Positions 1-55,058 of a stretch of 55,058 nucleotides of DNA are shown piece by piece (position 1 is the first letter of the stretch; every line of letters starts with the position of its first letter). The notes beneath the pieces were generated by a model. It saw only the letters and a list, made by a program, of their open reading frames with translations, was not told the DNA's origin and did no database searches. The stretch comes from Halococcus salsus (GTDB taxonomy: Archaea; Halobacteriota; Halobacteria; Halobacteriales; Halococcaceae): the NCBI RefSeq assembly GCF_009900715.1, contig NZ_JAAAJC010000002.1:417507-472564 (forward strand). The letters run 5' to 3'. The position numbers and the translations under genes are program-made.

Positions 1-21
1 GAGGGCTTCTGCGGAAGCGGT

Positions 22-79
22 TGCGGTGCGGAGGTGTCCGGTTGCGGAGGCGGTTGCGGATGCGGTGCGGAGGTGTCCG
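22..79. repeat. 19-bp direct repeat in G-rich upstream DNA
   Basis: The 19 bases TGCGGTGCGGAGGTGTCCG occur at 22-40 and again at 61-79, a spacing of 39 bases, with degenerate GGTTGCGGA words between them. No gene is visible in 1-233. The repeat looks like decayed intergenic DNA ahead of the phosphohexomutase gene. Confidence 0.8.
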
Positions 80-137
80 CACGAGCGGAGCGAGTGCGGT
101 TCACCGCTCGCGCGGTTTGCGAGCGGGAGTTTTTGAT

Positions 138-192
138 CCACCTTTTTGCAAGCGGGGGTTGCCGGAGGCAACCCCCCGCAGTAAAAAGGTGG
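138..192. other. nested inverted repeat upstream of glmM
   Basis: An outer 10-bp perfect stem (CCACCTTTTT at 138-147 with AAAAAGGTGG at 183-192) encloses an inner stem (GCGGGGGTTGCC at 152-163 with GGCAACCCCCCGC at 67 to 79 bases past 100, i.e. 167-179, one bulged C) and a GGA loop. It ends about 41 bases before the glmM start. It could be a terminator for a gene left of the window, a cruciform or a repeat; the function is not shown. Confidence 0.7.
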
Positions 193-233
193 GGCGGAAG
201 GAATTTGGTGGTCGGCTTCACACCCCAACTCGA

Positions 234-1598
234 ATGAGACTGTTCGGGTCGAGTGGGATACGGGGGACCGCGAACGAGGAGGTGACGCCGGAGTTCAGCC
301 TCCGAGTCGCGATGGCGGTCGGCACGGTGGTCGGTGGGGAACGGGTGGCGCTCGGGCGGGACACACGCGCGAGCGGGCCGATGCTCGCGGATGCAGCAGC
401 GAGCGGGCTGGTGAGCGTCGGCTGTGACGTCGAGCGGTTGGGCGCGTTGCCCACACCCGCCGTCCAGTGTTACGCCGAGCAGGAAGGGGTGCCGGCGGTG
501 GTGATCACCGCCTCGCACAACCCGCCGACGGACAACGGGATCAAGCTCGTCGGCCCCGACGGGATCGAGTTCCCGATCGAGCGCCTCGAACGCGTCGAGG
601 ACGTGCTGGCGGCCGAGGAGTTCGAGCGCGTCCCGTGGAACGAGACCGGCGACTCGCGTCGGATCGAGGGTGCGCGGCGGCGCTACGTCGAGGAAGTCGT
701 GGACGCCGTGGCCCGCGAGCGGATCGCGGCGGCGGACCTGACGGTGGCGCTCGACCCCGGCCACGGTGCGGGGGCGCTGACGAGCCCGGACATCTTCCGC
801 GCGCTCGGCTGTCGGGTCGTCACCGTCAACGCCCAGCCCGAGGGCACGTTTCCGGGTCGGGATCCGGAACCGGTTCCCGAGAACCTCGGAGACCTGCGGC
901 GATTGGTGCGCACCACGGATGCCGATATCGGGATCGCTCACGACGGCGACGCCGACCGTGCGGTGTTCGTCGACGAACACGGCGAGACGATCACCGGCGA
1001 CGCAAGCCTCGCGGCGCTCGCGGCTGGCGCGCTCGGACCCGGCGACAGGACCGTCTCGGCGGTGACGGTCTCCCAGCGGCTCGTGGACGTGGCCGAACAC
1101 GCCGAGGCCGACCTCGAACTCACGCCCGTCGGGAGCACCCGGATCATCTCGCGGATCCGCGACCTCCAGCACGAAGGGATTTCAGTACCCGTCGCCGGCG
1201 AGGGCAACGGCGGCGTGTTGTTCCCGGGATACCGTCTGGCGCGCGACGGCGCGTACACCGCCGCACGCTTTCTCGAGCTCGTGGCCGAGCGCCCCGCGAG
1301 CGCGGTGGTCGACGACGTCGGCGGCTACTACAACCGACGAACGGCGGTCGAGTACGACGGCGACACCGAACGCGAGACCCTACTGGATGCGGCGGCGACC
1401 TACGCCAACGACAGCGCCGGCGACCTCGATGTCACTGACGGCTACCGGTTGAGCTTCGGGGACGCGTGGGTACTCGTTCGCGAGAGCGGGACCGAGCCCA
1501 AGGTTCGGATCTACGCCGAGGCTAGTGAGGACGACCGGGCCGAGCAGCTCGCGACGGACGTTCGGGAGGCGCTCGAAACCGCGACGGCGAAGTGTTGA
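234..1598 (+). CDS. glmM: phosphohexomutase (phosphoglucosamine mutase GlmM / phosphomannomutase family)
   Basis: Cytoplasmic alpha-D-phosphohexomutase that moves a phosphate between the C6 and C1 of a hexose or hexosamine for sugar-nucleotide synthesis. The four family signatures appear in order: the phosphoserine loop TASHNPP (Ser94), the metal loop DGDADR (237-242), the sugar loop GEGNGG (322-327) and the phosphate loop RESGT (416-420). At 454 residues it is full length. The frame stays open upstream to about base 21, but ATG at 234 gives MRLFGSSGIRG, the usual N terminus, and the upstream part reads through repeat DNA, so 234 was chosen. It is convergent with the next gene, one base apart. 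Whether the substrate is glucosamine, mannose or glucose phosphate cannot be told from sequence. Confidence 0.9.
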   Translation: MRLFGSSGIRGTANEEVTPEFSLRVAMAVGTVVGGERVALGRDTRASGPMLADAAASGLVSVGCDVERLGALPTPAVQCYAEQEGVPAVVITASHNPPTDNGIKLVGPDGIEFPIERLERVEDVLAAEEFERVPWNETGDSRRIEGARRRYVEEVVDAVARERIAAADLTVALDPGHGAGALTSPDIFRALGCRVVTVNAQPEGTFPGRDPEPVPENLGDLRRLVRTTDADIGIAHDGDADRAVFVDEHGETITGDASLAALAAGALGPGDRTVSAVTVSQRLVDVAEHAEADLELTPVGSTRIISRIRDLQHEGISVPVAGEGNGGVLFPGYRLARDGAYTAARFLELVAERPASAVVDDVGGYYNRRTAVEYDGDTERETLLDAAATYANDSAGDLDVTDGYRLSFGDAWVLVRESGTEPKVRIYAEASEDDRAEQLATDVREALETATAKC

Positions 1599-1599
1599 G

Positions 1600-2727
1600 T
1601 CAGGGGCCGGGGTGCGCCGCGAGCGCCTCGTCGAGCCGGTCGCGTTCGGCGCGGGCGGCCTCGAGGTCGCTTTCGACCGTACCCTCGGCGAGTCGGGTTC
1701 GTTCGGCCTGCGTGAGGCTTTCGCGGGCGGCGGCGGCGCGCCGAAGCCGTTCGTAGCGGTCCGTCTCGCTTGTCTCACGGAGCGAGCGGAGCCGTGCGAC
1801 CGTCGATTCGGGGGCGAACCGACCGACGACGGCGACCAGTTCGCGGATCCGGTAGCGGAGCACCCCGGCGGTCGGCGGCGGCCACGACACCGTGAGCGGC
1901 TCGGCGTCGAGGCCGTCGAGGTAGCTCCGGTTGACGACGACGTGGCGTCGGAACTCGTCCGGGTTCTCGACGTAGTGGTCGAGCTTCGAGGCCGAGTAGT
2001 CCGCGTACTCGGTGAGGGTGGCGAGCGGTTCGGCTCCGACGGGACTCGATTCGACGTAGTCCCGGAGGTCGGTCGGCGGCGGGCGGAACGACACCAGCGG
2101 GTAGTGGCGGGTCGTGCCGACGAACTCGAGGAGCTGGCGGGCGCTCGCTTCGTGTCGAAACGCGTCGAAAGCCTCGCGAACGCGGTCGTTGTAGGCCTCG
2201 ATCGGCTCACGGAGGTCGCCGGTCGGCGCGTCGAGGTCGACCGCCGCGAGGTCGGAGAGCCGTTTGAGGTCCGCGACCTCGCGTTCGAGTTCGTCGCGCC
2301 GGTTCGCCACCCGCCGTCGTGCCTCACGGTAGCGCTCGCGTTCGGCGTCGCGGTCGTCGAGCACGCCCACGAGCTCCTCGACCGGCGCGAGCGCGTCACG
2401 GGCGGCGGCGAAGTCGCCCGTCGAGAGTCGTCGTTTGTCGAAACGGTCGTTCGCGGTCTCGAACGCCTCGCGGCGCGGAAGGTCGTCGTCGAGACCCTCG
2501 ACGAGCGAATCGAACGACTCCCGGAACTCGATGAAGCCCTCGAAGTCGCCGGTGCCCGTGGCCCGGTCCTCGTACTTGTCGAGCAGCGTCGTCGCACGGT
2601 CGTAGGCGTCGGCGACCGCCCGGAGGTCGGCCTCGCCGTGGTCGGTGACCCGCTCGACGGCCGCGTCGTACGCCTCGTGGGCCGCCGTCAGGGTCGCCGT
2701 CGGGTCGCGGTGGGTCGTCTCACTCAT
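1600..2727 (-). CDS. conserved haloarchaeal coiled-coil protein
   Basis: A 375-residue acidic protein without signal peptide or membrane segment. Residues about 95-150 and the last 60 residues are rich in R/E/D heptads and should form coiled coils; the middle has a more globular, proline-containing part. I believe it belongs to a haloarchaeal DUF family (DUF7118, from memory). Its ATG overlaps the end of hisI by 8 bases, so it is probably translated from the same mRNA. No function can be assigned; the overlap with hisI suggests co-expression only, not a role in histidine synthesis. Confidence 0.85.
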
Positions 2728-3103
2728 AGACGGCGTCGGGGTCGAAGACGCGTTCGGCGACCACCTCGCCGTCGAGCGTGCGATAGAAGCAGCTCTCGTA
2801 GCCCACGTGGCACGCCCCGCCCTCCTGGTCGACGAGGTAGAGCACGGCGTCGCCGTCGCAGTCGACGCGGATCTCCTCGATATGCTGGACGTGGCCGCTC
2901 GATTGGCCCTTCTGCCAGAGTTCGTCGCGGCTCCGCGAGTAGTAGTGACCCAGCCCCGTCTCGCGGGTGCGTTCGATCGCGTCCGCGGAGGCGTGAGCCA
3001 CCATCAGGACCTCGCGGGTCTCGGCGTCCTGGGCGACCACCGTGAGGAGCCCGTCGGGGCCGAACTCGAGGTCGGGCGTGGTGACCGAATCCGTTCGGCT
3101 CAT
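2720..3103 (-). CDS. hisI: phosphoribosyl-AMP cyclohydrolase HisI
   Basis: Third step of histidine biosynthesis: hydrolyses the adenine ring of phosphoribosyl-AMP to give ProFAR, in the cytoplasm. The 127-residue protein is a stand-alone HisI without the HisE pyrophosphohydrolase domain found in bacterial fusions. Visible family motifs are W-KG-SG (63-70), the metal-binding DCDGD (81-85) and the two cysteines of GACH and ESCFYR (Cys98, Cys105) that ligate zinc. It is first in a two-gene unit with the coiled-coil gene, whose start lies inside the hisI end. No other his gene is near, so the pathway genes are scattered as is usual in haloarchaea. Confidence 0.96.
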
Positions 3104-3282
3104 GCTCCGATCTTCGGTCTCGCGCTCATAGGCTTTTTGCGTTCGTGAACGCCGTTCAGCCGACCGACAAGGGTTTTCGTTCTCGGGTGTACCGGGTAGT
3201 ACATGATATTTCGACGACCGGTCGTCGGTGCGAGACGGGACCCGCCGGGCGGCACGGGACGCGCGCAGTGCGGGGAACGAGG

Positions 3283-4503
3283 ATGACCGTCGGGGTCGTC
3301 CTCCAGAGCTCGACGTCGCTGGCCGTGGTCGGGGTGGCGGTGCTCGCGAGCTTCGGGATGGCGTGGGCGCTCGGCGCGTCCTCGAACTCGCCGCCGTTCG
3401 CGCCGGCGGTGGGGGCGAACGCGCTCCCGACGATGCGCGCGGCCTTCTTCATCGGGGTGTTCGCGGCGCTCGGGGCGGTCGCCCAGGGTGGCAGCATCTC
3501 GCGAACGGTCGGACAGGACCTCATCGACGGCGTCTCGATCACGCCGCTCGCGGCCGCCGCGGCGCTGTTGACCGCGGCGGCGTTCATCGCGATAGGGGTG
3601 AGGACCGGCTACCCGATCCCGGCGGCGTTCGCCACCACCGGTGCGGTCGTCGGGGCGGGGCTGAGCCTCGGCGGTGCCCCGGCGTTCGACACCTACACGC
3701 GGCTGGCGTCGTTCTGGGTTGCGGTGCCGTTCGTCTCGGCGACGATCGCCTACGGTACCGCGACCCTCCTCCGGCGGGACGACGTTCCCGAGACGGTCAG
3801 CGTCCCGGCGCTCGCGGGCCTCGTGGGCGCGATCCTCGCCAACGTCCGGCTGGCGATCTTCCCCGGTCCCGACGGTCAAGGCACCCTCGCGGAGTTCGTC
3901 TCACGACGTGTGGGTAGCGGCCCGGAACTCGTCGCGGGCTACGACCTGGTCAGCGTGGTCGTGAGCCTCGCGTTCGGCGCGGTCGTCTTCCTAGCCCTCC
4001 GCCGCCGGATGCAGGCGTCGGTCGATGCCGGTATTCGAGGGTTCCTGGTCGGTCTCGGGGCGGTCGTGGCGTTCTCGAGCGGCGGGAGCCAGGTCGGGCT
4101 CGCGACGGGGCCGATCGAACCCCTGTTCGACTCGCTCGGCACGCCCGCGGTTCTGCTGCTCGGCCTCGGCGCGGTCGGCATCCTGCTCGGGGCGTGGATG
4201 GGCTCGCCGCGACTGCTCCAAGCCGTCGCCCGGGAGTACTCACAACTCGGCGTCCGGCGGTCGATCGCCGCGCTGATCCCGGGGTTCATCATCGCCCAGG
4301 TCGCCATCGCGCTCGGGATCCCGATCTCCTTCAACAACATCATCATCTCCAGCGTGATCGGGAGCGGGCTCGCCGCGGGCTCGGCGGGCACCTCGATGCG
4401 GAAGATCGGTTTCACCCTCGTCGCGTGGCTCGTCTCGCTCGTCGGCGCGGGGCTGGTGGGATACGGGCTCTATCAGCTACTGGCGTTCCTCACCGGCGCG
4501 TAG
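3283..4503 (+). CDS. PiT-family inorganic phosphate permease
   Basis: Membrane protein of 406 residues with about ten to eleven hydrophobic helices and the inverted duplicated signature of PiT anion permeases: [18 protein letters not shown] near residues 31-48 and the matching [16 protein letters not shown] near residues 347-362. PiT proteins import phosphate in symport with a cation. The frame is open upstream to 3145, but ATG at 3283 follows GGGAACGAGG, a weak Shine-Dalgarno-like stretch, and begins a hydrophobic helix directly; the upstream extension is Arg/Gly-rich and not membrane-like, so 3283 was preferred. Sulfate or another anion as substrate cannot be excluded. No PhoU-like partner sits next to it. 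Confidence 0.88.
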
Positions 4504-4608
4504 CGACACGGCGAGTTTCCGAGCGAACGACACGAAGGTCGAGAAGTGGGGATTGCACGCAAACAGTCGCGGAACAGAGCTAAGTCCGCGGGGTCGTGAA
4601 TCCGAACG

Positions 4609-4788
4609 ATGGCCACCGACGGCGACATTCGAGTCCTGGTCGCGATCGACCTCGTGCTCTCGGCGATATTCTCGACCCTCGTGGTCTGGGGGCTCTCGTT
4701 CGTCGGGAGTCTCACGTTCTCGTGGGTCACCGTCGGCCTCGCCACCCTCCTGCTCGCGCTCGTGACCTACCTCGCGGTGCTCCGGTAA
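4609..4788 (+). CDS. 59-residue two-helix membrane protein
   Basis: A short frame, ATG at 4609 to TAA at 4786-4788, encodes MATDGDIRVLVAIDLVLSAI and then two clear transmembrane helices (about residues 9-34 and 37-58) ending in Arg. It is followed 60 bases later by the leaderless upp gene on the same strand. The composition and the absence of charged residues inside the helices argue for a real product although it is very small. A TAAGTCC-like AT-rich patch about 30 bases upstream could be its promoter. The function is unknown; position beside uracil salvage could mean an accessory role, but that is guesswork. Confidence 0.72.
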   Translation: MATDGDIRVLVAIDLVLSAIFSTLVVWGLSFVGSLTFSWVTVGLATLLLALVTYLAVLR

Positions 4789-4816
4789 CCCATCCCGAAG
4801 GCGCGCCGGACGGGTG

Positions 4817-4826
4817 AATTTATACC
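4817..4826 (+). promoter_or_regulatory. TATA box of upp
   Basis: The AT-rich AATTTATACC stands out of GC-rich DNA. Its centre is about 27 bases ahead of the ATG at 4849, which predicts transcription starting at or within a base or two of that ATG. This makes the mRNA leaderless and decides the start codon in favour of 4849 over the in-frame ATG at 4834. Confidence 0.75.
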
Positions 4827-4848
4827 CGCTCGGATGGCGCATCAATTC

Positions 4849-5523
4849 ATGCCCATCGTCGAACGCGACTCCGCCTCGCTCATTACCCACGCGCTCGCGC
4901 GCGACACGCTCTCGCGCCTCCGGAGCGTCGAAACCGAACAGGTCGCCTTCCGCAAAGGATTGGTGAAACTCGGCCGGATCTGTGGCTACGAAGTCATCGA
5001 CGGCGCGATGGAGACCGAGTACGTCTCGATCACCACACCCCTCGAAGAGACCACCGGCGAGCGCGTGAAGGGTCTCGACGACGTCGTGATCATCAACGTC
5101 CTCCGGGCGGCGACGCCGTTCGTCGAGGGCCTGCTGAAGGCGTTCCCGCGGGCGAAACAGGGCGTGATCTCCGCCGGTCGCGACGAAAGTGCCGGAATGA
5201 ACGACGAGGGCGAGTTCCCGATCACCATCGACTACACCAAGCTCCCCGAGATCACCGAGAAGGACACCGTGATCGTCGCCGACCCGATGCTCGCCACGGG
5301 TTCGACGATGTGTACGGTCCTCGACCACGTCCTCTCCGACGCCGACCCCGAGCGCCTCATCGTGCTCTCGGCGGTCAGCGCACCGCCGGGCCTCCTCCGA
5401 GTGGGGGACGCCTACCCCGAGGCCGACCTCCTGACGGTGAGCATCGACGACCACCTCGACGAGAACGGGTTCATCGTTCCCGGCCTCGGCGACGCCGGCG
5501 ACCGCGCCTTCCGCACCAAGTAA
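4849..5523 (+). CDS. upp: uracil phosphoribosyltransferase
   Basis: Pyrimidine salvage enzyme that joins uracil and PRPP to UMP in the cytoplasm. The 224-residue protein is full length and carries the conserved [13 protein letters not shown] region near the N terminus, [18 protein letters not shown], the AGRDE turn, the PRPP-binding loop [10 protein letters not shown] (from Asp145) and the C-terminal [12 protein letters not shown]. An ATG 15 bases upstream is in frame, but the TATA box position and the family N terminus MPI-ERD favour 4849. The gene follows a 59-residue membrane protein. De novo pyrimidine genes pyrC and pyrD are elsewhere in this window. Confidence 0.96.
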
Positions 5524-5862
5524 TCCGCTTCGACGCACGTCGAACCCCTTGGTTTCGTCTGGAGATACGGCCCGAAGAGCGACTGCGTCGGGCGTTCTCG
5601 CCGGCCCGTGTCAGGCGTTTCCACGACAAATTCTGGGACGAATTCGACCGACGGCGCGGGGGTTGGGGTGCGGGTGCTGTGGCGCGTAGGCCGTGTGCTC
5701 GGATGGGTGATGGGCGGGTGCTGTGGCGCGTAGGCCGTGTGCTCGGATGGGTGATGTGGGTAGCGTGGATAGGGTCGAAGTCGTATCGGACCCACCCCTG
5801 CCATCGGGTTCGTCTCCGACGGTATCGAACGGTTTGAATCGATAGCGGTCGTCGTCCCCGTC
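5524..5862. other. gene-free stretch between upp and the DsrE-like gene
   Basis: This 339-base interval has no credible coding frame on either strand. It contains the 44-bp tandem duplication described separately and a promoter region for the next gene. The reading frames that run through the duplication are Arg/His-rich and have no recognisable features. Confidence 0.6.
5670..5756. repeat. 43-bp tandem duplication, period 44
   Basis: Bases 5670-5712 are repeated exactly at 5714-5756, separated by a single G. The unit contains CTGTGGCGCGTAGGCC and GTGCTCGGATGGGTGATG. It lies in non-coding DNA, and the 44-base period is not a multiple of three, which fits a recent slippage or recombination event without coding constraint. 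Confidence 0.9.
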
Positions 5863-6201
5863 GTGAACGTGGTCTTCCACCACTCGAACGACGACCCCGA
5901 GCTGCACGACCGCGTGACGAACAACGTCGCGAACCTCCTCGACGACGCCACGGTCGAGACGGACGAGGTCACACTGGTCGCCAACAGCGGCGGGCTCCAG
6001 TTGCTCGTCGCGGACTCGCCACAGCGCGAGGCGGTCGAAACCCTCCAAGAACGCGGTGTCGTCTTCAAGCAGTGTCGGAACACCTTCGCGGGAACCGAGG
6101 TCGGGGAGGCCGACCTCATCGACGGCGTCGAGGTGGTTCCCTCGGGCGTCGGCGAGCTCGCGCGCCTCCAGGAAGCGGGCTACACCTACCTCAAGCCCTG
6201 A
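5863..6201 (+). CDS. DsrE/DsrF-like protein
   Basis: A 112-residue protein with the DsrE/F-type layout: N-terminal beta strand with VFHHSND, an amphipathic helix region (LHDRVTNNVANLLDD), a second strand VTLVANSGGLQLLV, then ETLQERGVVFKQCRNTFAG, in which Cys70 lies where sulfur-relay members keep a cysteine, and a C-terminal GVGELARLQEAGYTYLKP. The start is GTG at 5863. Family members bind or relay sulfur, or act as small regulators; which of these applies is not shown. Its stop codon abuts the stop of the opposed sulfite-exporter-type permease gene in the palindrome TGATCA, a suggestive but unproven sulfur connection. Confidence 0.85.
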   Translation: MNVVFHHSNDDPELHDRVTNNVANLLDDATVETDEVTLVANSGGLQLLVADSPQREAVETLQERGVVFKQCRNTFAGTEVGEADLIDGVEVVPSGVGELARLQEAGYTYLKP

Positions 6202-7122
6202 TCAGAGGAAGAGCGCCGGGACCGTCTTCCGGAGGATGTTGAGCGCGATCACGACGAGCAGCGCGACCACGAACCAGTTGAACTTGGTCTCGTCGACCTC
6301 CAATCGGCGGAGGTAGGTGCCGAGGAGGAGGCCGACGATGGTGACGACAGCGATGGCACAGCCGAGCCAGAGCCGATAGGGCGTCATCAGTCCATCGAAG
6401 AGCATCACGACGATCCGAACGGTGAAGATCGTCCCGAGCACCATCGAGAGACCCCCGATGTAGCGTTCGGTGTCGCGCTCGAAGGTGTGGAAGTAGGCGG
6501 GCAGGAGCGGGCCGAGGTTCGAGACGGCGAGCAGGAACCCCTCCAGCGCGCCGGCGGTCCCGAGCGCGACCGGGTGGTGGGCCTCCTCGACTCTGAGGAA
6601 CCCGCCGAAGATCTCGAAGAGCGCGTAGCCGAGGATGACCAGCGCGATGACGAACGGGACGATCGGGCCGGCGCTGTAGGTGCTGAGGGCGACCACCCCG
6701 ACGACCGCGCCGAGCACCGCGAGCACCATCAGCACCCACTCCTCGCGAACGAATTCGAGGCCGGTGTCGGTCTCGCCGACCTGGAAGACGTTGATCATCC
6801 ACGGCGGGATGGCGAGCACGACGACCGCGAGGGTGGGGTCGACGACGCTCGCGAAAACGGGGGTCGCGATCAGCGCGTAGCCGAACCCGAGCATCCCCTT
6901 GATCGCGCCTGCAGCGATCGCGACCACGAGGAAGAGCACTAGGAGACCGGGCGAGACGTCCGCCTGGATCCCTTGGGTGACGTTCTCCATGCCGGGGAAG
7001 AACACGACCGCCCCGGCGAGAACCGCGAGGGTCGCGAGCGTCATCGTGACCTCACGGTACCGCAGCGCGGTTAGGTTCTTCAGGAACTGTTCGACGTCGA
7101 CGGTTGATCCGGTGGTAGCCAT
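6202..7122 (-). CDS. TauE/SafE-family anion permease
   Basis: A 306-residue integral membrane protein with about eight to nine helices. The GAIKGMLGFGYALIATPVFA segment near residues 60-80 and the second-half GALEGFLLAVSNLGPLLPAYF are the duplicated features of the TauE/SafE (sulfite exporter / UPF0721) family, which moves sulfite, sulfoacetate or other organosulfur anions across the membrane. Two starts are possible, GTG at 7134 and ATG at 7122; ATG is preferred because GAGTGAT, close to the archaeal Shine-Dalgarno, stands 7 bases ahead of it. An N-terminal cytoplasmic tail of about 30 residues precedes the first helix. The substrate is unknown. Confidence 0.88.
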   Translation of the reverse strand: MATTGSTVDVEQFLKNLTALRYREVTMTLATLAVLAGAVVFFPGMENVTQGIQADVSPGLLVLFLVVAIAAGAIKGMLGFGYALIATPVFASVVDPTLAVVVLAIPPWMINVFQVGETDTGLEFVREEWVLMVLAVLGAVVGVVALSTYSAGPIVPFVIALVILGYALFEIFGGFLRVEEAHHPVALGTAGALEGFLLAVSNLGPLLPAYFHTFERDTERYIGGLSMVLGTIFTVRIVVMLFDGLMTPYRLWLGCAIAVVTIVGLLLGTYLRRLEVDETKFNWFVVALLVVIALNILRKTVPALFL

Positions 7123-7365
7123 TTGGTGAATCACTCAGGTGAACCGGCGACCGCCGCCGGCGTGCCGCACTGGTGTCCGATAGGGTTCGGAGAGGGATAA
7201 TGCGGGCGTCGTCGGTGAGCCCTGCAGCTATGCGTTTCGTCGGCGATCGATGGTATCCAGTGGCTGCCGGTGGATTGGGGCCCGAAGCGGTCGTTCGGCC
7301 GGAACACACGCGTCGCAAAACGAGACAAAGATCGCCGGTTCGTGGTCGTCGCTCGCGACGTGAGT

Positions 7366-7803
7366 GGCTGAGAGGAGTACGCCCCCTTCTGTTCGTCCCG
7401 GCATTCGGCTGTGCGTCCGCGCCCCTGCCGGGCTACCGTGCGGCGTGTGCCGCGTGGCGCGGACTTGCACCGGCGAGGTTTCGCCGTTCCATCCGTTCTC
7501 CACCGTCGTCCCTCGATCGGTTAGCTCCCCGTTGCTTTCTCGGGTTTGAGCCCTTCTGCGCAGGGTTCGCGCGCTCGCTTCGGGGCGCGATGCGCCCCGT
7601 GCCGCTCGCGCCAAGGCGGTGGTGAAACCACCGCCCGCATCTCATCGGTCGGGTGGAGGGGTCTCGTTGCTGTTCCAGAGCCGACGGTCTCCCGCCCCGG
7701 GGTCGCCCCGGTCGCCTGCCCGGCGGTGGGGGGACGTTCCTCGCGTGTGGGCCGGCGCGACGAATCCGCGCCGGCCCGCCGCGGTGGCCGGGCTCTCTCT
7801 GCC
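7366..7803 (-). ncRNA. rnpB: RNase P RNA
   Basis: Catalytic RNA of the ribonucleoprotein that trims the 5' leader of precursor tRNAs. Reading the minus strand, the 5' end GGCAGAGAGAG pairs with CTCTCAGCC at the 3' end (P1). Next come the P3 hairpin GGGCCGGCGCG / CGCGCCGGCCC (7777-7767 with 7759-7749), the CR-I block GAGGAACGTCCCCCCAC (7742-7726), the GGTGCAAGTCC block (7471-7461) and the CR-V block ACAGAAGGGGGCGTACTCC (7392-7374) just before the 3' arm of P1. The length of about 438 nt matches haloarchaeal type A RNase P RNA. A TATA-like box stands 26 bases upstream. Ends are estimated from P1 and may be off by a few bases. The reading frames that cross it have no protein features. Confidence 0.9.
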
Positions 7804-7825
7804 AGTTGAAGATTCTCGGCGGGCG

Positions 7826-7832
7826 AATAAAA
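7826..7832 (-). promoter_or_regulatory. TATA-like box of the RNase P RNA gene
   Basis: On the minus strand the sequence reads TTTTATT inside GGTTTTATTCGCC. Its centre (7829) is 26 bases upstream of the predicted 5' end of the RNase P RNA (7803), the standard archaeal TATA-to-start distance. Confidence 0.7.
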
Positions 7833-7907
7833 CCGTTCGGACGCGGACTGCCAGCCGACCACTACCGGCCTACAGACACTTAGTTGATAACAAGTAGCGG
7901 TGAATCG

Positions 7908-8192
7908 ATGAGGATGTCGGAAACGAGGTCGGGTCGTGGGCTGACGGGTCTGCGGGTCGTCGCCGCAGTTCTCGCGGTTCTAACGGTCCAGATCGGGCAG
8001 GTCAGCGGACGGCTGTTGACTTCACTCGTCGGCATCGTCGTTCTCGTCGCCGCCCTGCTCTCGCTTGCTGGCGTAATCACCGTCTCACGACGCCGCACGG
8101 TCCGGGTTGCCGTAGCTGTTCTGTTGGTCGTTTTGATGGGATACAACATCGTGTTCTCGACCGTCCCGATCGGTAATCCCCCAGGCAGATAG
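7908..8192 (+). CDS. small membrane protein with three helices
   Basis: A 94-residue protein with three hydrophobic segments: about residues 15-32 (GLRVVAAVLAVLTVQIGQV), 36-58 (LTSLVGIVVLVAALLSLAGV) and 64-82 (VRVAVAVLLVVLMGYNIVF), the last two split by the basic turn SRRRTVR. GGTGA at 7899-7903 precedes the ATG at 7908; a second ATG two codons on (7914) is equally possible. It is divergent from the RNase P RNA gene and convergent with the nicotinate phosphoribosyltransferase gene four bases away. I do not recognise the family. Confidence 0.7.
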   Translation: MRMSETRSGRGLTGLRVVAAVLAVLTVQIGQVSGRLLTSLVGIVVLVAALLSLAGVITVSRRRTVRVAVAVLLVVLMGYNIVFSTVPIGNPPGR

Positions 8193-8196
8193 CCCC

Positions 8197-9351
8197 TCAG
8201 TCGTCGGTCCCGAAGTCCACGAGTTCCGCGTCCGCTCTCGCTCGTTCGGCCGCCGCGTCGAGGTCGAACTCCCGGATGACCTCACCGTCGCGGATCAGTG
8301 GCTCCAACAGTGGCTCGCCCTCGGCGTCGTGGTCGGCGAGCGCGACGTGGTGACCGCCCGTGGACGTTCGATAGACCTGCTTCCTTCCCGAGAGCTTCCC
8401 GCGTTTCGAGACGGGTTCGCCGTCGATCTCGACGATATCGAGCGCGAAGTCGACGGGGTCGGCGTTCGAGACGTAGCTCCCGACGCCGAAGCCGTCCGCG
8501 ACGTCCCGGAGGTCCCGAAGCGTCTCGGGGCCGAGCCCGCCGCTGGCGAAGAGGCCGACGTCCTCGCGGCCCCGCGCGTCGAGCGCCCAGCGCACCTCGC
8601 GCAGGATGTGCCGGAAGTCCCCGCGGCGCGAGCCCGTGGTGTCGATCCGGACGCTGTCGAGGTCCTCGCCGAGCGCGTCGGCCGCCCGGAGGGTCTCGTC
8701 GACCTCGTCGGTGTAGGTGTCACACAGCGCGATCCGCGGGACGGACTCGGGCGCGGCCTCGTCGAAGGCGACCCACGCGTCCTCCTGGTTTCCCTTCCCG
8801 AAACAGATCACGAGCGCGTGGGGCATCGTGCCGCTGGCCTCCCGGTCGAGGAGGTCGCCCGCGGCGACGTGCGAGAAGCCGTCGAAACCCGCCACCAGCG
8901 CGCTCCGCTCGACGACCGCCGCGATCGAGGGGTGGACGTGGCGCGCGCCGAAGCTCAACAGCGATGAATCGGGGGCGGCCAGCCGCGCCCGGAGCGCGCT
9001 CGTCGCCATCCCGGAGGGGTGCGAGAGAAACCCCAAGAGCGCGGTTTCGAACCGAGCGAACTCGAGGTATCGTCCCTCGATCCGGAGCACCGGCCCGCCG
9101 TCGAACAGCTGTCCCTCGCGGAGGGCGTCGGCGTCGACATCTAGCCCACGAAGGAGGTGGGCGGCGTCCTCGATCCCGGCGAAGACCTCGAACTCCCCAG
9201 TCGAGAACTGGTCGGCGGTGACCTCGGCGACGACTCGTGGATTCTTCCCGACGTAGTCGAGCGTCTCGACGGTCCGTTCGAAGTAGGCGTCGGTGGCGCG
9301 GCCCTCGCGGATGACGGCGGGCGAGACGATATCGAACTCGGGGTCGGGCAT
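8197..9351 (-). CDS. pncB: nicotinate phosphoribosyltransferase
   Basis: First phosphoribosyl step of the Preiss-Handler NAD salvage pathway: nicotinate plus PRPP gives nicotinate mononucleotide. The 384-residue protein is of the short archaeal type. Visible are the N-terminal YFERTVETL region, the SFGARHVHPSI loop, the GTMPHALV turn, the DTTGSRRGDFRHILREVRW block and the phosphate-binding FASGGLGPETLRDL of the type II phosphoribosyltransferase fold. A nicotinamidase gene (11027-11605), which makes its substrate, lies 1.7 kb away on the other strand with one lipoprotein gene between. Quinolinate phosphoribosyltransferase shares the fold but lacks this N-terminal arrangement. Confidence 0.93.
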   Translation of the reverse strand: MPDPEFDIVSPAVIREGRATDAYFERTVETLDYVGKNPRVVAEVTADQFSTGEFEVFAGIEDAAHLLRGLDVDADALREGQLFDGGPVLRIEGRYLEFARFETALLGFLSHPSGMATSALRARLAAPDSSLLSFGARHVHPSIAAVVERSALVAGFDGFSHVAAGDLLDREASGTMPHALVICFGKGNQEDAWVAFDEAAPESVPRIALCDTYTDEVDETLRAADALGEDLDSVRIDTTGSRRGDFRHILREVRWALDARGREDVGLFASGGLGPETLRDLRDVADGFGVGSYVSNADPVDFALDIVEIDGEPVSKRGKLSGRKQVYRTSTGGHHVALADHDAEGEPLLEPLIRDGEVIREFDLDAAAERARADAELVDFGTDD

Positions 9352-9388
9352 GTACGACCTCCTCGGGGAGGGTGGAAAAGCGTGTTCG

Positions 9389-10918
9389 TCAGCCGCCCGC
9401 GTGGACGTCGTTCAGGTCGCCGGTCTCGGGTGCGTTGACGATGGTGACGGTGTTCCCATCCCGTGTGATCCGGAAGGCGTCGCTGTAGGGGCTGTCGTCA
9501 CGGACCACCCAGACGTCCCCGCTTCCCGATTCGGGCTCGCCGCCCCAGTGCGAGAGGAGGTCGTGGTAGCCGTCGACGAACTCGCGGGCCTCGGCGGGCG
9601 AATCCCACGCGAGCTTCCAGACGTAGCCCGTCTCGTTGCCCTTCCGATAGACCGCCATCCGGTCGCCGTCCCAGCCGTTGGTGTAGTTGAAGCCGTAGTT
9701 GAACGGGTCGCTGGTGTTGACGCTCCCGGCTTCGAGGTTGAGGAACGCTCCCGGCGCGACGACCGAGGTGTCGTTGTAGTCGTCGTAGAGCGTCGCGCCG
9801 AAGGTCGCCGCGAGCGCCGACTGGCCGAGCACGGCGTAGTCGGGCCGGCCCGGCGGGCGCACCCGCTCCCAGCCGTTCGCGGTGCTGTTCGCGACCGTGA
9901 GGTTGGTGGGGGGGTCGGAGCCGTATTTCTCGGGGTGGATGACCTGCTCGGCGCTCGCCGGGAGGTCGTCGTAGGCCGCGTTCACCCGGTCCCAGCCGCC
10001 GTGCGAACGGAGATAGCTGACGAACGCGGGGCCGTCGGCGTACGGGAAGTACGAGAGGATGTAGACCCCGAGGTCGAGGCTACTGGTGCTGTCGCCGTCC
10101 CCGCCGCTGGCGGTGCCAGCGCTCCCGGCCGCGGCCTCGGTGCACTGCCACTCGGCCTCACAGGCCGCGTCGTACTGGTCCTCGATGTAGTTGGCGTCGC
10201 CCTCGACCAGCCCGTTCCGGGCGTTGTAAGCGTCGCGCGTCGCGGGGTTCGACGACGAGAGGTCGAAGTGCTGGTCCTGGAGCGCGTGGGTCAGCTCGTG
10301 GGCCAGCGTCGAGGGGTCGACGTCGGGGGTGGCCGTCGGCGAGACCACCACGATCGAGTCGTTCGCCGGGCTGTAGTAGCCGAGGACGTTCTGGCCGCGG
10401 TTCGACTGCTGAACCGCGAGCGAGTTGCGGTCCTCGCCGACCAGGAACATCCCTTCGAACTTCGCGTTGTCGAACGTCCGGAAGGCCGGCGACCGGCCCC
10501 CGCCGTCGCCGGTCGACCGGCTGTAGTCGGCACGGGAGATGACCTCCACCGGCACCGACTGCGTGAACTCGAGCCCCCGGATCCGCTCGACGCGCGCCAT
10601 CGTGACGTTGACGAGCGCGGCGCGCTCGCTGGCGTTGTAGCCGTCGCCGGTCGTGACCGCTATCGATTCGTTGTACCAGTAGCCGCCCTCCCACCCGAGC
10701 GCGTCGTTCGCGGGGTCCGGGGGGATCGTGCCCGCACTGGCCGCGCCCGTGCCGTCACTAGAACCGCCCGTGTCCCCCTTGGCCGCTCCGCCTCCCTCCG
10801 TCGTCCCGCTCGAACCCGAGGTGGGAGCGGAGGCGTTGGGACCGCTACCGAGAAACGGGACGCTACAGCCGGCGAGAACCACCAGCGCGACCACGGAAAG
10901 AACGGCGACGGCTCGCAT
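9389..10918 (-). CDS. surface lipoprotein with HEXXH metalloprotease-like motif
   Basis: A 509-residue exported lipoprotein: a hydrophobic N terminus ending in the lipobox VLAGC (Cys18), then a Ser/Gly/Thr-rich linker to about residue 65, then a large extracellular domain with many NxS/T sites. LAHELTHALQDQHF places His207, Glu208 and His211 in an HEXXH motif, and LVEGDANYIED puts Glu239 28 residues later, the geometry of gluzincin zinc proteases. I recall this as the haloarchaeal Hvo_1808 family of surface proteins; protease activity is inference. The open frame extends far upstream of 10918, but MRAVAVLSVV is the only start that begins a signal peptide. Confidence 0.88.
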   Translation of the reverse strand: MRAVAVLSVVALVVLAGCSVPFLGSGPNASAPTSGSSGTTEGGGAAKGDTGGSSDGTGAASAGTIPPDPANDALGWEGGYWYNESIAVTTGDGYNASERAALVNVTMARVERIRGLEFTQSVPVEVISRADYSRSTGDGGGRSPAFRTFDNAKFEGMFLVGEDRNSLAVQQSNRGQNVLGYYSPANDSIVVVSPTATPDVDPSTLAHELTHALQDQHFDLSSSNPATRDAYNARNGLVEGDANYIEDQYDAACEAEWQCTEAAAGSAGTASGGDGDSTSSLDLGVYILSYFPYADGPAFVSYLRSHGGWDRVNAAYDDLPASAEQVIHPEKYGSDPPTNLTVANSTANGWERVRPPGRPDYAVLGQSALAATFGATLYDDYNDTSVVAPGAFLNLEAGSVNTSDPFNYGFNYTNGWDGDRMAVYRKGNETGYVWKLAWDSPAEAREFVDGYHDLLSHWGGEPESGSGDVWVVRDDSPYSDAFRITRDGNTVTIVNAPETGDLNDVHAGG

Positions 10919-11026
10919 ACGATGGCGATGTGACCCGCGGGCAAAAAACGTCCGACTGCGGCGACGGGCGGGAACACCCCGAACCGGCGCGAAAAGAGCT
11001 TTGCCCGCGTCGTGGGTAGCGGACAC

Positions 11027-11605
11027 ATGGAGTTCGACCCCGACCGGACCGCCGTCGTCGTCGTGGACATGCAAAACGGGTTCTGTCACCCGGAGGGGAG
11101 CCTCTCCGCCCCCGCCAGCGAGGACGTGATCGACCCTATCGCCGACCTCGTCACGGACGCCCGGGCGGCGGGTGTGAAGACGGTATTCACGCGCGATGTC
11201 CACCCGCCGGAGCAGTTCGCGGGGAACCACTACTACGACGAGTTCGAGCGCTGGGGCGAGCACGTCGTCGAGGGGTCGTGGGAAGCCGAAGTCGTCGACG
11301 AACTCGCTGGCAAGGCCGACCACGTCGTCGAGAAACACACCTACGACGCCTTCCACGACACCGAGCTGGAGGGGTGGCTGCGGGCGCGCGGGGTCGACGA
11401 CCTCCTCATCTGTGGGACGCTCGCGAACGTCTGCGTGCTCCACACCGCGGGCAGCGCCGGCCTCCGGGATTTCAGACCCGTCCTCGTCCCGGACGCCATC
11501 GGAGCCATCGAGGACGCCCACCACGAGTACGCGCTCGACCACGCCGACTGGTTGTTCGGGGAAGTCACAGAACGCGCCAATATCACGTTCGGAAGCGAAC
11601 AGTAG
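11027..11605 (+). CDS. pncA: nicotinamidase (isochorismatase-like cysteine hydrolase)
   Basis: Hydrolyses nicotinamide to nicotinate and ammonia, feeding the nicotinate phosphoribosyltransferase encoded 1.7 kb away. The 192-residue protein shows the catalytic triad Asp14 (VVVVDMQNGF), Lys103 (VVEKHTYDAF) and Cys136 (GTLANVCVLHTA) and the metal-site residues Asp57, His59 (TRDVHPPEQF) and His79 (RWGEHV). ATG at 11027 gives the family-typical short N terminus; an upstream in-frame start at 11012 adds only five residues. Related isochorismatases share the fold, but the DVH metal motif and the C-terminal cysteine block support nicotinamidase. Confidence 0.92.
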   Translation: MEFDPDRTAVVVVDMQNGFCHPEGSLSAPASEDVIDPIADLVTDARAAGVKTVFTRDVHPPEQFAGNHYYDEFERWGEHVVEGSWEAEVVDELAGKADHVVEKHTYDAFHDTELEGWLRARGVDDLLICGTLANVCVLHTAGSAGLRDFRPVLVPDAIGAIEDAHHEYALDHADWLFGEVTERANITFGSEQ

Positions 11606-11660
11606 CGTCGGAAATCCGCCTCGAATTTCATAAACAAGCAGTTAACTACCGTACTCCGAA

Positions 11661-11670
11661 ACGTATACGG
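11661..11670 (+). promoter_or_regulatory. TATA box of the deiminase-like gene
   Basis: ACGTATACGG is AT-rich compared with its surroundings and is centred about 30 bases before the ATG at 11696. This predicts a transcript with a leader of at most a few bases. Confidence 0.55.
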
Positions 11671-11695
11671 TATTCGACGTCGGTTGTCGGGACGA

Positions 11696-12628
11696 ATGTC
11701 CGTCGAGACCGCCGTCCACGACCCCACGGACCGTGTCGGGTTCGTACCCACGGATGCCGATGCCCGTTCGCGCGAGCGCACGACGTTGCTGGTTCGACCC
11801 CAATATTTCGGGGTGAGCTACCGTATCAACCCCTACATGCGTCCCGAGGCCGGAGCCGACGCCGCGCGGGCACGCGAGCAGTGGGACGACCTCCGTGGGG
11901 TCTACGACGACCTCCCGGCACGGACCACGGTGCTCGACCCGGACGAGGCCGTGGTGGGTGCACGCGACCGTCGCCCGGCGGTCCGAGGTCCGACGCAGCT
12001 TCCCGACATGGTGTTCTGTGCGAACCACGGGCTCGCGCTCCCCGACGAGCGTGGGGTCGTGCTCTCGCGGATGGCGACCAGCGAGCGCGCCGACGAGGTC
12101 GACTACTTCGCGGCGTGGTGTGAGGACCAGGACTACACCGTCCACACCGTCGAGAGCGGCCCGTTCGAGGGCACCGGCGACGCGATCTGGCATCCCGGTC
12201 GACGGCTGCTCTGGGGTGGCTACGGTATCCGAACCAGCAGAGCGGTCTACGACGAGCTCGCCGATCTCCTCGGGGTTCCTATCCTGGGACTCGAACTCGT
12301 CGACGAACGTTACTACCACCTCGACGTCTGTTTCGCGCCGCTCGACGAATCCACGGTCCTGGTCGAGCCGGCGGCGTTCACCGACGCGAGCCGCGAGCGT
12401 ATCGAGGGCTGTTTCGATCGGGTGATCGAGGCCGGACCGGGCGAGTCCGAGCGCGGGCTGGCCTGCAACTGCCACCCTATCGACGGCGAGCACGTCGTGA
12501 TGGGCGCGGGCAACCCCGAGACGGCCGCACGGGTCGAGAGTGCAGGATTCGAGGTCCACGAGGTTCCGACGGACGAGTTCCAGAAGGCGGGTGGGTCGGT
12601 GCGGTGTCTCACGCTCTCGCTCGGGTAG
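11696..12628 (+). CDS. arginine deiminase / dimethylarginine hydrolase-like protein
   Basis: A 310-residue member of the guanidino-group modifying (pentein) superfamily. Key positions are visible: DMVFCANHG (104-112) at the first substrate loop, FEGTGDA (157-163) with the acidic pair, YYHLDVCFAPL with the catalytic His208 and Asp210, and AGGSVRCLTLSL near the end with the nucleophile Cys304. Such enzymes hydrolyse arginine, dimethylarginine or related amidino groups to citrulline. The order and spacing resemble DDAH-like proteins rather than long arginine deiminases (about 400 residues), but the substrate is open. ATG at 11696 fits the TATA box; a TTG at 11684 is in frame and less likely. The neighbours give no pathway clue. 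Confidence 0.85.
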   Translation: MSVETAVHDPTDRVGFVPTDADARSRERTTLLVRPQYFGVSYRINPYMRPEAGADAARAREQWDDLRGVYDDLPARTTVLDPDEAVVGARDRRPAVRGPTQLPDMVFCANHGLALPDERGVVLSRMATSERADEVDYFAAWCEDQDYTVHTVESGPFEGTGDAIWHPGRRLLWGGYGIRTSRAVYDELADLLGVPILGLELVDERYYHLDVCFAPLDESTVLVEPAAFTDASRERIEGCFDRVIEAGPGESERGLACNCHPIDGEHVVMGAGNPETAARVESAGFEVHEVPTDEFQKAGGSVRCLTLSLG

Positions 12629-12630
12629 CG

Positions 12631-13089
12631 CTACCGAAACAGCCGGTAGGCACCCTGGCCCGTCGCCACGGGTTTGGACTCGCCGTCGGGGGCCTCGCTC
12701 TCGACCGTGACGGTGGAGACGCCGACGCTCGATCCTGCTCTGACGACCTCCGCGGTGGCGGTGAGGTCGCCGCCGGCAGGCCGGAGGTAGTTGACGTTGA
12801 GGTTGATGGTCGCCACGCCGCCGTTGAGCGGGTCGTCGAGGTGGGGCCGGAGCGCGATCCCACCCGCGGTGTCGATGAGGGTCGCGGCGATGCCGCCGTG
12901 GACCTGGGCCGGGTCGTCGCCGTCGCCCGGCCGGGAGTTCGAGAGCTTCTCGTCGAAGGGGACCGACAGCACGAGCGTGTCGTGGGTCATCGATTCGACG
13001 GTCGTCCCGAGCCACGAGAGGTAGCCGTGGTCGTCGATGAACTCCTGGAGCAGGTCGGTCATCCCGTCCGGAACGTCGGCGTCGCTCAT
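12631..13089 (-). CDS. PaaI-family hotdog thioesterase
   Basis: A 152-residue single hotdog-fold protein. The motif QVHGGIAATLIDTAGGIALR (from about residue 62) is the helix-start signature of PaaI-type acyl-CoA thioesterases, with the acidic Asp79-like residue in the DTAGG turn, followed by the strands TINLNVNYLRPAGGDLTATAEVVRAG. Family members hydrolyse phenylacetyl-, hydroxybenzoyl- or related acyl-CoA thioesters as housekeeping CoA-recycling enzymes. It is convergent with the deiminase-like gene, two bases apart. The true acyl substrate is unknown. Confidence 0.9.
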   Translation of the reverse strand: MSDADVPDGMTDLLQEFIDDHGYLSWLGTTVESMTHDTLVLSVPFDEKLSNSRPGDGDDPAQVHGGIAATLIDTAGGIALRPHLDDPLNGGVATINLNVNYLRPAGGDLTATAEVVRAGSSVGVSTVTVESEAPDGESKPVATGQGAYRLFR

Positions 13090-13172
13090 ACCGCCACATC
13101 ACCGGCGAGCGGTTTGTAGCCACCGATGACCGCAAGCGACACCGTGAGGCGTGGTCGGTGCCGAGCGCGGGC

Positions 13173-13610
13173 ATGTCCGATGGCCCGGAGTACGACATCG
13201 ACTTTCGCGAGCACCCGGAGGAGTACGAGGTCGGCCGCGGCGAGGAGGGCGTGTTCAAGGTCGAACCGTACAAGAGCGAACTTCTCGACTACTGGGGCTA
13301 CGCCGACCGCGAGACCGCCGACGAGGCCGGGGCGGCCATCTACGCGAAGTATCGGGAGTACCGCGACGAGGGCGACTTCCCGGGGATGGACATGGCGCGG
13401 AAATATTTGCAGATGGGCTACACCCGGGCGATGCGCTACGCGCGCTGTCCTGGTGGACAGAAGTACGTAGATGGGGAAGAACGCGACCCCGAGAAGTGGG
13501 TCGACCACGACAAACGCGAGGCCGCGCTGATTTATGAGGTCTGGTGGGAGCGAGTGGAGAACGACAAGGTGTATCAGCAGGCGAAATCGGCGCATCGAGA
13601 AGGTGGGTGA
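13173..13610 (+). CDS. DUF4385 protein
   Basis: A 145-residue soluble protein with the conserved DUF4385 pattern: YDIDFREHPEEYEVGRGEEG at the start, VFKVEPYKSELLDYW, GDFPGMDMARKYLQMGYTRA in the middle and a C-terminal region KREAALIYEVWWERVENDKVYQ. The family is found in bacteria, phages and archaea and has no established function that I know of. ATG at 13173 begins MSDGPEYD; a GTG 15 bases earlier is in frame and would add MPSAG. It is divergent from the thioesterase gene. Confidence 0.88.
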   Translation: MSDGPEYDIDFREHPEEYEVGRGEEGVFKVEPYKSELLDYWGYADRETADEAGAAIYAKYREYRDEGDFPGMDMARKYLQMGYTRAMRYARCPGGQKYVDGEERDPEKWVDHDKREAALIYEVWWERVENDKVYQQAKSAHREGG

Positions 13611-13946
13611 ATCGATCGGTCTGAGCGGGAACCGATGGATGACGAGGTCGAATAGCGTCTGAGAACCGGACGCGCCTACCACTTCTCTGCGACCCGCAGT
13701 ACACGTCGCGTCGAACAGCGGCTAAGAACCGCACTCACCCGATACAAGTGAGAACCGCAGACCGCCTCTCGACAGCCACGAGCCTCCCCAGCCGACTGCG
13801 CTCCTCGCTCGTTTCACTCGCTCCGGTGCTCATCCCTCGCACAATGTCCGCGGTCGGTGTTCGCTATCGCTCACACACGACCGCGAGCGCGCGCTACAGC
13901 ATCCGAACCACCTCCGCATCGCGAACGGAACGCACCGCAGCCGGTG
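13611..13946. other. gene-free stretch with dispersed repeat
   Basis: No coding frame in these 336 bases has recognisable protein character. Two near-copies of a GAACCGxACxC word lie at 13655-13745, and a copy of the dispersed intergenic repeat fills 13746-13843 (entered separately). Confidence 0.6.
13746..13843 (+). repeat. dispersed intergenic repeat, copy 1
   Basis: The unit starts with GTGAGAACCGCAGACCGCC and contains a 44-base core at 13770-13813 (CGACAGCCACGAGCCTCCCC... to GCTCGTT) that recurs exactly at 55004-55047 and, inverted, with a shorter identity at 49696-49730. It continues with CACTCGCTCCGGTGCTCATCCC and CTCGC. It sits between genes and encodes no plausible protein. Confidence 0.85.
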
Positions 13947-14813
13947 TCAGCCCAGCCGAATCGGGTCGTCCGTGGGGCGAAGGTCGACCTCGATACGGTC
14001 GTCGACGGCGAACGCGTGGCTGGGACAGACGAGCTTCGCGCCGAAGGCGGGGTCGCGAGCACAGCACAGCGATAGCCCGGTGATCGGCTCGTCGTTGGCG
14101 AGGATTTCGAGCGGTTCCCACGTCACGTTTCGGCCCGCAGTGGTTCCGATTCGCTGACCGAACAGCGAAACCGATTCTGCAGAGGTGCCGAGCGCGCCGC
14201 CGCCCGCGTAGTGGACGAGCCCCCCGTCGAGCACCCGTCCCTCGTCGCTCGCGATGCCAACGAATCGCTCGCCCGGCGCGGGGTTGGCGGGCGCGTCGAG
14301 GACCACGTAGGTCTCGCCCGTCTCGACCACACGGCCCGACCCGTTCCAGTCGAGCGCCTCGACCTCGACGTCGGGATCGAGCGCCAGCGACCCGCTCGCG
14401 CGGTAGGGGTTCTGATCGGGAGCCCGGAGTTCGAGGTGGACGTGGTTGTCGACCCACGGCGCGAAGAAGCCCGCGCGGACGAGGCTGCCGAGCGGGTCGC
14501 CGACGTCGATGGTGTCCCCGGGGTCGACGCCTGGGTCGACGTGGAGGATCCGAGCGACGTGCGGGCCGGTGTCGACGAGGATCAGATGATCGTGGTCGGG
14601 CGCGTAGGGTTTCGGCGGTGCGCGAACGGTTCGGGTTTCGAGCACCTCGCCCGCGACGGGCGACGGCGCGACGGACGACTCTTCGGCGGGCCCGAGCCCC
14701 GAATCGGGATAGAGATCCACCGCGTGGCCGCGGTCGTGGGAGGTGTACGGCGAGTTGTAGAGCGAGAAGCGCTGGTACCGAGAGAGGACGTCGGCACCGA
14801 GTGGGACGGCCAT
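13947..14813 (-). CDS. M23-like metallopeptidase-fold protein
   Basis: A 288-residue protein without a signal peptide. SHDRGHAVDLYPD (His30, Asp33) and, about 90 residues later, WVDNHVHLELR (His124, His126) match the zinc ligands of the LytM/M23 fold (HxxxD and HxH). The spacing between them, with a VAGEV strand and a GDTIDVGDPLG turn, is also typical of M23 beta sheets. The C-terminal half (from about residue 140) is a separate beta-rich region. M23 enzymes normally cut bacterial peptidoglycan, which archaea lack, so the substrate must be something else or the domain has a non-lytic role. ATG at 14813 was chosen because longer frames upstream run into the divergent gene. Confidence 0.75.
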   Translation of the reverse strand: MAVPLGADVLSRYQRFSLYNSPYTSHDRGHAVDLYPDSGLGPAEESSVAPSPVAGEVLETRTVRAPPKPYAPDHDHLILVDTGPHVARILHVDPGVDPGDTIDVGDPLGSLVRAGFFAPWVDNHVHLELRAPDQNPYRASGSLALDPDVEVEALDWNGSGRVVETGETYVVLDAPANPAPGERFVGIASDEGRVLDGGLVHYAGGGALGTSAESVSLFGQRIGTTAGRNVTWEPLEILANDEPITGLSLCCARDPAFGAKLVCPSHAFAVDDRIEVDLRPTDDPIRLG

Positions 14814-14864
14814 CGACGATCGGAGGACCCGCGGGCGTTTAGCCCTCCCGTCCGTAGGACCGAC

Positions 14865-15536
14865 ATGCGAATCGTCGAGGGCCGGGCCGAGGACATCGAG
14901 GCCGACAGGGCCCGAACCCGGGAGCTGTTCGAGCACACCGAGGAGACCGGCGAGCCGGCGGTCCGGGTCTGGACGCCCCACCGCCAGGTCGCCTTCGGGC
15001 GGCGCGACTCTCAGGAGAACGGCTACGAGGAGGCCAAACGCGCCGCCGAGGACCACGACTTCCCGGTCGTCGAACGGGAGGTCGGCGGTCGCGCGGTGGC
15101 CTACACCGGGACCACGGTGACCTTCGCGCGCGCCGAACCCGTCAATGAAGGAATCACCGAACGCTATGACCGTGCGACCGACGACCTCCTGACCGCATTC
15201 GAGGAACTCGGGGTCGACGCCCGCCCCGGCGAGCCGCCCGACTCGTTCTGTCCGGGATCGCACTCGCTCCAGGCGAACGGAAAGATCGCGGGCCTCGCCC
15301 AGCGCGTCACCGGCGAGGCCGCGCTCGTCGCGGGCATCGTCCTCACCCGCGACGCGGCGGAGATAGTGACCGCGCTTGACCCCGTCTACGCCGCGCTCGA
15401 CGTGCCGTTCGACCCGGAATCGGTGGGGAGCGTCGAGCGGGCGGGCGGGGAGAGCGAGCCGGAAGCCGTCGTGCGGGCGGTCGAGACGGCGCTGGTCGAG
15501 GGCGACGATGAAGCGGCCGACGACCGGGAGGCTTAG
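14865..15536 (+). CDS. lipoate-protein ligase A-like protein (BPL/LplA/LipB fold)
   Basis: A 223-residue protein with the LplA core: VWTPHRQVAFGRRDSQENGYE (the substrate-entry loop), then REVGGRAVAYTGTTVTFARA (the RRxxGG-like ligand loop, here REVGGRAV), and HSLQANGKIAGLAQRVTG with the conserved Lys140 that contacts the lipoyl or octanoyl group in the family. It is shorter than bacterial LplA and lacks its C-terminal domain, as archaeal split ligases do. The likely role is attachment or transfer of lipoate or octanoate to 2-oxoacid dehydrogenase or glycine-cleavage proteins. ATG at 14865 leaves a 51-base divergent promoter region shared with the M23-like gene. A biotin role is less likely. 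Confidence 0.85.
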   Translation: MRIVEGRAEDIEADRARTRELFEHTEETGEPAVRVWTPHRQVAFGRRDSQENGYEEAKRAAEDHDFPVVEREVGGRAVAYTGTTVTFARAEPVNEGITERYDRATDDLLTAFEELGVDARPGEPPDSFCPGSHSLQANGKIAGLAQRVTGEAALVAGIVLTRDAAEIVTALDPVYAALDVPFDPESVGSVERAGGESEPEAVVRAVETALVEGDDEAADDREA

Positions 15537-15560
15537 GCCCGCGGACGCGGTGGCTGCGGT

Positions 15561-16847
15561 ATGCTCATCACGAACGCGCGGCTCGCCGACGGCCGCCGGC
15601 GCGACGTCCGCGTCGACGGCGAGCGGATCGCCGCCGTCGAGGCCGACCTCGACCCGCACGCCGACGAACGCGTCCTCGACACCGACGACGACCTCCTCCT
15701 CCCAGGGATGATCGACACACACGTCCACTTCCGGGAGCCGGGGTTCCCCGAGAAGGAGACCTGGGCCACGGGCAGCCGGTCGGCGGCGGCGGGCGGGGTC
15801 ACCACGGTCGTCGACCAGCCGAACACGGAGCCGCCAACGGTCACGGGCGACGCCTTCGACGACAAGGCCGACCTGGCGACCGACTCGATCGTGGATTTCG
15901 GGATCAACGGCGGCGTCACGCCCGAGTGGGACCCCGAGGAACTGTTCGACCGCCCGCTGTTCGCGCTCGGCGAGGTGTTCCTCGCGGACTCAACGGGCGA
16001 GATGGGTATCGACGCCGACCTGTTCGCGACGGCCGCCCGCGAGGCCGCCGACCACGGGGTCCCCGTGACCGTCCACGCCGAGGACGCGACGCTGTTCGAC
16101 GAAGGTGCGAGAAACCGCGACGACGCGGACGCCTGGAGCGCCTACCGAACCGCCGAAGCCGAGGCCGTCGCCGTCGAGCGCGCGTGCGAGGTCGGTCGAG
16201 AGGTTGGGTCAGGGGTACACATCGCCCACACCAGCACGCCCGAGGGCGTCGATGCCGCGAACGAGGCAGGGATGACCTGCGAGGTCACGCCCCACCACCT
16301 CCTCCTCTCGCGCGACGATCTCGACGACCTGGGGACCCTCGGCCGGATGAATCCCCCACTCCGGAGCGAGGAACGGCGGGCCGCGGTCTACGACCGCGTC
16401 GCGAACGGAACGGTCGACGTGATCGCGACCGACCACGCGCCCCACACCCGCGCCGAGAAGGACGCGGGCATCTGGGACGCCCCGAGCGGCGTTCCGGGCG
16501 TCGAGACCGCGCTCCCGCTCCTGCTGGAGGAAGCGCGTCAGGGACGGCTGGGCTACGAGCGCGTCCGCGACCTCACGGCCGCGAACCCCGCCGCCGTCTT
16601 CGACCGCCCGCGGAAGGGCCGGGTCGAGGCGGGTCGGGACGCCGACCTCGTGCTGGTCGACCCCGACTCGCCGCGCGAGATCCGTGGCGAGGGGCTCCAC
16701 TCGAAGGCGGGCTGGACGCCGTTCGAGGGCTGGAACGGCGTCTTCCCGGAACTGACGATGGTTCGCGGGGAGACGGTCTACGAACGGAACGAGGACGGCG
16801 AGCGCTTCGGCGAGGTGGGCGGCGAGAACGTTCGTCTCAGTCGGTGA
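15561..16847 (+). CDS. pyrC: dihydroorotase
   Basis: Third step of de novo pyrimidine synthesis: reversible cyclisation of carbamoyl-aspartate to dihydroorotate. The 428-residue amidohydrolase has the metal-binding HVHFREPG (His54, His56), a VVDQPNTEPPT substrate loop, VTVHAED and HIAHTSTPEG with the later histidines, and ATDHAPHT with the catalytic Asp291. The length and the RMNPPLR segment fit class I dihydroorotases rather than allantoinase or hydantoinase. It starts 24 bases after the lipoate-ligase-like gene and its end overlaps the opposed small membrane gene by 11 bases. Confidence 0.93.
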   Translation: MLITNARLADGRRRDVRVDGERIAAVEADLDPHADERVLDTDDDLLLPGMIDTHVHFREPGFPEKETWATGSRSAAAGGVTTVVDQPNTEPPTVTGDAFDDKADLATDSIVDFGINGGVTPEWDPEELFDRPLFALGEVFLADSTGEMGIDADLFATAAREAADHGVPVTVHAEDATLFDEGARNRDDADAWSAYRTAEAEAVAVERACEVGREVGSGVHIAHTSTPEGVDAANEAGMTCEVTPHHLLLSRDDLDDLGTLGRMNPPLRSEERRAAVYDRVANGTVDVIATDHAPHTRAEKDAGIWDAPSGVPGVETALPLLLEEARQGRLGYERVRDLTAANPAAVFDRPRKGRVEAGRDADLVLVDPDSPREIRGEGLHSKAGWTPFEGWNGVFPELTMVRGETVYERNEDGERFGEVGGENVRLSR

Positions 16848-17052
16848 GGGACGAGACGAGGAGCACCAGCCCGACGAGAACGAGGACGGCACCGTTGAGG
16901 CGCGCCGTCGCGGTGCCGAACGTGCCCGGCACCGACGCGCCGGCGAGCGAGCCAACGTCCCGGTGCCGGTCCCCGGTGGCGGGCCGAACGAGGAGCGCCA
17001 CCCCGACGGCGACCGACACCACACCGGCACCGAGGAGTATCTGACGGCTCAT
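16837..17052 (-). CDS. 71-residue two-helix membrane protein
   Basis: Two hydrophobic segments, ILLGAGVVSVAVGVALLV (5-22) and LNGAVLVLVGLVLLVSSL (52-69), flank a hydrophilic loop of about 30 residues. It is the last gene of the minus-strand transporter run, 54 bases after the preceding membrane gene, and its 3' end overlaps pyrC by 11 bases tail to tail. I do not recognise the family. Confidence 0.75.
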   Translation of the reverse strand: MSRQILLGAGVVSVAVGVALLVRPATGDRHRDVGSLAGASVPGTFGTATARLNGAVLVLVGLVLLVSSLTD

Positions 17053-17106
17053 CGGTCGAGGGAGGAACGCCCACCGGATAACGGTTCGTCGGGGCGGGTG
17101 TTCTGC

Positions 17107-17451
17107 TTACCCAATGGCGACCGTCGCCAGAACGACCCCGACCATCACGCCCGCACCGAACCCCAAAACCCGTGTCATGGCGCGCCGGGAGTCCGCCTCG
17201 GTCCAGTCGGTGCCGGCGTCGAGATACGTCTGAAGCGACTCGATACCGCGGCCCGCGAGCACCGACCCCGACCAACCGAGCACGCCGAAACCGAGCACGA
17301 GCGCGCCGACCGCGAACGTCTGCGTGCTGGCGAAGTCGAGGTTTCGGAGGACCGAGAGACCGAGCACAGCGAGGCCGCCGGCGACGACACCGACCGCCGC
17401 GGCGGTGCCGAGAAGGCGGGTTCGAACGAGGAGCCATTCCTGGGGGCCCAT
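17107..17451 (-). CDS. small membrane protein downstream of the ABC importer
   Basis: A 114-residue protein with three hydrophobic segments (about 13-34, 43-66 and 92-113) and a hydrophilic loop GIESLQTYLDAGTDWTEADS between the second and third. It starts three bases after the permease stop and so is probably translated with the transporter operon. Conserved in haloarchaea as far as I can judge, with no established function. It could be an accessory membrane subunit of the importer or an unrelated passenger. Confidence 0.78.
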   Translation of the reverse strand: MGPQEWLLVRTRLLGTAAAVGVVAGGLAVLGLSVLRNLDFASTQTFAVGALVLGFGVLGWSGSVLAGRGIESLQTYLDAGTDWTEADSRRAMTRVLGFGAGVMVGVVLATVAIG

Positions 17452-17454
17452 CCC

Positions 17455-18429
17455 TCAGTCGATGGCCTCGCGCATCCGGGGGTCGAGCGCGTCTCGCATC
17501 CCGTCCCCGAGCAGGTTGAACCCGAGCACCGTGAGCGCGAGCAGGAGGCCGGGGAAGAACGACCACCACCACTGCCCGGTGAGCAGCCCCTGGTCCACGC
17601 CGTTCGAGAGCATCAGCCCCCACGAGGGCGTGCCGGTGGCCGCGCCGAACCCGAGGAAGGAGAGCGCGGCGAGGTCGATGATCGCCAGCCCGAAGTTGAG
17701 GGTGCTCTGGACGGTGATGGGCGCGAGACAGTTCGGCAGGATGTGCCGGACGATGATCCGGGGGCTCGTCGCGCCGAGCGACTCGGTGGCGTCGACGTAC
17801 TCGTCTTCGAGCACCGCGAGCGCCGCCCCGCGGATCACGCGGGCGAACCGCGGGGTGTAGACCAGCGTGAGCGCCGCGACCGCCCGCCAGAGCCCGAGGT
17901 CGTCGGGGAAGATGGCGACCAGCGCGAGCGCGAGCAGGAGCGAGGGGAACGCGAGCAGAACGTCCATCGTCCGCATCACGACGTTGTCGGTGACGTCACC
18001 GAAGTAGGCCGCGACGATCCCGAGTCCCACGCCGGCGACCGTCGAGATCCCCACCGTGATCGTGCCGTAGAGCATGGCGTACCACGCGCCGTAGAGCACG
18101 CGTGGGAAGATGTCGCGGGCCTGGCCGTCGGTGCCGAACGGGTAGTCCAGGAAACCGACGGGCTGGAGGGTCGCACTCGGATTTCCGAAGAGGTGGACCC
18201 ACCAGCCGGGTGCCTGCCGCGGCGGGTTCTGACCGAACTGGGTGAGCGAGATGGCTTCGAGGTCGACGAACAGCTTGGCGTAGAGCGCGACCACGACCAT
18301 CACGACGATGATGGTGAGCCCCGCGAGCGCCAGCCGGTTCGAGAGGAGGTCCGAGAGGAACGGCGACGCCCGAAGGCGGTCGAAGAGCCCCCGGGACCGG
18401 GTGGCCCCCATTTCGGTTTCGGTGCTCAC
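17455..18429 (-). CDS. oligopeptide-type ABC transporter permease (DppC/OppC family)
   Basis: A 324-residue inner permease with one N-terminal helix (LALAGLTIIVVMVVVALYA), a long external loop, and five further helices. The loop YVDATESLGATSPRIIVRHILPN (about residues 205-227) is the EAA motif that docks the ATPase. DppC-type proteins carry an extracellular insertion after helix 1, seen here with GWWVHLFGNP. It is third in the run binding protein - DppB - DppC - small membrane proteins, with 28 bases between it and the DppB gene. Peptide, nickel or oligosaccharide substrates all use this family. Confidence 0.93.
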   Translation of the reverse strand: MSTETEMGATRSRGLFDRLRASPFLSDLLSNRLALAGLTIIVVMVVVALYAKLFVDLEAISLTQFGQNPPRQAPGWWVHLFGNPSATLQPVGFLDYPFGTDGQARDIFPRVLYGAWYAMLYGTITVGISTVAGVGLGIVAAYFGDVTDNVVMRTMDVLLAFPSLLLALALVAIFPDDLGLWRAVAALTLVYTPRFARVIRGAALAVLEDEYVDATESLGATSPRIIVRHILPNCLAPITVQSTLNFGLAIIDLAALSFLGFGAATGTPSWGLMLSNGVDQGLLTGQWWWSFFPGLLLALTVLGFNLLGDGMRDALDPRMREAID

Positions 18430-18457
18430 CGCGTCGCCTCCGTTTCGGTGGGGACGT

Positions 18458-19510
18458 TCATTGCTGGATCCTCGGGTCGAGCACGGAGTAGGTGATGTCG
18501 ACGCCGAGGTTCACGAGCGTGAAGAGGAACGCGAACACCAGCACCGTGCCCTGCACCACGGGGTAGTCGCCCACCTCGATCGCTCGCACGAGGAGGGTAC
18601 CGATGCCGCCGATCCCGAACACCGTCTCGGTGAGCACCGCACCGCCGAGCAGCGAGCCGAACTGGATCCCGATCACGGTGATGACGGGGATCAGCGCGTT
18701 CCGGAGCCCGTGTTTCATGATCGTGATCTTCGCACCCTGGCCCTTCGCGCGAGCGGTACGCATGTAGTCCTGCCTGATGACTTCGAGCATCGAGGAGCGC
18801 ATCATCCGCGAGATCAGCGCCATCGAGTAGATCCCGATGGTGAGCGCCGGCAGGATCATGTGATTGACCGCCGAGATAAACGGTGCGAAGTTCGCGGGGT
18901 CGAAGCCCGAGGTGAGGCTCTGTTGGATACCCTGGACGAACGTATCGAGTGTGATCAGCCCCGTGATGGGCTCGATCGAGTAGGCCTGGGAGTCGATCCG
19001 GCCGCTGGTCGGCACCCAGCCGAGTATCTGGGAGAACAGGAGGATCACGAGCGGTCCGCTCCAGAAGATCGGGACGCTGATCCCCGAGAGGGCACCGACT
19101 CGGGTGAGGTGGTCGGTGATGGTGTCCTGATTGACCGCGCTGATGATCCCGAGCGGGATCCCGAGAACGATCCCGATGAGCTGGCCGTAGAGGGCGAGCT
19201 CGATCGTCACCGGGAGCTTGTTGGCGAGGATCGTCGTCACCGGCGTGTTGCGCTGGATGGTGTAGGACTGGCCGAGGTCGAACCGGGCGACATCGGCGAG
19301 AAAGCGACCGTACTGCACCCATATCGGGTCGTCGAGCCCGAGTTGCTGTTCGACCTGATTCACGAACGCCTGCGAGGCGCGCTGACCCGCGATCACCCGT
19401 GCGGGGTTGCCCGGCGAGAGCTGGAGGATGGCGAAGACCACCGTCGCCACCCCGAACAGCACCGGGACGAGCAGCAACAGACGCTTGGCGATGAAGCGCA
19501 CCGAGACCAT
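18458..19510 (-). CDS. oligopeptide-type ABC transporter permease (DppB/OppB family)
   Basis: A 350-residue permease with the DppB N terminus (RFIAKRLLLLVPVLFGVATVVFAI) followed by the conserved LSPGNPARVIAG and the extended loop with GLDDPIWVQYGRFL. The EAA loop QDYMRTARAKGQGAKITIMKH (about 245-265) and the end DLGVDITYSVLDPRIQ are family hallmarks. It heterodimerises with the DppC partner encoded 28 bases downstream and is fed by the binding protein encoded 39 bases upstream. Confidence 0.93.
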   Translation of the reverse strand: MVSVRFIAKRLLLLVPVLFGVATVVFAILQLSPGNPARVIAGQRASQAFVNQVEQQLGLDDPIWVQYGRFLADVARFDLGQSYTIQRNTPVTTILANKLPVTIELALYGQLIGIVLGIPLGIISAVNQDTITDHLTRVGALSGISVPIFWSGPLVILLFSQILGWVPTSGRIDSQAYSIEPITGLITLDTFVQGIQQSLTSGFDPANFAPFISAVNHMILPALTIGIYSMALISRMMRSSMLEVIRQDYMRTARAKGQGAKITIMKHGLRNALIPVITVIGIQFGSLLGGAVLTETVFGIGGIGTLLVRAIEVGDYPVVQGTVLVFAFLFTLVNLGVDITYSVLDPRIQQ

Positions 19511-19549
19511 CAGGCGGCCACCCTGTAGAGCGCGTGTGCACCGCGTGGC

Positions 19550-21292
19550 TCACCCATCGAGCGTGACGAGGTTGAGGTAGGGCCCGCTGATCGCGGCGGG
19601 GGTGTAGTTGTTCACGCGGTTGCCGACCCCGCGAAGCTCCTTCGCGTAGTCGAGGTAGACCCACGGTGCCTCGTCGTGGGCGATCTGGCTGGCCTGTTTG
19701 TACTTCTTCTTCCGGGTGGCCGTGTCGTAGGTGGACTGGGCGTCCCCGACGAGGGTCATGTACTGCCGGTTGGCCCAGCCCGAGGCGTTGGAGGTGTTGT
19801 AGCCCTCGGTGTCGAAGCTCACCCAGTCCTGACCCTGTGTGAGCTTGTCCTCCTCGACCTGGGGGTCCAGGAGAACGTACATGAAGTTGTCCGGGTCGGC
19901 GTTGTCGGTGTACCAGCCGAGGAAACACGCGTCGTGTTTGCCCTCCTGGGTGTAGGTCAGGAACGGATCGAACGACATCTGGTTGACCGAGACCTCGATC
20001 CCGACCTCCGAGAGGTTCGATTTCACGGTTTGGGCCGTCGGTAGCGGCGAGGGGTTGTAGCCCCGCGGGTTCTTGAACGTCGAAAGCTCGAAGCTGAAGC
20101 CGTCGCCGTAACCCGCCTCCTCCAGCAGCGACTGGGCCTTCTCGGTGTCGTAGGCGTAGGGGTCGATGCTCCCGTTGTGGCCCATCACGTTCGGCGGCAG
20201 CGGCTGGGAGGCCTGGCTCGCGAAGCCCGAGTAGATGTTCTCGACGATCGCCTTGGTGTTGATCGCGTAGCTGATCGCCTGGCGGACCTTCTTGTTCTGG
20301 AACGGCTTCACGCTCGCCATGTTGAACGCCATATAGCCGACGTTGATGCCGTCGATCTGGCGGAGCTCGGCCGCGTCGGCCGACTGGAGCTGCTGGGAGG
20401 ACTGGGCCCCCAACCCGTCGACGATGTCGACCTCGCCTTCGGCCAGCGACTGCGCACGCGTCGAGTTCTGACCGATGGTCTCGAAGACCACGCCGTCGAC
20501 GTTCGGGCCCTTCCCCCAGTACTGCTTGTGGGCCGACAGCCGGATGACCTCGTTCGCGTCGTCGAGGTTCTCGAGACTGAACGGCCCCGTCCCGACCGGT
20601 TTCTTCGCGAGGTCGCGCTCGGACTCGATGGCCTTCTTCGAGTGCACCGACGCCGCGAACATCGCGAGGTTCCGGAGGAACGGCGCGTACTTCTGGGTGA
20701 GCTCGATCGTGAGCTTGTTCTTCCCCTCCGTCGAGATGTCGTCGATCCAGTTACCGAGGGTGAACGGCCCGTAGCCCGAGACGTAGTCGTCGCCCGGGTA
20801 GTACTGGTAGTCGGGGTCCGTAAAGCGCCGGTAGGTGGCCACGAAGTCGTCGGCGGTGAACGTCTCGCCGTTGTCGAAGACCGCGTCCTCGCGGAGGGTG
20901 AGGGTCGCGGTCGTCCCCTCGAGGTTCCAGTCGGTCGCCAACCCCTTCGTGAGCGTCGACTTCCCGGGCTTGAAGTTGATCAGGGTGTCGTAGATCTGTT
21001 CGGTGACCTTCGCGACCTCGCCGCTGGTGGAGTTCTGCGGGTCGAGCGTCGCGGAGTGACTCCCGCGGGCGTACGCGAGCGTGTTGGAGCCGCTCCCGCC
21101 ACCGCCGCCGCTGCTCCCGTTCCCCGCACTGGAGCCGGTTCCACTCGAACCGCCACTTCCGGAGCCGTTACTCCCGTTTCCGCCACCGGAGTCATCGGTT
21201 CCGCCGAGACAGCCCGCGACCGCCGCTGCGGCCGCCGCACCGCCGGCTATCTTGAGGAAGGAACGTCTATTCCGTTCGCTATCGTCTGGCAT
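19550..21292 (-). CDS. ABC transporter substrate-binding lipoprotein (SBP_bac_5 family)
   Basis: Extracellular solute receptor of the importer, 580 residues. The N terminus combines a Tat motif RRSFLK (Arg9-Arg10) with a lipobox AVAGC (Cys28), so it should be exported folded and anchored by lipid. A Ser/Gly-rich tether (30-70) leads to the SBP family 5 domain, with the typical QIYDTLINF, LREDAVFDNGETFTADDF, KPVGTGPFSLE, VRQAISYAINTKAIVENIYSG and LLEEAGYGDG segments. ATG at 21292 is about 27 bases from a TATA box, so the mRNA is probably leaderless. Dipeptides or oligopeptides are the likeliest ligands, but family 5 also binds nickel, haem and sugars. Confidence 0.93.
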   Translation of the reverse strand: MPDDSERNRRSFLKIAGGAAAAAAVAGCLGGTDDSGGGNGSNGSGSGGSSGTGSSAGNGSSGGGGGSGSNTLAYARGSHSATLDPQNSTSGEVAKVTEQIYDTLINFKPGKSTLTKGLATDWNLEGTTATLTLREDAVFDNGETFTADDFVATYRRFTDPDYQYYPGDDYVSGYGPFTLGNWIDDISTEGKNKLTIELTQKYAPFLRNLAMFAASVHSKKAIESERDLAKKPVGTGPFSLENLDDANEVIRLSAHKQYWGKGPNVDGVVFETIGQNSTRAQSLAEGEVDIVDGLGAQSSQQLQSADAAELRQIDGINVGYMAFNMASVKPFQNKKVRQAISYAINTKAIVENIYSGFASQASQPLPPNVMGHNGSIDPYAYDTEKAQSLLEEAGYGDGFSFELSTFKNPRGYNPSPLPTAQTVKSNLSEVGIEVSVNQMSFDPFLTYTQEGKHDACFLGWYTDNADPDNFMYVLLDPQVEEDKLTQGQDWVSFDTEGYNTSNASGWANRQYMTLVGDAQSTYDTATRKKKYKQASQIAHDEAPWVYLDYAKELRGVGNRVNNYTPAAISGPYLNLVTLDG

Positions 21293-21313
21293 ACGCCTAC
21301 TGATGACAGGGGG

Positions 21314-21322
21314 CTAATAAGG
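21314..21322 (-). promoter_or_regulatory. TATA box of the binding-protein gene
   Basis: On the minus strand CCTTATTAG (21322-21314) is centred about 27 bases ahead of the ATG at 21292. This suggests that the highly needed binding protein has its own promoter inside the transporter run, in addition to any read-through from the ATPase gene. Confidence 0.65.
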
Positions 21323-21365
21323 ATACCGGTAAATGTTGCGCCTCGCCGAGGTTCGGCCCGGTGGT

Positions 21366-23822
21366 TCAGTCGTCGTGGAGGTGGCACGCCGCGGGGTGGG
21401 CGCCCTCGCCGAGGGTCGGCCGCTCGCGCTCGCAGACGCTCTCGAAACGCTCGCGGAGGAGCTCGCTCGCCCCCTGGAAGTCGCCGTCGGCCACGCGCTC
21501 GAAGGACGCCTCGACGACCGACCGCGACTCGGCGTCGAGCCCGTCGGCGTGGTCGAACAGCTCGTCCCAGAGCGCCCGTGTTGGCACGCCACCGTCGGTC
21601 GCGACCTCCCCGCTCGCCGCCGCCTCCGCCCGGACGTCGGCCACCGATAGCGACTCGTCCGCGACGCGCTGGCGGTAGTCCATCACCTCGCGGTAGCTCT
21701 CCTGGGAGACGTCGAGGCCCTCGGGCGGGATCACGGACGGACACCGGGTGTGGAACCGACAGCCCGAGGGCGGGGTGATGGGGCTCGGAACGTCGCCTTC
21801 GAGCACCGTCCGGTCGGTGTCGGTCGTCGGGTCGGGTTCGGGGATCGACGAGAGCAGCGCTCTGGTGTAGGGGTGCTTCGGGTCGTCGAACAGGTCGCGG
21901 GTCTTGGCTACCTCGACGACCTCGCCGAGGTACATCACGGCGATCCGGTCGCAGATGTGGCGCACGACGGACAGATCGTGGGCGATGAAGAGGAAGGTGA
22001 GGCCGAACTCCTCTTGGAGGTCTTCGAGAAGGTTCAGGATCTGGGCCTGCACGCTCACGTCGAGTGCGCTCACCGGCTCGTCACAGACGATGAACTCGGG
22101 GTCGACCGCGAGCGCACGGGCGATGCCGACCCGCTGGCGCTGGCCGCCCGAGAGCTCGTGGGGATACCGGTCGTACTGGCTGACGTCGAGGCCGACCGCC
22201 TCGATGAGCTCCTCGACGCGGTCGCGGCGGGCCTCGCGTTCCGAGCGGTCGTCGCCGGGGTCGGTCTCGGGGAGGTCGTGGATCGTGAGCGGCTCGGCGA
22301 TCGTCGCGCCGACGTTCATCCGGGGGTCGAGACTCGACAGCGGGTCCTGGAAGATCATCTGCATCTCGCGGCGTTTCTCCCGGAGGTCGTCGCCGTCGAG
22401 CCCCGCGAGGTCCTCACCCGCGAACACCACTTTCCCATCGGTGGGTTCGAGGAGTCTGAGAACGGTGCGCCCGGTCGTGGACTTCCCACAGCCGGATTCA
22501 CCAACGAGACCGAGGGTTTCGCCCTCGTAGACGTCGAGGTCGACACCGTCGACCGCCCGCACGGGTTTGGTGTCGCGCGCGAGCCAGCTATCGAGGAGGC
22601 CGTCGGTCTGCGAGAAGTGTTTCTTCATCCCCTCGACCGAGACCAGGGGCTCGGCCGTCCGGTCGGGGGCGGCGGTCGGTTCGTCCGTCGCCGTCACCCC
22701 CTCGTCGGTGCCGTACTCGCTGGTGTCGAACTCCTGGAGGACGCACTTCGAGCGGTGGTTCACGTCCTCGGGGCCGTGCTGGAGGTACGGGATCGGGTCC
22801 TCGCGACACTCGGCGTGCGCCCACGGACAGCGGGGCGCGAACCGGCAGCCCTCGGGGAGGTCGATGAGGTCGGGCACGTTGCCCTCGATCGGGGTCAGGC
22901 GGTCGGCGTCCTCGCGCGGGATCGATTCGAGCAGGGTGTAGGTGTAGGGGTGCGAGGGGTTCGCGAAGATCTCCTCGACCGGGCCCTCCTCGACGATCTC
23001 GCCGGCGTACATCACCGCGACGCGGTCGCAGGTCTCGGCCACGACGCCGAGGTCGTGGGTGATGAAGAGAACGGACATCCCGAACTCGTCCTGGAGGTCG
23101 TTGATCAGGTCGAGGATCTGCGCCTGGATCGTGACGTCGAGCGCGGTCGTTGGCTCGTCGGCGATCAGGAGTTGGGGTCGACACGCCAGCGCGATGGCGA
23201 TCAGCACCCGCTGGCGCATCCCGCCCGAGAACTCGTGGGGGAACTCCTCGACCCGCGCGGCGGGTTCGGGGATCCCGACCGCCGAGAGCATCTCGATGGT
23301 GTCTTCGAGGACTCGGTCGTCGAGCCCCGACCCGACCCGCGGTACGACCTCCCGAACGGCATTGAACCAGGAGTCCTTCCGTCGACCGCCGTACTGGTGG
23401 AGGCGGAGGCTCTCGGCGACCTGCTCGCCCACCGGCACGGCGGGATTGAGCGAGGTCATCGGGTCTTGGAAGATCATGCTCATCTCGCCGCCGCGGACCC
23501 GACGCATCGCGTCGTCGGGCGCGCGGGTGAGGTCGACGGTGCCCGCGTTAGGGTCGGCGAAGTCCCCGCGGTACTCGTCGGCGAACGACCGCGCGAGGTC
23601 GGCGTCGTGGAACTCGACGCTGCCGTCGACGACCCGCCCGGGAGAGTCGACGAGGCCCATCGTCGAGAGCGCCGTCACGGACTTTCCCGACCCGGACTCG
23701 CCAACGAGGCCGACGGTTTCACCCTGTTCGACCGTGAGGTCGAGCCCGTCGACGGCCTTCACCGTCCCCCGATCGGTGGCGAACTGGGTCCGCAGACCGG
23801 AAAGCGAGAGGAGGTCTGTCAC
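21366..23822 (-). CDS. fused double ATPase of the oligopeptide-type ABC importer (DppD-DppF)
   Basis: An 818-residue protein that contains both nucleotide-binding domains normally made as DppD and DppF. Domain 1 has Walker A GESGSGKS (41-48), signature FSGGMRQR and Walker [13 protein letters not shown]; domain 2 has Walker A GESGCGKS (about 441-448), LSGGQRQR and [12 protein letters not shown]. Each is followed by the oligopeptide C-terminal cysteine segment ([28 protein letters not shown]). Beyond the second, about 130 acidic residues form an extra tail. GTG at 23822 begins [14 protein letters not shown]; longer frames upstream are not domain-like. The binding protein and permeases follow 73 bases downstream on the same strand. 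Confidence 0.92.
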
Positions 23823-23984
23823 GCCGCCCCGTTCGAAACGGGTGTATATACGTCTGGCGCACCCCGGCGACCGGATCGACAGTCGAACCCCGGATCGGGT
23901 GTCGTTTCTCACGATCGGACGGGGGTAACGCGGCGCTTCGGGCGCAGGAACAACGCTTTTGTCGACGAGTGACCCAGGAGAGGT

Positions 23985-24452
23985 GTGACCGAGGACAACC
24001 CGTTCGAGCGCGTCGTGGAACCCTGGGAAGCGGTGATGGAGGACATGGCGGCCACCGCCACGGGCTACCGCGAGGCGGGATACTCGGTGCTCGAACTCCA
24101 CCCCGGCGACGTCGCCGTCGAGAACGACGAACGCTACGGCCTCGACGTCCTCGTCCCCGGCAAGGAGTACGACGAACTCGAACGCGTCACCGCGGCGGCG
24201 ACCTTCGATTCCTACGAGGTCTACCACGCGCGGGAGGCGGGGATGACGTTCCTTCTACTCGTGCTCACCGACCCCGAAGCCGAGCAGGCGGTCTGCTGTC
24301 CGGCCTACTACGACGACCGGGACGCCGAGTCTCTCGAACGTCGGAGCCACGCGGAGGGCGCGATGCACACCCACGTCCGCCCGCTCGACGACGAGACGTG
24401 GGTGACGTTCACCCACGACGAGCCGGACCTGTTCTTTCCCGACGCCGAGTAA
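23985..24452 (+). CDS. conserved haloarchaeal protein
   Basis: A 155-residue acidic soluble protein starting with GTG at 23985 ([20 protein letters not shown]). It alternates amphipathic helices and strands; [32 protein letters not shown] resembles a small alpha/beta fold, and CCPAYYDD and [25 protein letters not shown] are distinctive. I have seen similar haloarchaeal hypotheticals but cannot name a function. It is divergent from the ABC ATPase gene with 162 bases between. Confidence 0.82.
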
Positions 24453-24848
24453 GAACGCGAATTCCGTCGTCGCAAGCGCCCAGCACCGCCGCCGCTACCA
24501 CACCGCCCGCAGAAGCCCTCGGCCGCGTCACTCACGGGTCACTGCGCTCACGGCTTCCTGCGGTCGCCGTTCGTCTCGTGGTCGTTCGAGAGAGCAAAGC
24601 TCTCTCGTGATCGTCAAAAGAGTCGGAGACTCTTTTGGACCTCGCGGAGCTTCGCTCCGCTCAGTGACGAAAATCGGAAATTTTCGAACCACCTCTCGGT
24701 GGTCGGCCACGCCCCGTTCACCGTTCGCGTCGAGGGGCTCGCGGTGCTCGCACCTCGCTTCGCGGCCTCGCCCTTCATCCACCAGGGGGACCGCACCGCG
24801 ACTGCCCCGCGAACCACACCGCAACCGCCGGCGGTGCCGCCGAGCGGC
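24453..24848. other. gene-free stretch holding an array of stem-loops
   Basis: These 396 bases have no credible gene. Reading frames across them are Arg/Ser-rich and switch character at each palindrome. The first 130 bases are GC-rich and degenerate; the middle contains five stem-loops in a row (entered separately); the last 145 bases are degenerate again with GCCTCGCCC-like words. Confidence 0.6.
24587..24703. repeat. five consecutive perfect stem-loops
   Basis: Stem 1: CGAGAGAGC-AAA-GCTCTCTCG (24587-24607). Stem 2: CAAAAGAGT-CGGAG-ACTCTTTTG (24615-24637). Stem 3: GCGGAGC-TTC-GCTCCGC (24644-24660). Stem 4: CGAAAAT-CGGAA-ATTTTCG (24668-24686). Stem 5: ACCACC-TCTC-GGTGGT (24688-24703). Stems have 6 to 9 perfect base pairs and loops of 3 to 5 bases. 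Each stem has a different sequence, so they are not copies of each other. Confidence 0.85.
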
Positions 24849-25517
24849 TCACTCGACGGGATCGGCGGGCGCTTCGTCGCCGTCGCTGGATGAGGGGTCG
24901 TCAGTTGCGTGGTCGTCGCTCTCGCCCGGTTCGAACCGTTCGCCGCAGTGGGGACAGGTGAGGTCGTCGTGGCGGAGCGCGGCGCTCTGGGTTCGCACCT
25001 CGCGCATCGTCGAGGAGATCCGTTCCTCGGCGGCGAGTTCGTCGTCGAAGGCGAGGTCCACGCCCTCGACTTCGAGCAGGAACTTCGCCACCTCGGTAGC
25101 CTCGTACATCACGTCGTCGAGGTCCTCGGCGGTGAAGAAATCGCACATCGCGCCGTAGAGGAACGTCGCGCCGGCTTTTCGGACCTTGCCCTCGAACGCC
25201 GAGCGGGCCTGGTTGACGGCCTGTGGCGTGTAGGTGTCGGTCATGAAGGGGACGAGCTCGGGGAGGTGCTCGCCGATCTTGGTCATCTCGACGCCGGTCT
25301 CGGTTCGGAAGTCGGCGCAGAGCCGGGCGATCGCCCACTCGCGGGCGGTGATGTACGTTCGATCCCGCAGGAACTCGTTGGCGCGCTCGTAGCGCGCGCC
25401 GTCCATCTTCGAGAAGCGGTCGTACGTGCGGACGTCCTCGGGGACGGTCGTCTCGGGGGTCGGTTCATCGCCGGTCTCGTCCGCCGGTGCGGGGTTCTGT
25501 GGGGCGTCGTCGGTCAT
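24849..25517 (-). CDS. conserved haloarchaeal protein with C-terminal zinc ribbon half-site (DUF5806-like)
   Basis: A 222-residue protein. After an acidic, Pro-rich N-terminal tail (about 1-35) comes a helical domain (YDRFSKMDGARYERANEFLRDRTYITAREWAIARLCADFRTE) and then MTDTYTPQAVNQARSAFEGKVRKAGATFLYGAMCDFF. Near the end LTCPHCGERFEPGE is a C-x2-C zinc half-motif followed by an acidic tail. The helical part looks like a DNA- or protein-binding domain. I believe this is the DUF5806 family (from memory), with no known function. ATG at 25517 was chosen because longer frames upstream are not acidic like the rest. Confidence 0.82.
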   Translation of the reverse strand: MTDDAPQNPAPADETGDEPTPETTVPEDVRTYDRFSKMDGARYERANEFLRDRTYITAREWAIARLCADFRTETGVEMTKIGEHLPELVPFMTDTYTPQAVNQARSAFEGKVRKAGATFLYGAMCDFFTAEDLDDVMYEATEVAKFLLEVEGVDLAFDDELAAEERISSTMREVRTQSAALRHDDLTCPHCGERFEPGESDDHATDDPSSSDGDEAPADPVE

Positions 25518-25603
25518 CGTGGTGGGTTGCGGACGGGGGTGAAAAAGCGTTCGGGAGCCACGAGCGCCACAACGGTTTTCCTCCGAGGCCGCCAGCATCC
25601 AGC

Positions 25604-25966
25604 ATGAACGTGCTGCTCGGTATCGACGGAACGGACCGGGCGTTCGACGCGCTCGAACGGACCATCGCGCGGGTGCGCGAGACCGGCGACGACCTCACGG
25701 TGGCGGTGGTCGAGAGCGACGTCACGGACCCCGAAGCGGTCGAACGGCGGATCCGAACGATGCTCGACGACGTCGGCATCGACGCCGGGATCGAACAGGT
25801 CGAGGGCCACGCCGGCGGCGCGCTGGTCGAGCTCGCCGAGGCCGGCGGGTTCGACCGGCTGGTGCTCGACGGCGGCGAGCGCACCCCGACCGGGAAGATC
25901 CGGCTCGATCCCACCACCGAGTTCGTCCTCCTGAACGCCGAGACCTCGGTGACACTCGCCCGATGA
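25604..25966 (+). CDS. universal stress protein (UspA family)
   Basis: A 120-residue single-domain Usp-fold protein: an N-terminal strand MNVLLGIDGTDRAFDALE, in which Asp8 takes the usual place of the first strand, TVAVVES as the second strand, a helix with RRIRTMLDDVG, and GGFDRLVLDGGERTPTGKIRLDPTTEFVLLNAE, an altered version of the GxxG-x9-GS/T ATP loop. It ends in ATGA shared with the GNAT gene (4-base overlap), so the two are co-translated. It is divergent from the preceding gene. Family members sense or buffer nucleotide state under stress; a specific role is not visible. Confidence 0.85.
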   Translation: MNVLLGIDGTDRAFDALERTIARVRETGDDLTVAVVESDVTDPEAVERRIRTMLDDVGIDAGIEQVEGHAGGALVELAEAGGFDRLVLDGGERTPTGKIRLDPTTEFVLLNAETSVTLAR

Positions 25967-26475
25967 GGGACTACCCCGAGGACCACGCCCGGACGTTCGA
26001 CCCGCCGCCCACCACGTTCACCGACGCCCACGGCCGCGAGATCCGGATCCAGGAGTACGACGACGAACGCGAGGCGCTGACCGCGATGTACGTCGCGTTC
26101 GACCCCGCCGACCGCGCCCAGGGCATCCCGCCGGCCGACGAGGCCGCCGTCGAGAACTGGCTCGAAGTGATCCTCGCGGGGAGCTACAACGTCGTCGCCG
26201 TCCACGGCGAGGAGTGCGTCGGCCACGCGACCCTCGTGCCCGACGGCGAGGAGGCCTACGAACTCGCGATCTTCGTTCTCGACACCCACCAGCAGGCCGG
26301 GATCGGCTCACAACTCCTCGAAGGGCTGCTCGGAACCGCCCAGGCTGACGGCGCGGAGCACGTCTGGCTCACCGTCGAGCGCTGGAATCAGGCGGCGATC
26401 GCGCTCTATCACAAGTTCGGCTTCGAGACCTGTGGCTCCGAGAGCTTCGAGATGGAGATGGCGCTTCGACTCTGA
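25963..26475 (+). CDS. GNAT-family N-acetyltransferase
   Basis: A 170-residue GCN5-related acetyltransferase. The acetyl-CoA-binding motif A is LAIFVLDTHQQAGIGSQLLEGLLGTA (about 100-126), with the Q-x-x-G-I-G turn, followed by AEHVWLTVERWNQAAIALYHKFGFE, the motif B helix with the conserved aromatic Tyr. The N-terminal RIQEYDDEREALTAMYVAFDPADRAQGIPP is the acceptor-side region. It overlaps the Usp gene by 4 bases. The acceptor (protein N terminus, small amine) cannot be inferred. Confidence 0.9.
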   Translation: MRDYPEDHARTFDPPPTTFTDAHGREIRIQEYDDEREALTAMYVAFDPADRAQGIPPADEAAVENWLEVILAGSYNVVAVHGEECVGHATLVPDGEEAYELAIFVLDTHQQAGIGSQLLEGLLGTAQADGAEHVWLTVERWNQAAIALYHKFGFETCGSESFEMEMALRL

Positions 26476-26496
26476 GTCGGGAACGTTCTCGTCGAG

Positions 26497-26907
26497 TCAG
26501 GAGCTATCCACTTCGCTCGTCCGGTCGGCGGAGGGTTTCGTACGGTTCGAATACCACATCGAGAGAGCCCCGAGGCTGGCGAGGAGTATCCCGAGGTCGG
26601 CGAGCGCTCGCACTGTGGCGGCGTACCCGAACGCGGGGCCGAGCCCGGTGAGTCGGATCGACTGCAGGACGAGCGCGACGCTAACGAGACCGTGGCCGAC
26701 GGCGGCCAGGCCAGGTCGGTCGTGCCATCGGTCATGGGCTGCCCGAACGAGTTCGAATGCGAGACAACAGACCGCGACGACAGCGAGGGTGATCTCGAGG
26801 ATGGTCCGGGGCGCGTCGACGAAAACCACGATGCCGACCGCGCAGAGAGCGACTCCGGTGCGAAGAACGCTCGCTAGCTGCGTGCGTTCCCAGATCGGTG
26901 TTGCCAT
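26497..26907 (-). CDS. four-helix membrane protein
   Basis: A 136-residue protein with hydrophobic segments at about 11-32, 36-56, 68-86 and 93-114, joined by short basic loops (RAAHDRWHDRPG), and an acidic C terminus. It is convergent with the GNAT gene, 21 bases apart. Composition and helix pattern are clear, but I do not recognise the family. Confidence 0.75.
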   Translation of the reverse strand: MATPIWERTQLASVLRTGVALCAVGIVVFVDAPRTILEITLAVVAVCCLAFELVRAAHDRWHDRPGLAAVGHGLVSVALVLQSIRLTGLGPAFGYAATVRALADLGILLASLGALSMWYSNRTKPSADRTSEVDSS

Positions 26908-27019
26908 CGCGGTGGGAGGGAAACGCTACCGCCGGACATAAGATCGGGGGAGCTGGCGGACTGTAGCTACCGATGGTCGGGATCGGGGGTTTCTTCGGTA
27001 CCGGAACTGAGAGGTCGGT

Positions 27020-28111
27020 ATGAACGACGAACTCATCGACAGCGAAACCCTCCCGCTCGCGAGGAAGTCCCTCCTGCCGGGCGCGGGCTTTTTCTACCCC
27101 GACTCGTTCGACGAGGAGCGCGCCGAACGCGAGACCCGCGAGGCGCTCGACGGGGCCCAGCGGGTGGTTCTCGCCGACCCCGACGCGGACGGACTGGGCT
27201 GTGTCGCACTGCTCCGCGAGGCGTTCGGCGAGGTGACGCTGATCCCCACGGGCCCGCACGACCTCAGCAACACCATCGACCGGGTGGCCGACTACGTCGA
27301 GACGGGTGCGCAGGTGTTCGTCTGCGACCTCTCGGTCGACGACTTCTACTACATCTCCGGCCAGTTCGACCGCCTCACGACCCGCGCGGCGTCGGTCGAG
27401 TGGTTCGACCACCACCAGTGGGAGGCCGAAGATGTGGAGAAGGTCCGCGACCACGGTGCGCGGCTCGTGGTCGGGGATAGCGAGGAGGTCTGTTCGACCG
27501 ACGTCACCCTCGACGCGCTCGACCACGAGTTCGATCCTCGGTACACCGAACTCGCGGCCGTCACCCGCGACCACGACCTCTGGCTGCGCGAGGACCCTCG
27601 TAGCGACGACCTCGCCGACTACGCCCACTGGGCCGAGCCAGAGGAGTACATCACCACTGTTCGCGAGCACGGCGCGGACCTTCCATCCGAAGTCGAGACC
27701 TTCCTCGCCGACCAGCGGATCGAGAAAGAGGCGCTGATCGAGCGGGCGGTCGAGCGCGCGGAGCTGAAGCAGGTCGGGCCGTGGACGGTCGGCGTGACCT
27801 ACGGCCGGTGTTCACAGAACGAGGTCTGTGAGGCGCTCCGGGAGGCGGGCGCCGACGCGGCGGTCGTCGTGAAACCCGCCGGAAGCGCGAGCATCCGCGG
27901 GACCGAGAACTTCGAGCGGTGTCACGAGGTCGCGGGCCAGGTCAACGGCGGCGGTCACCCGAAGGCCGCGGGCTGCAAACCCGACATTTACGACGATATG
28001 CTTGATTACGCCCACCACTGGACGACACAAGGAGCGGTGACGAAACGGGTGATCCTCGCGGCGTTCGAGCGGTTGCTGGAGATGGACGACGACGATGAAC
28101 TGGACGCGTAG
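27020..28111 (+). CDS. DHH-family phosphoesterase
   Basis: A 363-residue member of the DHH/DHHA1 superfamily (RecJ-like, nanoRNase and cyclic-dinucleotide phosphodiesterases). The metal-binding motifs are visible as DPDADGLGC (53-61), VFVCDLSVDD, EWFDHHQW with the DHH triplet, and ITRDHD-like AVTRDHDLW. The C-terminal DHHA1 domain ends in GGGHPKAAGCKPD (310-322). The family hydrolyses short oligonucleotides or nucleotide dimers using manganese. It has no OB-fold or zinc extension, so a small nanoRNase- or GAN-like role is more likely than a full RecJ exonuclease. Confidence 0.88.
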   Translation: MNDELIDSETLPLARKSLLPGAGFFYPDSFDEERAERETREALDGAQRVVLADPDADGLGCVALLREAFGEVTLIPTGPHDLSNTIDRVADYVETGAQVFVCDLSVDDFYYISGQFDRLTTRAASVEWFDHHQWEAEDVEKVRDHGARLVVGDSEEVCSTDVTLDALDHEFDPRYTELAAVTRDHDLWLREDPRSDDLADYAHWAEPEEYITTVREHGADLPSEVETFLADQRIEKEALIERAVERAELKQVGPWTVGVTYGRCSQNEVCEALREAGADAAVVVKPAGSASIRGTENFERCHEVAGQVNGGGHPKAAGCKPDIYDDMLDYAHHWTTQGAVTKRVILAAFERLLEMDDDDELDA

Positions 28112-28133
28112 AACGGGTTAGGGGAGCGAGTCG

Positions 28134-28571
28134 CTATTCGTCGACGACCCACCGGTCGGAGTAGGCCGTCCCGCACTCACAGACCGCGTAGGCGTGGATC
28201 ACGTCGCCCTCGGCGTAGAGGTCTCCGACCTCCTCGTTCTGCTCCTCCGCGAACGCGAAGACGAACCGCGGAGCGTGGTCGTCCGCACCGTCGCCCTCCG
28301 GACACTCGCCCTCGAACGATTCGAGATCGAGAGACCCCTCGGCCTGCATCGCGGAGCTCGCGAGCGCCATCGGGTCGACGCCCGTCGCGCCCTCGAACGC
28401 GCTCCGGCCGCGTTCGGCTTCGAGCACGAGCACCACACCACGGGAGACCTGTTCGCCGTGCTGTGAGAGGGTTCCGAGGTCCGAGACGGCCGATTCGGCG
28501 AAGAAGACCAGGACCTCGTCGGGTTCGTCGCCCGCGAGGAACGCGCGTCGTTCTGGGTTCATGCGGGCCAT
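28134..28571 (-). CDS. conserved haloarchaeal protein (DUF5807-like)
   Basis: A 145-residue acidic protein without membrane segments. PERRAFLAGDEPDEVLVFFAES opens a compact alpha/beta domain, SRGVVLVLEAERGRSAFEG follows, and AVCECGTAYSDRWVVDE at the end has a CxC pair that may bind metal. From memory the family is DUF5807. ATG at 28571 gives MARMNPERR; ATG at 28562 is equally possible. It is convergent with the DHH gene (22 bases apart) and is the last of three minus-strand genes headed by eS6. Confidence 0.8.
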   Translation of the reverse strand: MARMNPERRAFLAGDEPDEVLVFFAESAVSDLGTLSQHGEQVSRGVVLVLEAERGRSAFEGATGVDPMALASSAMQAEGSLDLESFEGECPEGDGADDHAPRFVFAFAEEQNEEVGDLYAEGDVIHAYAVCECGTAYSDRWVVDE

Positions 28572-28601
28572 AGTCGATACGCGGAGAAAAGCCCGGGGGA
28601 T

Positions 28602-29021
28602 TCAGCCGTCGAGGTCACGCGCGATCGATGCGAGGCTCTCGTTCGGCGACTCGACGGCCTCGTAGACCGCGCGCTCGCCCGGCTTTCGGATCCCGTAGAG
28701 AAAACCCGATTCGACGATGTCGACGGCGACCCGGCGACCGTGGTCGAGGCCCACCGCGCGTCGCCAGGCTTCGAGTCGGTCCTCGCCGTCGTGCTCGCGT
28801 GCGAGGCGGGCGTTGTCGTAGGCACCCTTGACCTCGCGGCCGTCGTCGGTGGTCTCGATGGTCGCGTGACGAGTGACGTCGTCGATGACGAACCGTACGG
28901 CTCCGGGAGGAAAGCGGTCGTCGGCGGGAAGCGAGAGACGGGACCGGGTCCGACCCCACGAGTCGAGCGTCACGTCTACTGTTTCGACCGAAGGGTGGTC
29001 GCTCGGGAGGCGTTCCGGCAC
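28602..29021 (-). CDS. conserved haloarchaeal protein coupled to eS6
   Basis: A 139-residue protein beginning with GTG at 29021, whose first base is also the last base of the eS6 stop codon (TAGTG), so translation is probably coupled. The sequence DVTLDSWGRTRSRLSLPADDRFPPGAVRFVIDDVTRHATIE suggests a small beta-rich domain that may bind nucleic acid, followed by ERLEAWRRAVGLDHGRRVAVDIV, which resembles a second strand-helix unit. I think it is DUF7112 (from memory). The tight link to a ribosomal protein gene hints at translation, but nothing more can be claimed. Confidence 0.82.
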   Translation of the reverse strand: MPERLPSDHPSVETVDVTLDSWGRTRSRLSLPADDRFPPGAVRFVIDDVTRHATIETTDDGREVKGAYDNARLAREHDGEDRLEAWRRAVGLDHGRRVAVDIVESGFLYGIRKPGERAVYEAVESPNESLASIARDLDG

Positions 29022-29422
29022 TACTCGTCGGATTCGTCGCCGCCCTCACCGAAGAGTTCGTCGACCGACTGGTCGCCGCGTCCGGTGATGGTGGCGTTGA
29101 TCTGGCGGGTCTCGTCGCCGACCTCGCGGCCGCGGACGGTGACGCGCTTTCGCTCGCCGTCGCTGGTGGGGTGAAAGCCCGTCCCGCCCGAGAGGAGCAC
29201 CGACGAGAGCGCCGAGCCCGCGACGTCCTCGCGCATCGGTCGGCCGGCGGTGTCAGATCCACCAGTCAGTTCGACGGTGTAGCCGTCGAGCCCCACCGCG
29301 CCGCCATCGACCTCGTCGCCGATGGACCGCCCGATGAATCGGTTCGCGTCCTGTCCCTCGACCGCGCGCTGGTAGGCCGCCCCGTCCTCGGGGTCGGCGA
29401 CGACGACCGTGAAATCAGCCAT
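29021..29422 (-). CDS. rps6e: 30S ribosomal protein eS6
   Basis: Small-subunit ribosomal protein shared by archaea and eukaryotes, 133 residues. The core [21 protein letters not shown] is the family start, then [21 protein letters not shown], the highly conserved GGSD..G.PM..D motif, and [19 protein letters not shown], where eS6 has G.GFHP...GERKRK.VRG. The C-terminal tail is acidic. ATG at 29422 is the family start; an upstream in-frame start at 29449 reads through a repeat-poor spacer. It leads a unit with the coupled hypothetical protein. Confidence 0.95.
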
Positions 29423-29543
29423 GGCGGAAGGAAGCCGGTCGCCCCTCAAAAGCGTATTGAAAGCCGGTCGACCCGGACGACGCCCGCAGGACTCCGAGGC
29501 GGACGACCAGTAGATTCATACCAGCACCCGTTTCAAAAAACAC

Positions 29544-30674
29544 ATGGTACGACGAACGGCTCTCATCCTCGTCGTCATCGCGCTCGTCGCGCTCGCCGGC
29601 TGCAGCGGTCTCTCGAACAGCGGCGACTCGACCGCCGTGCCCACCGAGAACGGCTCCGAGCCCGGACCGACGGCTACGGCCGTCGAGGCGACGGCGACCG
29701 GAACGTCGGGGGCGACGGCAGGACCGACTACGGGCGCGTCGACCGCGACCGCCACGTCGAGCGAGACGACCGCCGGGGCAGCGACGGCCACCGGGACACG
29801 AACTTCGGCCGCGACGGCTACGGCAACCGAAACGTCGACACCGACCGAGACGCCGACGACAACGGCGACACCGACAGCGACCACCACAGCGAACGGAACC
29901 GAGACCGCCACACCGACGGACACCGCCACGCCAACCGAGACGGCGACCGACACCCCGACCCCGACGGCGACCGAAACAGCAACGTCGACCGAAACCGCGA
30001 CACCGACGACCGAAGCCGCCATCGGTCCGGAGCCGCCGCTCGACGCCAGGTCGATCGCCGACGCGCACGAGAGCGCGTTGCAGTCGGCCGGGAGCTTCAC
30101 CGTCAACGCGAGTTCGACGCTCCGCGACCCGACCGCGGACGGTCCCGAGACCGAGACGAGCGGTGCGCGCGTCGACCTCGATGCCGATACCGCCTACCAG
30201 GTCTCCCGACCGACCGACGAGGCCACCCGGTACACCTACGCCGAGGGCGCGACGGCTTACAAGCGGAACGTGCTCTCGGGCGACTCCCAGTACGAGACCG
30301 AGGAGCTCGGCAAGCCACTGGCGGGGAGCCTCACCGGCAGCAACCGGGTCTACGAGACCGTCCGGGCGGTCGACTACGAGCGCTCGGGTACCGTCACCCG
30401 CGGCGGCACCCGACTCGCGGTCTACGTCGCCAACGGCACCGACAGCGTCGACACCTCGGGCGCGCTCTACCGCGGCGAGGACGTCACGGCCTTTAGTTCG
30501 ACGCTTGTGATGAACCCCGAGACCGGCGTGGTTCGAAGCCTCGAGACCACCCGGACCACCGACTACCTCAGCTCCGGCGAACCCGTCACCATCGAGACCA
30601 CCCGCCGGTTCTCGGGCGTCGGCTCGACCGACGTCGGCCAGCCGGGCTGGGTCGACGAACTGAAGAACGACTGA
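29544..30674 (+). CDS. lipoprotein with long Thr-rich tether
   Basis: A 376-residue exported lipoprotein. The signal peptide ends in the lipobox ALAGC (Cys20). Residues about 30-160 are almost only Thr, Ala, Pro, Glu and Ser in TATET/TPT-like repeats, a flexible tether that in haloarchaea is often O-glycosylated. From about 165 a folded domain follows (LDARSIADAHESALQSAGSFTVNASS, AYQVSRPTDEATRYTYAEG, YETVRAVDYERSGTVTRGGTRLAVYVANG), which looks like an all-beta lipoprotein domain similar to the LolA/LppX type. I recall this as a DUF7537-type haloarchaeal lipoprotein (from memory). The ligand is unknown. Confidence 0.85.
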   Translation: MVRRTALILVVIALVALAGCSGLSNSGDSTAVPTENGSEPGPTATAVEATATGTSGATAGPTTGASTATATSSETTAGAATATGTRTSAATATATETSTPTETPTTTATPTATTTANGTETATPTDTATPTETATDTPTPTATETATSTETATPTTEAAIGPEPPLDARSIADAHESALQSAGSFTVNASSTLRDPTADGPETETSGARVDLDADTAYQVSRPTDEATRYTYAEGATAYKRNVLSGDSQYETEELGKPLAGSLTGSNRVYETVRAVDYERSGTVTRGGTRLAVYVANGTDSVDTSGALYRGEDVTAFSSTLVMNPETGVVRSLETTRTTDYLSSGEPVTIETTRRFSGVGSTDVGQPGWVDELKND

Positions 30675-30720
30675 GCGCGGGACCGACGGGTCGAAACCCG
30701 TCGGGTCAGTAGCGCCCACA

Positions 30721-31947
30721 ATGGAACTCCGTTTCTGCGGCGGGGCACGCGAGGTCGGCCGGAGTGCGGTTCTCCTCGACGACTCGCTGCTCCTCGATTA
30801 CGGCATGAAGTCCGGGACCCCGCCCGGGTTTCCCGTCGGCAGCGTCGACCCAGAGGCGGTCGTGGTCTCGCACGGCCACCTCGACCACGTCGGCACCGTC
30901 CCCGCGCTCCTCTCGGGCGACGCCCGCCCGCCGGTCCACTGGACGCCGCCGACGCGCGACCTCGGGCTGTTGCTCGCGCGCGACACCCTGAAACTCCGCG
31001 GCGGCACCCCGCAGTGTCCGTTCACCGAAACCGACGTCGCCCGGCTCACCCAGGTCTCGGAACTCCACGACTACCGCGAGCGGTTCGAGGCCGCGGGTCA
31101 CGACGTCACGCTCTTCGACGCGGGTCACATCCCGGGCAGCGCTCACGTGCTCGTCGAGCGCGGCGGGACCCGGATCCTCTATACGGGCGACTTCCACACC
31201 GCCGACCAGCGTATCGTCGGCGGGTCGACGGCACGGCCCGAAGCCGACGTCGTGGTGTGTGAGTCGACCTACTCCGACGTCGAGCACGAGGCGCGCCCGG
31301 CGGTCGAGGAACGGTTCGTCGAGAGCCTCCGAACCACGCTCTGGGAGGGCGGCACCGTCGTGGTGCCGGCGTTCGCCATCGGTCGTACCCAGGAGGTGAT
31401 GGCGATCTGTGCCCGTCACGACATCGAGTGCTACGTCGACGGGATGGGGAAACGCGTCACCGAACTCCTCCGGCGCACGTCGGGCTTCGTTCGCGAGGAC
31501 GCGCTCAAACGGGCGAACGCACACGCCCGGTTCGTCTCGAACCACGGCCAGCGCGAGCGGATCGCCGACGGGAACACGGTGATAATCACCACCAGCGGGA
31601 TGCTCTCGGGCGGGCCGGCGATGACCTACATCCCGCTCATCCGGGGGAACCCGGTGAACAAGGTCGCCTTCGTGGGCTATCAGGTCGCCGGCACGCCGGG
31701 TCGGGAGCTGCTCGACACCGGACGCGCCGAGATCGACGGTCGGGTGATGCCCGTCAGCGCCCAGGTCGAGCGCTACGATCTCTCGGCGCACGCCGACCAC
31801 GACGGGCTCAGAGCCTTCCTCAACTCCTATCACGATTCGCGAATCCTCGTCAACCACGGGGATAGATGTGCCGCGTTCGCCGACGAGCTTCGGGAGGACG
31901 GGTTCGAGGCGAGCGCACCGGAACGCGGTGACGTCGTCGAGGTGTGA
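30721..31947 (+). CDS. beta-CASP metallo-beta-lactamase nuclease (aCPSF2/RNase J-like)
   Basis: A 408-residue protein with the metallo-beta-lactamase HGHLDH motif (His51-His56), GHIPGSAHVLVE and YTGDFHTAD in the lactamase part, then the beta-CASP domain with ESTYSDVEH, VVVPAFAIGRTQEVMAI, MLSGGPAMTYIP and the final VSAQVERYDLSAHADHDGL and VNHGD. The set assigns it to RNA-processing nucleases such as CPSF73, aCPSF2 and RNase J. It has no N-terminal KH domains, unlike aCPSF1, which fits aCPSF2. The likely role is RNA 3'-end processing or decay in the cytoplasm. It follows the Thr-rich lipoprotein gene by 46 bases. Confidence 0.9.
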   Translation: MELRFCGGAREVGRSAVLLDDSLLLDYGMKSGTPPGFPVGSVDPEAVVVSHGHLDHVGTVPALLSGDARPPVHWTPPTRDLGLLLARDTLKLRGGTPQCPFTETDVARLTQVSELHDYRERFEAAGHDVTLFDAGHIPGSAHVLVERGGTRILYTGDFHTADQRIVGGSTARPEADVVVCESTYSDVEHEARPAVEERFVESLRTTLWEGGTVVVPAFAIGRTQEVMAICARHDIECYVDGMGKRVTELLRRTSGFVREDALKRANAHARFVSNHGQRERIADGNTVIITTSGMLSGGPAMTYIPLIRGNPVNKVAFVGYQVAGTPGRELLDTGRAEIDGRVMPVSAQVERYDLSAHADHDGLRAFLNSYHDSRILVNHGDRCAAFADELREDGFEASAPERGDVVEV

Positions 31948-32013
31948 GGTCGAGGCTCGGAGCTGCCGACAGGCTTAGGACGGTGGCTCTGTAACATACG
32001 ATCGTGTGAGATC

Positions 32014-32487
32014 GTGAATTTCGAATACCGGGCCAGAGTAGACGCATCGACGACCGACGTCTTCTCGTTCGTCGCCGACCCCCGGAACGACCGCCAGTGG
32101 AACGACCGGGTCGTATCCGTGGACGGGTTCGACGGCGGGATGGCGGTCGGCGACCGGTGGACGCGCGTGGTCCGAACGGGTGGCGGTCGCTCGGAGAACG
32201 TCGAGGAGTGTACCAGGTACGAGGCACCGACGACGTTCGGCTATCGGACGGTCGCCGGACGAACGCCCGTCGAGGTCACGTGCACACTGGCGACGTGCGA
32301 TGGTGAAACCGCGATCGTCTACACGGGGAGCGTGGCGTTTCGCGGGGTGATGCGGGTGCTCGCGCCGTTCGTTCAGGGACGCATCGAACGCGGGATCGAA
32401 TCGAGCGTGGATCGGTTGGTCGAACGGTTCGACACCGCCACCGCCGACCGGACCGACGCAGGGGTGGCGAGCGAGCCGGCGATATAG
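32014..32487 (+). CDS. SRPBCC-family lipid/ligand-binding protein
   Basis: A 157-residue START/Bet v1-like protein. MNFEYRARVDASTTDVFSFVADPRNDRQWNDRVV is the typical first strand and entry helix, followed by SVDGFDGGMAVGDRWTRVVR and a beta sheet around a hydrophobic cavity, ending in the long helix QGRIERGIESSVDRLVERFDT. The start is GTG at 32014. The family binds hydrophobic ligands and sometimes works as a cyclase or dehydratase; the ligand is unknown. It is convergent with the SDR gene, 14 bases apart. Confidence 0.85.
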   Translation: MNFEYRARVDASTTDVFSFVADPRNDRQWNDRVVSVDGFDGGMAVGDRWTRVVRTGGGRSENVEECTRYEAPTTFGYRTVAGRTPVEVTCTLATCDGETAIVYTGSVAFRGVMRVLAPFVQGRIERGIESSVDRLVERFDTATADRTDAGVASEPAI

Positions 32488-32501
32488 AACCTCGAACCGA
32501 G

Positions 32502-33458
32502 TCAGACCGTCCGCGCGGGTGCGATGTCGTACTCGACGCCGGTGAGTTGCTCCGACACCGCCCAGAGCCGGCGGGCGGTTTCCTCGTCGTACGACCGGTC
32601 GCTCGACGACTGCTCCTCGGGGTAGCCACGCATGTTCTGCAATCCACCGGGGCCGACGTACTCGCCGCCCTCGATGTCGGGCGCGGTCGCGGCGTAGAGC
32701 AACGGGAGCGCTCCGGTGGCAGCGTCCTGGGCGACCAGCGCGTTCGCGGCCTGCATCCCCCACAGTCGGAGCCGCGAGCCGGACTGTTCGGGGCCGCGCC
32801 GCTGGAGGTCGGTCGCGGCGTAGCCGGGGTGACAGACCACGCTGGTGACGTCGTCGATGCCCGCCCCGCGGAGACGACGGTGGAGCTCGTAGCCGAACAG
32901 GACGTTCGCGAGCTTGCTCTGGCCGTAGGCAGCCCACTCGTCGTATTCGTCCTCGCCCTGGAGGTCCTCGAAGTCGATCTCGCCGTTCTCGTGGAGCCCG
33001 CTGCTCTGGGTAACGACGCGCGTCTCGCCCTCGGTCTCGCGGAGGTGGCCCAGCAGCGTGGCCGTGAGCGCGAAGTGACCGAGGTGGTTCACCCCGAATT
33101 GCGTCTCGAAGCCGTCGACCGTCTCGCGCCGGGGGATCGCCATCACGCCGGCGTTGTTGCAGAGCACGTGGAGTTCGTCGTGGGTGTCCGCGAACGCCGC
33201 GGCGAACGCCCCCACCGACGAGAGGTCAGCCAGGTCGAGTTCGATCACCGTGAGGCGGGTGTCGGGTGCTTCCTCGCGGATCCGTTCGCCCGCCTCGGTG
33301 CCCCGCTCCACGCTCCGACATGCGAGCACGACGTCGGCCCCGTGGAGCGCGAACTCGCGGGCGGCCTCGTAGCCGAGCCCGCTGTTCGCACCCGTGACGA
33401 CGACCGTCTTCCCACTCAGGTCCCCCATCTCGTCCGCGGTCCAGTCGCTGGCGGTCAT
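32502..33458 (-). CDS. short-chain dehydrogenase/reductase (retinol dehydrogenase-like)
   Basis: A 318-residue classical SDR. The Rossmann nucleotide loop TGANSGLG is at 22-29, NNAG at 101-104, the catalytic Ser in QSSGL (152-153), and Tyr178/Lys182 in YGQSK. ACRSVERG with an arginine after the second strand suggests a preference for NADPH. The length, about 50 residues over the core, and the C-terminal GGEYVGPGGLQNMRG extension are like retinol- or WW-domain-oxidoreductase-type SDRs. ATG at 33458 begins MTASDWTADEMGDLSGKTVVVTG. The substrate is unknown. Confidence 0.92.
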   Translation of the reverse strand: MTASDWTADEMGDLSGKTVVVTGANSGLGYEAAREFALHGADVVLACRSVERGTEAGERIREEAPDTRLTVIELDLADLSSVGAFAAAFADTHDELHVLCNNAGVMAIPRRETVDGFETQFGVNHLGHFALTATLLGHLRETEGETRVVTQSSGLHENGEIDFEDLQGEDEYDEWAAYGQSKLANVLFGYELHRRLRGAGIDDVTSVVCHPGYAATDLQRRGPEQSGSRLRLWGMQAANALVAQDAATGALPLLYAATAPDIEGGEYVGPGGLQNMRGYPEEQSSSDRSYDEETARRLWAVSEQLTGVEYDIAPARTV

Positions 33459-33628
33459 GGGCGAAATTCGGAGTGGAGGACGGAAAGCGGTTGGCGTTCG
33501 ATTCGATGACGATGACCGAACCCGAAATCGCACGACAGAGACCGGATCGGTTCACGACCACTGTCAGAGTTTTCGGATTCTCTTGCCGCTAAACGGGAGT
33601 CAGGGTAGGGCTTACGGGTGGACGCGCG

Positions 33629-33636
33629 TTTATACA
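33629..33636 (+). promoter_or_regulatory. TATA box ahead of a leader ORF
   Basis: TTTATACA, centred about 28 bases ahead of the ATG at 33660. This spacing predicts a transcript starting at or next to that ATG, so the first thing the ribosome meets is the 25-codon leader frame. Confidence 0.65.
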
Positions 33637-33659
33637 GGAAGCTACCGTACAACGTTTCG

Positions 33660-33737
33660 ATGAAAGGAATCACTGCCGAGAGGGCACGACGGTCGCGGAG
33701 CCGCGTCCCGGGCGGCGTGCGGAGGACGAGCCGGTGA
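33660..33737 (+). CDS. putative 25-residue leader peptide
   Basis: ATG at 33660 to TGA at 33735-33737 encodes an Arg-rich peptide starting MKGITAERARRSRS. Its stop overlaps the GTG start of the next frame in GTGA. The TATA box 28 bases upstream would make this frame the leaderless first cistron. The composition (nine Arg in 25) is unlike normal acidic haloarchaeal proteins, so the act of translation rather than the peptide may matter. It is possible that this is only a leader that happens to be open. Confidence 0.4.
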   Translation: MKGITAERARRSRSRVPGGVRRTSR

Positions 33738-33874
33738 GCGACGCGAAAACCGACGAGGAGTCCTCCTCGAACTACCTCGACGATATCGAGGACGGTGCGG
33801 GCTGTACCGAGATCTGGGAGCACCTCTCGAACCGGCGGGAGGCCGAGAGCGACGACGACGAAGAGGACGACTGA
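33734..33874 (+). CDS. 46-residue acidic protein
   Basis: GTG at 33734 to TGA at 33872-33874 encodes a very acidic peptide (VSDAKTDEESSSNYLDDIED, then GAGCTEIWEHLSNRREAESD and an Asp/Glu tail). The amphipathic middle CTEIWEHLSNRR with one Cys looks like a conserved short helix. Codon third positions are GC-rich as in neighbouring real genes, which supports coding. Its start overlaps the stop of the leader frame. Small proteins like this are common in haloarchaea; the family and function are unknown to me. Confidence 0.7.
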   Translation: MSDAKTDEESSSNYLDDIEDGAGCTEIWEHLSNRREAESDDDEEDD

Positions 33875-33934
33875 CCGGGTGGTCCGGGACTGTGGGGGCG
33901 GGGTGTTTTTGGTCGTTGCGACCGCCGATCACCT

Positions 33935-34609
33935 ATGAGCCCGGACGAGCCGACCACCGACCGCGAGTCACCGATCGGCGAGCCCGTCGTCCGGGGAGAC
34001 CCGAGTTTCGCCGGCGAGCGCGCCGAGGAGGCCGTCCAGTTCGACCCCGACGACCCGGAGAGCCTCGCGACCGCCGCCGAGGTGGTCGAGGCGTTCGCCG
34101 ACGACACCGTCGAGAGCGCCGACAGCGTCTACATGCTCCGCGGCGCGGCGGCGTGCGCGGCGCTCGTTCGTGGTGAGGGCTCCTACAAGGCCGCCGCCGC
34201 CCGCACCGGCGACGCCGTCACCATCTCGTTCATCCGGAAGTGGGCCCGCGTACACGACCTTCCTCGATCCATCCGCCAGTACGTCGCCGCCGGCGAGATC
34301 GCGCCCACGGCGGCCAAACACATCGCACGGGTCTCCGACCACGCACGCTTCCAGCTCGCGTGGGCGGTGCTCGACAGCGACCTCACCGTTCGCGAGGTCC
34401 GCGCGGTCGCGAGCGCGATCAACGCCGGCACCTCGCCCGCCGAGGCCCTCGCTTCCCACGACGTGACGCTCGGCGAGCTCCGGCTTCGACTCCCGGTCGA
34501 GACCTACACCGAACTCAGACGTCGCGCCGCCCTCCGGCGGGTCGACCCCGCCGAGGTGGTCGCCAACGCGCTCGAAAGCCCCGACGACGCCGCCGGCGAG
34601 CGGTACTGA
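33935..34609 (+). CDS. ParB/KorB-like helix-turn-helix protein (conserved haloarchaeal)
   Basis: A 224-residue protein with an acidic N-terminal tail, a helical core SVYMLRGAAACAALVRGEGSYKAAAARTGDAVTISFIRKWARVHDLPRS and a second helical pair YVAAGEIAPTAAKHIARVSDHARFQLAWAVLDSDLTVREVRAVASAI. TAAKHIARV resembles the KorB/ParB DNA-binding helix. The end ELRRRAALRRVDPAEVVANAL resembles a small ribbon or dimerisation tail. I think it is DUF7119 (from memory). A DNA-binding regulator is likely, with an unknown target. tRNA-Lys follows 30 bases downstream. Confidence 0.82.
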   Translation: MSPDEPTTDRESPIGEPVVRGDPSFAGERAEEAVQFDPDDPESLATAAEVVEAFADDTVESADSVYMLRGAAACAALVRGEGSYKAAAARTGDAVTISFIRKWARVHDLPRSIRQYVAAGEIAPTAAKHIARVSDHARFQLAWAVLDSDLTVREVRAVASAINAGTSPAEALASHDVTLGELRLRLPVETYTELRRRAALRRVDPAEVVANALESPDDAAGERY

Positions 34610-34638
34610 TTTACGCACGACCTACAACGTGAGAACGA

Positions 34639-34712
<74 letters not shown>

Positions 34713-34997
34713 CTTCTGCGCCGGTTTCACGGATGGAGCGAGTGAAACGTCGCGCGACGAGCCGAGCGAAGTCGCGGAAAGCGGACGCGAGAAGCGAAGC
34801 GAAGACGAGGGATTCGAAGCAGGGAGTGGAGCGAACGGAGTGAGCGGAACGACCGTGGTTCGAATCCCTCCCAGCCCGTTGTTCCTCGGAACGACAGTGA
34901 AGAGCGAATAGCGAACGCTGGAGGGTTCGAAGGATCGAAGAAAGTCGGGAACGGAGCCGTGGCTCGGAGACGGTCGACGAGTCGAAAACCCCAGTCG
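34713..34997. other. gene-free stretch behind tRNA-Lys
   Basis: These 285 bases hold no gene. They carry purine-rich degenerate words (GAGCGAAG, GAAGCGAAGC) and the detached tRNA 3' end at 34857-34878. No integrase or its remains can be seen. Confidence 0.6.
34857..34878 (+). repeat. detached copy of the tRNA-Lys 3' end
   Basis: The bases GGTTCGAATCCCTCCCAGCC and CG (22 in all) repeat exactly the T arm and acceptor end of tRNA-Lys (34691-34712), spaced 166 bases apart. Such repeats are the usual outcome of tRNA-directed site-specific integration (attachment site), so this may be an old attachment site whose insert was lost. Confidence 0.85.
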
Positions 34998-35999
34998 CTA
35001 GCCCCGAACCGGCAGATACGCCAGTGCGAGGACCAGGATGGCGGCGAACAGGCTGATGATGACGACCCCCCAGAGTCCGAGCATGCGGTCGTTGAAGTGG
35101 TCGAGGGCTTCCTGCTCGGCCTGATAGCCCGAGACGTTCTGTGAGAGCACGACGCTGTCGTTCTGGGGGAACTGGGCGACGTAGGTCGTCCCGCCGAGGG
35201 TGACGTTCTCCCCGGCGGCGAGCTCCTGTGAGCGCGTCAGGTTCGCCCGCCAGGCGAGCGTCACGCCGCTGGTGTTGATGGACTCGACCCGCGAGGAGTT
35301 GTTCTGATAGGGGAATCGGTCGCCGACGGAGACGTTCCGGGTCGTCGGTTCCGGGAGGTAAGCGTCGAGCGGCTGGGTCGTGCCGTTGCGGTACCGGACG
35401 TACTCCGTGTCGTTCGCACCGCTCAGCGTGGTGTCCGCGACCGCCGGGTCGGCCCGCAGGCGGGCGGCGGTGTCGAACTCCTGGCGGAGGGTGAACGACG
35501 AGACGTTCGCGGCCGACGCGTTTCCACCCGAAGCGTTGCCCGCCGACTCGTTGGGGATGACGACGCGGAACTCGGTGCCTGGGGTGCTCGAGGACGCGCC
35601 GTTCGTTGCGCCGCCGCTCGTCGTGGCGCCCGTTGACGGCCCGCTCGTGCTGGTGCCGGTCGTTCCGGCGCCGCTCGTGGTGCCGGTCGACGCCGTGCCG
35701 GCACCCTCACCGGAACCGTTCGGTGCCGGTCGGTACATCCCGTTCTGGAAGGCGAGCGAGGTGTTGTTCGAGAACGAGGTCGTGAACCGTGCCGAGTCGT
35801 TGGTCGAGGAGACGTTGCCGCTCCCGTCCGCGACGTTGACGGTCCACTGCGTACCGCTGGCGTTGATGGGATCGCCCTGTGAGTAGCTCTCGCCCTCGAC
35901 CGAGACCGACGGCTTCTCCGCGACCGTCGTCAGGGAGTACGCCGCGATCGCGACCACCACGAAGAAAACGACGTAGATCGCCGCAGCCCGTCGTTGCAT
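34998..35999 (-). CDS. two-helix surface protein with Ser/Thr/Gly-rich linker
   Basis: A 333-residue membrane protein. An N-terminal helix (AAAIYVVFFVVVAIAAYSL, 5-23), without lipobox or Tat motif, and a C-terminal helix (GLWGVVIISLFAAILVLALAYL, near 306-327) enclose an external part. Residues about 100-145 are a Gly/Thr/Ser spacer, and there are many N-x-S/T sites (NGSG, NVSS, NASG). The region after 150 is a globular domain with FTLRQEFDTAARLRAD and YQNNSSRVESINTSGVTL. ATG at 35999 is the most plausible start. I do not recognise the family. Confidence 0.8.
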   Translation of the reverse strand: MQRRAAAIYVVFFVVVAIAAYSLTTVAEKPSVSVEGESYSQGDPINASGTQWTVNVADGSGNVSSTNDSARFTTSFSNNTSLAFQNGMYRPAPNGSGEGAGTASTGTTSGAGTTGTSTSGPSTGATTSGGATNGASSSTPGTEFRVVIPNESAGNASGGNASAANVSSFTLRQEFDTAARLRADPAVADTTLSGANDTEYVRYRNGTTQPLDAYLPEPTTRNVSVGDRFPYQNNSSRVESINTSGVTLAWRANLTRSQELAAGENVTLGGTTYVAQFPQNDSVVLSQNVSGYQAEQEALDHFNDRMLGLWGVVIISLFAAILVLALAYLPVRG

Positions 36000-36169
36000 A
36001 CACCCCAAGATAGGTCCCTCCGGTATAATCGTTGCTTTTCATGAGGATTCATCCGGGCCGATCGCCGTGCAACCGCCCGGTGATATTGATGTGATCGTTA
36101 TCGTTGGATGGAAGAACGGGTCGCTGTAGCTACGGTAAGAGTGTGTGCGAGGGGGTGGGTTCGAAAGGA

Positions 36170-36245
36170 AGCCAAGGGCCGGATTTGAACCGGCGATGGG
36201 CGGCTCTGCAGGCCGCTGCGTTAGGCCGGACTCTGCCACCTTGGC
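36170..36245 (-). tRNA. trnC: tRNA-Cys (GCA)
   Basis: The minus strand gives acceptor GCCAAGG / CCTTGGC with the discriminator U73 expected for tRNA-Cys, anticodon stem GCGGC / GCCGC with loop CTGCAGA (anticodon GCA), and T loop GTTCAAATC. It lies at the distal end of the rRNA operon, a common haloarchaeal position. Confidence 0.97.
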
Positions 36246-36330
36246 ACGGTTGGCACTACTCGTGGTGCCTGTATAATGGTAGCGATCACCGCCGAGCGTT
36301 TCCACTCCGCGGTGGTGAATGATGGTTCGA

Positions 36331-36347
36331 CACACGCAAAGCGTGTG
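36331..36347 (-). terminator. hairpin between 5S rRNA and tRNA-Cys
   Basis: CACACGC-AAA-GCGTGTG forms a 7-bp perfect stem with a 3-base loop 14 bases after the 5S end. It may be a processing signal or a weak terminator; no long T run follows it, so it probably does not stop transcription before tRNA-Cys. Confidence 0.5.
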
Positions 36348-36360
36348 CCGAGATATGAAT

Positions 36361-36591
36361 GGGAGGCGGCGAACCACCAGTTGCGAGCCGTTGTAACGGA
36401 ACGGTCTCGGGTTCCACCGGGACGGACCCTGCGTGTACTACCGATTGCGTTCCTGGGCTCGTACTTGGCCCCTCTTGCGAGGCAATTTTCCCAGAGGCTC
36501 GCGCACTCCAGTACTCGTTGGAACGCTGGCGGGCTTATCTGCCGTGTTCGGGATGGGTACGGGAGTCGCCCCGCCGCTGTGGCCGCCTTAA
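36361..36591 (-). rRNA. rrf: 5S rRNA, 231 nt with about 108-nt insertion
   Basis: The minus strand begins TTAAGGCGGCCACAGCGG and follows the normal haloarchaeal 5S through GAGTACTGGAGTGCGCGAGC and CTCTGGGAAA (about nucleotide 104). A normal 5S would then end with about 20 more bases; here about 108 foreign bases (approximately 36487-36380) intervene before GTGGTTCGCCGCCTCCC at the 3' end (36361). Total length is exactly 231 nt, the length known for Halococcus morrhuae 5S, which carries a 108-nt insertion at this place. The 3' end pairs with the 5' end (GGCGG with CCGCC), so the mature helix is intact. It is a genus-level marker. Confidence 0.96.
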
Positions 36592-36664
36592 TGCCGATCC
36601 GTGGACTCGAACCACGTGAAGCCGACGATCGGTGGCCGATGCGTTCGGGCTGTGATGTGTGTAA

Positions 36665-36695
36665 TACGTGCGATCCAGTTTGCGCCTGGACCCGT
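36665..36695 (-). other. 3' half of the 23S rRNA processing stem
   Basis: TACGTGCGATCCAG (36665-36678) pairs with CTGGATCGCACGTA at 39687-39700, and CTGGACCCGT (36686-36695) pairs with ACGGGTCCAG at 39670-39679. Between the two helices are a 3-base bulge, a 4-bp helix and a 3-base bulge on the other strand, a bulge-helix-bulge. This is the standard target for archaeal tRNA-splicing endonuclease in 23S maturation. Confidence 0.85.
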
Positions 36696-36727
36696 CCAGC
36701 CGGACGGATTCCAATGCGATATGACTA

Positions 36728-39639
<2,912 letters not shown>

Positions 39640-39669
39640 GTCTTCAATCAGAATCCATGAACCCGCTGA

Positions 39670-39700
39670 ACGGGTCCAGTGGACGCCTGGATCGCACGTA
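39670..39700 (-). other. 5' half of the 23S rRNA processing stem
   Basis: Partner of 36665-36695: ACGGGTCCAG (39670-39679), three bases, CGC within the small central helix, and CTGGATCGCACGTA (39687-39700). In transcript sense this strand lies upstream of 23S and closes the bulge-helix-bulge motif that encloses the whole 23S. Confidence 0.85.
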
Positions 39701-39715
39701 CACACGGTCTCATCC

Positions 39716-39741
39716 ACACGCCTGAGTGTTGGCAGGCGTGT
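39716..39741 (-). other. hairpin in the 16S-23S spacer
   Basis: ACACGCCTG (39716-39724) and CAGGCGTGT (39733-39741) form a 9-bp perfect stem with an 8-base loop between the spacer promoter and the 23S processing stem. Confidence 0.6.
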
Positions 39742-39812
39742 CTCAACCCTTCCCACCCGCGCTTGCACGGGGTGGTGCATCGGTTCGGTCGGATTCAAGC
39801 ATATCCCCGAGA

Positions 39813-39823
39813 CCCACATAAGG
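39813..39823 (-). promoter_or_regulatory. promoter in the 16S-23S spacer
   Basis: On the minus strand GAGTCCCTTATGTGGGTCTC, followed by GGGGATATGC, closely resembles the upstream rRNA promoter CGACGCCCTTAAGTGGTACA with its CACTCGGATGGAATGC start. The TATA-like CCTTATGTGG would start transcription near 39795, giving extra 23S-5S transcripts. Spacer promoters are known in haloarchaeal rRNA operons. Confidence 0.65.
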
Positions 39824-39849
39824 GACTCGGTTCGCTTCAACCCGACATA

Positions 39850-39921
39850 TGGACCCACTGGGATTCGAACCCAGGGCATCCTCCTTGCAAAGGAGGCACT
39901 CTCCCACTGAGCTATGGGCCC
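39850..39921 (-). tRNA. trnA: tRNA-Ala (UGC) in the 16S-23S spacer
   Basis: The minus strand gives acceptor GGGCCCA / TGGGTCC with discriminator A, D arm TAGCTCAGTGGGAGAGTGC, anticodon stem CCTCC / GGAGG around loop TTTGCAA (anticodon TGC) and T loop GGTTCGAATC. A tRNA-Ala in this position is typical of haloarchaea. Confidence 0.97.
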
Positions 39922-40024
39922 GCCTTCCGCGTTCGCGTCCGCCATCCGGCGGACACGACGCCGGAAGGCAGTCGCGTTCTGTTCGATAGCCCTTGGTAGT
40001 TCAAAGGTGCCCGGTCGGCACCGT

Positions 40025-40042
40025 GTGTCGCTGAGCGCGAAC
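40025..40042 (-). other. 3' arm of the 16S rRNA processing stem
   Basis: GTGTCGCTGAGCGCGAAC pairs with GTTCGCGTTCAGCGACAC at 41616-41633 with one wobble position. The pairing continues outward with ACGG and CCGACCGGG-like words interrupted by bulges. It encloses the 16S for endonucleolytic release. Confidence 0.75.
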
Positions 40043-40080
40043 GCGAGTGGGCCGGGCCGTCAGCCCGGTCCCGTTCGTTA

Positions 40081-41554
<1,474 letters not shown>

Positions 41555-41615
41555 GTTCCCGAGCACAAGGCTCGGGGGGTATAGGCGGGAACACAAGGGT
41601 GTGTTCACCTATCGG

Positions 41616-41633
41616 GTTCGCGTTCAGCGACAC
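41616..41633 (-). other. 5' arm of the 16S rRNA processing stem
   Basis: GTTCGCGTTCAGCGACAC, partner of 40025-40042. In transcript sense it lies about 60 bases upstream of the mature 16S start. Confidence 0.75.
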
Positions 41634-41750
41634 CACGGACCGAACCGGGTGTCACCGAACTACCAAGGGCTACCATCAGATCCCGTCTTGACGGCGGACC
41701 GCAGGGGCGGAATCCTCATCTCCTTCGGACTTCCTCGTACATCGCTCGAA

Positions 41751-41761
41751 GGGATAAACCC
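41751..41761 (-). promoter_or_regulatory. rRNA promoter P4 (nearest to 16S)
   Basis: GGGTTTATCCC on the minus strand lies in the repeated block CGCTTCGGA-GGGTTTATCCC-TTCGAGCGATGTACGA. Predicted start about 41730. The block is identical over 36 bases to that of P3, 126 bases upstream. Confidence 0.75.
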
Positions 41762-41876
41762 TCCGAAGCGGATGTCATCCAGAGCGAGTCGAGCTCGCCC
41801 TCGGAAGTCCGCTGCAAAGACCGGCGTTGCCGGCCTCGGTTTCGCTTGCTTCGGATTCCATCGTACATCGCTCGAA

Positions 41877-41887
41877 GGGATAAACCC
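41877..41887 (-). promoter_or_regulatory. rRNA promoter P3
   Basis: Second copy of the GGGTTTATCCC box, in the same 36-base block, followed by GATGTACGATGGAATCC. Predicted start about 41857. Confidence 0.75.
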
Positions 41888-42004
41888 TCCGAAGCGATGT
41901 CGTCGAAGGCGAGCCGAACTCGCCTCCGGGAATCCATCCCGAGGGCCGAATTGAACGGCCCTCGACTTCGCTTGCTTTCTGCATTCCATCCGAGTGCCCT
42001 GTAC

Positions 42005-42014
42005 CACTTAAGGG
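42005..42014 (-). promoter_or_regulatory. rRNA promoter P2
   Basis: CCCTTAAGTG on the minus strand, preceded by CGACG and followed by GTACAGGGCACTCGGATGGAATGC, which matches the haloarchaeal rRNA start region. Predicted start about 41984. Confidence 0.7.
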
Positions 42015-42080
42015 CGTCGGATTCCTGCTTCGTCGGTCGTTTCCAACCGACCTTCGCATTTCACTCCAAATCGCGACTGA

Positions 42081-42090
42081 CTCATAAGGT
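42081..42090 (-). promoter_or_regulatory. rRNA promoter P1 (farthest upstream)
   Basis: ACCTTATGAG on the minus strand, followed by TCAGTCGCGATTTGGAGTGA and AATGCGAAGG; the ATGCGAA end is the classic haloarchaeal rRNA start element. Predicted start about 42060. Confidence 0.65.
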
Positions 42091-42366
42091 CGTCGGATTA
42101 GACGCCGTGTGCGGCCCGTTGGCTTGCTTCGCGAAGTCGCCTCACATGGACGATCCTTCATCGAGGACCGACTGAAATGTTGCCGGTACCAAAACGAACT
42201 ACCCTCAAAACGGTCCGACGGCCGTGGTCGTCGAGGGACTCGGAGGAGTATCGCGCGGCTGGAGGCCGGCCGGTCATCCCACGCGTGCGCGTCGGGTCTG
42301 GTCGGGTGTCTGGCCGCGCAGCCGTGGCTCGTCGCGCGGCGGCAAAGTAAGTGGGGGTTCGGCGGG

Positions 42367-42678
42367 CTACAGTTCCTCTAGGTGTTCGATGCCCTGTTTC
42401 GAGACGTTCGCCTCGGTGATCGTCGAGGGCATCCAGTCGGGCTTGTCGTCGGGCGCATCCTCACGCCACGCCCACCCCTCGTAGATGTGGACCTTGTGGG
42501 TCCCCTTCTCGCGAAGCCGGAGGTCCTCTCGAGTCGCGTTCGACTCGCCGTCGGCCGGTTCGAGCCGTCGAGCGGCCTTCAGCGCAGCCTGCCGCGGGGT
42601 GCGCCCCGAGAAGACGCTGGTCTCGCCGTTCGCGTCGCGCAGTGCGAAGTTCCGCTTGCCATCCGTATCACGTGCCAT
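42367..42678 (-). CDS. chromosomal protein MC1
   Basis: Small DNA-bending chromatin protein of 103 residues. The family pattern is clear: KRNFALRDANGETSVFSGRTPRQAALKAARRL, then LRLREKGTHKVHIYEGWAWREDAPDDKPDWMP and the C-terminal ANVSKQGIEHLEEL. MC1 binds DNA as a monomer and bends it strongly; it compacts DNA in methanogens and haloarchaea. Compared with methanogen MC1 the linker EPADGESNATRED is acidic, a halophile adaptation. GGTGA lies just before the ATG and a TATA box 41 bases upstream. It is divergent from the AbrB-like gene and adjacent to the rRNA promoters. Confidence 0.92.
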   Translation of the reverse strand: MARDTDGKRNFALRDANGETSVFSGRTPRQAALKAARRLEPADGESNATREDLRLREKGTHKVHIYEGWAWREDAPDDKPDWMPSTITEANVSKQGIEHLEEL

Positions 42679-42713
42679 GGTTTCACCACTCCATGCCAAC
42701 CCAACACAGGCCA

Positions 42714-42723
42714 GAGTATAAAC
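42714..42723 (-). promoter_or_regulatory. TATA box of the MC1 gene
   Basis: GTTTATACTC on the minus strand, centred about 41 bases ahead of the MC1 ATG. It predicts a leader of roughly 15 bases carrying GGAGTGGTGA as ribosome-binding site, so this gene appears not to be leaderless. Confidence 0.65.
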
Positions 42724-42847
42724 ATATCCCTCATATCGGGTGACGGAAGCCGGGAGATGGTACTCGATGGGCCGGAGTCCGTCGGGCCGACGAACGGACC
42801 GTAAGGTTAAGAGTATCCAACCGCGAAGTCCCGAGTCAGACGCCGCG

Positions 42848-43045
42848 ATGGTACGGAAAAAGAAGCTCAGTCCGAGCGGGGCAAAAGACAACGAGGGCGA
42901 GTACCACAACGTACACGTCAACCTCCACGAAGACGAACTCTCCGTTGCGGGGATGGCGATCGGCGACGAGGTGTTCGTTCGCGTTCGCGAGGACAAGATC
43001 ATCATCCAGAAGGCCGACCAGGACGAGGTCGAACACGACTTCTGA
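42848..43045 (+). CDS. AbrB/SpoVT-like swapped-hairpin protein
   Basis: A 65-residue protein. After a basic tail (MVRKKKLSPSGAKDNEGEYH) comes NVHVNLHEDELSVAGMAIGDEVFVRVREDKIIIQKA, the beta-hairpin pattern of AbrB/MazE dimers (strand, turn, GIxxGDEV, strand). It should dimerise and bind DNA or act as a regulator. No toxin partner gene lies next to it, so it is unlikely to be a MazE-type antitoxin. Its stop lies 33 bases before pyrD on the same strand, so the two may share an mRNA. Confidence 0.85.
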   Translation: MVRKKKLSPSGAKDNEGEYHNVHVNLHEDELSVAGMAIGDEVFVRVREDKIIIQKADQDEVEHDF

Positions 43046-43078
43046 GGGTTCGACGTGACCGTCGGACCACCGAACCGC

Positions 43079-44131
43079 ATGACAGGCTATGACGCGCTGA
43101 AACCGCTGTTGTTTCGTCTCCCGGCCGAATCGGTCCACGGAGTCGCGAAGACGCTTCTCGGACGCCTCCAGCACACCCCAGCCGAGCGCGCGCTCGACGC
43201 ACGGTACCGGGTCGAGGACGACCGGCTCCGAACGACCGCGTTCGGGCTCGACTTCCCGAACCCCGTCGGGATGGCGGCCGGCTTCGACAAGAACGCCGAG
43301 ATCCCGCGGGTCCTCGGCGCGTTCGGCTTCGGCCACGTCGAGGTCGGTGGCGTCACCGCCGAAGCGCAGGACGGCAACCCGCGCCCGCGGCTGTTCCGGC
43401 TGCCGGACGACCGCGCGCTCGTCAACCGGATGGGGTTCAACAACCACGGGGCCGACCGGGTCGGTGACCGCCTCGCGCACGCACGCGTGGACGTTCCAGT
43501 TGGTGTCAACATCGGGAAGTCGAAGTCCACCCCGCTCGACGACGCGGCCGCCGATTACGTCTACACCTACGAGCGCTGCTCGACGGGCGATTACTTCGTG
43601 GTCAACGTATCGAGCCCCAACACGCCGGGGCTCCGCGACCTCCAGAACCGCGCACACCTCGAACGGATCCTCGGAGCCCTCCGCGAGGCGGGCGCGAGCC
43701 CGCTGCTCGTCAAGCTCTCGCCCGACCTCACCGACGACGCGGTCGCCGAGGCCGTCGCCGTGGCCGAGGACGAGGGACTCGACGGGATCATCGCGACGAA
43801 CACCACCACCGAACGGCCCCCCTCGCTTCGGGGAACACACCGAGACGAAAACGGAGGCCTATCTGGGAAGCCGTTGGACGCGCGCGCGACACGTGCGGTC
43901 CGGTTCGTCGCCGAGCGCACCGACCTCCCCGTCGTCGGGGTCGGTGGCGTGTCGAGCGCGGCGGGTGCCTACCGGAAGATCCGGGCGGGCGCGTCGCTGG
44001 TGCAGCTCTATACGGGGTTCGTCTACGAGGGGCCGGCCATCGCGCGCGACATCAACCGAGGACTCCTCGAAATGCTCGACCGCGACGGGTTCGACTCCAT
44101 CGCGGACGCGGTCGGTGCGGACCTCTACTGA
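43079..44131 (+). CDS. pyrD: dihydroorotate dehydrogenase (quinone), class 2
   Basis: Fourth step of de novo pyrimidine synthesis, oxidising dihydroorotate to orotate with electrons passed to membrane quinone. The 350-residue flavoprotein has the class 2 features: an N-terminal amphipathic helix (YDALKPLLFRLPAESVHG), NPVGMAAGFDKNAE, VEVGGVTAEAQDGNPRPRLFRL, NRMGFNNHG, VVNVSSPNTPGL with the catalytic Ser (rather than the Cys of class 1), LSPDLTDD and VGVGGVSSAAGAYRKIRAGASLVQLYTG. A GTG at 43055 is in frame; ATG at 43079 fits the family start. It follows the AbrB-like gene and its stop abuts that of pheT. Confidence 0.95.
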   Translation: MTGYDALKPLLFRLPAESVHGVAKTLLGRLQHTPAERALDARYRVEDDRLRTTAFGLDFPNPVGMAAGFDKNAEIPRVLGAFGFGHVEVGGVTAEAQDGNPRPRLFRLPDDRALVNRMGFNNHGADRVGDRLAHARVDVPVGVNIGKSKSTPLDDAAADYVYTYERCSTGDYFVVNVSSPNTPGLRDLQNRAHLERILGALREAGASPLLVKLSPDLTDDAVAEAVAVAEDEGLDGIIATNTTTERPPSLRGTHRDENGGLSGKPLDARATRAVRFVAERTDLPVVGVGGVSSAAGAYRKIRAGASLVQLYTGFVYEGPAIARDINRGLLEMLDRDGFDSIADAVGADLY

Positions 44132-45838
44132 CTATCGAAGCGCGTCGGCCCGGAACTCGAAGCCCACGACGGGGAGTTCGAGGCCGTGCTCGACGAGGAC
44201 TTCGGGGCGGAGTTCGCCGACGATCCCTCCCTTTTCTCCGTCGAGCACCACGCTCGCGACGCGTCCCTCGATGAACGATGGATGCTCGGTCGCGGGCGTT
44301 TCGAGTTCGACGTCGAACGCGCGTGCGAGCGACGACAGTCGGCCCTTCGCGTCCTCGAACGAGGCGTCGGTTCGTGCGAGGACGGCGGCAACGTGGCGCT
44401 CCTCGGCGACGTTCGTTGGCTCGTTAGGGTCGATGTGTGCTGCGAGTCCGACCTCCGCAAGGTCTTGCGGATAACGCCGATGGGTGTTGTTTTCGAGCAC
44501 CATCAGCAGCGAGGGCAGCGCCCAGGTCCGAACGACCTCGTAGTCGCGGCTGTAGGGCTCGGCGATCCGGGCGGGGTCGGCCGCCCCGAGGGCGTCGTCC
44601 GACGGGTCGAGGCTCATCCGGTCGAAGTTCTCGGTCTCGCCGATGAGGTGGAAGTTCAACAGGTCCTCGAAGCCGAGCCCGGTGAGGGTCTCGCGGACCG
44701 CGCGTTCGTGGCGCGAGCGCTCGTGGCGGCCCCCGACGGTGGAGACGTCGGGATACTCCGGTTTGAGGTCGTTGAAGCCGTAGGCCCGCCCGATGTCGTC
44801 GATCACGTCGACCGGGTGGAGCACGTCCGTCCGGTAGGGCGGTATCGAGACAGTGTAGACCGCGTCGTCGGTGGGGTCGGACTCGGCGTCGAGACCCGAG
44901 CGTTCGAGGAGGTCCACCACCTCGCGTTCGTCGAGCGCGACCCCGAGCGCGCGCTCGATCCGGTCGTGCGGCACGGTCTGTTCGGTCACCTCGAAGTCGG
45001 GCCGGTCGAGGTCGCCGTCGGGGTACTCGACGGTCACGCGTTCGACCGTCGCGCCGCGGGCGTCGAGCGCGTAGCAGATGATGGCGCACATCCGGTCGAT
45101 GGTCCATTGGTCCGTGCCGGTGAGTTCGACGAGGAGGTCGCGGCTCCCGGTGTCGACCTCCGTCCGCCGACCGTTGATGACGGGCGGGAACGAGAACAGC
45201 CCGATGTCGTCGTAGATCGCGGGATAGCGCTCGTAGTCGTCGAGGAGGTCGGCGTAGGTCTCGCCGGTCGGGTGGTCGGTGAGGATCTCCCCGGGGGTTC
45301 GTTCGGCGTCGTCGTCGAGCGCGACGAAGCTATCGCCATCGGGTTCGACCCCGCGATACGTTATCGAGTTCTGACTGCCCTCGACCCGGGCCTGGCCTTT
45401 GACCATCGTGAGGTCGTGGATCCCGATGGCCCCCTTCGCGCGCCCGCGACCCATCGTGGCGTGGAGTTTCTCCTGTAACTGGATCAGCGAGTCGAGCCCC
45501 GCCTCGTCGAGATCCACACCTCGAACCACCGCGCCCGTGACGTAGGGCCGTTCGTCGGGCACCGATTCGTCGACCTCGATGGTCCAGTCGGGCGCGTTCG
45601 TGTTCGGGATGTAGATCCCCCTATCGTCGCCGTACTGATAGCGAAGCGAGCGCGCGACGCCCTCGACGGAGAGTCTGTCGAGCCTATCCGCCTCGAATTC
45701 GAGCTGGAACAGCCCGTCCTCGGTCTCGCCCTCGAACTCGAGCCCGAGTTCGAAGAGGTCCGCGAGGAGTTCGTCGTCCTCGGTCTCGTGGCCGGTGAAC
45801 CGCCGGAGTTCGTCGGGGTCGACGTCGACGACGGGCAT
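44132..45838 (-). CDS. pheT: phenylalanyl-tRNA synthetase beta subunit
   Basis: Beta chain of the (alpha-beta)2 PheRS, which recognises and helps charge tRNA-Phe. The 568-residue archaeal short form starts MPVVDVDPDELRRFTGHETE and contains the B3/B4 editing region (KGAIGIHDLTMVKGQARVEGS) and the core-like domain. The latter includes DVLHPVDVIDDIGRAYGFNDLKPE, RHERAVRETLTGLGFEDLLNFHL, YEVVRTWALPSLLMVLENN and PQDLAEVGLAAHI. The ATG overlaps the pheS stop by one base (TGATG), indicating translational coupling, as expected for equimolar subunits. Confidence 0.95.
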   Translation of the reverse strand: MPVVDVDPDELRRFTGHETEDDELLADLFELGLEFEGETEDGLFQLEFEADRLDRLSVEGVARSLRYQYGDDRGIYIPNTNAPDWTIEVDESVPDERPYVTGAVVRGVDLDEAGLDSLIQLQEKLHATMGRGRAKGAIGIHDLTMVKGQARVEGSQNSITYRGVEPDGDSFVALDDDAERTPGEILTDHPTGETYADLLDDYERYPAIYDDIGLFSFPPVINGRRTEVDTGSRDLLVELTGTDQWTIDRMCAIICYALDARGATVERVTVEYPDGDLDRPDFEVTEQTVPHDRIERALGVALDEREVVDLLERSGLDAESDPTDDAVYTVSIPPYRTDVLHPVDVIDDIGRAYGFNDLKPEYPDVSTVGGRHERSRHERAVRETLTGLGFEDLLNFHLIGETENFDRMSLDPSDDALGAADPARIAEPYSRDYEVVRTWALPSLLMVLENNTHRRYPQDLAEVGLAAHIDPNEPTNVAEERHVAAVLARTDASFEDAKGRLSSLARAFDVELETPATEHPSFIEGRVASVVLDGEKGGIVGELRPEVLVEHGLELPVVGFEFRADALR

Positions 45839-47334
45839 CAGTAGACCACCTCCGCGTTCCGGAGGAAGTCGAGGTCGACGAGCGTCCCGTGGACGTCGCG
45901 AATGTCCTCGAAGCCGTGGGTGAGCATCAGGAGGCGTTCGAGCGCGAGTCCCCACGCCATCACGTCACAGTCGACGCCCAACGGGTCGAGCATCTCGGGG
46001 CGAAAGAGCCCGGAGTTGCCGATCTCGACGAGTTCCCCCGTCGTGGGATGTTCGCCGAAGAGCTCGAAGCTCGGCTCGGTGTAGGGGTTGTAGGTCGGCT
46101 TGAACTGGAGATCCGTGATCCCGAACTGTTCGTAGAACTCGGTGAAGGTGCCCATCAGGTCCCGAACCGAGAGGTCCTCGGCCATCACCCAGCCCTCGAT
46201 CTGGAAGAACTCGAGGAGGTGCGTCGCGTCGAGCGTGTCGTTGCGGTAGACCTTCTCGACGCTGAAGAACCGCTGTGGCGGTTCGAGGTCGCCGACCGCC
46301 TCACCCGAGAGGTAGCGGGCCGACAGCGAGGTGGTGTGTCCACGCAGTGTGAGGCCGCGCGCGACGTCCTCGGCCCACGGCGAGTGATAGCCCTCGCCGT
46401 CGTCGACTCCCTCCAAGTGCGCGCGCTTGACCCCCTCGACGAGGTCGGCGGGAAGGTCGTCGATCTCCGGCGGGTCCGCGAGCGTGAACTGGTCCCAGTG
46501 GGTTCTCGCGGGGTGGTCCTGGGGCATGAACAGCGCGTCGTTGATCCAGAACTCCGCGTCGGCGTGCGGGCCGTCCATCTCCTCGAAGCCCATCCCGACT
46601 AGGACGTCTTTCACTCGTTCAGCTGTTTGTCGGAGCGGGTGGATCCGCCCGCCGTCGACCCGCTCGGCGTCGGCCGCGACGTTGTACTCGGCAAACTCGA
46701 CGTCGCGCCACTCGCCGGTCGTGAGAAGGTCGGGGGTGAGCTGGCCGACAGTGTCGGCGGTCTCGACGCCCTCCATCAGCGCCGTCACGCCGTCGTCGGT
46801 GAGTCGGACCTCGCGCACGACGGTCTCCTCGCGCTGGACGAGACCCCGGCTCGCGAGGCGGTCGAGGAGCTCTTCGTCGGCTATCGACGCACCGTCGGCG
46901 AGCGAGACGAGCGCCGCGTGTTCGGGGTCGTCGTTGGGGTCGGCCTCGGGGTCGGTGCTGACGGTTCCCGATTCGATCTCGCCGTAGCCCTTCCGGGCGA
47001 AGTTCGAGAGCGCGATGTCGACCGCCGGGCCGTCGAGCCCGGACGCACTGATGACGGGTCCCATCTCGGCGTCGCCGTCCATCCCGTCGGCGGCCTCGTA
47101 GAGCCGGGTCTCGGGGAGGCCGGAATCCGCGTATTCGCGGCCCTCCTCGGTGAGGGTCGCCGTCGTCCGGCTGTGTTCGACGACGTCGAGGAGCCCCTCG
47201 TCTTCGAGCGCGAAGGCCGCGCCGGTGACGGTCGTGGGATTCGTGCCTGTCTCGGTCGCGATCTCGTCGATCGGTCGTGCCTCGGTCGCGCTCGCGGCTT
47301 CGAGCACCGCGAGCTGTGCTTCGGGGAGTCTCAT
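45838..47334 (-). CDS. pheS: phenylalanyl-tRNA synthetase alpha subunit
   Basis: Catalytic alpha chain of PheRS, 498 residues. The N-terminal third is the archaeal/eukaryotic winged-helix region (LPEAQLAVLEAASATEARPIDEIA and VSLADGASIADEELLDRLASRGLV) that binds tRNA. The class II catalytic core has motif 1 HPLRQTAERVKDVLVGMGFEEM, motif 2 FFSVEKVYRNDTLDATHLLEF and motif 3 AWGLALERLLML near the end. It heads a two-gene unit with pheT. The ATG at 47334 gives the family N terminus. Confidence 0.96.
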   Translation of the reverse strand: MRLPEAQLAVLEAASATEARPIDEIATETGTNPTTVTGAAFALEDEGLLDVVEHSRTTATLTEEGREYADSGLPETRLYEAADGMDGDAEMGPVISASGLDGPAVDIALSNFARKGYGEIESGTVSTDPEADPNDDPEHAALVSLADGASIADEELLDRLASRGLVQREETVVREVRLTDDGVTALMEGVETADTVGQLTPDLLTTGEWRDVEFAEYNVAADAERVDGGRIHPLRQTAERVKDVLVGMGFEEMDGPHADAEFWINDALFMPQDHPARTHWDQFTLADPPEIDDLPADLVEGVKRAHLEGVDDGEGYHSPWAEDVARGLTLRGHTTSLSARYLSGEAVGDLEPPQRFFSVEKVYRNDTLDATHLLEFFQIEGWVMAEDLSVRDLMGTFTEFYEQFGITDLQFKPTYNPYTEPSFELFGEHPTTGELVEIGNSGLFRPEMLDPLGVDCDVMAWGLALERLLMLTHGFEDIRDVHGTLVDLDFLRNAEVVY

Positions 47335-47566
47335 GTGCTGTGTACTGGGAGTCGTTCAACTAACGGTTCCGACTCGGGTGTGAGGGTTTCGGCCGCCGCG
47401 GCGTCCACGCTCGTCAGAGTCGTCCGAAAAAGCGAAAGCCGAACCCGGGGCTGGTCGAGGGTCGAATCGCGCGACGCCCATGGCGGTGTTCGGCTGCCAT
47501 GTGCTCCCGTGGTCCGCTCGCCGACAAAACTCTTCTGGCGCGGCGCGCGTCGAGCGTTGTTTGCAG

Positions 47567-48427
47567 CTAGCCACACGAGACTGGGCGACCGGGGCCGAGC
47601 CGTGGCTGTTTCCGGATGAGGTGGAGCCCGCGTTCTCGTGCGTCCGCACAGTCGAGTGGCCCCTGGTACTCACAGACGCCGAGCCACTTGCCCGCGTCGA
47701 GGAACGGTGCGTACGCGTCGACCTCGTCGTACTCGTAGGCCTGTTCGGCGAGACAGCCGTCGAAGGCGGGTTCGAGCGCTGCGGCTTGCCCGGCGTCGTT
47801 CTTGAGGATAGCGGCGAGCCCGTGGTCGTGGGCGATCCGCGCGAGCAGCCGGTTGTACGCGAGCTGGTCCGTCGCGGAGACCGAGACCCCGGTGTTCGGG
47901 TTGGCGTAGACGTCGACGTTGTCCCACTCGATGGCGTCGAAGCCCTTCGCGCGTGCGAGGCGCGCACGCTCGCGCATGATCGGTTCGAGCACGTCGTGGC
48001 GAGTCACGTCGAGCCACCGCTCGCCGGGCCAGCCGTCGAGCCCGGTCCCCAACACCGACTCGGGGAAGTCGTCCGCGTCGGGTCGCCACCGTTCGTACGA
48101 GCCACCCGAGAAGTAGGCCACGAGGTAGCGCCCGTCGGCGGCGAGCGAGTCGAGGACCGACCGCGGCGTCTCGAACCCGTCGACATCGTAGAGCGCGACG
48201 TCGTAGCCGGTGTTCACGGTCCCGGAGAGCTGCCACTGCCAGTCGGCACTGGCCGGCGGCGGCGTCCATCCACCGTCGACGGGTCCGGTCGAAGCGGCGT
48301 CGGCCCCGCCGGTCGTGCGGCGAGCGAGTGTGTAGCCGACCCCCGCCACGCCGGAGAGCGCGAGCGCGCCGAGAACGGCGCGTCGCGGTGTCGGCGATCG
48401 GGTGGCTACGGTGGGACGGACGGACAT
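47567..48427 (-). CDS. exported GH114-like (endo-alpha-1,4-polygalactosaminidase type) protein
   Basis: A 286-residue protein with a Tat-like signal (TPRRAVLGALALSGVAGVGY, Arg-Arg at about 14-15) and a TIM-barrel-like domain. WQWQLSGTVNTGYDVALYDVDGF, YLVAYFSGGSYERWRPD, GFDAIEWDNVDVYANPN and LLARIAHDHGLAAILKNDAG are the GH114/TM1410 family pattern, with Asp of VALYDVD and Glu of AIEWDN as likely acidic catalytic residues. Such enzymes cut galactosaminogalactan-type or related amino-sugar polymers. ATG at 48427 is preferred because it begins directly before the signal. The true substrate in an archaeon, perhaps its own exopolysaccharide, is inference. Confidence 0.82.
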   Translation of the reverse strand: MSVRPTVATRSPTPRRAVLGALALSGVAGVGYTLARRTTGGADAASTGPVDGGWTPPPASADWQWQLSGTVNTGYDVALYDVDGFETPRSVLDSLAADGRYLVAYFSGGSYERWRPDADDFPESVLGTGLDGWPGERWLDVTRHDVLEPIMRERARLARAKGFDAIEWDNVDVYANPNTGVSVSATDQLAYNRLLARIAHDHGLAAILKNDAGQAAALEPAFDGCLAEQAYEYDEVDAYAPFLDAGKWLGVCEYQGPLDCADARERGLHLIRKQPRLGPGRPVSCG

Positions 48428-48521
48428 CAGTCGTCGAGAAGGGTCGGTGACGAGCGAGGATAAGCGCAGCCCATCGACGCGCAAGAACTAACGACGACGA
48501 GCGAGAGTGGATAGACAACAA

Positions 48522-49583
48522 ATGTCCAAACGCCGTGCCCAAGAGCTGGCCGACGAGGCCGGGATCGAGAACCAGCACGCGGTGGTGACCCGCGCGGAAC
48601 CGATGGACCGCGACCGCATCGACGAGATCGAGACGGTGCTCGACGACGACCGCGAGACCCTCGTCGAGCGGCTCGACATCGATTCGCCGCCCGGACCGAT
48701 AACCGAGGACGCCGAGGGATGGGAGGAGGCGATCGACGCGCTCCGCGAGTCGGGCGCGAAGTCGGTGGCGACGGCGATGCGCTCGCGCGTCGACACCCTC
48801 CGCGAACGCGCCGAGCGCTCGTATCCCTCGTTGCTTCAACTGGGATTCCGGCCCGAGCGACCCTTCGAGTTCGTGCCGGGCCAGTTCGCCCGGATCAGCT
48901 ACGAAGAGGAGGAGCCGCGGGTCTACTCGATCGCGAGTTCGCCGAACGCCGACGACATGGAGCTCTGCATCCGGCGGGTGCCCGGCGGCCACCTCACCCC
49001 CGACCTCTGTGACCGCACCAAGGAGGGAGACGACCTCTTCCTGCGTGGCCCCTACGGCGACGAGTTCATGCTCCAGGACCCGACCGATCGAGATCTGGTG
49101 TTCGTCGCCACCGGGACCGGCGCGGCCCCGTTCAAGAGCATGATCGATTACACCTTCGAGGAGGACCTCGACGAGTACGACGGGACCGAACGCGACGTCT
49201 GGCTGTTCGTGGGATCGTCGTGGAAGGACGACCTGCCCTACCGCGAGGAGTTCCTGAAACTCGCCGACGAGCACGACAACTTCCACCCCGTGATGACCTG
49301 CAGCCGGGAGAAGCACCTCTCGAACTGGGAGGGCGAGACCGAGTACGTCCAGCACACCCTCCTGAAGTACGTCGACCCCGAGAAGGCCGAGACGGACTCG
49401 CTCCCGCCCGAGACCGAGGAGTTCGTCGGCAGCGACCCGGCCAACGAGATCGACGCGCGGATCGACCCCGGCAACAGCGAGGTCTACGTCTGTGGCATCG
49501 GCGCGATGTGCGAGAGCGTCCGGAACGTCGTCGAACCGCTCGGGATCTCGGATCTCTACTACGAGGAGGAGAGCTACGGGTAA
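48522..49583 (+). CDS. ferredoxin-NADP reductase-type flavoprotein with N-terminal extension
   Basis: A 353-residue protein. The first about 95 residues are acidic and helical (ADEAGIENQHAVVTRAEPMDRDRIDEIE, WEEAIDALRESGAKSVATAMRSRVDTL) and match no domain I know. The rest is an FNR-type reductase: FVPGQFARISYEEEEPRVYSIASSP binds FAD (RxYS), GPYGDEFML follows, FVATGTGAAPFKSMI is the NAD(P) loop and EVYVCGIGAMCESVRNVV is the terminal part. ATG at 48522 begins MSKRRAQELAD. It could transfer electrons between NAD(P)H and ferredoxin or a flavoprotein partner; no partner gene adjoins. Confidence 0.85.
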   Translation: MSKRRAQELADEAGIENQHAVVTRAEPMDRDRIDEIETVLDDDRETLVERLDIDSPPGPITEDAEGWEEAIDALRESGAKSVATAMRSRVDTLRERAERSYPSLLQLGFRPERPFEFVPGQFARISYEEEEPRVYSIASSPNADDMELCIRRVPGGHLTPDLCDRTKEGDDLFLRGPYGDEFMLQDPTDRDLVFVATGTGAAPFKSMIDYTFEEDLDEYDGTERDVWLFVGSSWKDDLPYREEFLKLADEHDNFHPVMTCSREKHLSNWEGETEYVQHTLLKYVDPEKAETDSLPPETEEFVGSDPANEIDARIDPGNSEVYVCGIGAMCESVRNVVEPLGISDLYYEEESYG

Positions 49584-49654
49584 ACGAACGACCCCGCTTC
49601 AGACACCGCTGCGGAAGGCGGTGGCGCGCGATGAATCCGGCCGCAGGCCGGAGA

Positions 49655-49760
49655 ACGCGCGAGGGATGAGTGAGCGACCGACGGGAGCGAACGAATCGGC
49701 TGGGGAGGCTCGTGGCTGTCGCGGGGCGGGGCGGTTTGCGGTTCTCGTTTGCGTCGGGAT
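49655..49760 (-). repeat. dispersed intergenic repeat, copy 2 (inverted)
   Basis: Read on the minus strand it starts near GCAAACGAGAACCGCAAACC and includes the core GCGACAGCCACGAGCCTCCC C-AGCCGA (49726-49696) and CACTCATCCCTCGCGC. It agrees with copies 1 and 3 in order but has diverged after the core (TTCGTTCGCTCCC instead of CTGCGCTCCTC). Confidence 0.75.
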
Positions 49761-49845
49761 ACTGCGGTAAATCGACTGTCGACACTCGAACAAACCTTGA
49801 GACGCTGTCAGAAAGCTCGATGCGATTCTGAGACGCGGAAAGAAA

Positions 49846-51408
49846 TTACGTCGCGCGCGGGCTGTCGAGGTCGATGTCGAGGTCCGCAAGAAGGTCCTCG
49901 GCCTCCGCGCGTTTCTCCTGGTGCTCTTCGAGGAACTCGCGCATCAACTCCGCGGCCTGCTCCTTGCAGCCACCACACAACCGTTCGCCGCCGGTGCACT
50001 CCTCATAGACCGTCGTCGCGAACTCGTCGTCGTCCGCGGCGAGGAGGTAGGCATAGAGTTCGTAGACGGGGCACTCGTCGGCCTTCCCGCCGAGTTCACG
50101 CTGTTTCTCGGCGGTCTCGCGCCCGCCGGTCGTGGCCGATTTCACTTTGTTGTACCCATCCTCGGGGTCGTCGAGCAGGCTGATGTGGCTCGCCGGGATG
50201 GACGAGGACATCTTGCCGCCCGTGAGGCCGGTCATGAAGCGATGGTAGATCGAGGACGGCGCGACGAAGCCGTAGCCGCCGTGGTCGAGTTCGACTTCGC
50301 TGGCGAGCGATTCGGCCTCGTCCCGCGAGAGATCGAAGCTGTCGATGTGGCCCTCGTAGACCCGTTTCTCGCCCTCGACGGCTTCGATGAGCGCCGAAAA
50401 GGCATCATCGGTCGCGTTGCGGTCGAGAAAGCGGGTTCGCGGGCGAAGGGGCTCCTTGCCGGCGGCCCGGAGCTTCTCGACCGTGTTATCGTGGACCGGG
50501 GAGCCGTCGGCGCGCTCGGCCAGCCAGTCGGCGGCCGCGATACACCGGACGGGGTCGTCCTCGTCGGATGTGGAGAGCGCCTCGAACGCCTCGGCGAGCA
50601 GCGCGCGTTCGGCGGGGTCGGCCTCAAAGCTCGCGTAGGCCTCCGTCACCCCGAAGTACCCCATTCGGGCCGCGAGGTCGCGCGAGAGCCGGACGTGTGG
50701 GTCCTGGTCCGGTCCCACAGGGATCACCGTTGGTTTCGGCTCGTCGAGTTGGGGATAGAGGATGTCCGCCATCTGGGTCACGACCGACTGCATGTGTGAG
50801 ACGTCGGTCTCGCCGCCGAAACCGTAGATGCTTTCGAGCTCCGAGAAGTTGGTCTCGATGCCGAGCTCGAACGCGAGGTCCTGGAGCGGACGGTTGTCCG
50901 ACTGCCGGTAGAGTTCGCCCGCCTCGGGGTCGAAGCCGAGCGCGATCAGGCTCAGGAGGTAGTCCCGCGCGTGCTCGTCGATCTCCGCCCACGAGAGCCC
51001 GCGGGCGCTGTGGGCTTCGAGGTCGGCGATGAGTCCATAGGTATCCGCGCCGCGCTCCTGATGCCAGATGAGTTCGTCGAAGACGAGTTTGTGGCCGATG
51101 TGCGGGTCGCCGGTCGGCATGAACCCCGAGAGCGCCGCGGCGGGGTCGTCGTTCCGCAACGCGTCGAGCACCCGTCCGTAGCCCCGATGGCCGAAGATGA
51201 CCCCGCGACGCATCAGGTAGTGCGGGGCGGGGACGCCGGGCAGCACGTCGTCGAAGGCCTCGATCCCGAACTCCTCGAAGAGGTTGCGGTAGTCCTCGAC
51301 CGTCGAGGAGCCCCACGGGTCGAGCGTCGTTCCGTCGGCTCCTGTGGCGGTTCCTCCATCGGGCCGAGGCCGGTCCGGCGCTCGTGCGTCGTGGTCTGGG
51401 TCTGTCAT
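49846..51408 (-). CDS. trpS: tryptophanyl-tRNA synthetase
   Basis: Class I synthetase that charges tRNA-Trp, 520 residues, archaeal/eukaryotic type. An acidic Pro-rich N-terminal tail (1-30) precedes the core with DPHIGHK (HIGH motif at 103-106) and GGKMSSSIP (KMSKS motif at about 399-403). Other landmarks are SGFMPTGDPHIGHKLVFDELI, FGGETDVSHMQSVV and VGPDQDPHVRLSRDLA. Its ATG overlaps the stop of endA by 4 bases, so the two are co-translated. The length over 500 residues and the tail are normal for haloarchaea. Pairing with EndA makes sense because haloarchaeal tRNA-Trp has an intron. Confidence 0.95.
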   Translation of the reverse strand: MTDPDHDARAPDRPRPDGGTATGADGTTLDPWGSSTVEDYRNLFEEFGIEAFDDVLPGVPAPHYLMRRGVIFGHRGYGRVLDALRNDDPAAALSGFMPTGDPHIGHKLVFDELIWHQERGADTYGLIADLEAHSARGLSWAEIDEHARDYLLSLIALGFDPEAGELYRQSDNRPLQDLAFELGIETNFSELESIYGFGGETDVSHMQSVVTQMADILYPQLDEPKPTVIPVGPDQDPHVRLSRDLAARMGYFGVTEAYASFEADPAERALLAEAFEALSTSDEDDPVRCIAAADWLAERADGSPVHDNTVEKLRAAGKEPLRPRTRFLDRNATDDAFSALIEAVEGEKRVYEGHIDSFDLSRDEAESLASEVELDHGGYGFVAPSSIYHRFMTGLTGGKMSSSIPASHISLLDDPEDGYNKVKSATTGGRETAEKQRELGGKADECPVYELYAYLLAADDDEFATTVYEECTGGERLCGGCKEQAAELMREFLEEHQEKRAEAEDLLADLDIDLDSPRAT

Positions 51409-52424
51409 GGGCGGATTCGCTCGACGGCGAGCCAGTCGATAGTATCGTTCGAGCCCGTCAGCGCAAAAACCGTTCGCTTGTGGACCCCACCCGCGAGCCG
51501 GGCGTCGAGCGAGAGTTCGCGCGGCCCGAACGCGTAGCCCGCCGGAAGCACCCGAACCAGGTTCTCGGAGTGCCCGAGGTTCTCGACCGTTTCGACCGTC
51601 GAGTAGGTTCGGAAGTCCGCCCCGAACTTGAAGCCTGTCTTGGGAACCAACCCCTTCGAACGAAGCGCCGCGTAGACCGCGAGCCGACGGTCGAACCGTT
51701 CGCCCTCGACCTCGCGCCCGCGCTCGACGACCGCGGCGGGCTCGACGTCGAGATCGAGGACTCCCTCGCGGGCGAGATAGGCGGCTTCGACCAGCGAGAG
51801 CTGGAGCGGCCCGCCCTCGGCCCCGCGACCCGCGAGGCGCTGGCCAAAGAAGCCGCGCTCGTAGAGGTCCTCCGGCGGGTCCCAGAGCACGACCCGGTCG
51901 GCGAGGATCTCGCCCGACGCACGCGAGGGATCGTAGTCGGTGCTCCCCTCGATGGTCGGACGACTCGTTTCGAGGTAGGTAATCTCGCTCTCCTCGTCGA
52001 CGACCGCGAGAACGACGTCACCGAGGTCGGTCGCCGGAACCGATTCGCGCTCGCCCGCCACCCGGATCCGATAGCGAACCTCGTCGTCCCACGGCCCCTT
52101 TCCCTGCGGGTAGACCACGAGGTCCGCGGCCGAACTGGGGTTCTCGACCCAGCCGTCGCGCGCGGGCGAGAGGTAGAACCCGCGCTCGCGGAAGTCCTTG
52201 TAGACCAGAAACCTGACCACGAGCCGGTCGTCCGTGGTGAGAAATTCCCGGAGTCCCATGCCATCGACCGTATCGAGGTCGTCGCGGTAGAGGAGGTGGG
52301 CGGCCTCGACCGGCGCGAGCGCGACCCCGGACCCGGTGGGCCGGCCGTAGCCCCGCGAGTCGTAGAACCGCTGGCGGGCGTCGCCGCCGGCGCGAACGAC
52401 GTCGCCATCGAGCGTGGCGTCCAT
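51405..52424 (-). CDS. endA: tRNA-splicing endonuclease EndA
   Basis: Cuts the bulge-helix-bulge of intron-containing tRNAs and of rRNA precursors. The 339-residue haloarchaeal form is a duplicated homodimer-type enzyme: an N-terminal catalytically dead half and a C-terminal half with the triad Tyr274 (FRTYSTV), His285 (LGHSENLV) and Lys316 (HKRTVF). FKFGADFRTYS and RFLVYKDFRERGFYLSPARD in the first half are typical of this alpha2 type. Its stop overlaps trpS by 4 bases, and the NucS-N/zinc-ribbon gene ends 63 bases upstream. Substrates for it, bulge-helix-bulge stems around 16S and 23S, lie in this window. Confidence 0.96.
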   Translation of the reverse strand: MDATLDGDVVRAGGDARQRFYDSRGYGRPTGSGVALAPVEAAHLLYRDDLDTVDGMGLREFLTTDDRLVVRFLVYKDFRERGFYLSPARDGWVENPSSAADLVVYPQGKGPWDDEVRYRIRVAGERESVPATDLGDVVLAVVDEESEITYLETSRPTIEGSTDYDPSRASGEILADRVVLWDPPEDLYERGFFGQRLAGRGAEGGPLQLSLVEAAYLAREGVLDLDVEPAAVVERGREVEGERFDRRLAVYAALRSKGLVPKTGFKFGADFRTYSTVETVENLGHSENLVRVLPAGYAFGPRELSLDARLAGGVHKRTVFALTGSNDTIDWLAVERIRP

Positions 52425-52487
52425 GGCCGAAACGGGCCGCGAGGCGACAAGTGGCCTGCGGTCGGGCGCGGCGGGAGGGGACGAACG

Positions 52488-53225
52488 TCAGCCGGCGCGC
52501 TCACAGGTCGCGTCGAGACACCGCCGGCCGCTGGCGGTCTCGAACGCCGGCAGCCCGCAGTCGCACTCGCCGTCGACGACACCCGTCGGGAAGGCGAACG
52601 CCGTCTCGCAGTCGGGGTAGTTCTCACAGCCGGCGAGAAGGTTGCCGTTCCGGATGATCCGGAGGCTCCCGTCACAGTCCGGACAATCCCAGGTCCGATC
52701 GAACGCCGCCGTGACCGCCGCGTCGAGCGACTGACACTCACGGTCGATACAGAGTGTGAGTTCCCGGCCGCGTTCGACGCGCATCGTCGGCAGGCCGCAC
52801 GACGGACAGGTTTCGTCGAGGATCTCGGCACCCGCGGGCAGCCCGTAGCGTGCCGCACAGTCGAGACACGTCACGGCACCGTTCGCGCGGGTGAGTACGC
52901 CGTCGCAATCGGGGCAGGTTCCCACGGGCGTCCCCGCGCGGGAGGCGGGATACCGCCCGAGGCCGTACTCCTCGTTCGCAGTGATGTCGAGCCGCGAGTC
53001 GTCGTCGACGGCGGTGAGCGAGAACGCTCCGTCAGCGGTTCCGTCGTAGACCAGGCTCTCGGGGCGCGTGAGCCACGCGACGGGCTGGTAGCCGTCGCGG
53101 TCGTGGACCAGCACGGTGTTGTCGGGTTTGAGGAGGACGACGACCTCGCCACGGAGGTCGCTCTCCCGGGAGCCCGTCGTGGTGACGGTGCAGTCGCCGG
53201 CGAAGACCCGGATAGCGTGGGGCAT
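52488..53225 (-). CDS. NucS N-terminal-like domain fused to four zinc ribbons
   Basis: A 245-residue protein. Residues about 4-60 (IRVFAGDCTVTTTGSRESDL, RGEVVVLLKPDNTVLVHDRD, GYQPVAWL) resemble the DNA-binding/dimerisation domain of endonuclease NucS (DUF91). The nuclease domain of NucS is missing. Instead there are four C4 zinc sites: Cys104/107/120/123, 140/143/159/164, 181/184/200/206 and 221/223/236/241. The last two resemble topoisomerase I C-terminal zinc fingers (CPDCDGSLRIIRNGNLLAGCENYPDC). So a nucleic-acid binder without obvious catalysis is likely. It stands between the LLM gene (25 bases) and endA (63 bases) on the same strand. Confidence 0.85.
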   Translation of the reverse strand: MPHAIRVFAGDCTVTTTGSRESDLRGEVVVLLKPDNTVLVHDRDGYQPVAWLTRPESLVYDGTADGAFSLTAVDDDSRLDITANEEYGLGRYPASRAGTPVGTCPDCDGVLTRANGAVTCLDCAARYGLPAGAEILDETCPSCGLPTMRVERGRELTLCIDRECQSLDAAVTAAFDRTWDCPDCDGSLRIIRNGNLLAGCENYPDCETAFAFPTGVVDGECDCGLPAFETASGRRCLDATCERAG

Positions 53226-53250
53226 ACGAGGGGTGGTCGCGTTCCCGTAC

Positions 53251-54171
53251 TTAAACTCGAACCCGCTCGATCACGCCGGCGAAGCGCGTCAACCAGCGCT
53301 CGGGGTCGTCGCCGACGCCGCCGACGAGGACGTGGTCGACCCCCTTCGATTCGAGGTTGCGGAAGTACTCGACGAACCACTCGCGCCCGGCGCGAAAGCC
53401 CTGATTGACGGGTTCGGGACCCGCTTCGGGGTCGTCGGCGATCTCGGCCGTGACGACCATCACGAACGGCTTTTGTCCACCCTGCTCGCGCCAGGTTTCG
53501 AGGTAGCTTTCGAGGGTGGCCTCGGGGAGGTGATAGAACAGCCAGCCGTCGCCGTGCGCACCGATCCACTCGACGGACTGGCGCGCGTTGCCGGTCGGGA
53601 GCAGCGGTATCGACCCCGCGACGGGCTTCGGCGTCACGTCGAGGTCGCCGTCGAGCACTCCCCACCGGGTCTCGCGTTCGGGGAACGACTCGCCCCACGC
53701 GGCGCGGAGGAGGTCGGTACCCTCCTGAAACAGCGCCGCGCGGTCGTCCGTGTCGACGTCGAAGGCGGCGAATTCGGGTGGGCGGTCACCGGTCGCGACG
53801 CCGAGCACCAGCCGTCCATCGGAAAGCCGGTCGACCGTCGCGGCGGACTTCGCGACGTGAAGCGGGTGTCTGAGGGTGAGGACGACGCTCGCGGTGCCGA
53901 GCGCGATGTCGTCCGTTCGGGCGGCGACCTGCCCGAGCCAGACCCACGGGTCGTAGGTCTGGCCCGCGTCGCGGAATTTCGGCCAATAGGTCGGGACGTC
54001 GCGCACCCAGAGCCCGTCGAAACCGAGCGCCTCGGCGCGTTCGGCGAGCGCGAGTTCGTCCGCGACCGGCGGAGCGGACTCGTTGACCCCGGTCAACGGA
54101 AAGCCGGTGCCGAAAGTGAGCCCGTCACCGGCGAAGAGCCGACGGAAGCCCGCGTTCTCGTGGGTGGCCAT
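53251..54171 (-). CDS. LLM-class luciferase-like oxidoreductase (BA3436-like)
   Basis: A 306-residue TIM-barrel flavin-dependent enzyme of the bacterial luciferase-like superfamily. LAERAEALGFDGLWVRDVPTYWPKFRDAGQTYDPWVWLGQ and ARTDDIALGTASVVLTLRHPLHVAKSAATVDRLSDGRLVLGVATGDRPPEF match the BA3436-type LLM proteins, and GNARQSVEWIGAHGDGWLFYHL is the F420/FMN-pocket side. LLM enzymes use FMN or F420, and haloarchaea make F420, so either is possible. ATG at 54171 is the natural start; longer frames extend past the HAD gene on the other strand. Its 3' end is 25 bases from the NucS-N/zinc-ribbon gene. Confidence 0.88.
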   Translation of the reverse strand: MATHENAGFRRLFAGDGLTFGTGFPLTGVNESAPPVADELALAERAEALGFDGLWVRDVPTYWPKFRDAGQTYDPWVWLGQVAARTDDIALGTASVVLTLRHPLHVAKSAATVDRLSDGRLVLGVATGDRPPEFAAFDVDTDDRAALFQEGTDLLRAAWGESFPERETRWGVLDGDLDVTPKPVAGSIPLLPTGNARQSVEWIGAHGDGWLFYHLPEATLESYLETWREQGGQKPFVMVVTAEIADDPEAGPEPVNQGFRAGREWFVEYFRNLESKGVDHVLVGGVGDDPERWLTRFAGVIERVRV

Positions 54172-54252
54172 CCGTCGAGGCTCGGTGCGCGACCGGGAAG
54201 ACCCTTGTCGACACCGGAACCCACTTTCCGGCCGGCCACCTCCGGCCGGTCG

Positions 54253-54900
54253 ATGACCGAACTCCGCGCGGTGCTGTTCGACATGGACGGCGTCATCGTC
54301 GACTCCGAACGCTACTGGGCCGAGTACGAGGAGGAGCGGATCCTTCCCGCGGCGGAGGTCTCGGGGCTCGATCCCGGCGAGATCACCGGGATGAACTATA
54401 AGGAGATCGCCGAGTACCTCACCGAGAACTACGACGCGGCGGTCGGCACGGACGAACTCCAGGAGATCTACGAGGAGTGCGCCGCGGAGCTCTACACCGA
54501 ACGCGCCGACCTCATGGACGGCTTTCGCGACCTCTGTGGCACGCTCCGGGACCGCGGGGTTCGGACCGCGATCGTGACCTCCTCGCCGCCCGAGTGGATC
54601 GAGATGGTCCGCGAGCGCTTCGACCTCGCGGGCTTCGACGCGACGGTCTCGGCCGAGGTGATCGACGGCCCCGGCAAACCCGAGCCCCACATCTACCGCC
54701 ACGCTGCCGAGGCGGTGGGCGTCGACCCCGCCGACTGTGTCGCGGTCGAGGACTCGACCAACGGGGTCGCCTCGGCCACGGCCGCCGGGACGACCTGCAT
54801 CGGCTATCGCGGCGGGAGCGACCGGACCCTCGACCTCTCGGCGGCGGACGTGGTGGTCGATGGGCCGCAGGAACTCAGAGCCGAACTGCTAGCCCGATAA
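54253..54900 (+). CDS. HAD-family hydrolase (beta-phosphoglucomutase/phosphatase type)
   Basis: A 215-residue haloacid dehalogenase-superfamily protein with the four motifs: DMDGVIVDS (nucleophile Asp10, acid/base Asp12), VTSSP (motif II), Lys of PGKPEPHIY (motif III) and VEDSTNG (motif IV). The cap is a helical bundle (AEYEEERILPAAEVSGLD through CAAELYTERADLMDG), as in phosphoglycolate phosphatase and beta-phosphoglucomutase. It probably dephosphorylates a small sugar phosphate or metabolite. It is divergent from the LLM gene with 81 bases between. Confidence 0.9.
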   Translation: MTELRAVLFDMDGVIVDSERYWAEYEEERILPAAEVSGLDPGEITGMNYKEIAEYLTENYDAAVGTDELQEIYEECAAELYTERADLMDGFRDLCGTLRDRGVRTAIVTSSPPEWIEMVRERFDLAGFDATVSAEVIDGPGKPEPHIYRHAAEAVGVDPADCVAVEDSTNGVASATAAGTTCIGYRGGSDRTLDLSAADVVVDGPQELRAELLAR

Positions 54901-54969
54901 GCGAGGGTTCGTGAAACAATTCAAGTCGGAGTTGATTTTCGAATAACTACGGAGCCGATTCCGAACGCT

Positions 54970-55058
54970 GGTGCAAACGAGAGACCGCACCGCCACCGCC
55001 CCGCGACAGCCACGAGCCTCCCCAGCCGACTGCGCTCCTCGCTCGTTCGTTCCACTCA
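54970..55058 (+). repeat. dispersed intergenic repeat, copy 3 (cut by the window edge)
   Basis: Starts GGTGCAAACGAGAGACCGCA and includes the 44-base core (55004-55047) identical to copy 1, then continues CGTTCCACTCA to the end of the window. As in the other copies it lies between genes. Confidence 0.85.

Follow-up and report, generated by a model that had tools for sequence, protein, structure and literature searches.

A near-universal haloarchaeal protein with a NucS-type domain and four zinc ribbons is a probable detached accessory module of a Sec63-type Ski2 helicase

In NucS/EndoMS, an N-terminal domain (Pfam PF21003, NucS_N) is followed by a C-terminal RecB-like nuclease, and type IA topoisomerases carry C-terminal zinc ribbons (PF01396); NucS_N, topoisomerase-type ribbon and RecQ-type HRDC domains belong mostly to DNA-binding families. 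Small zinc-finger subunits with a nucleic-acid-binding domain serve the Sec63-type Ski2 helicases ASCC3 and Slh1: one study (PMC10076317) reports that TRIP4 docks on ASCC3 through its zinc finger, increases the affinity of the helicase for DNA and stimulates unwinding, and another (PMC9938168) that Rqt4 uses a zinc finger to pack against Slh1 on collided ribosomes. As for the tRNA splicing endonuclease EndA, a third report (PMC7714728) states that the Haloferax volcanii enzyme processes both pre-rRNA and pre-tRNA, that its gene (HVO_2952) is transcribed from a promoter of its own into a leaderless mRNA starting at the ATG, and that endA shares a bicistronic transcript with trpS1, for which additional promoters lie within endA.

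The window analyzed here, a stretch of 55,058 nucleotides from Halococcus salsus, contains a gene for a 245-residue protein that joins a NucS_N domain to four zinc ribbons (hereafter ZNC; the helicase discussed with it is designated HEL). The gene, its parts and its surroundings are as follows.

49846..51408, minus strand: trpS (993 bits), with a 4-base overlap with endA
51405..52424, minus strand: endA, tRNA splicing endonuclease (NCBIfam, 527 bits), the kept downstream neighbor of ZNC
52488..53225, minus strand: ZNC, gene of the NucS_N and four-zinc-ribbon protein, 245 aa, ATG start (open reading frame and domain searches)
52491..52934, minus strand: four-zinc-ribbon module, ZNC residues 98-245 (conservation; collinear, 41% identical helicase-fused module in loci L149-L152)
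Within that module, C4 sites at C104/107/120/123, C140/143/159/164, C181/184/200/206 and C221/223/236/241
52938..53225, minus strand: NucS/EndoMS-type N-terminal PH-like domain, ZNC residues 1-96 (PF21003; VIA-align; conservation)
53247..53255, minus strand: TATA-like element TTTAAGTAC, about 30 bases before the ZNC ATG and overlapping the LLM stop codon
53251..54171, minus strand: luciferase-like monooxygenase (LLM; PF00296), a local insertion outside the conserved neighborhood
54253..54900, plus strand: HAD-family hydrolase, a conserved neighbor, elsewhere in haloarchaea often between HEL and ZNC

The geometry given in a first-pass annotation of this DNA was reproduced on re-measurement, with 63 bases between ZNC and endA, 25 bases between LLM (open reading frame end at 53251) and ZNC, and the 4-base overlap of endA and trpS. 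Matches to ZNC at E<=1e-10 are present in 285 of 292 Halobacteria genomes, each at least 90% complete and mostly with a single match, so that the observation is not due to chance; ZNC is close to a core gene of haloarchaea and is strongly constrained. The viral contigs searched gave no match, and in the openly licensed literature we found neither a study of ZNC or HEL nor a paper matching HVO_2953-2956, the range near which (close to HVO_2953) the H. volcanii ZNC would be expected from its position beside endA (HVO_2952). One genome (G010) carries a ZNC cut to a 36-aa in-frame remnant, in which ~12 residues from the start and ~25 from the end meet at a GDC repeat (L027:1501-1611; L181:7301-7381), with endA intact beside it and HEL kept; the remnant may reflect a real internal deletion or an error of assembly.

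The N-terminal half of ZNC has the fold and signature of NucS/EndoMS. Pfam places NucS_N on residues 4-84 (32.9 bits vs. a cut-off of 23.9), and residues 1-96 of the AlphaFold model (pLDDT 87) match the EndoMS/NucS structures 5gke (VIA-align Z 11.9, rmsd 2.6, 94 aa) and 2vld (Z 11.8, rmsd 1.9, 90 aa), the next-best fold reaching Z 6.7; it was this fold comparison that decided the assignment, the sequence search of the PDB with whole ZNC giving NucS at E 0.04-0.11 only. The 12 Pfam matches of ZNC include no nuclease domain, and the NucS equivalogs match no more than residues 6-84, so that where NucS/EndoMS has its nuclease, ZNC has zinc ribbons (residues 98-245). The earlier proposal of a NucS-type domain without nuclease, for which a structural match of residues 1-90 was the suggested check, is thus borne out. 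Nine positions (K33, D35, T37, H41, G45, P48, W51, T53 and R54) are invariant in all 116 distinct orthologs, and the KPD..T...H...P..W face that they outline is presumably the one that NucS uses around DNA; the ZNC positions aligned with two arginines that we take to be DNA contacts in Pyrococcus abyssi NucS hold other residues.

Nevertheless, the alignment suggests that this domain is not simply a NucS that has lost its nuclease, since the deletion of one residue and an [LM]-x-R-A motif (with one exception, M-G-Q-A in row L164) are common to ZNC and the helicase-linked NucS_N domains described below and are absent from all 11 NucS rows. The tree of NucS_N domains falls into three groups and is unrooted, so it does not tell which two are sisters, and the shared deletion and motif are used alone. 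Several NucS-like branches occur in haloarchaea (L169-L179), some genomes having two, and one of these branches (L172, L175 and L177) has a diverged signature.

In the C-terminal half, each cysteine of ribbons 2-4 is kept in 115-116 of the 116 distinct orthologs, and ribbon 1 is decaying and partly lost (C107 in 95/116). Ribbon 3 (residues 180-209) matches Zn_ribbon_Top1 (PF01396) just above the Pfam cut-off (32.3 vs. 32), and ribbons 2 and 4 have a CGLP pattern in common. The module predicted alone (pLDDT 92) has topoisomerases in its best three VIA-align rows, at low Z (4.3-4.6), and no Foldseek match at E<=0.001, low scores that indicate neither a new nor an old fold. ZNC thus resembles the C-terminal ribbons of type IA topoisomerases in its third ribbon and in its top structural matches, and differs from them in the low scores, the CGLP pattern of ribbons 2 and 4 and the lack of an attached topoisomerase. 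The four zinc sites annotated earlier stand; the ribbon that passes the topoisomerase cut-off is the third, the earlier annotation having named the last as topoisomerase-like.

A search of 246 genomes of the phylum with the ZNC family profile revealed that the two halves occur separately as parts of helicases. In four genomes of one non-haloarchaeal genus (g87 of family f18; G309, G318, G327 and G335, loci L149-L152), the four-ribbon module forms the C-terminus of a HEL of ~980 aa (profile search, E 1e-36 to 1e-38); it is collinear with the ZNC module (41% identity over 144 aa), and a domain search on L152 found in the open reading frame the DEAD, Helicase_C and Sec63 domains of a Ski2-type helicase. 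In two genomes of family f25 (G325 and G334), the NucS_N half lies inside frames of 997 and 1022 aa (E 2e-11 and 2e-10), in the order HEL, NucS_N (above the Pfam cut-off, residues 812-887 and 812-893) and HRDC, the helicase being 47-48% identical to the f18 HEL core. The H. salsus HEL (771 aa) is 43% identical to both fusion partners, up to residues ~738 and ~771, and both fusions start just beyond its end; thus, each ZNC half is elsewhere a C-terminal extension of HEL. Neither a full HEL-NucS_N-ribbon fusion nor a fusion of ZNC parts to EndA was found in this search. At the f18 loci L149-L152, an XPB-Bax1 repair pair adjoins the fusion in opposite orientation, and endA lies divergent on the other side.

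Stand-alone NucS_N-HRDC proteins are present in two f25 genomes that lack HEL (G316 and G342; L165:250-1086, with a NucS_N match just below the Pfam cut-off, and L185:8213-9052), so that such modules can have other partners; G325 and G316 are, we assume, Methanocella species. In these Methanocella-like fusions and stand-alone proteins HRDC follows NucS_N where haloarchaea have ribbons, and no HRDC is among the Pfam matches of ZNC.

Among solved structures, HEL is closest to ASCC3, Slh1 and human Brr2 (E 1.8e-154 to 3e-149); for Hel308, E is ~3e-63. Per cassette, it scores 248 and 269 bits against ASCC3 vs. 217-221 bits against Hel308, and since the ASCC3 score adds two cassettes, its real per-cassette lead over Hel308 is small. 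Its domain content fits a Sec63-domain Ski2 helicase related to ASCC3, Slh1 and Brr2, the assignment being carried by the Sec63 (PF02889) and Brr2-type winged-helix (PF23445, SNRNP200_wHTH) domains, both above cut-off and placed after the RecA pair. HEL differs from these relatives in having one helicase cassette (in 771-777 aa) and not two. The f18 HEL does not pass the Hel308 equivalog (250 bits, cut-off 1200), and in most haloarchaea checked, a second and weaker match, separate from HEL, is consistent with Hel308. The H. salsus gene (L168:2282-4594, contig C5) appears to be the local copy of a near-universal one-cassette haloarchaeal helicase of this type, distinct from Hel308. A defense role was considered and rejected: PADLOC has no match for ZNC, and its matches for HEL (HamB and others, up to 170 bits) were read as generic helicase matches.

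Within Halobacteria, the distribution of ZNC is nested in that of HEL, which is present in 290 of the 292 genomes. Both genes occur in 285 genomes, HEL without ZNC in five (G020, G026, G202, G205 and G308), neither in two (G025 and G027) and ZNC without HEL in none (Fisher p 0.0005); when 15 further, partly incomplete genomes are included, the corresponding numbers are 289, 9, 9 and 0. The count leaves out G016 and G029, where ZNC is present and HEL was not measured. Shared ancestry and incomplete genomes make the p values an overstatement, and the useful part is the direction, i.e., that none of the 289 carriers has ZNC without HEL. Most genomes without HEL are incomplete, and there is kinship among some of them, so that the co-absence does not amount to many independent events; the nine genomes with HEL alone indicate that HEL can do without ZNC.

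The gene neighborhood was compared in 70 loci (L051-L120), the best of 80 taken from 142 relatives, the weak matches L121-L130, which involve mainly the ribbon part (E 1e-8 to 1e-10), being left out, and two short contigs with little downstream sequence (L112 and L115) and four loci with less than 3 kb upstream being counted as misses. Among these 70, endA lies downstream of ZNC on the same strand in 57, usually with trpS next, and 44 have HEL upstream, likewise on the strand of ZNC. A control over the 62 listed loci of at least 15 kb gave endA in 51, trpS in 45, HEL in 43, pheS in 36, a HAD hydrolase in 31 (on the opposite strand every time), an FAD oxidoreductase in 2, and LLM and GH114 in none. 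These counts outline an old block of HEL, HAD (reversed), ZNC, endA, trpS and pheS, into which LLM is a local insertion, adjoining ZNC only in H. salsus and its sister genome G007. The gap between HEL and ZNC is below 250 bases in just 10 of the 44 listed loci with HEL upstream, and the HAD gene lies between them in 22 of these 44; an operon of HEL and ZNC as a general rule was therefore rejected. In G007, HEL is located ~4.2 kb upstream of ZNC on a single contig; in H. salsus, HEL is near the start of contig C5 (2282-4594, minus strand) and the window reaches the end of C2, so that a layout like that of G007 is probable.

Sequence signals upstream of ZNC fit a promoter of its own and a leaderless start: over 107 distinct upstream regions, the AT content has a sharp peak of 0.86 at -30..-26, and 82 of the 107 contain TATA-like words. 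Upstream of endA, the peak is weaker (0.55) and TATA-like words are found in 11 of 98 regions. Conserved words (GACCGCAG...CTTGTCG) lie just 5' of endA across several Halococcus loci (window 52425-52484) and are perhaps its weak promoter. An operon running from LLM through ZNC and endA to trpS was dropped, given LLM in 0 of 62 listed loci and the promoter evidence for ZNC and endA. The unit with endA and trpS, as annotated earlier, holds as an old and widespread adjacency that extends beyond the genus (57/70 listed loci), and is weakened as a transcription unit by the TATA-like element of ZNC and the endA promoter of H. volcanii; LLM belongs neither to that unit nor to the conserved order.

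We infer that ZNC is a detached C-terminal accessory module or subunit of HEL, and give this reading a probability of roughly two in three. Because each half is fused to HEL in two other archaeal groups, ZNC looks like a separated helicase tail, and it is supported as such by the separate fusions of both halves, by the lack of any ZNC without HEL and by the proximity of the two genes in most loci examined. The linkage alone is weak, as pheS (36/62) and HAD (31/62) are also conserved neighbors in the listed loci. It is the fusions that point to HEL as a better partner for ZNC than endA and trpS.

The partnership suggested earlier, in which ZNC would act as an RNA-processing factor with EndA (and TrpS) in tRNA or rRNA maturation, draws on the position of endA as the closest gene conserved downstream of ZNC (57/70 listed loci), on the processing of both RNA classes by H. 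volcanii EndA and on the f18 loci, where endA stands divergent beside the helicase-ribbon fusion, so that the link to endA may predate Halobacteria. Yet ZNC has a promoter-like element of its own, as does endA in H. volcanii (leaderless; PMC7714728), and 11 listed loci with long flanks, mostly from Halorubrum, have ZNC with no endA within 8 kb downstream. With domain types that are mostly DNA-binding, fusions that lead to HEL and none found to EndA, a role in tRNA or rRNA processing is not supported and, as stated, is quite unlikely.

Alternatively, ZNC could be a DNA-repair factor of NucS/EndoMS origin that acts alone or with PCNA or NucS and binds DNA at mismatches or branches but leaves it uncut. 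This reading would account for the NucS_N fold with its KPD-x-[ST]...H...P-x-W signature (W invariant in 116/116 orthologs), for the topoisomerase-type ribbons and for the XPB-Bax1 pair next to the f18 fusion. It is at odds with the replacement in the ZNC alignment of the two arginines taken as DNA contacts in P. abyssi NucS and with the two features by which the ZNC domain resembles helicase-fused domains and not NucS, and it leaves the HEL fusions unexplained; we consider it unlikely. That ZNC is an ordinary zinc-ribbon chaperone of RNA or DNA, its fusion and linkage to HEL being accidents of gene shuffling, seems highly improbable: zinc ribbons do shuffle easily, and related ones occur in open reading frames of ~830-970 aa that resemble topoisomerase I C-termini (named by frame size and topoisomerase profiles), but two fusions have brought two different halves of ZNC to the same end of HEL, and no carrier of ZNC lacks HEL.

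If ZNC is indeed an accessory subunit of HEL, the helicase would be the motor, which the separate ZNC would join in a complex, offering two surfaces for gripping nucleic acid, the NucS_N domain and the tandem ribbons. By holding single-stranded or branched nucleic acid at HEL, ZNC could load the helicase or keep it engaged; it might load it on single strands or junctions, or else keep the displaced strand. The domain types and the XPB-Bax1 neighbors in f18 speak for DNA, the endA/trpS neighborhood and the kinship with Brr2 and Slh1 for RNA, and we lean slightly toward DNA since the NucS_N, topoisomerase-type ribbon and HRDC families are mostly DNA-binding.

The way in which a small zinc-finger subunit serves ASCC3 or Slh1 is proposed likewise for ZNC and HEL, and ZNC, although not a homolog of TRIP4, may act on HEL in the way that TRIP4 acts on ASCC3. 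TRIP4 and Rqt4 have a C2HC5 finger and an ASCH domain, neither of which is among the Pfam matches of ZNC at E<=1; the likeness is one of working and not of membership, and work on ribosomes is a candidate role only. A more specific version would make HEL and ZNC the archaeal counterpart of ASCC3-TRIP4 and Slh1-Rqt4, a one-cassette motor whose loading subunit is the zinc-ribbon protein and whose targets in haloarchaea would be stalled ribosomes or blocked nucleic acid; this version is tentative and, on balance, unlikely. If true, it would make the pair a simple ancestor or analog of the helicase complex that splits ribosomes and serves alkylation repair in eukaryotes.

Overall, NucS_N emerges as a module reused in several combinations, with a nuclease, zinc ribbons, HRDC or a helicase, and the pair of HEL and ZNC is present in almost every haloarchaeal genome examined. 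If the predicted complex forms, a near-universal gene would gain a testable role, and haloarchaea would provide a genetically tractable, one-cassette model of the Brr2/ASCC3 class of helicases.
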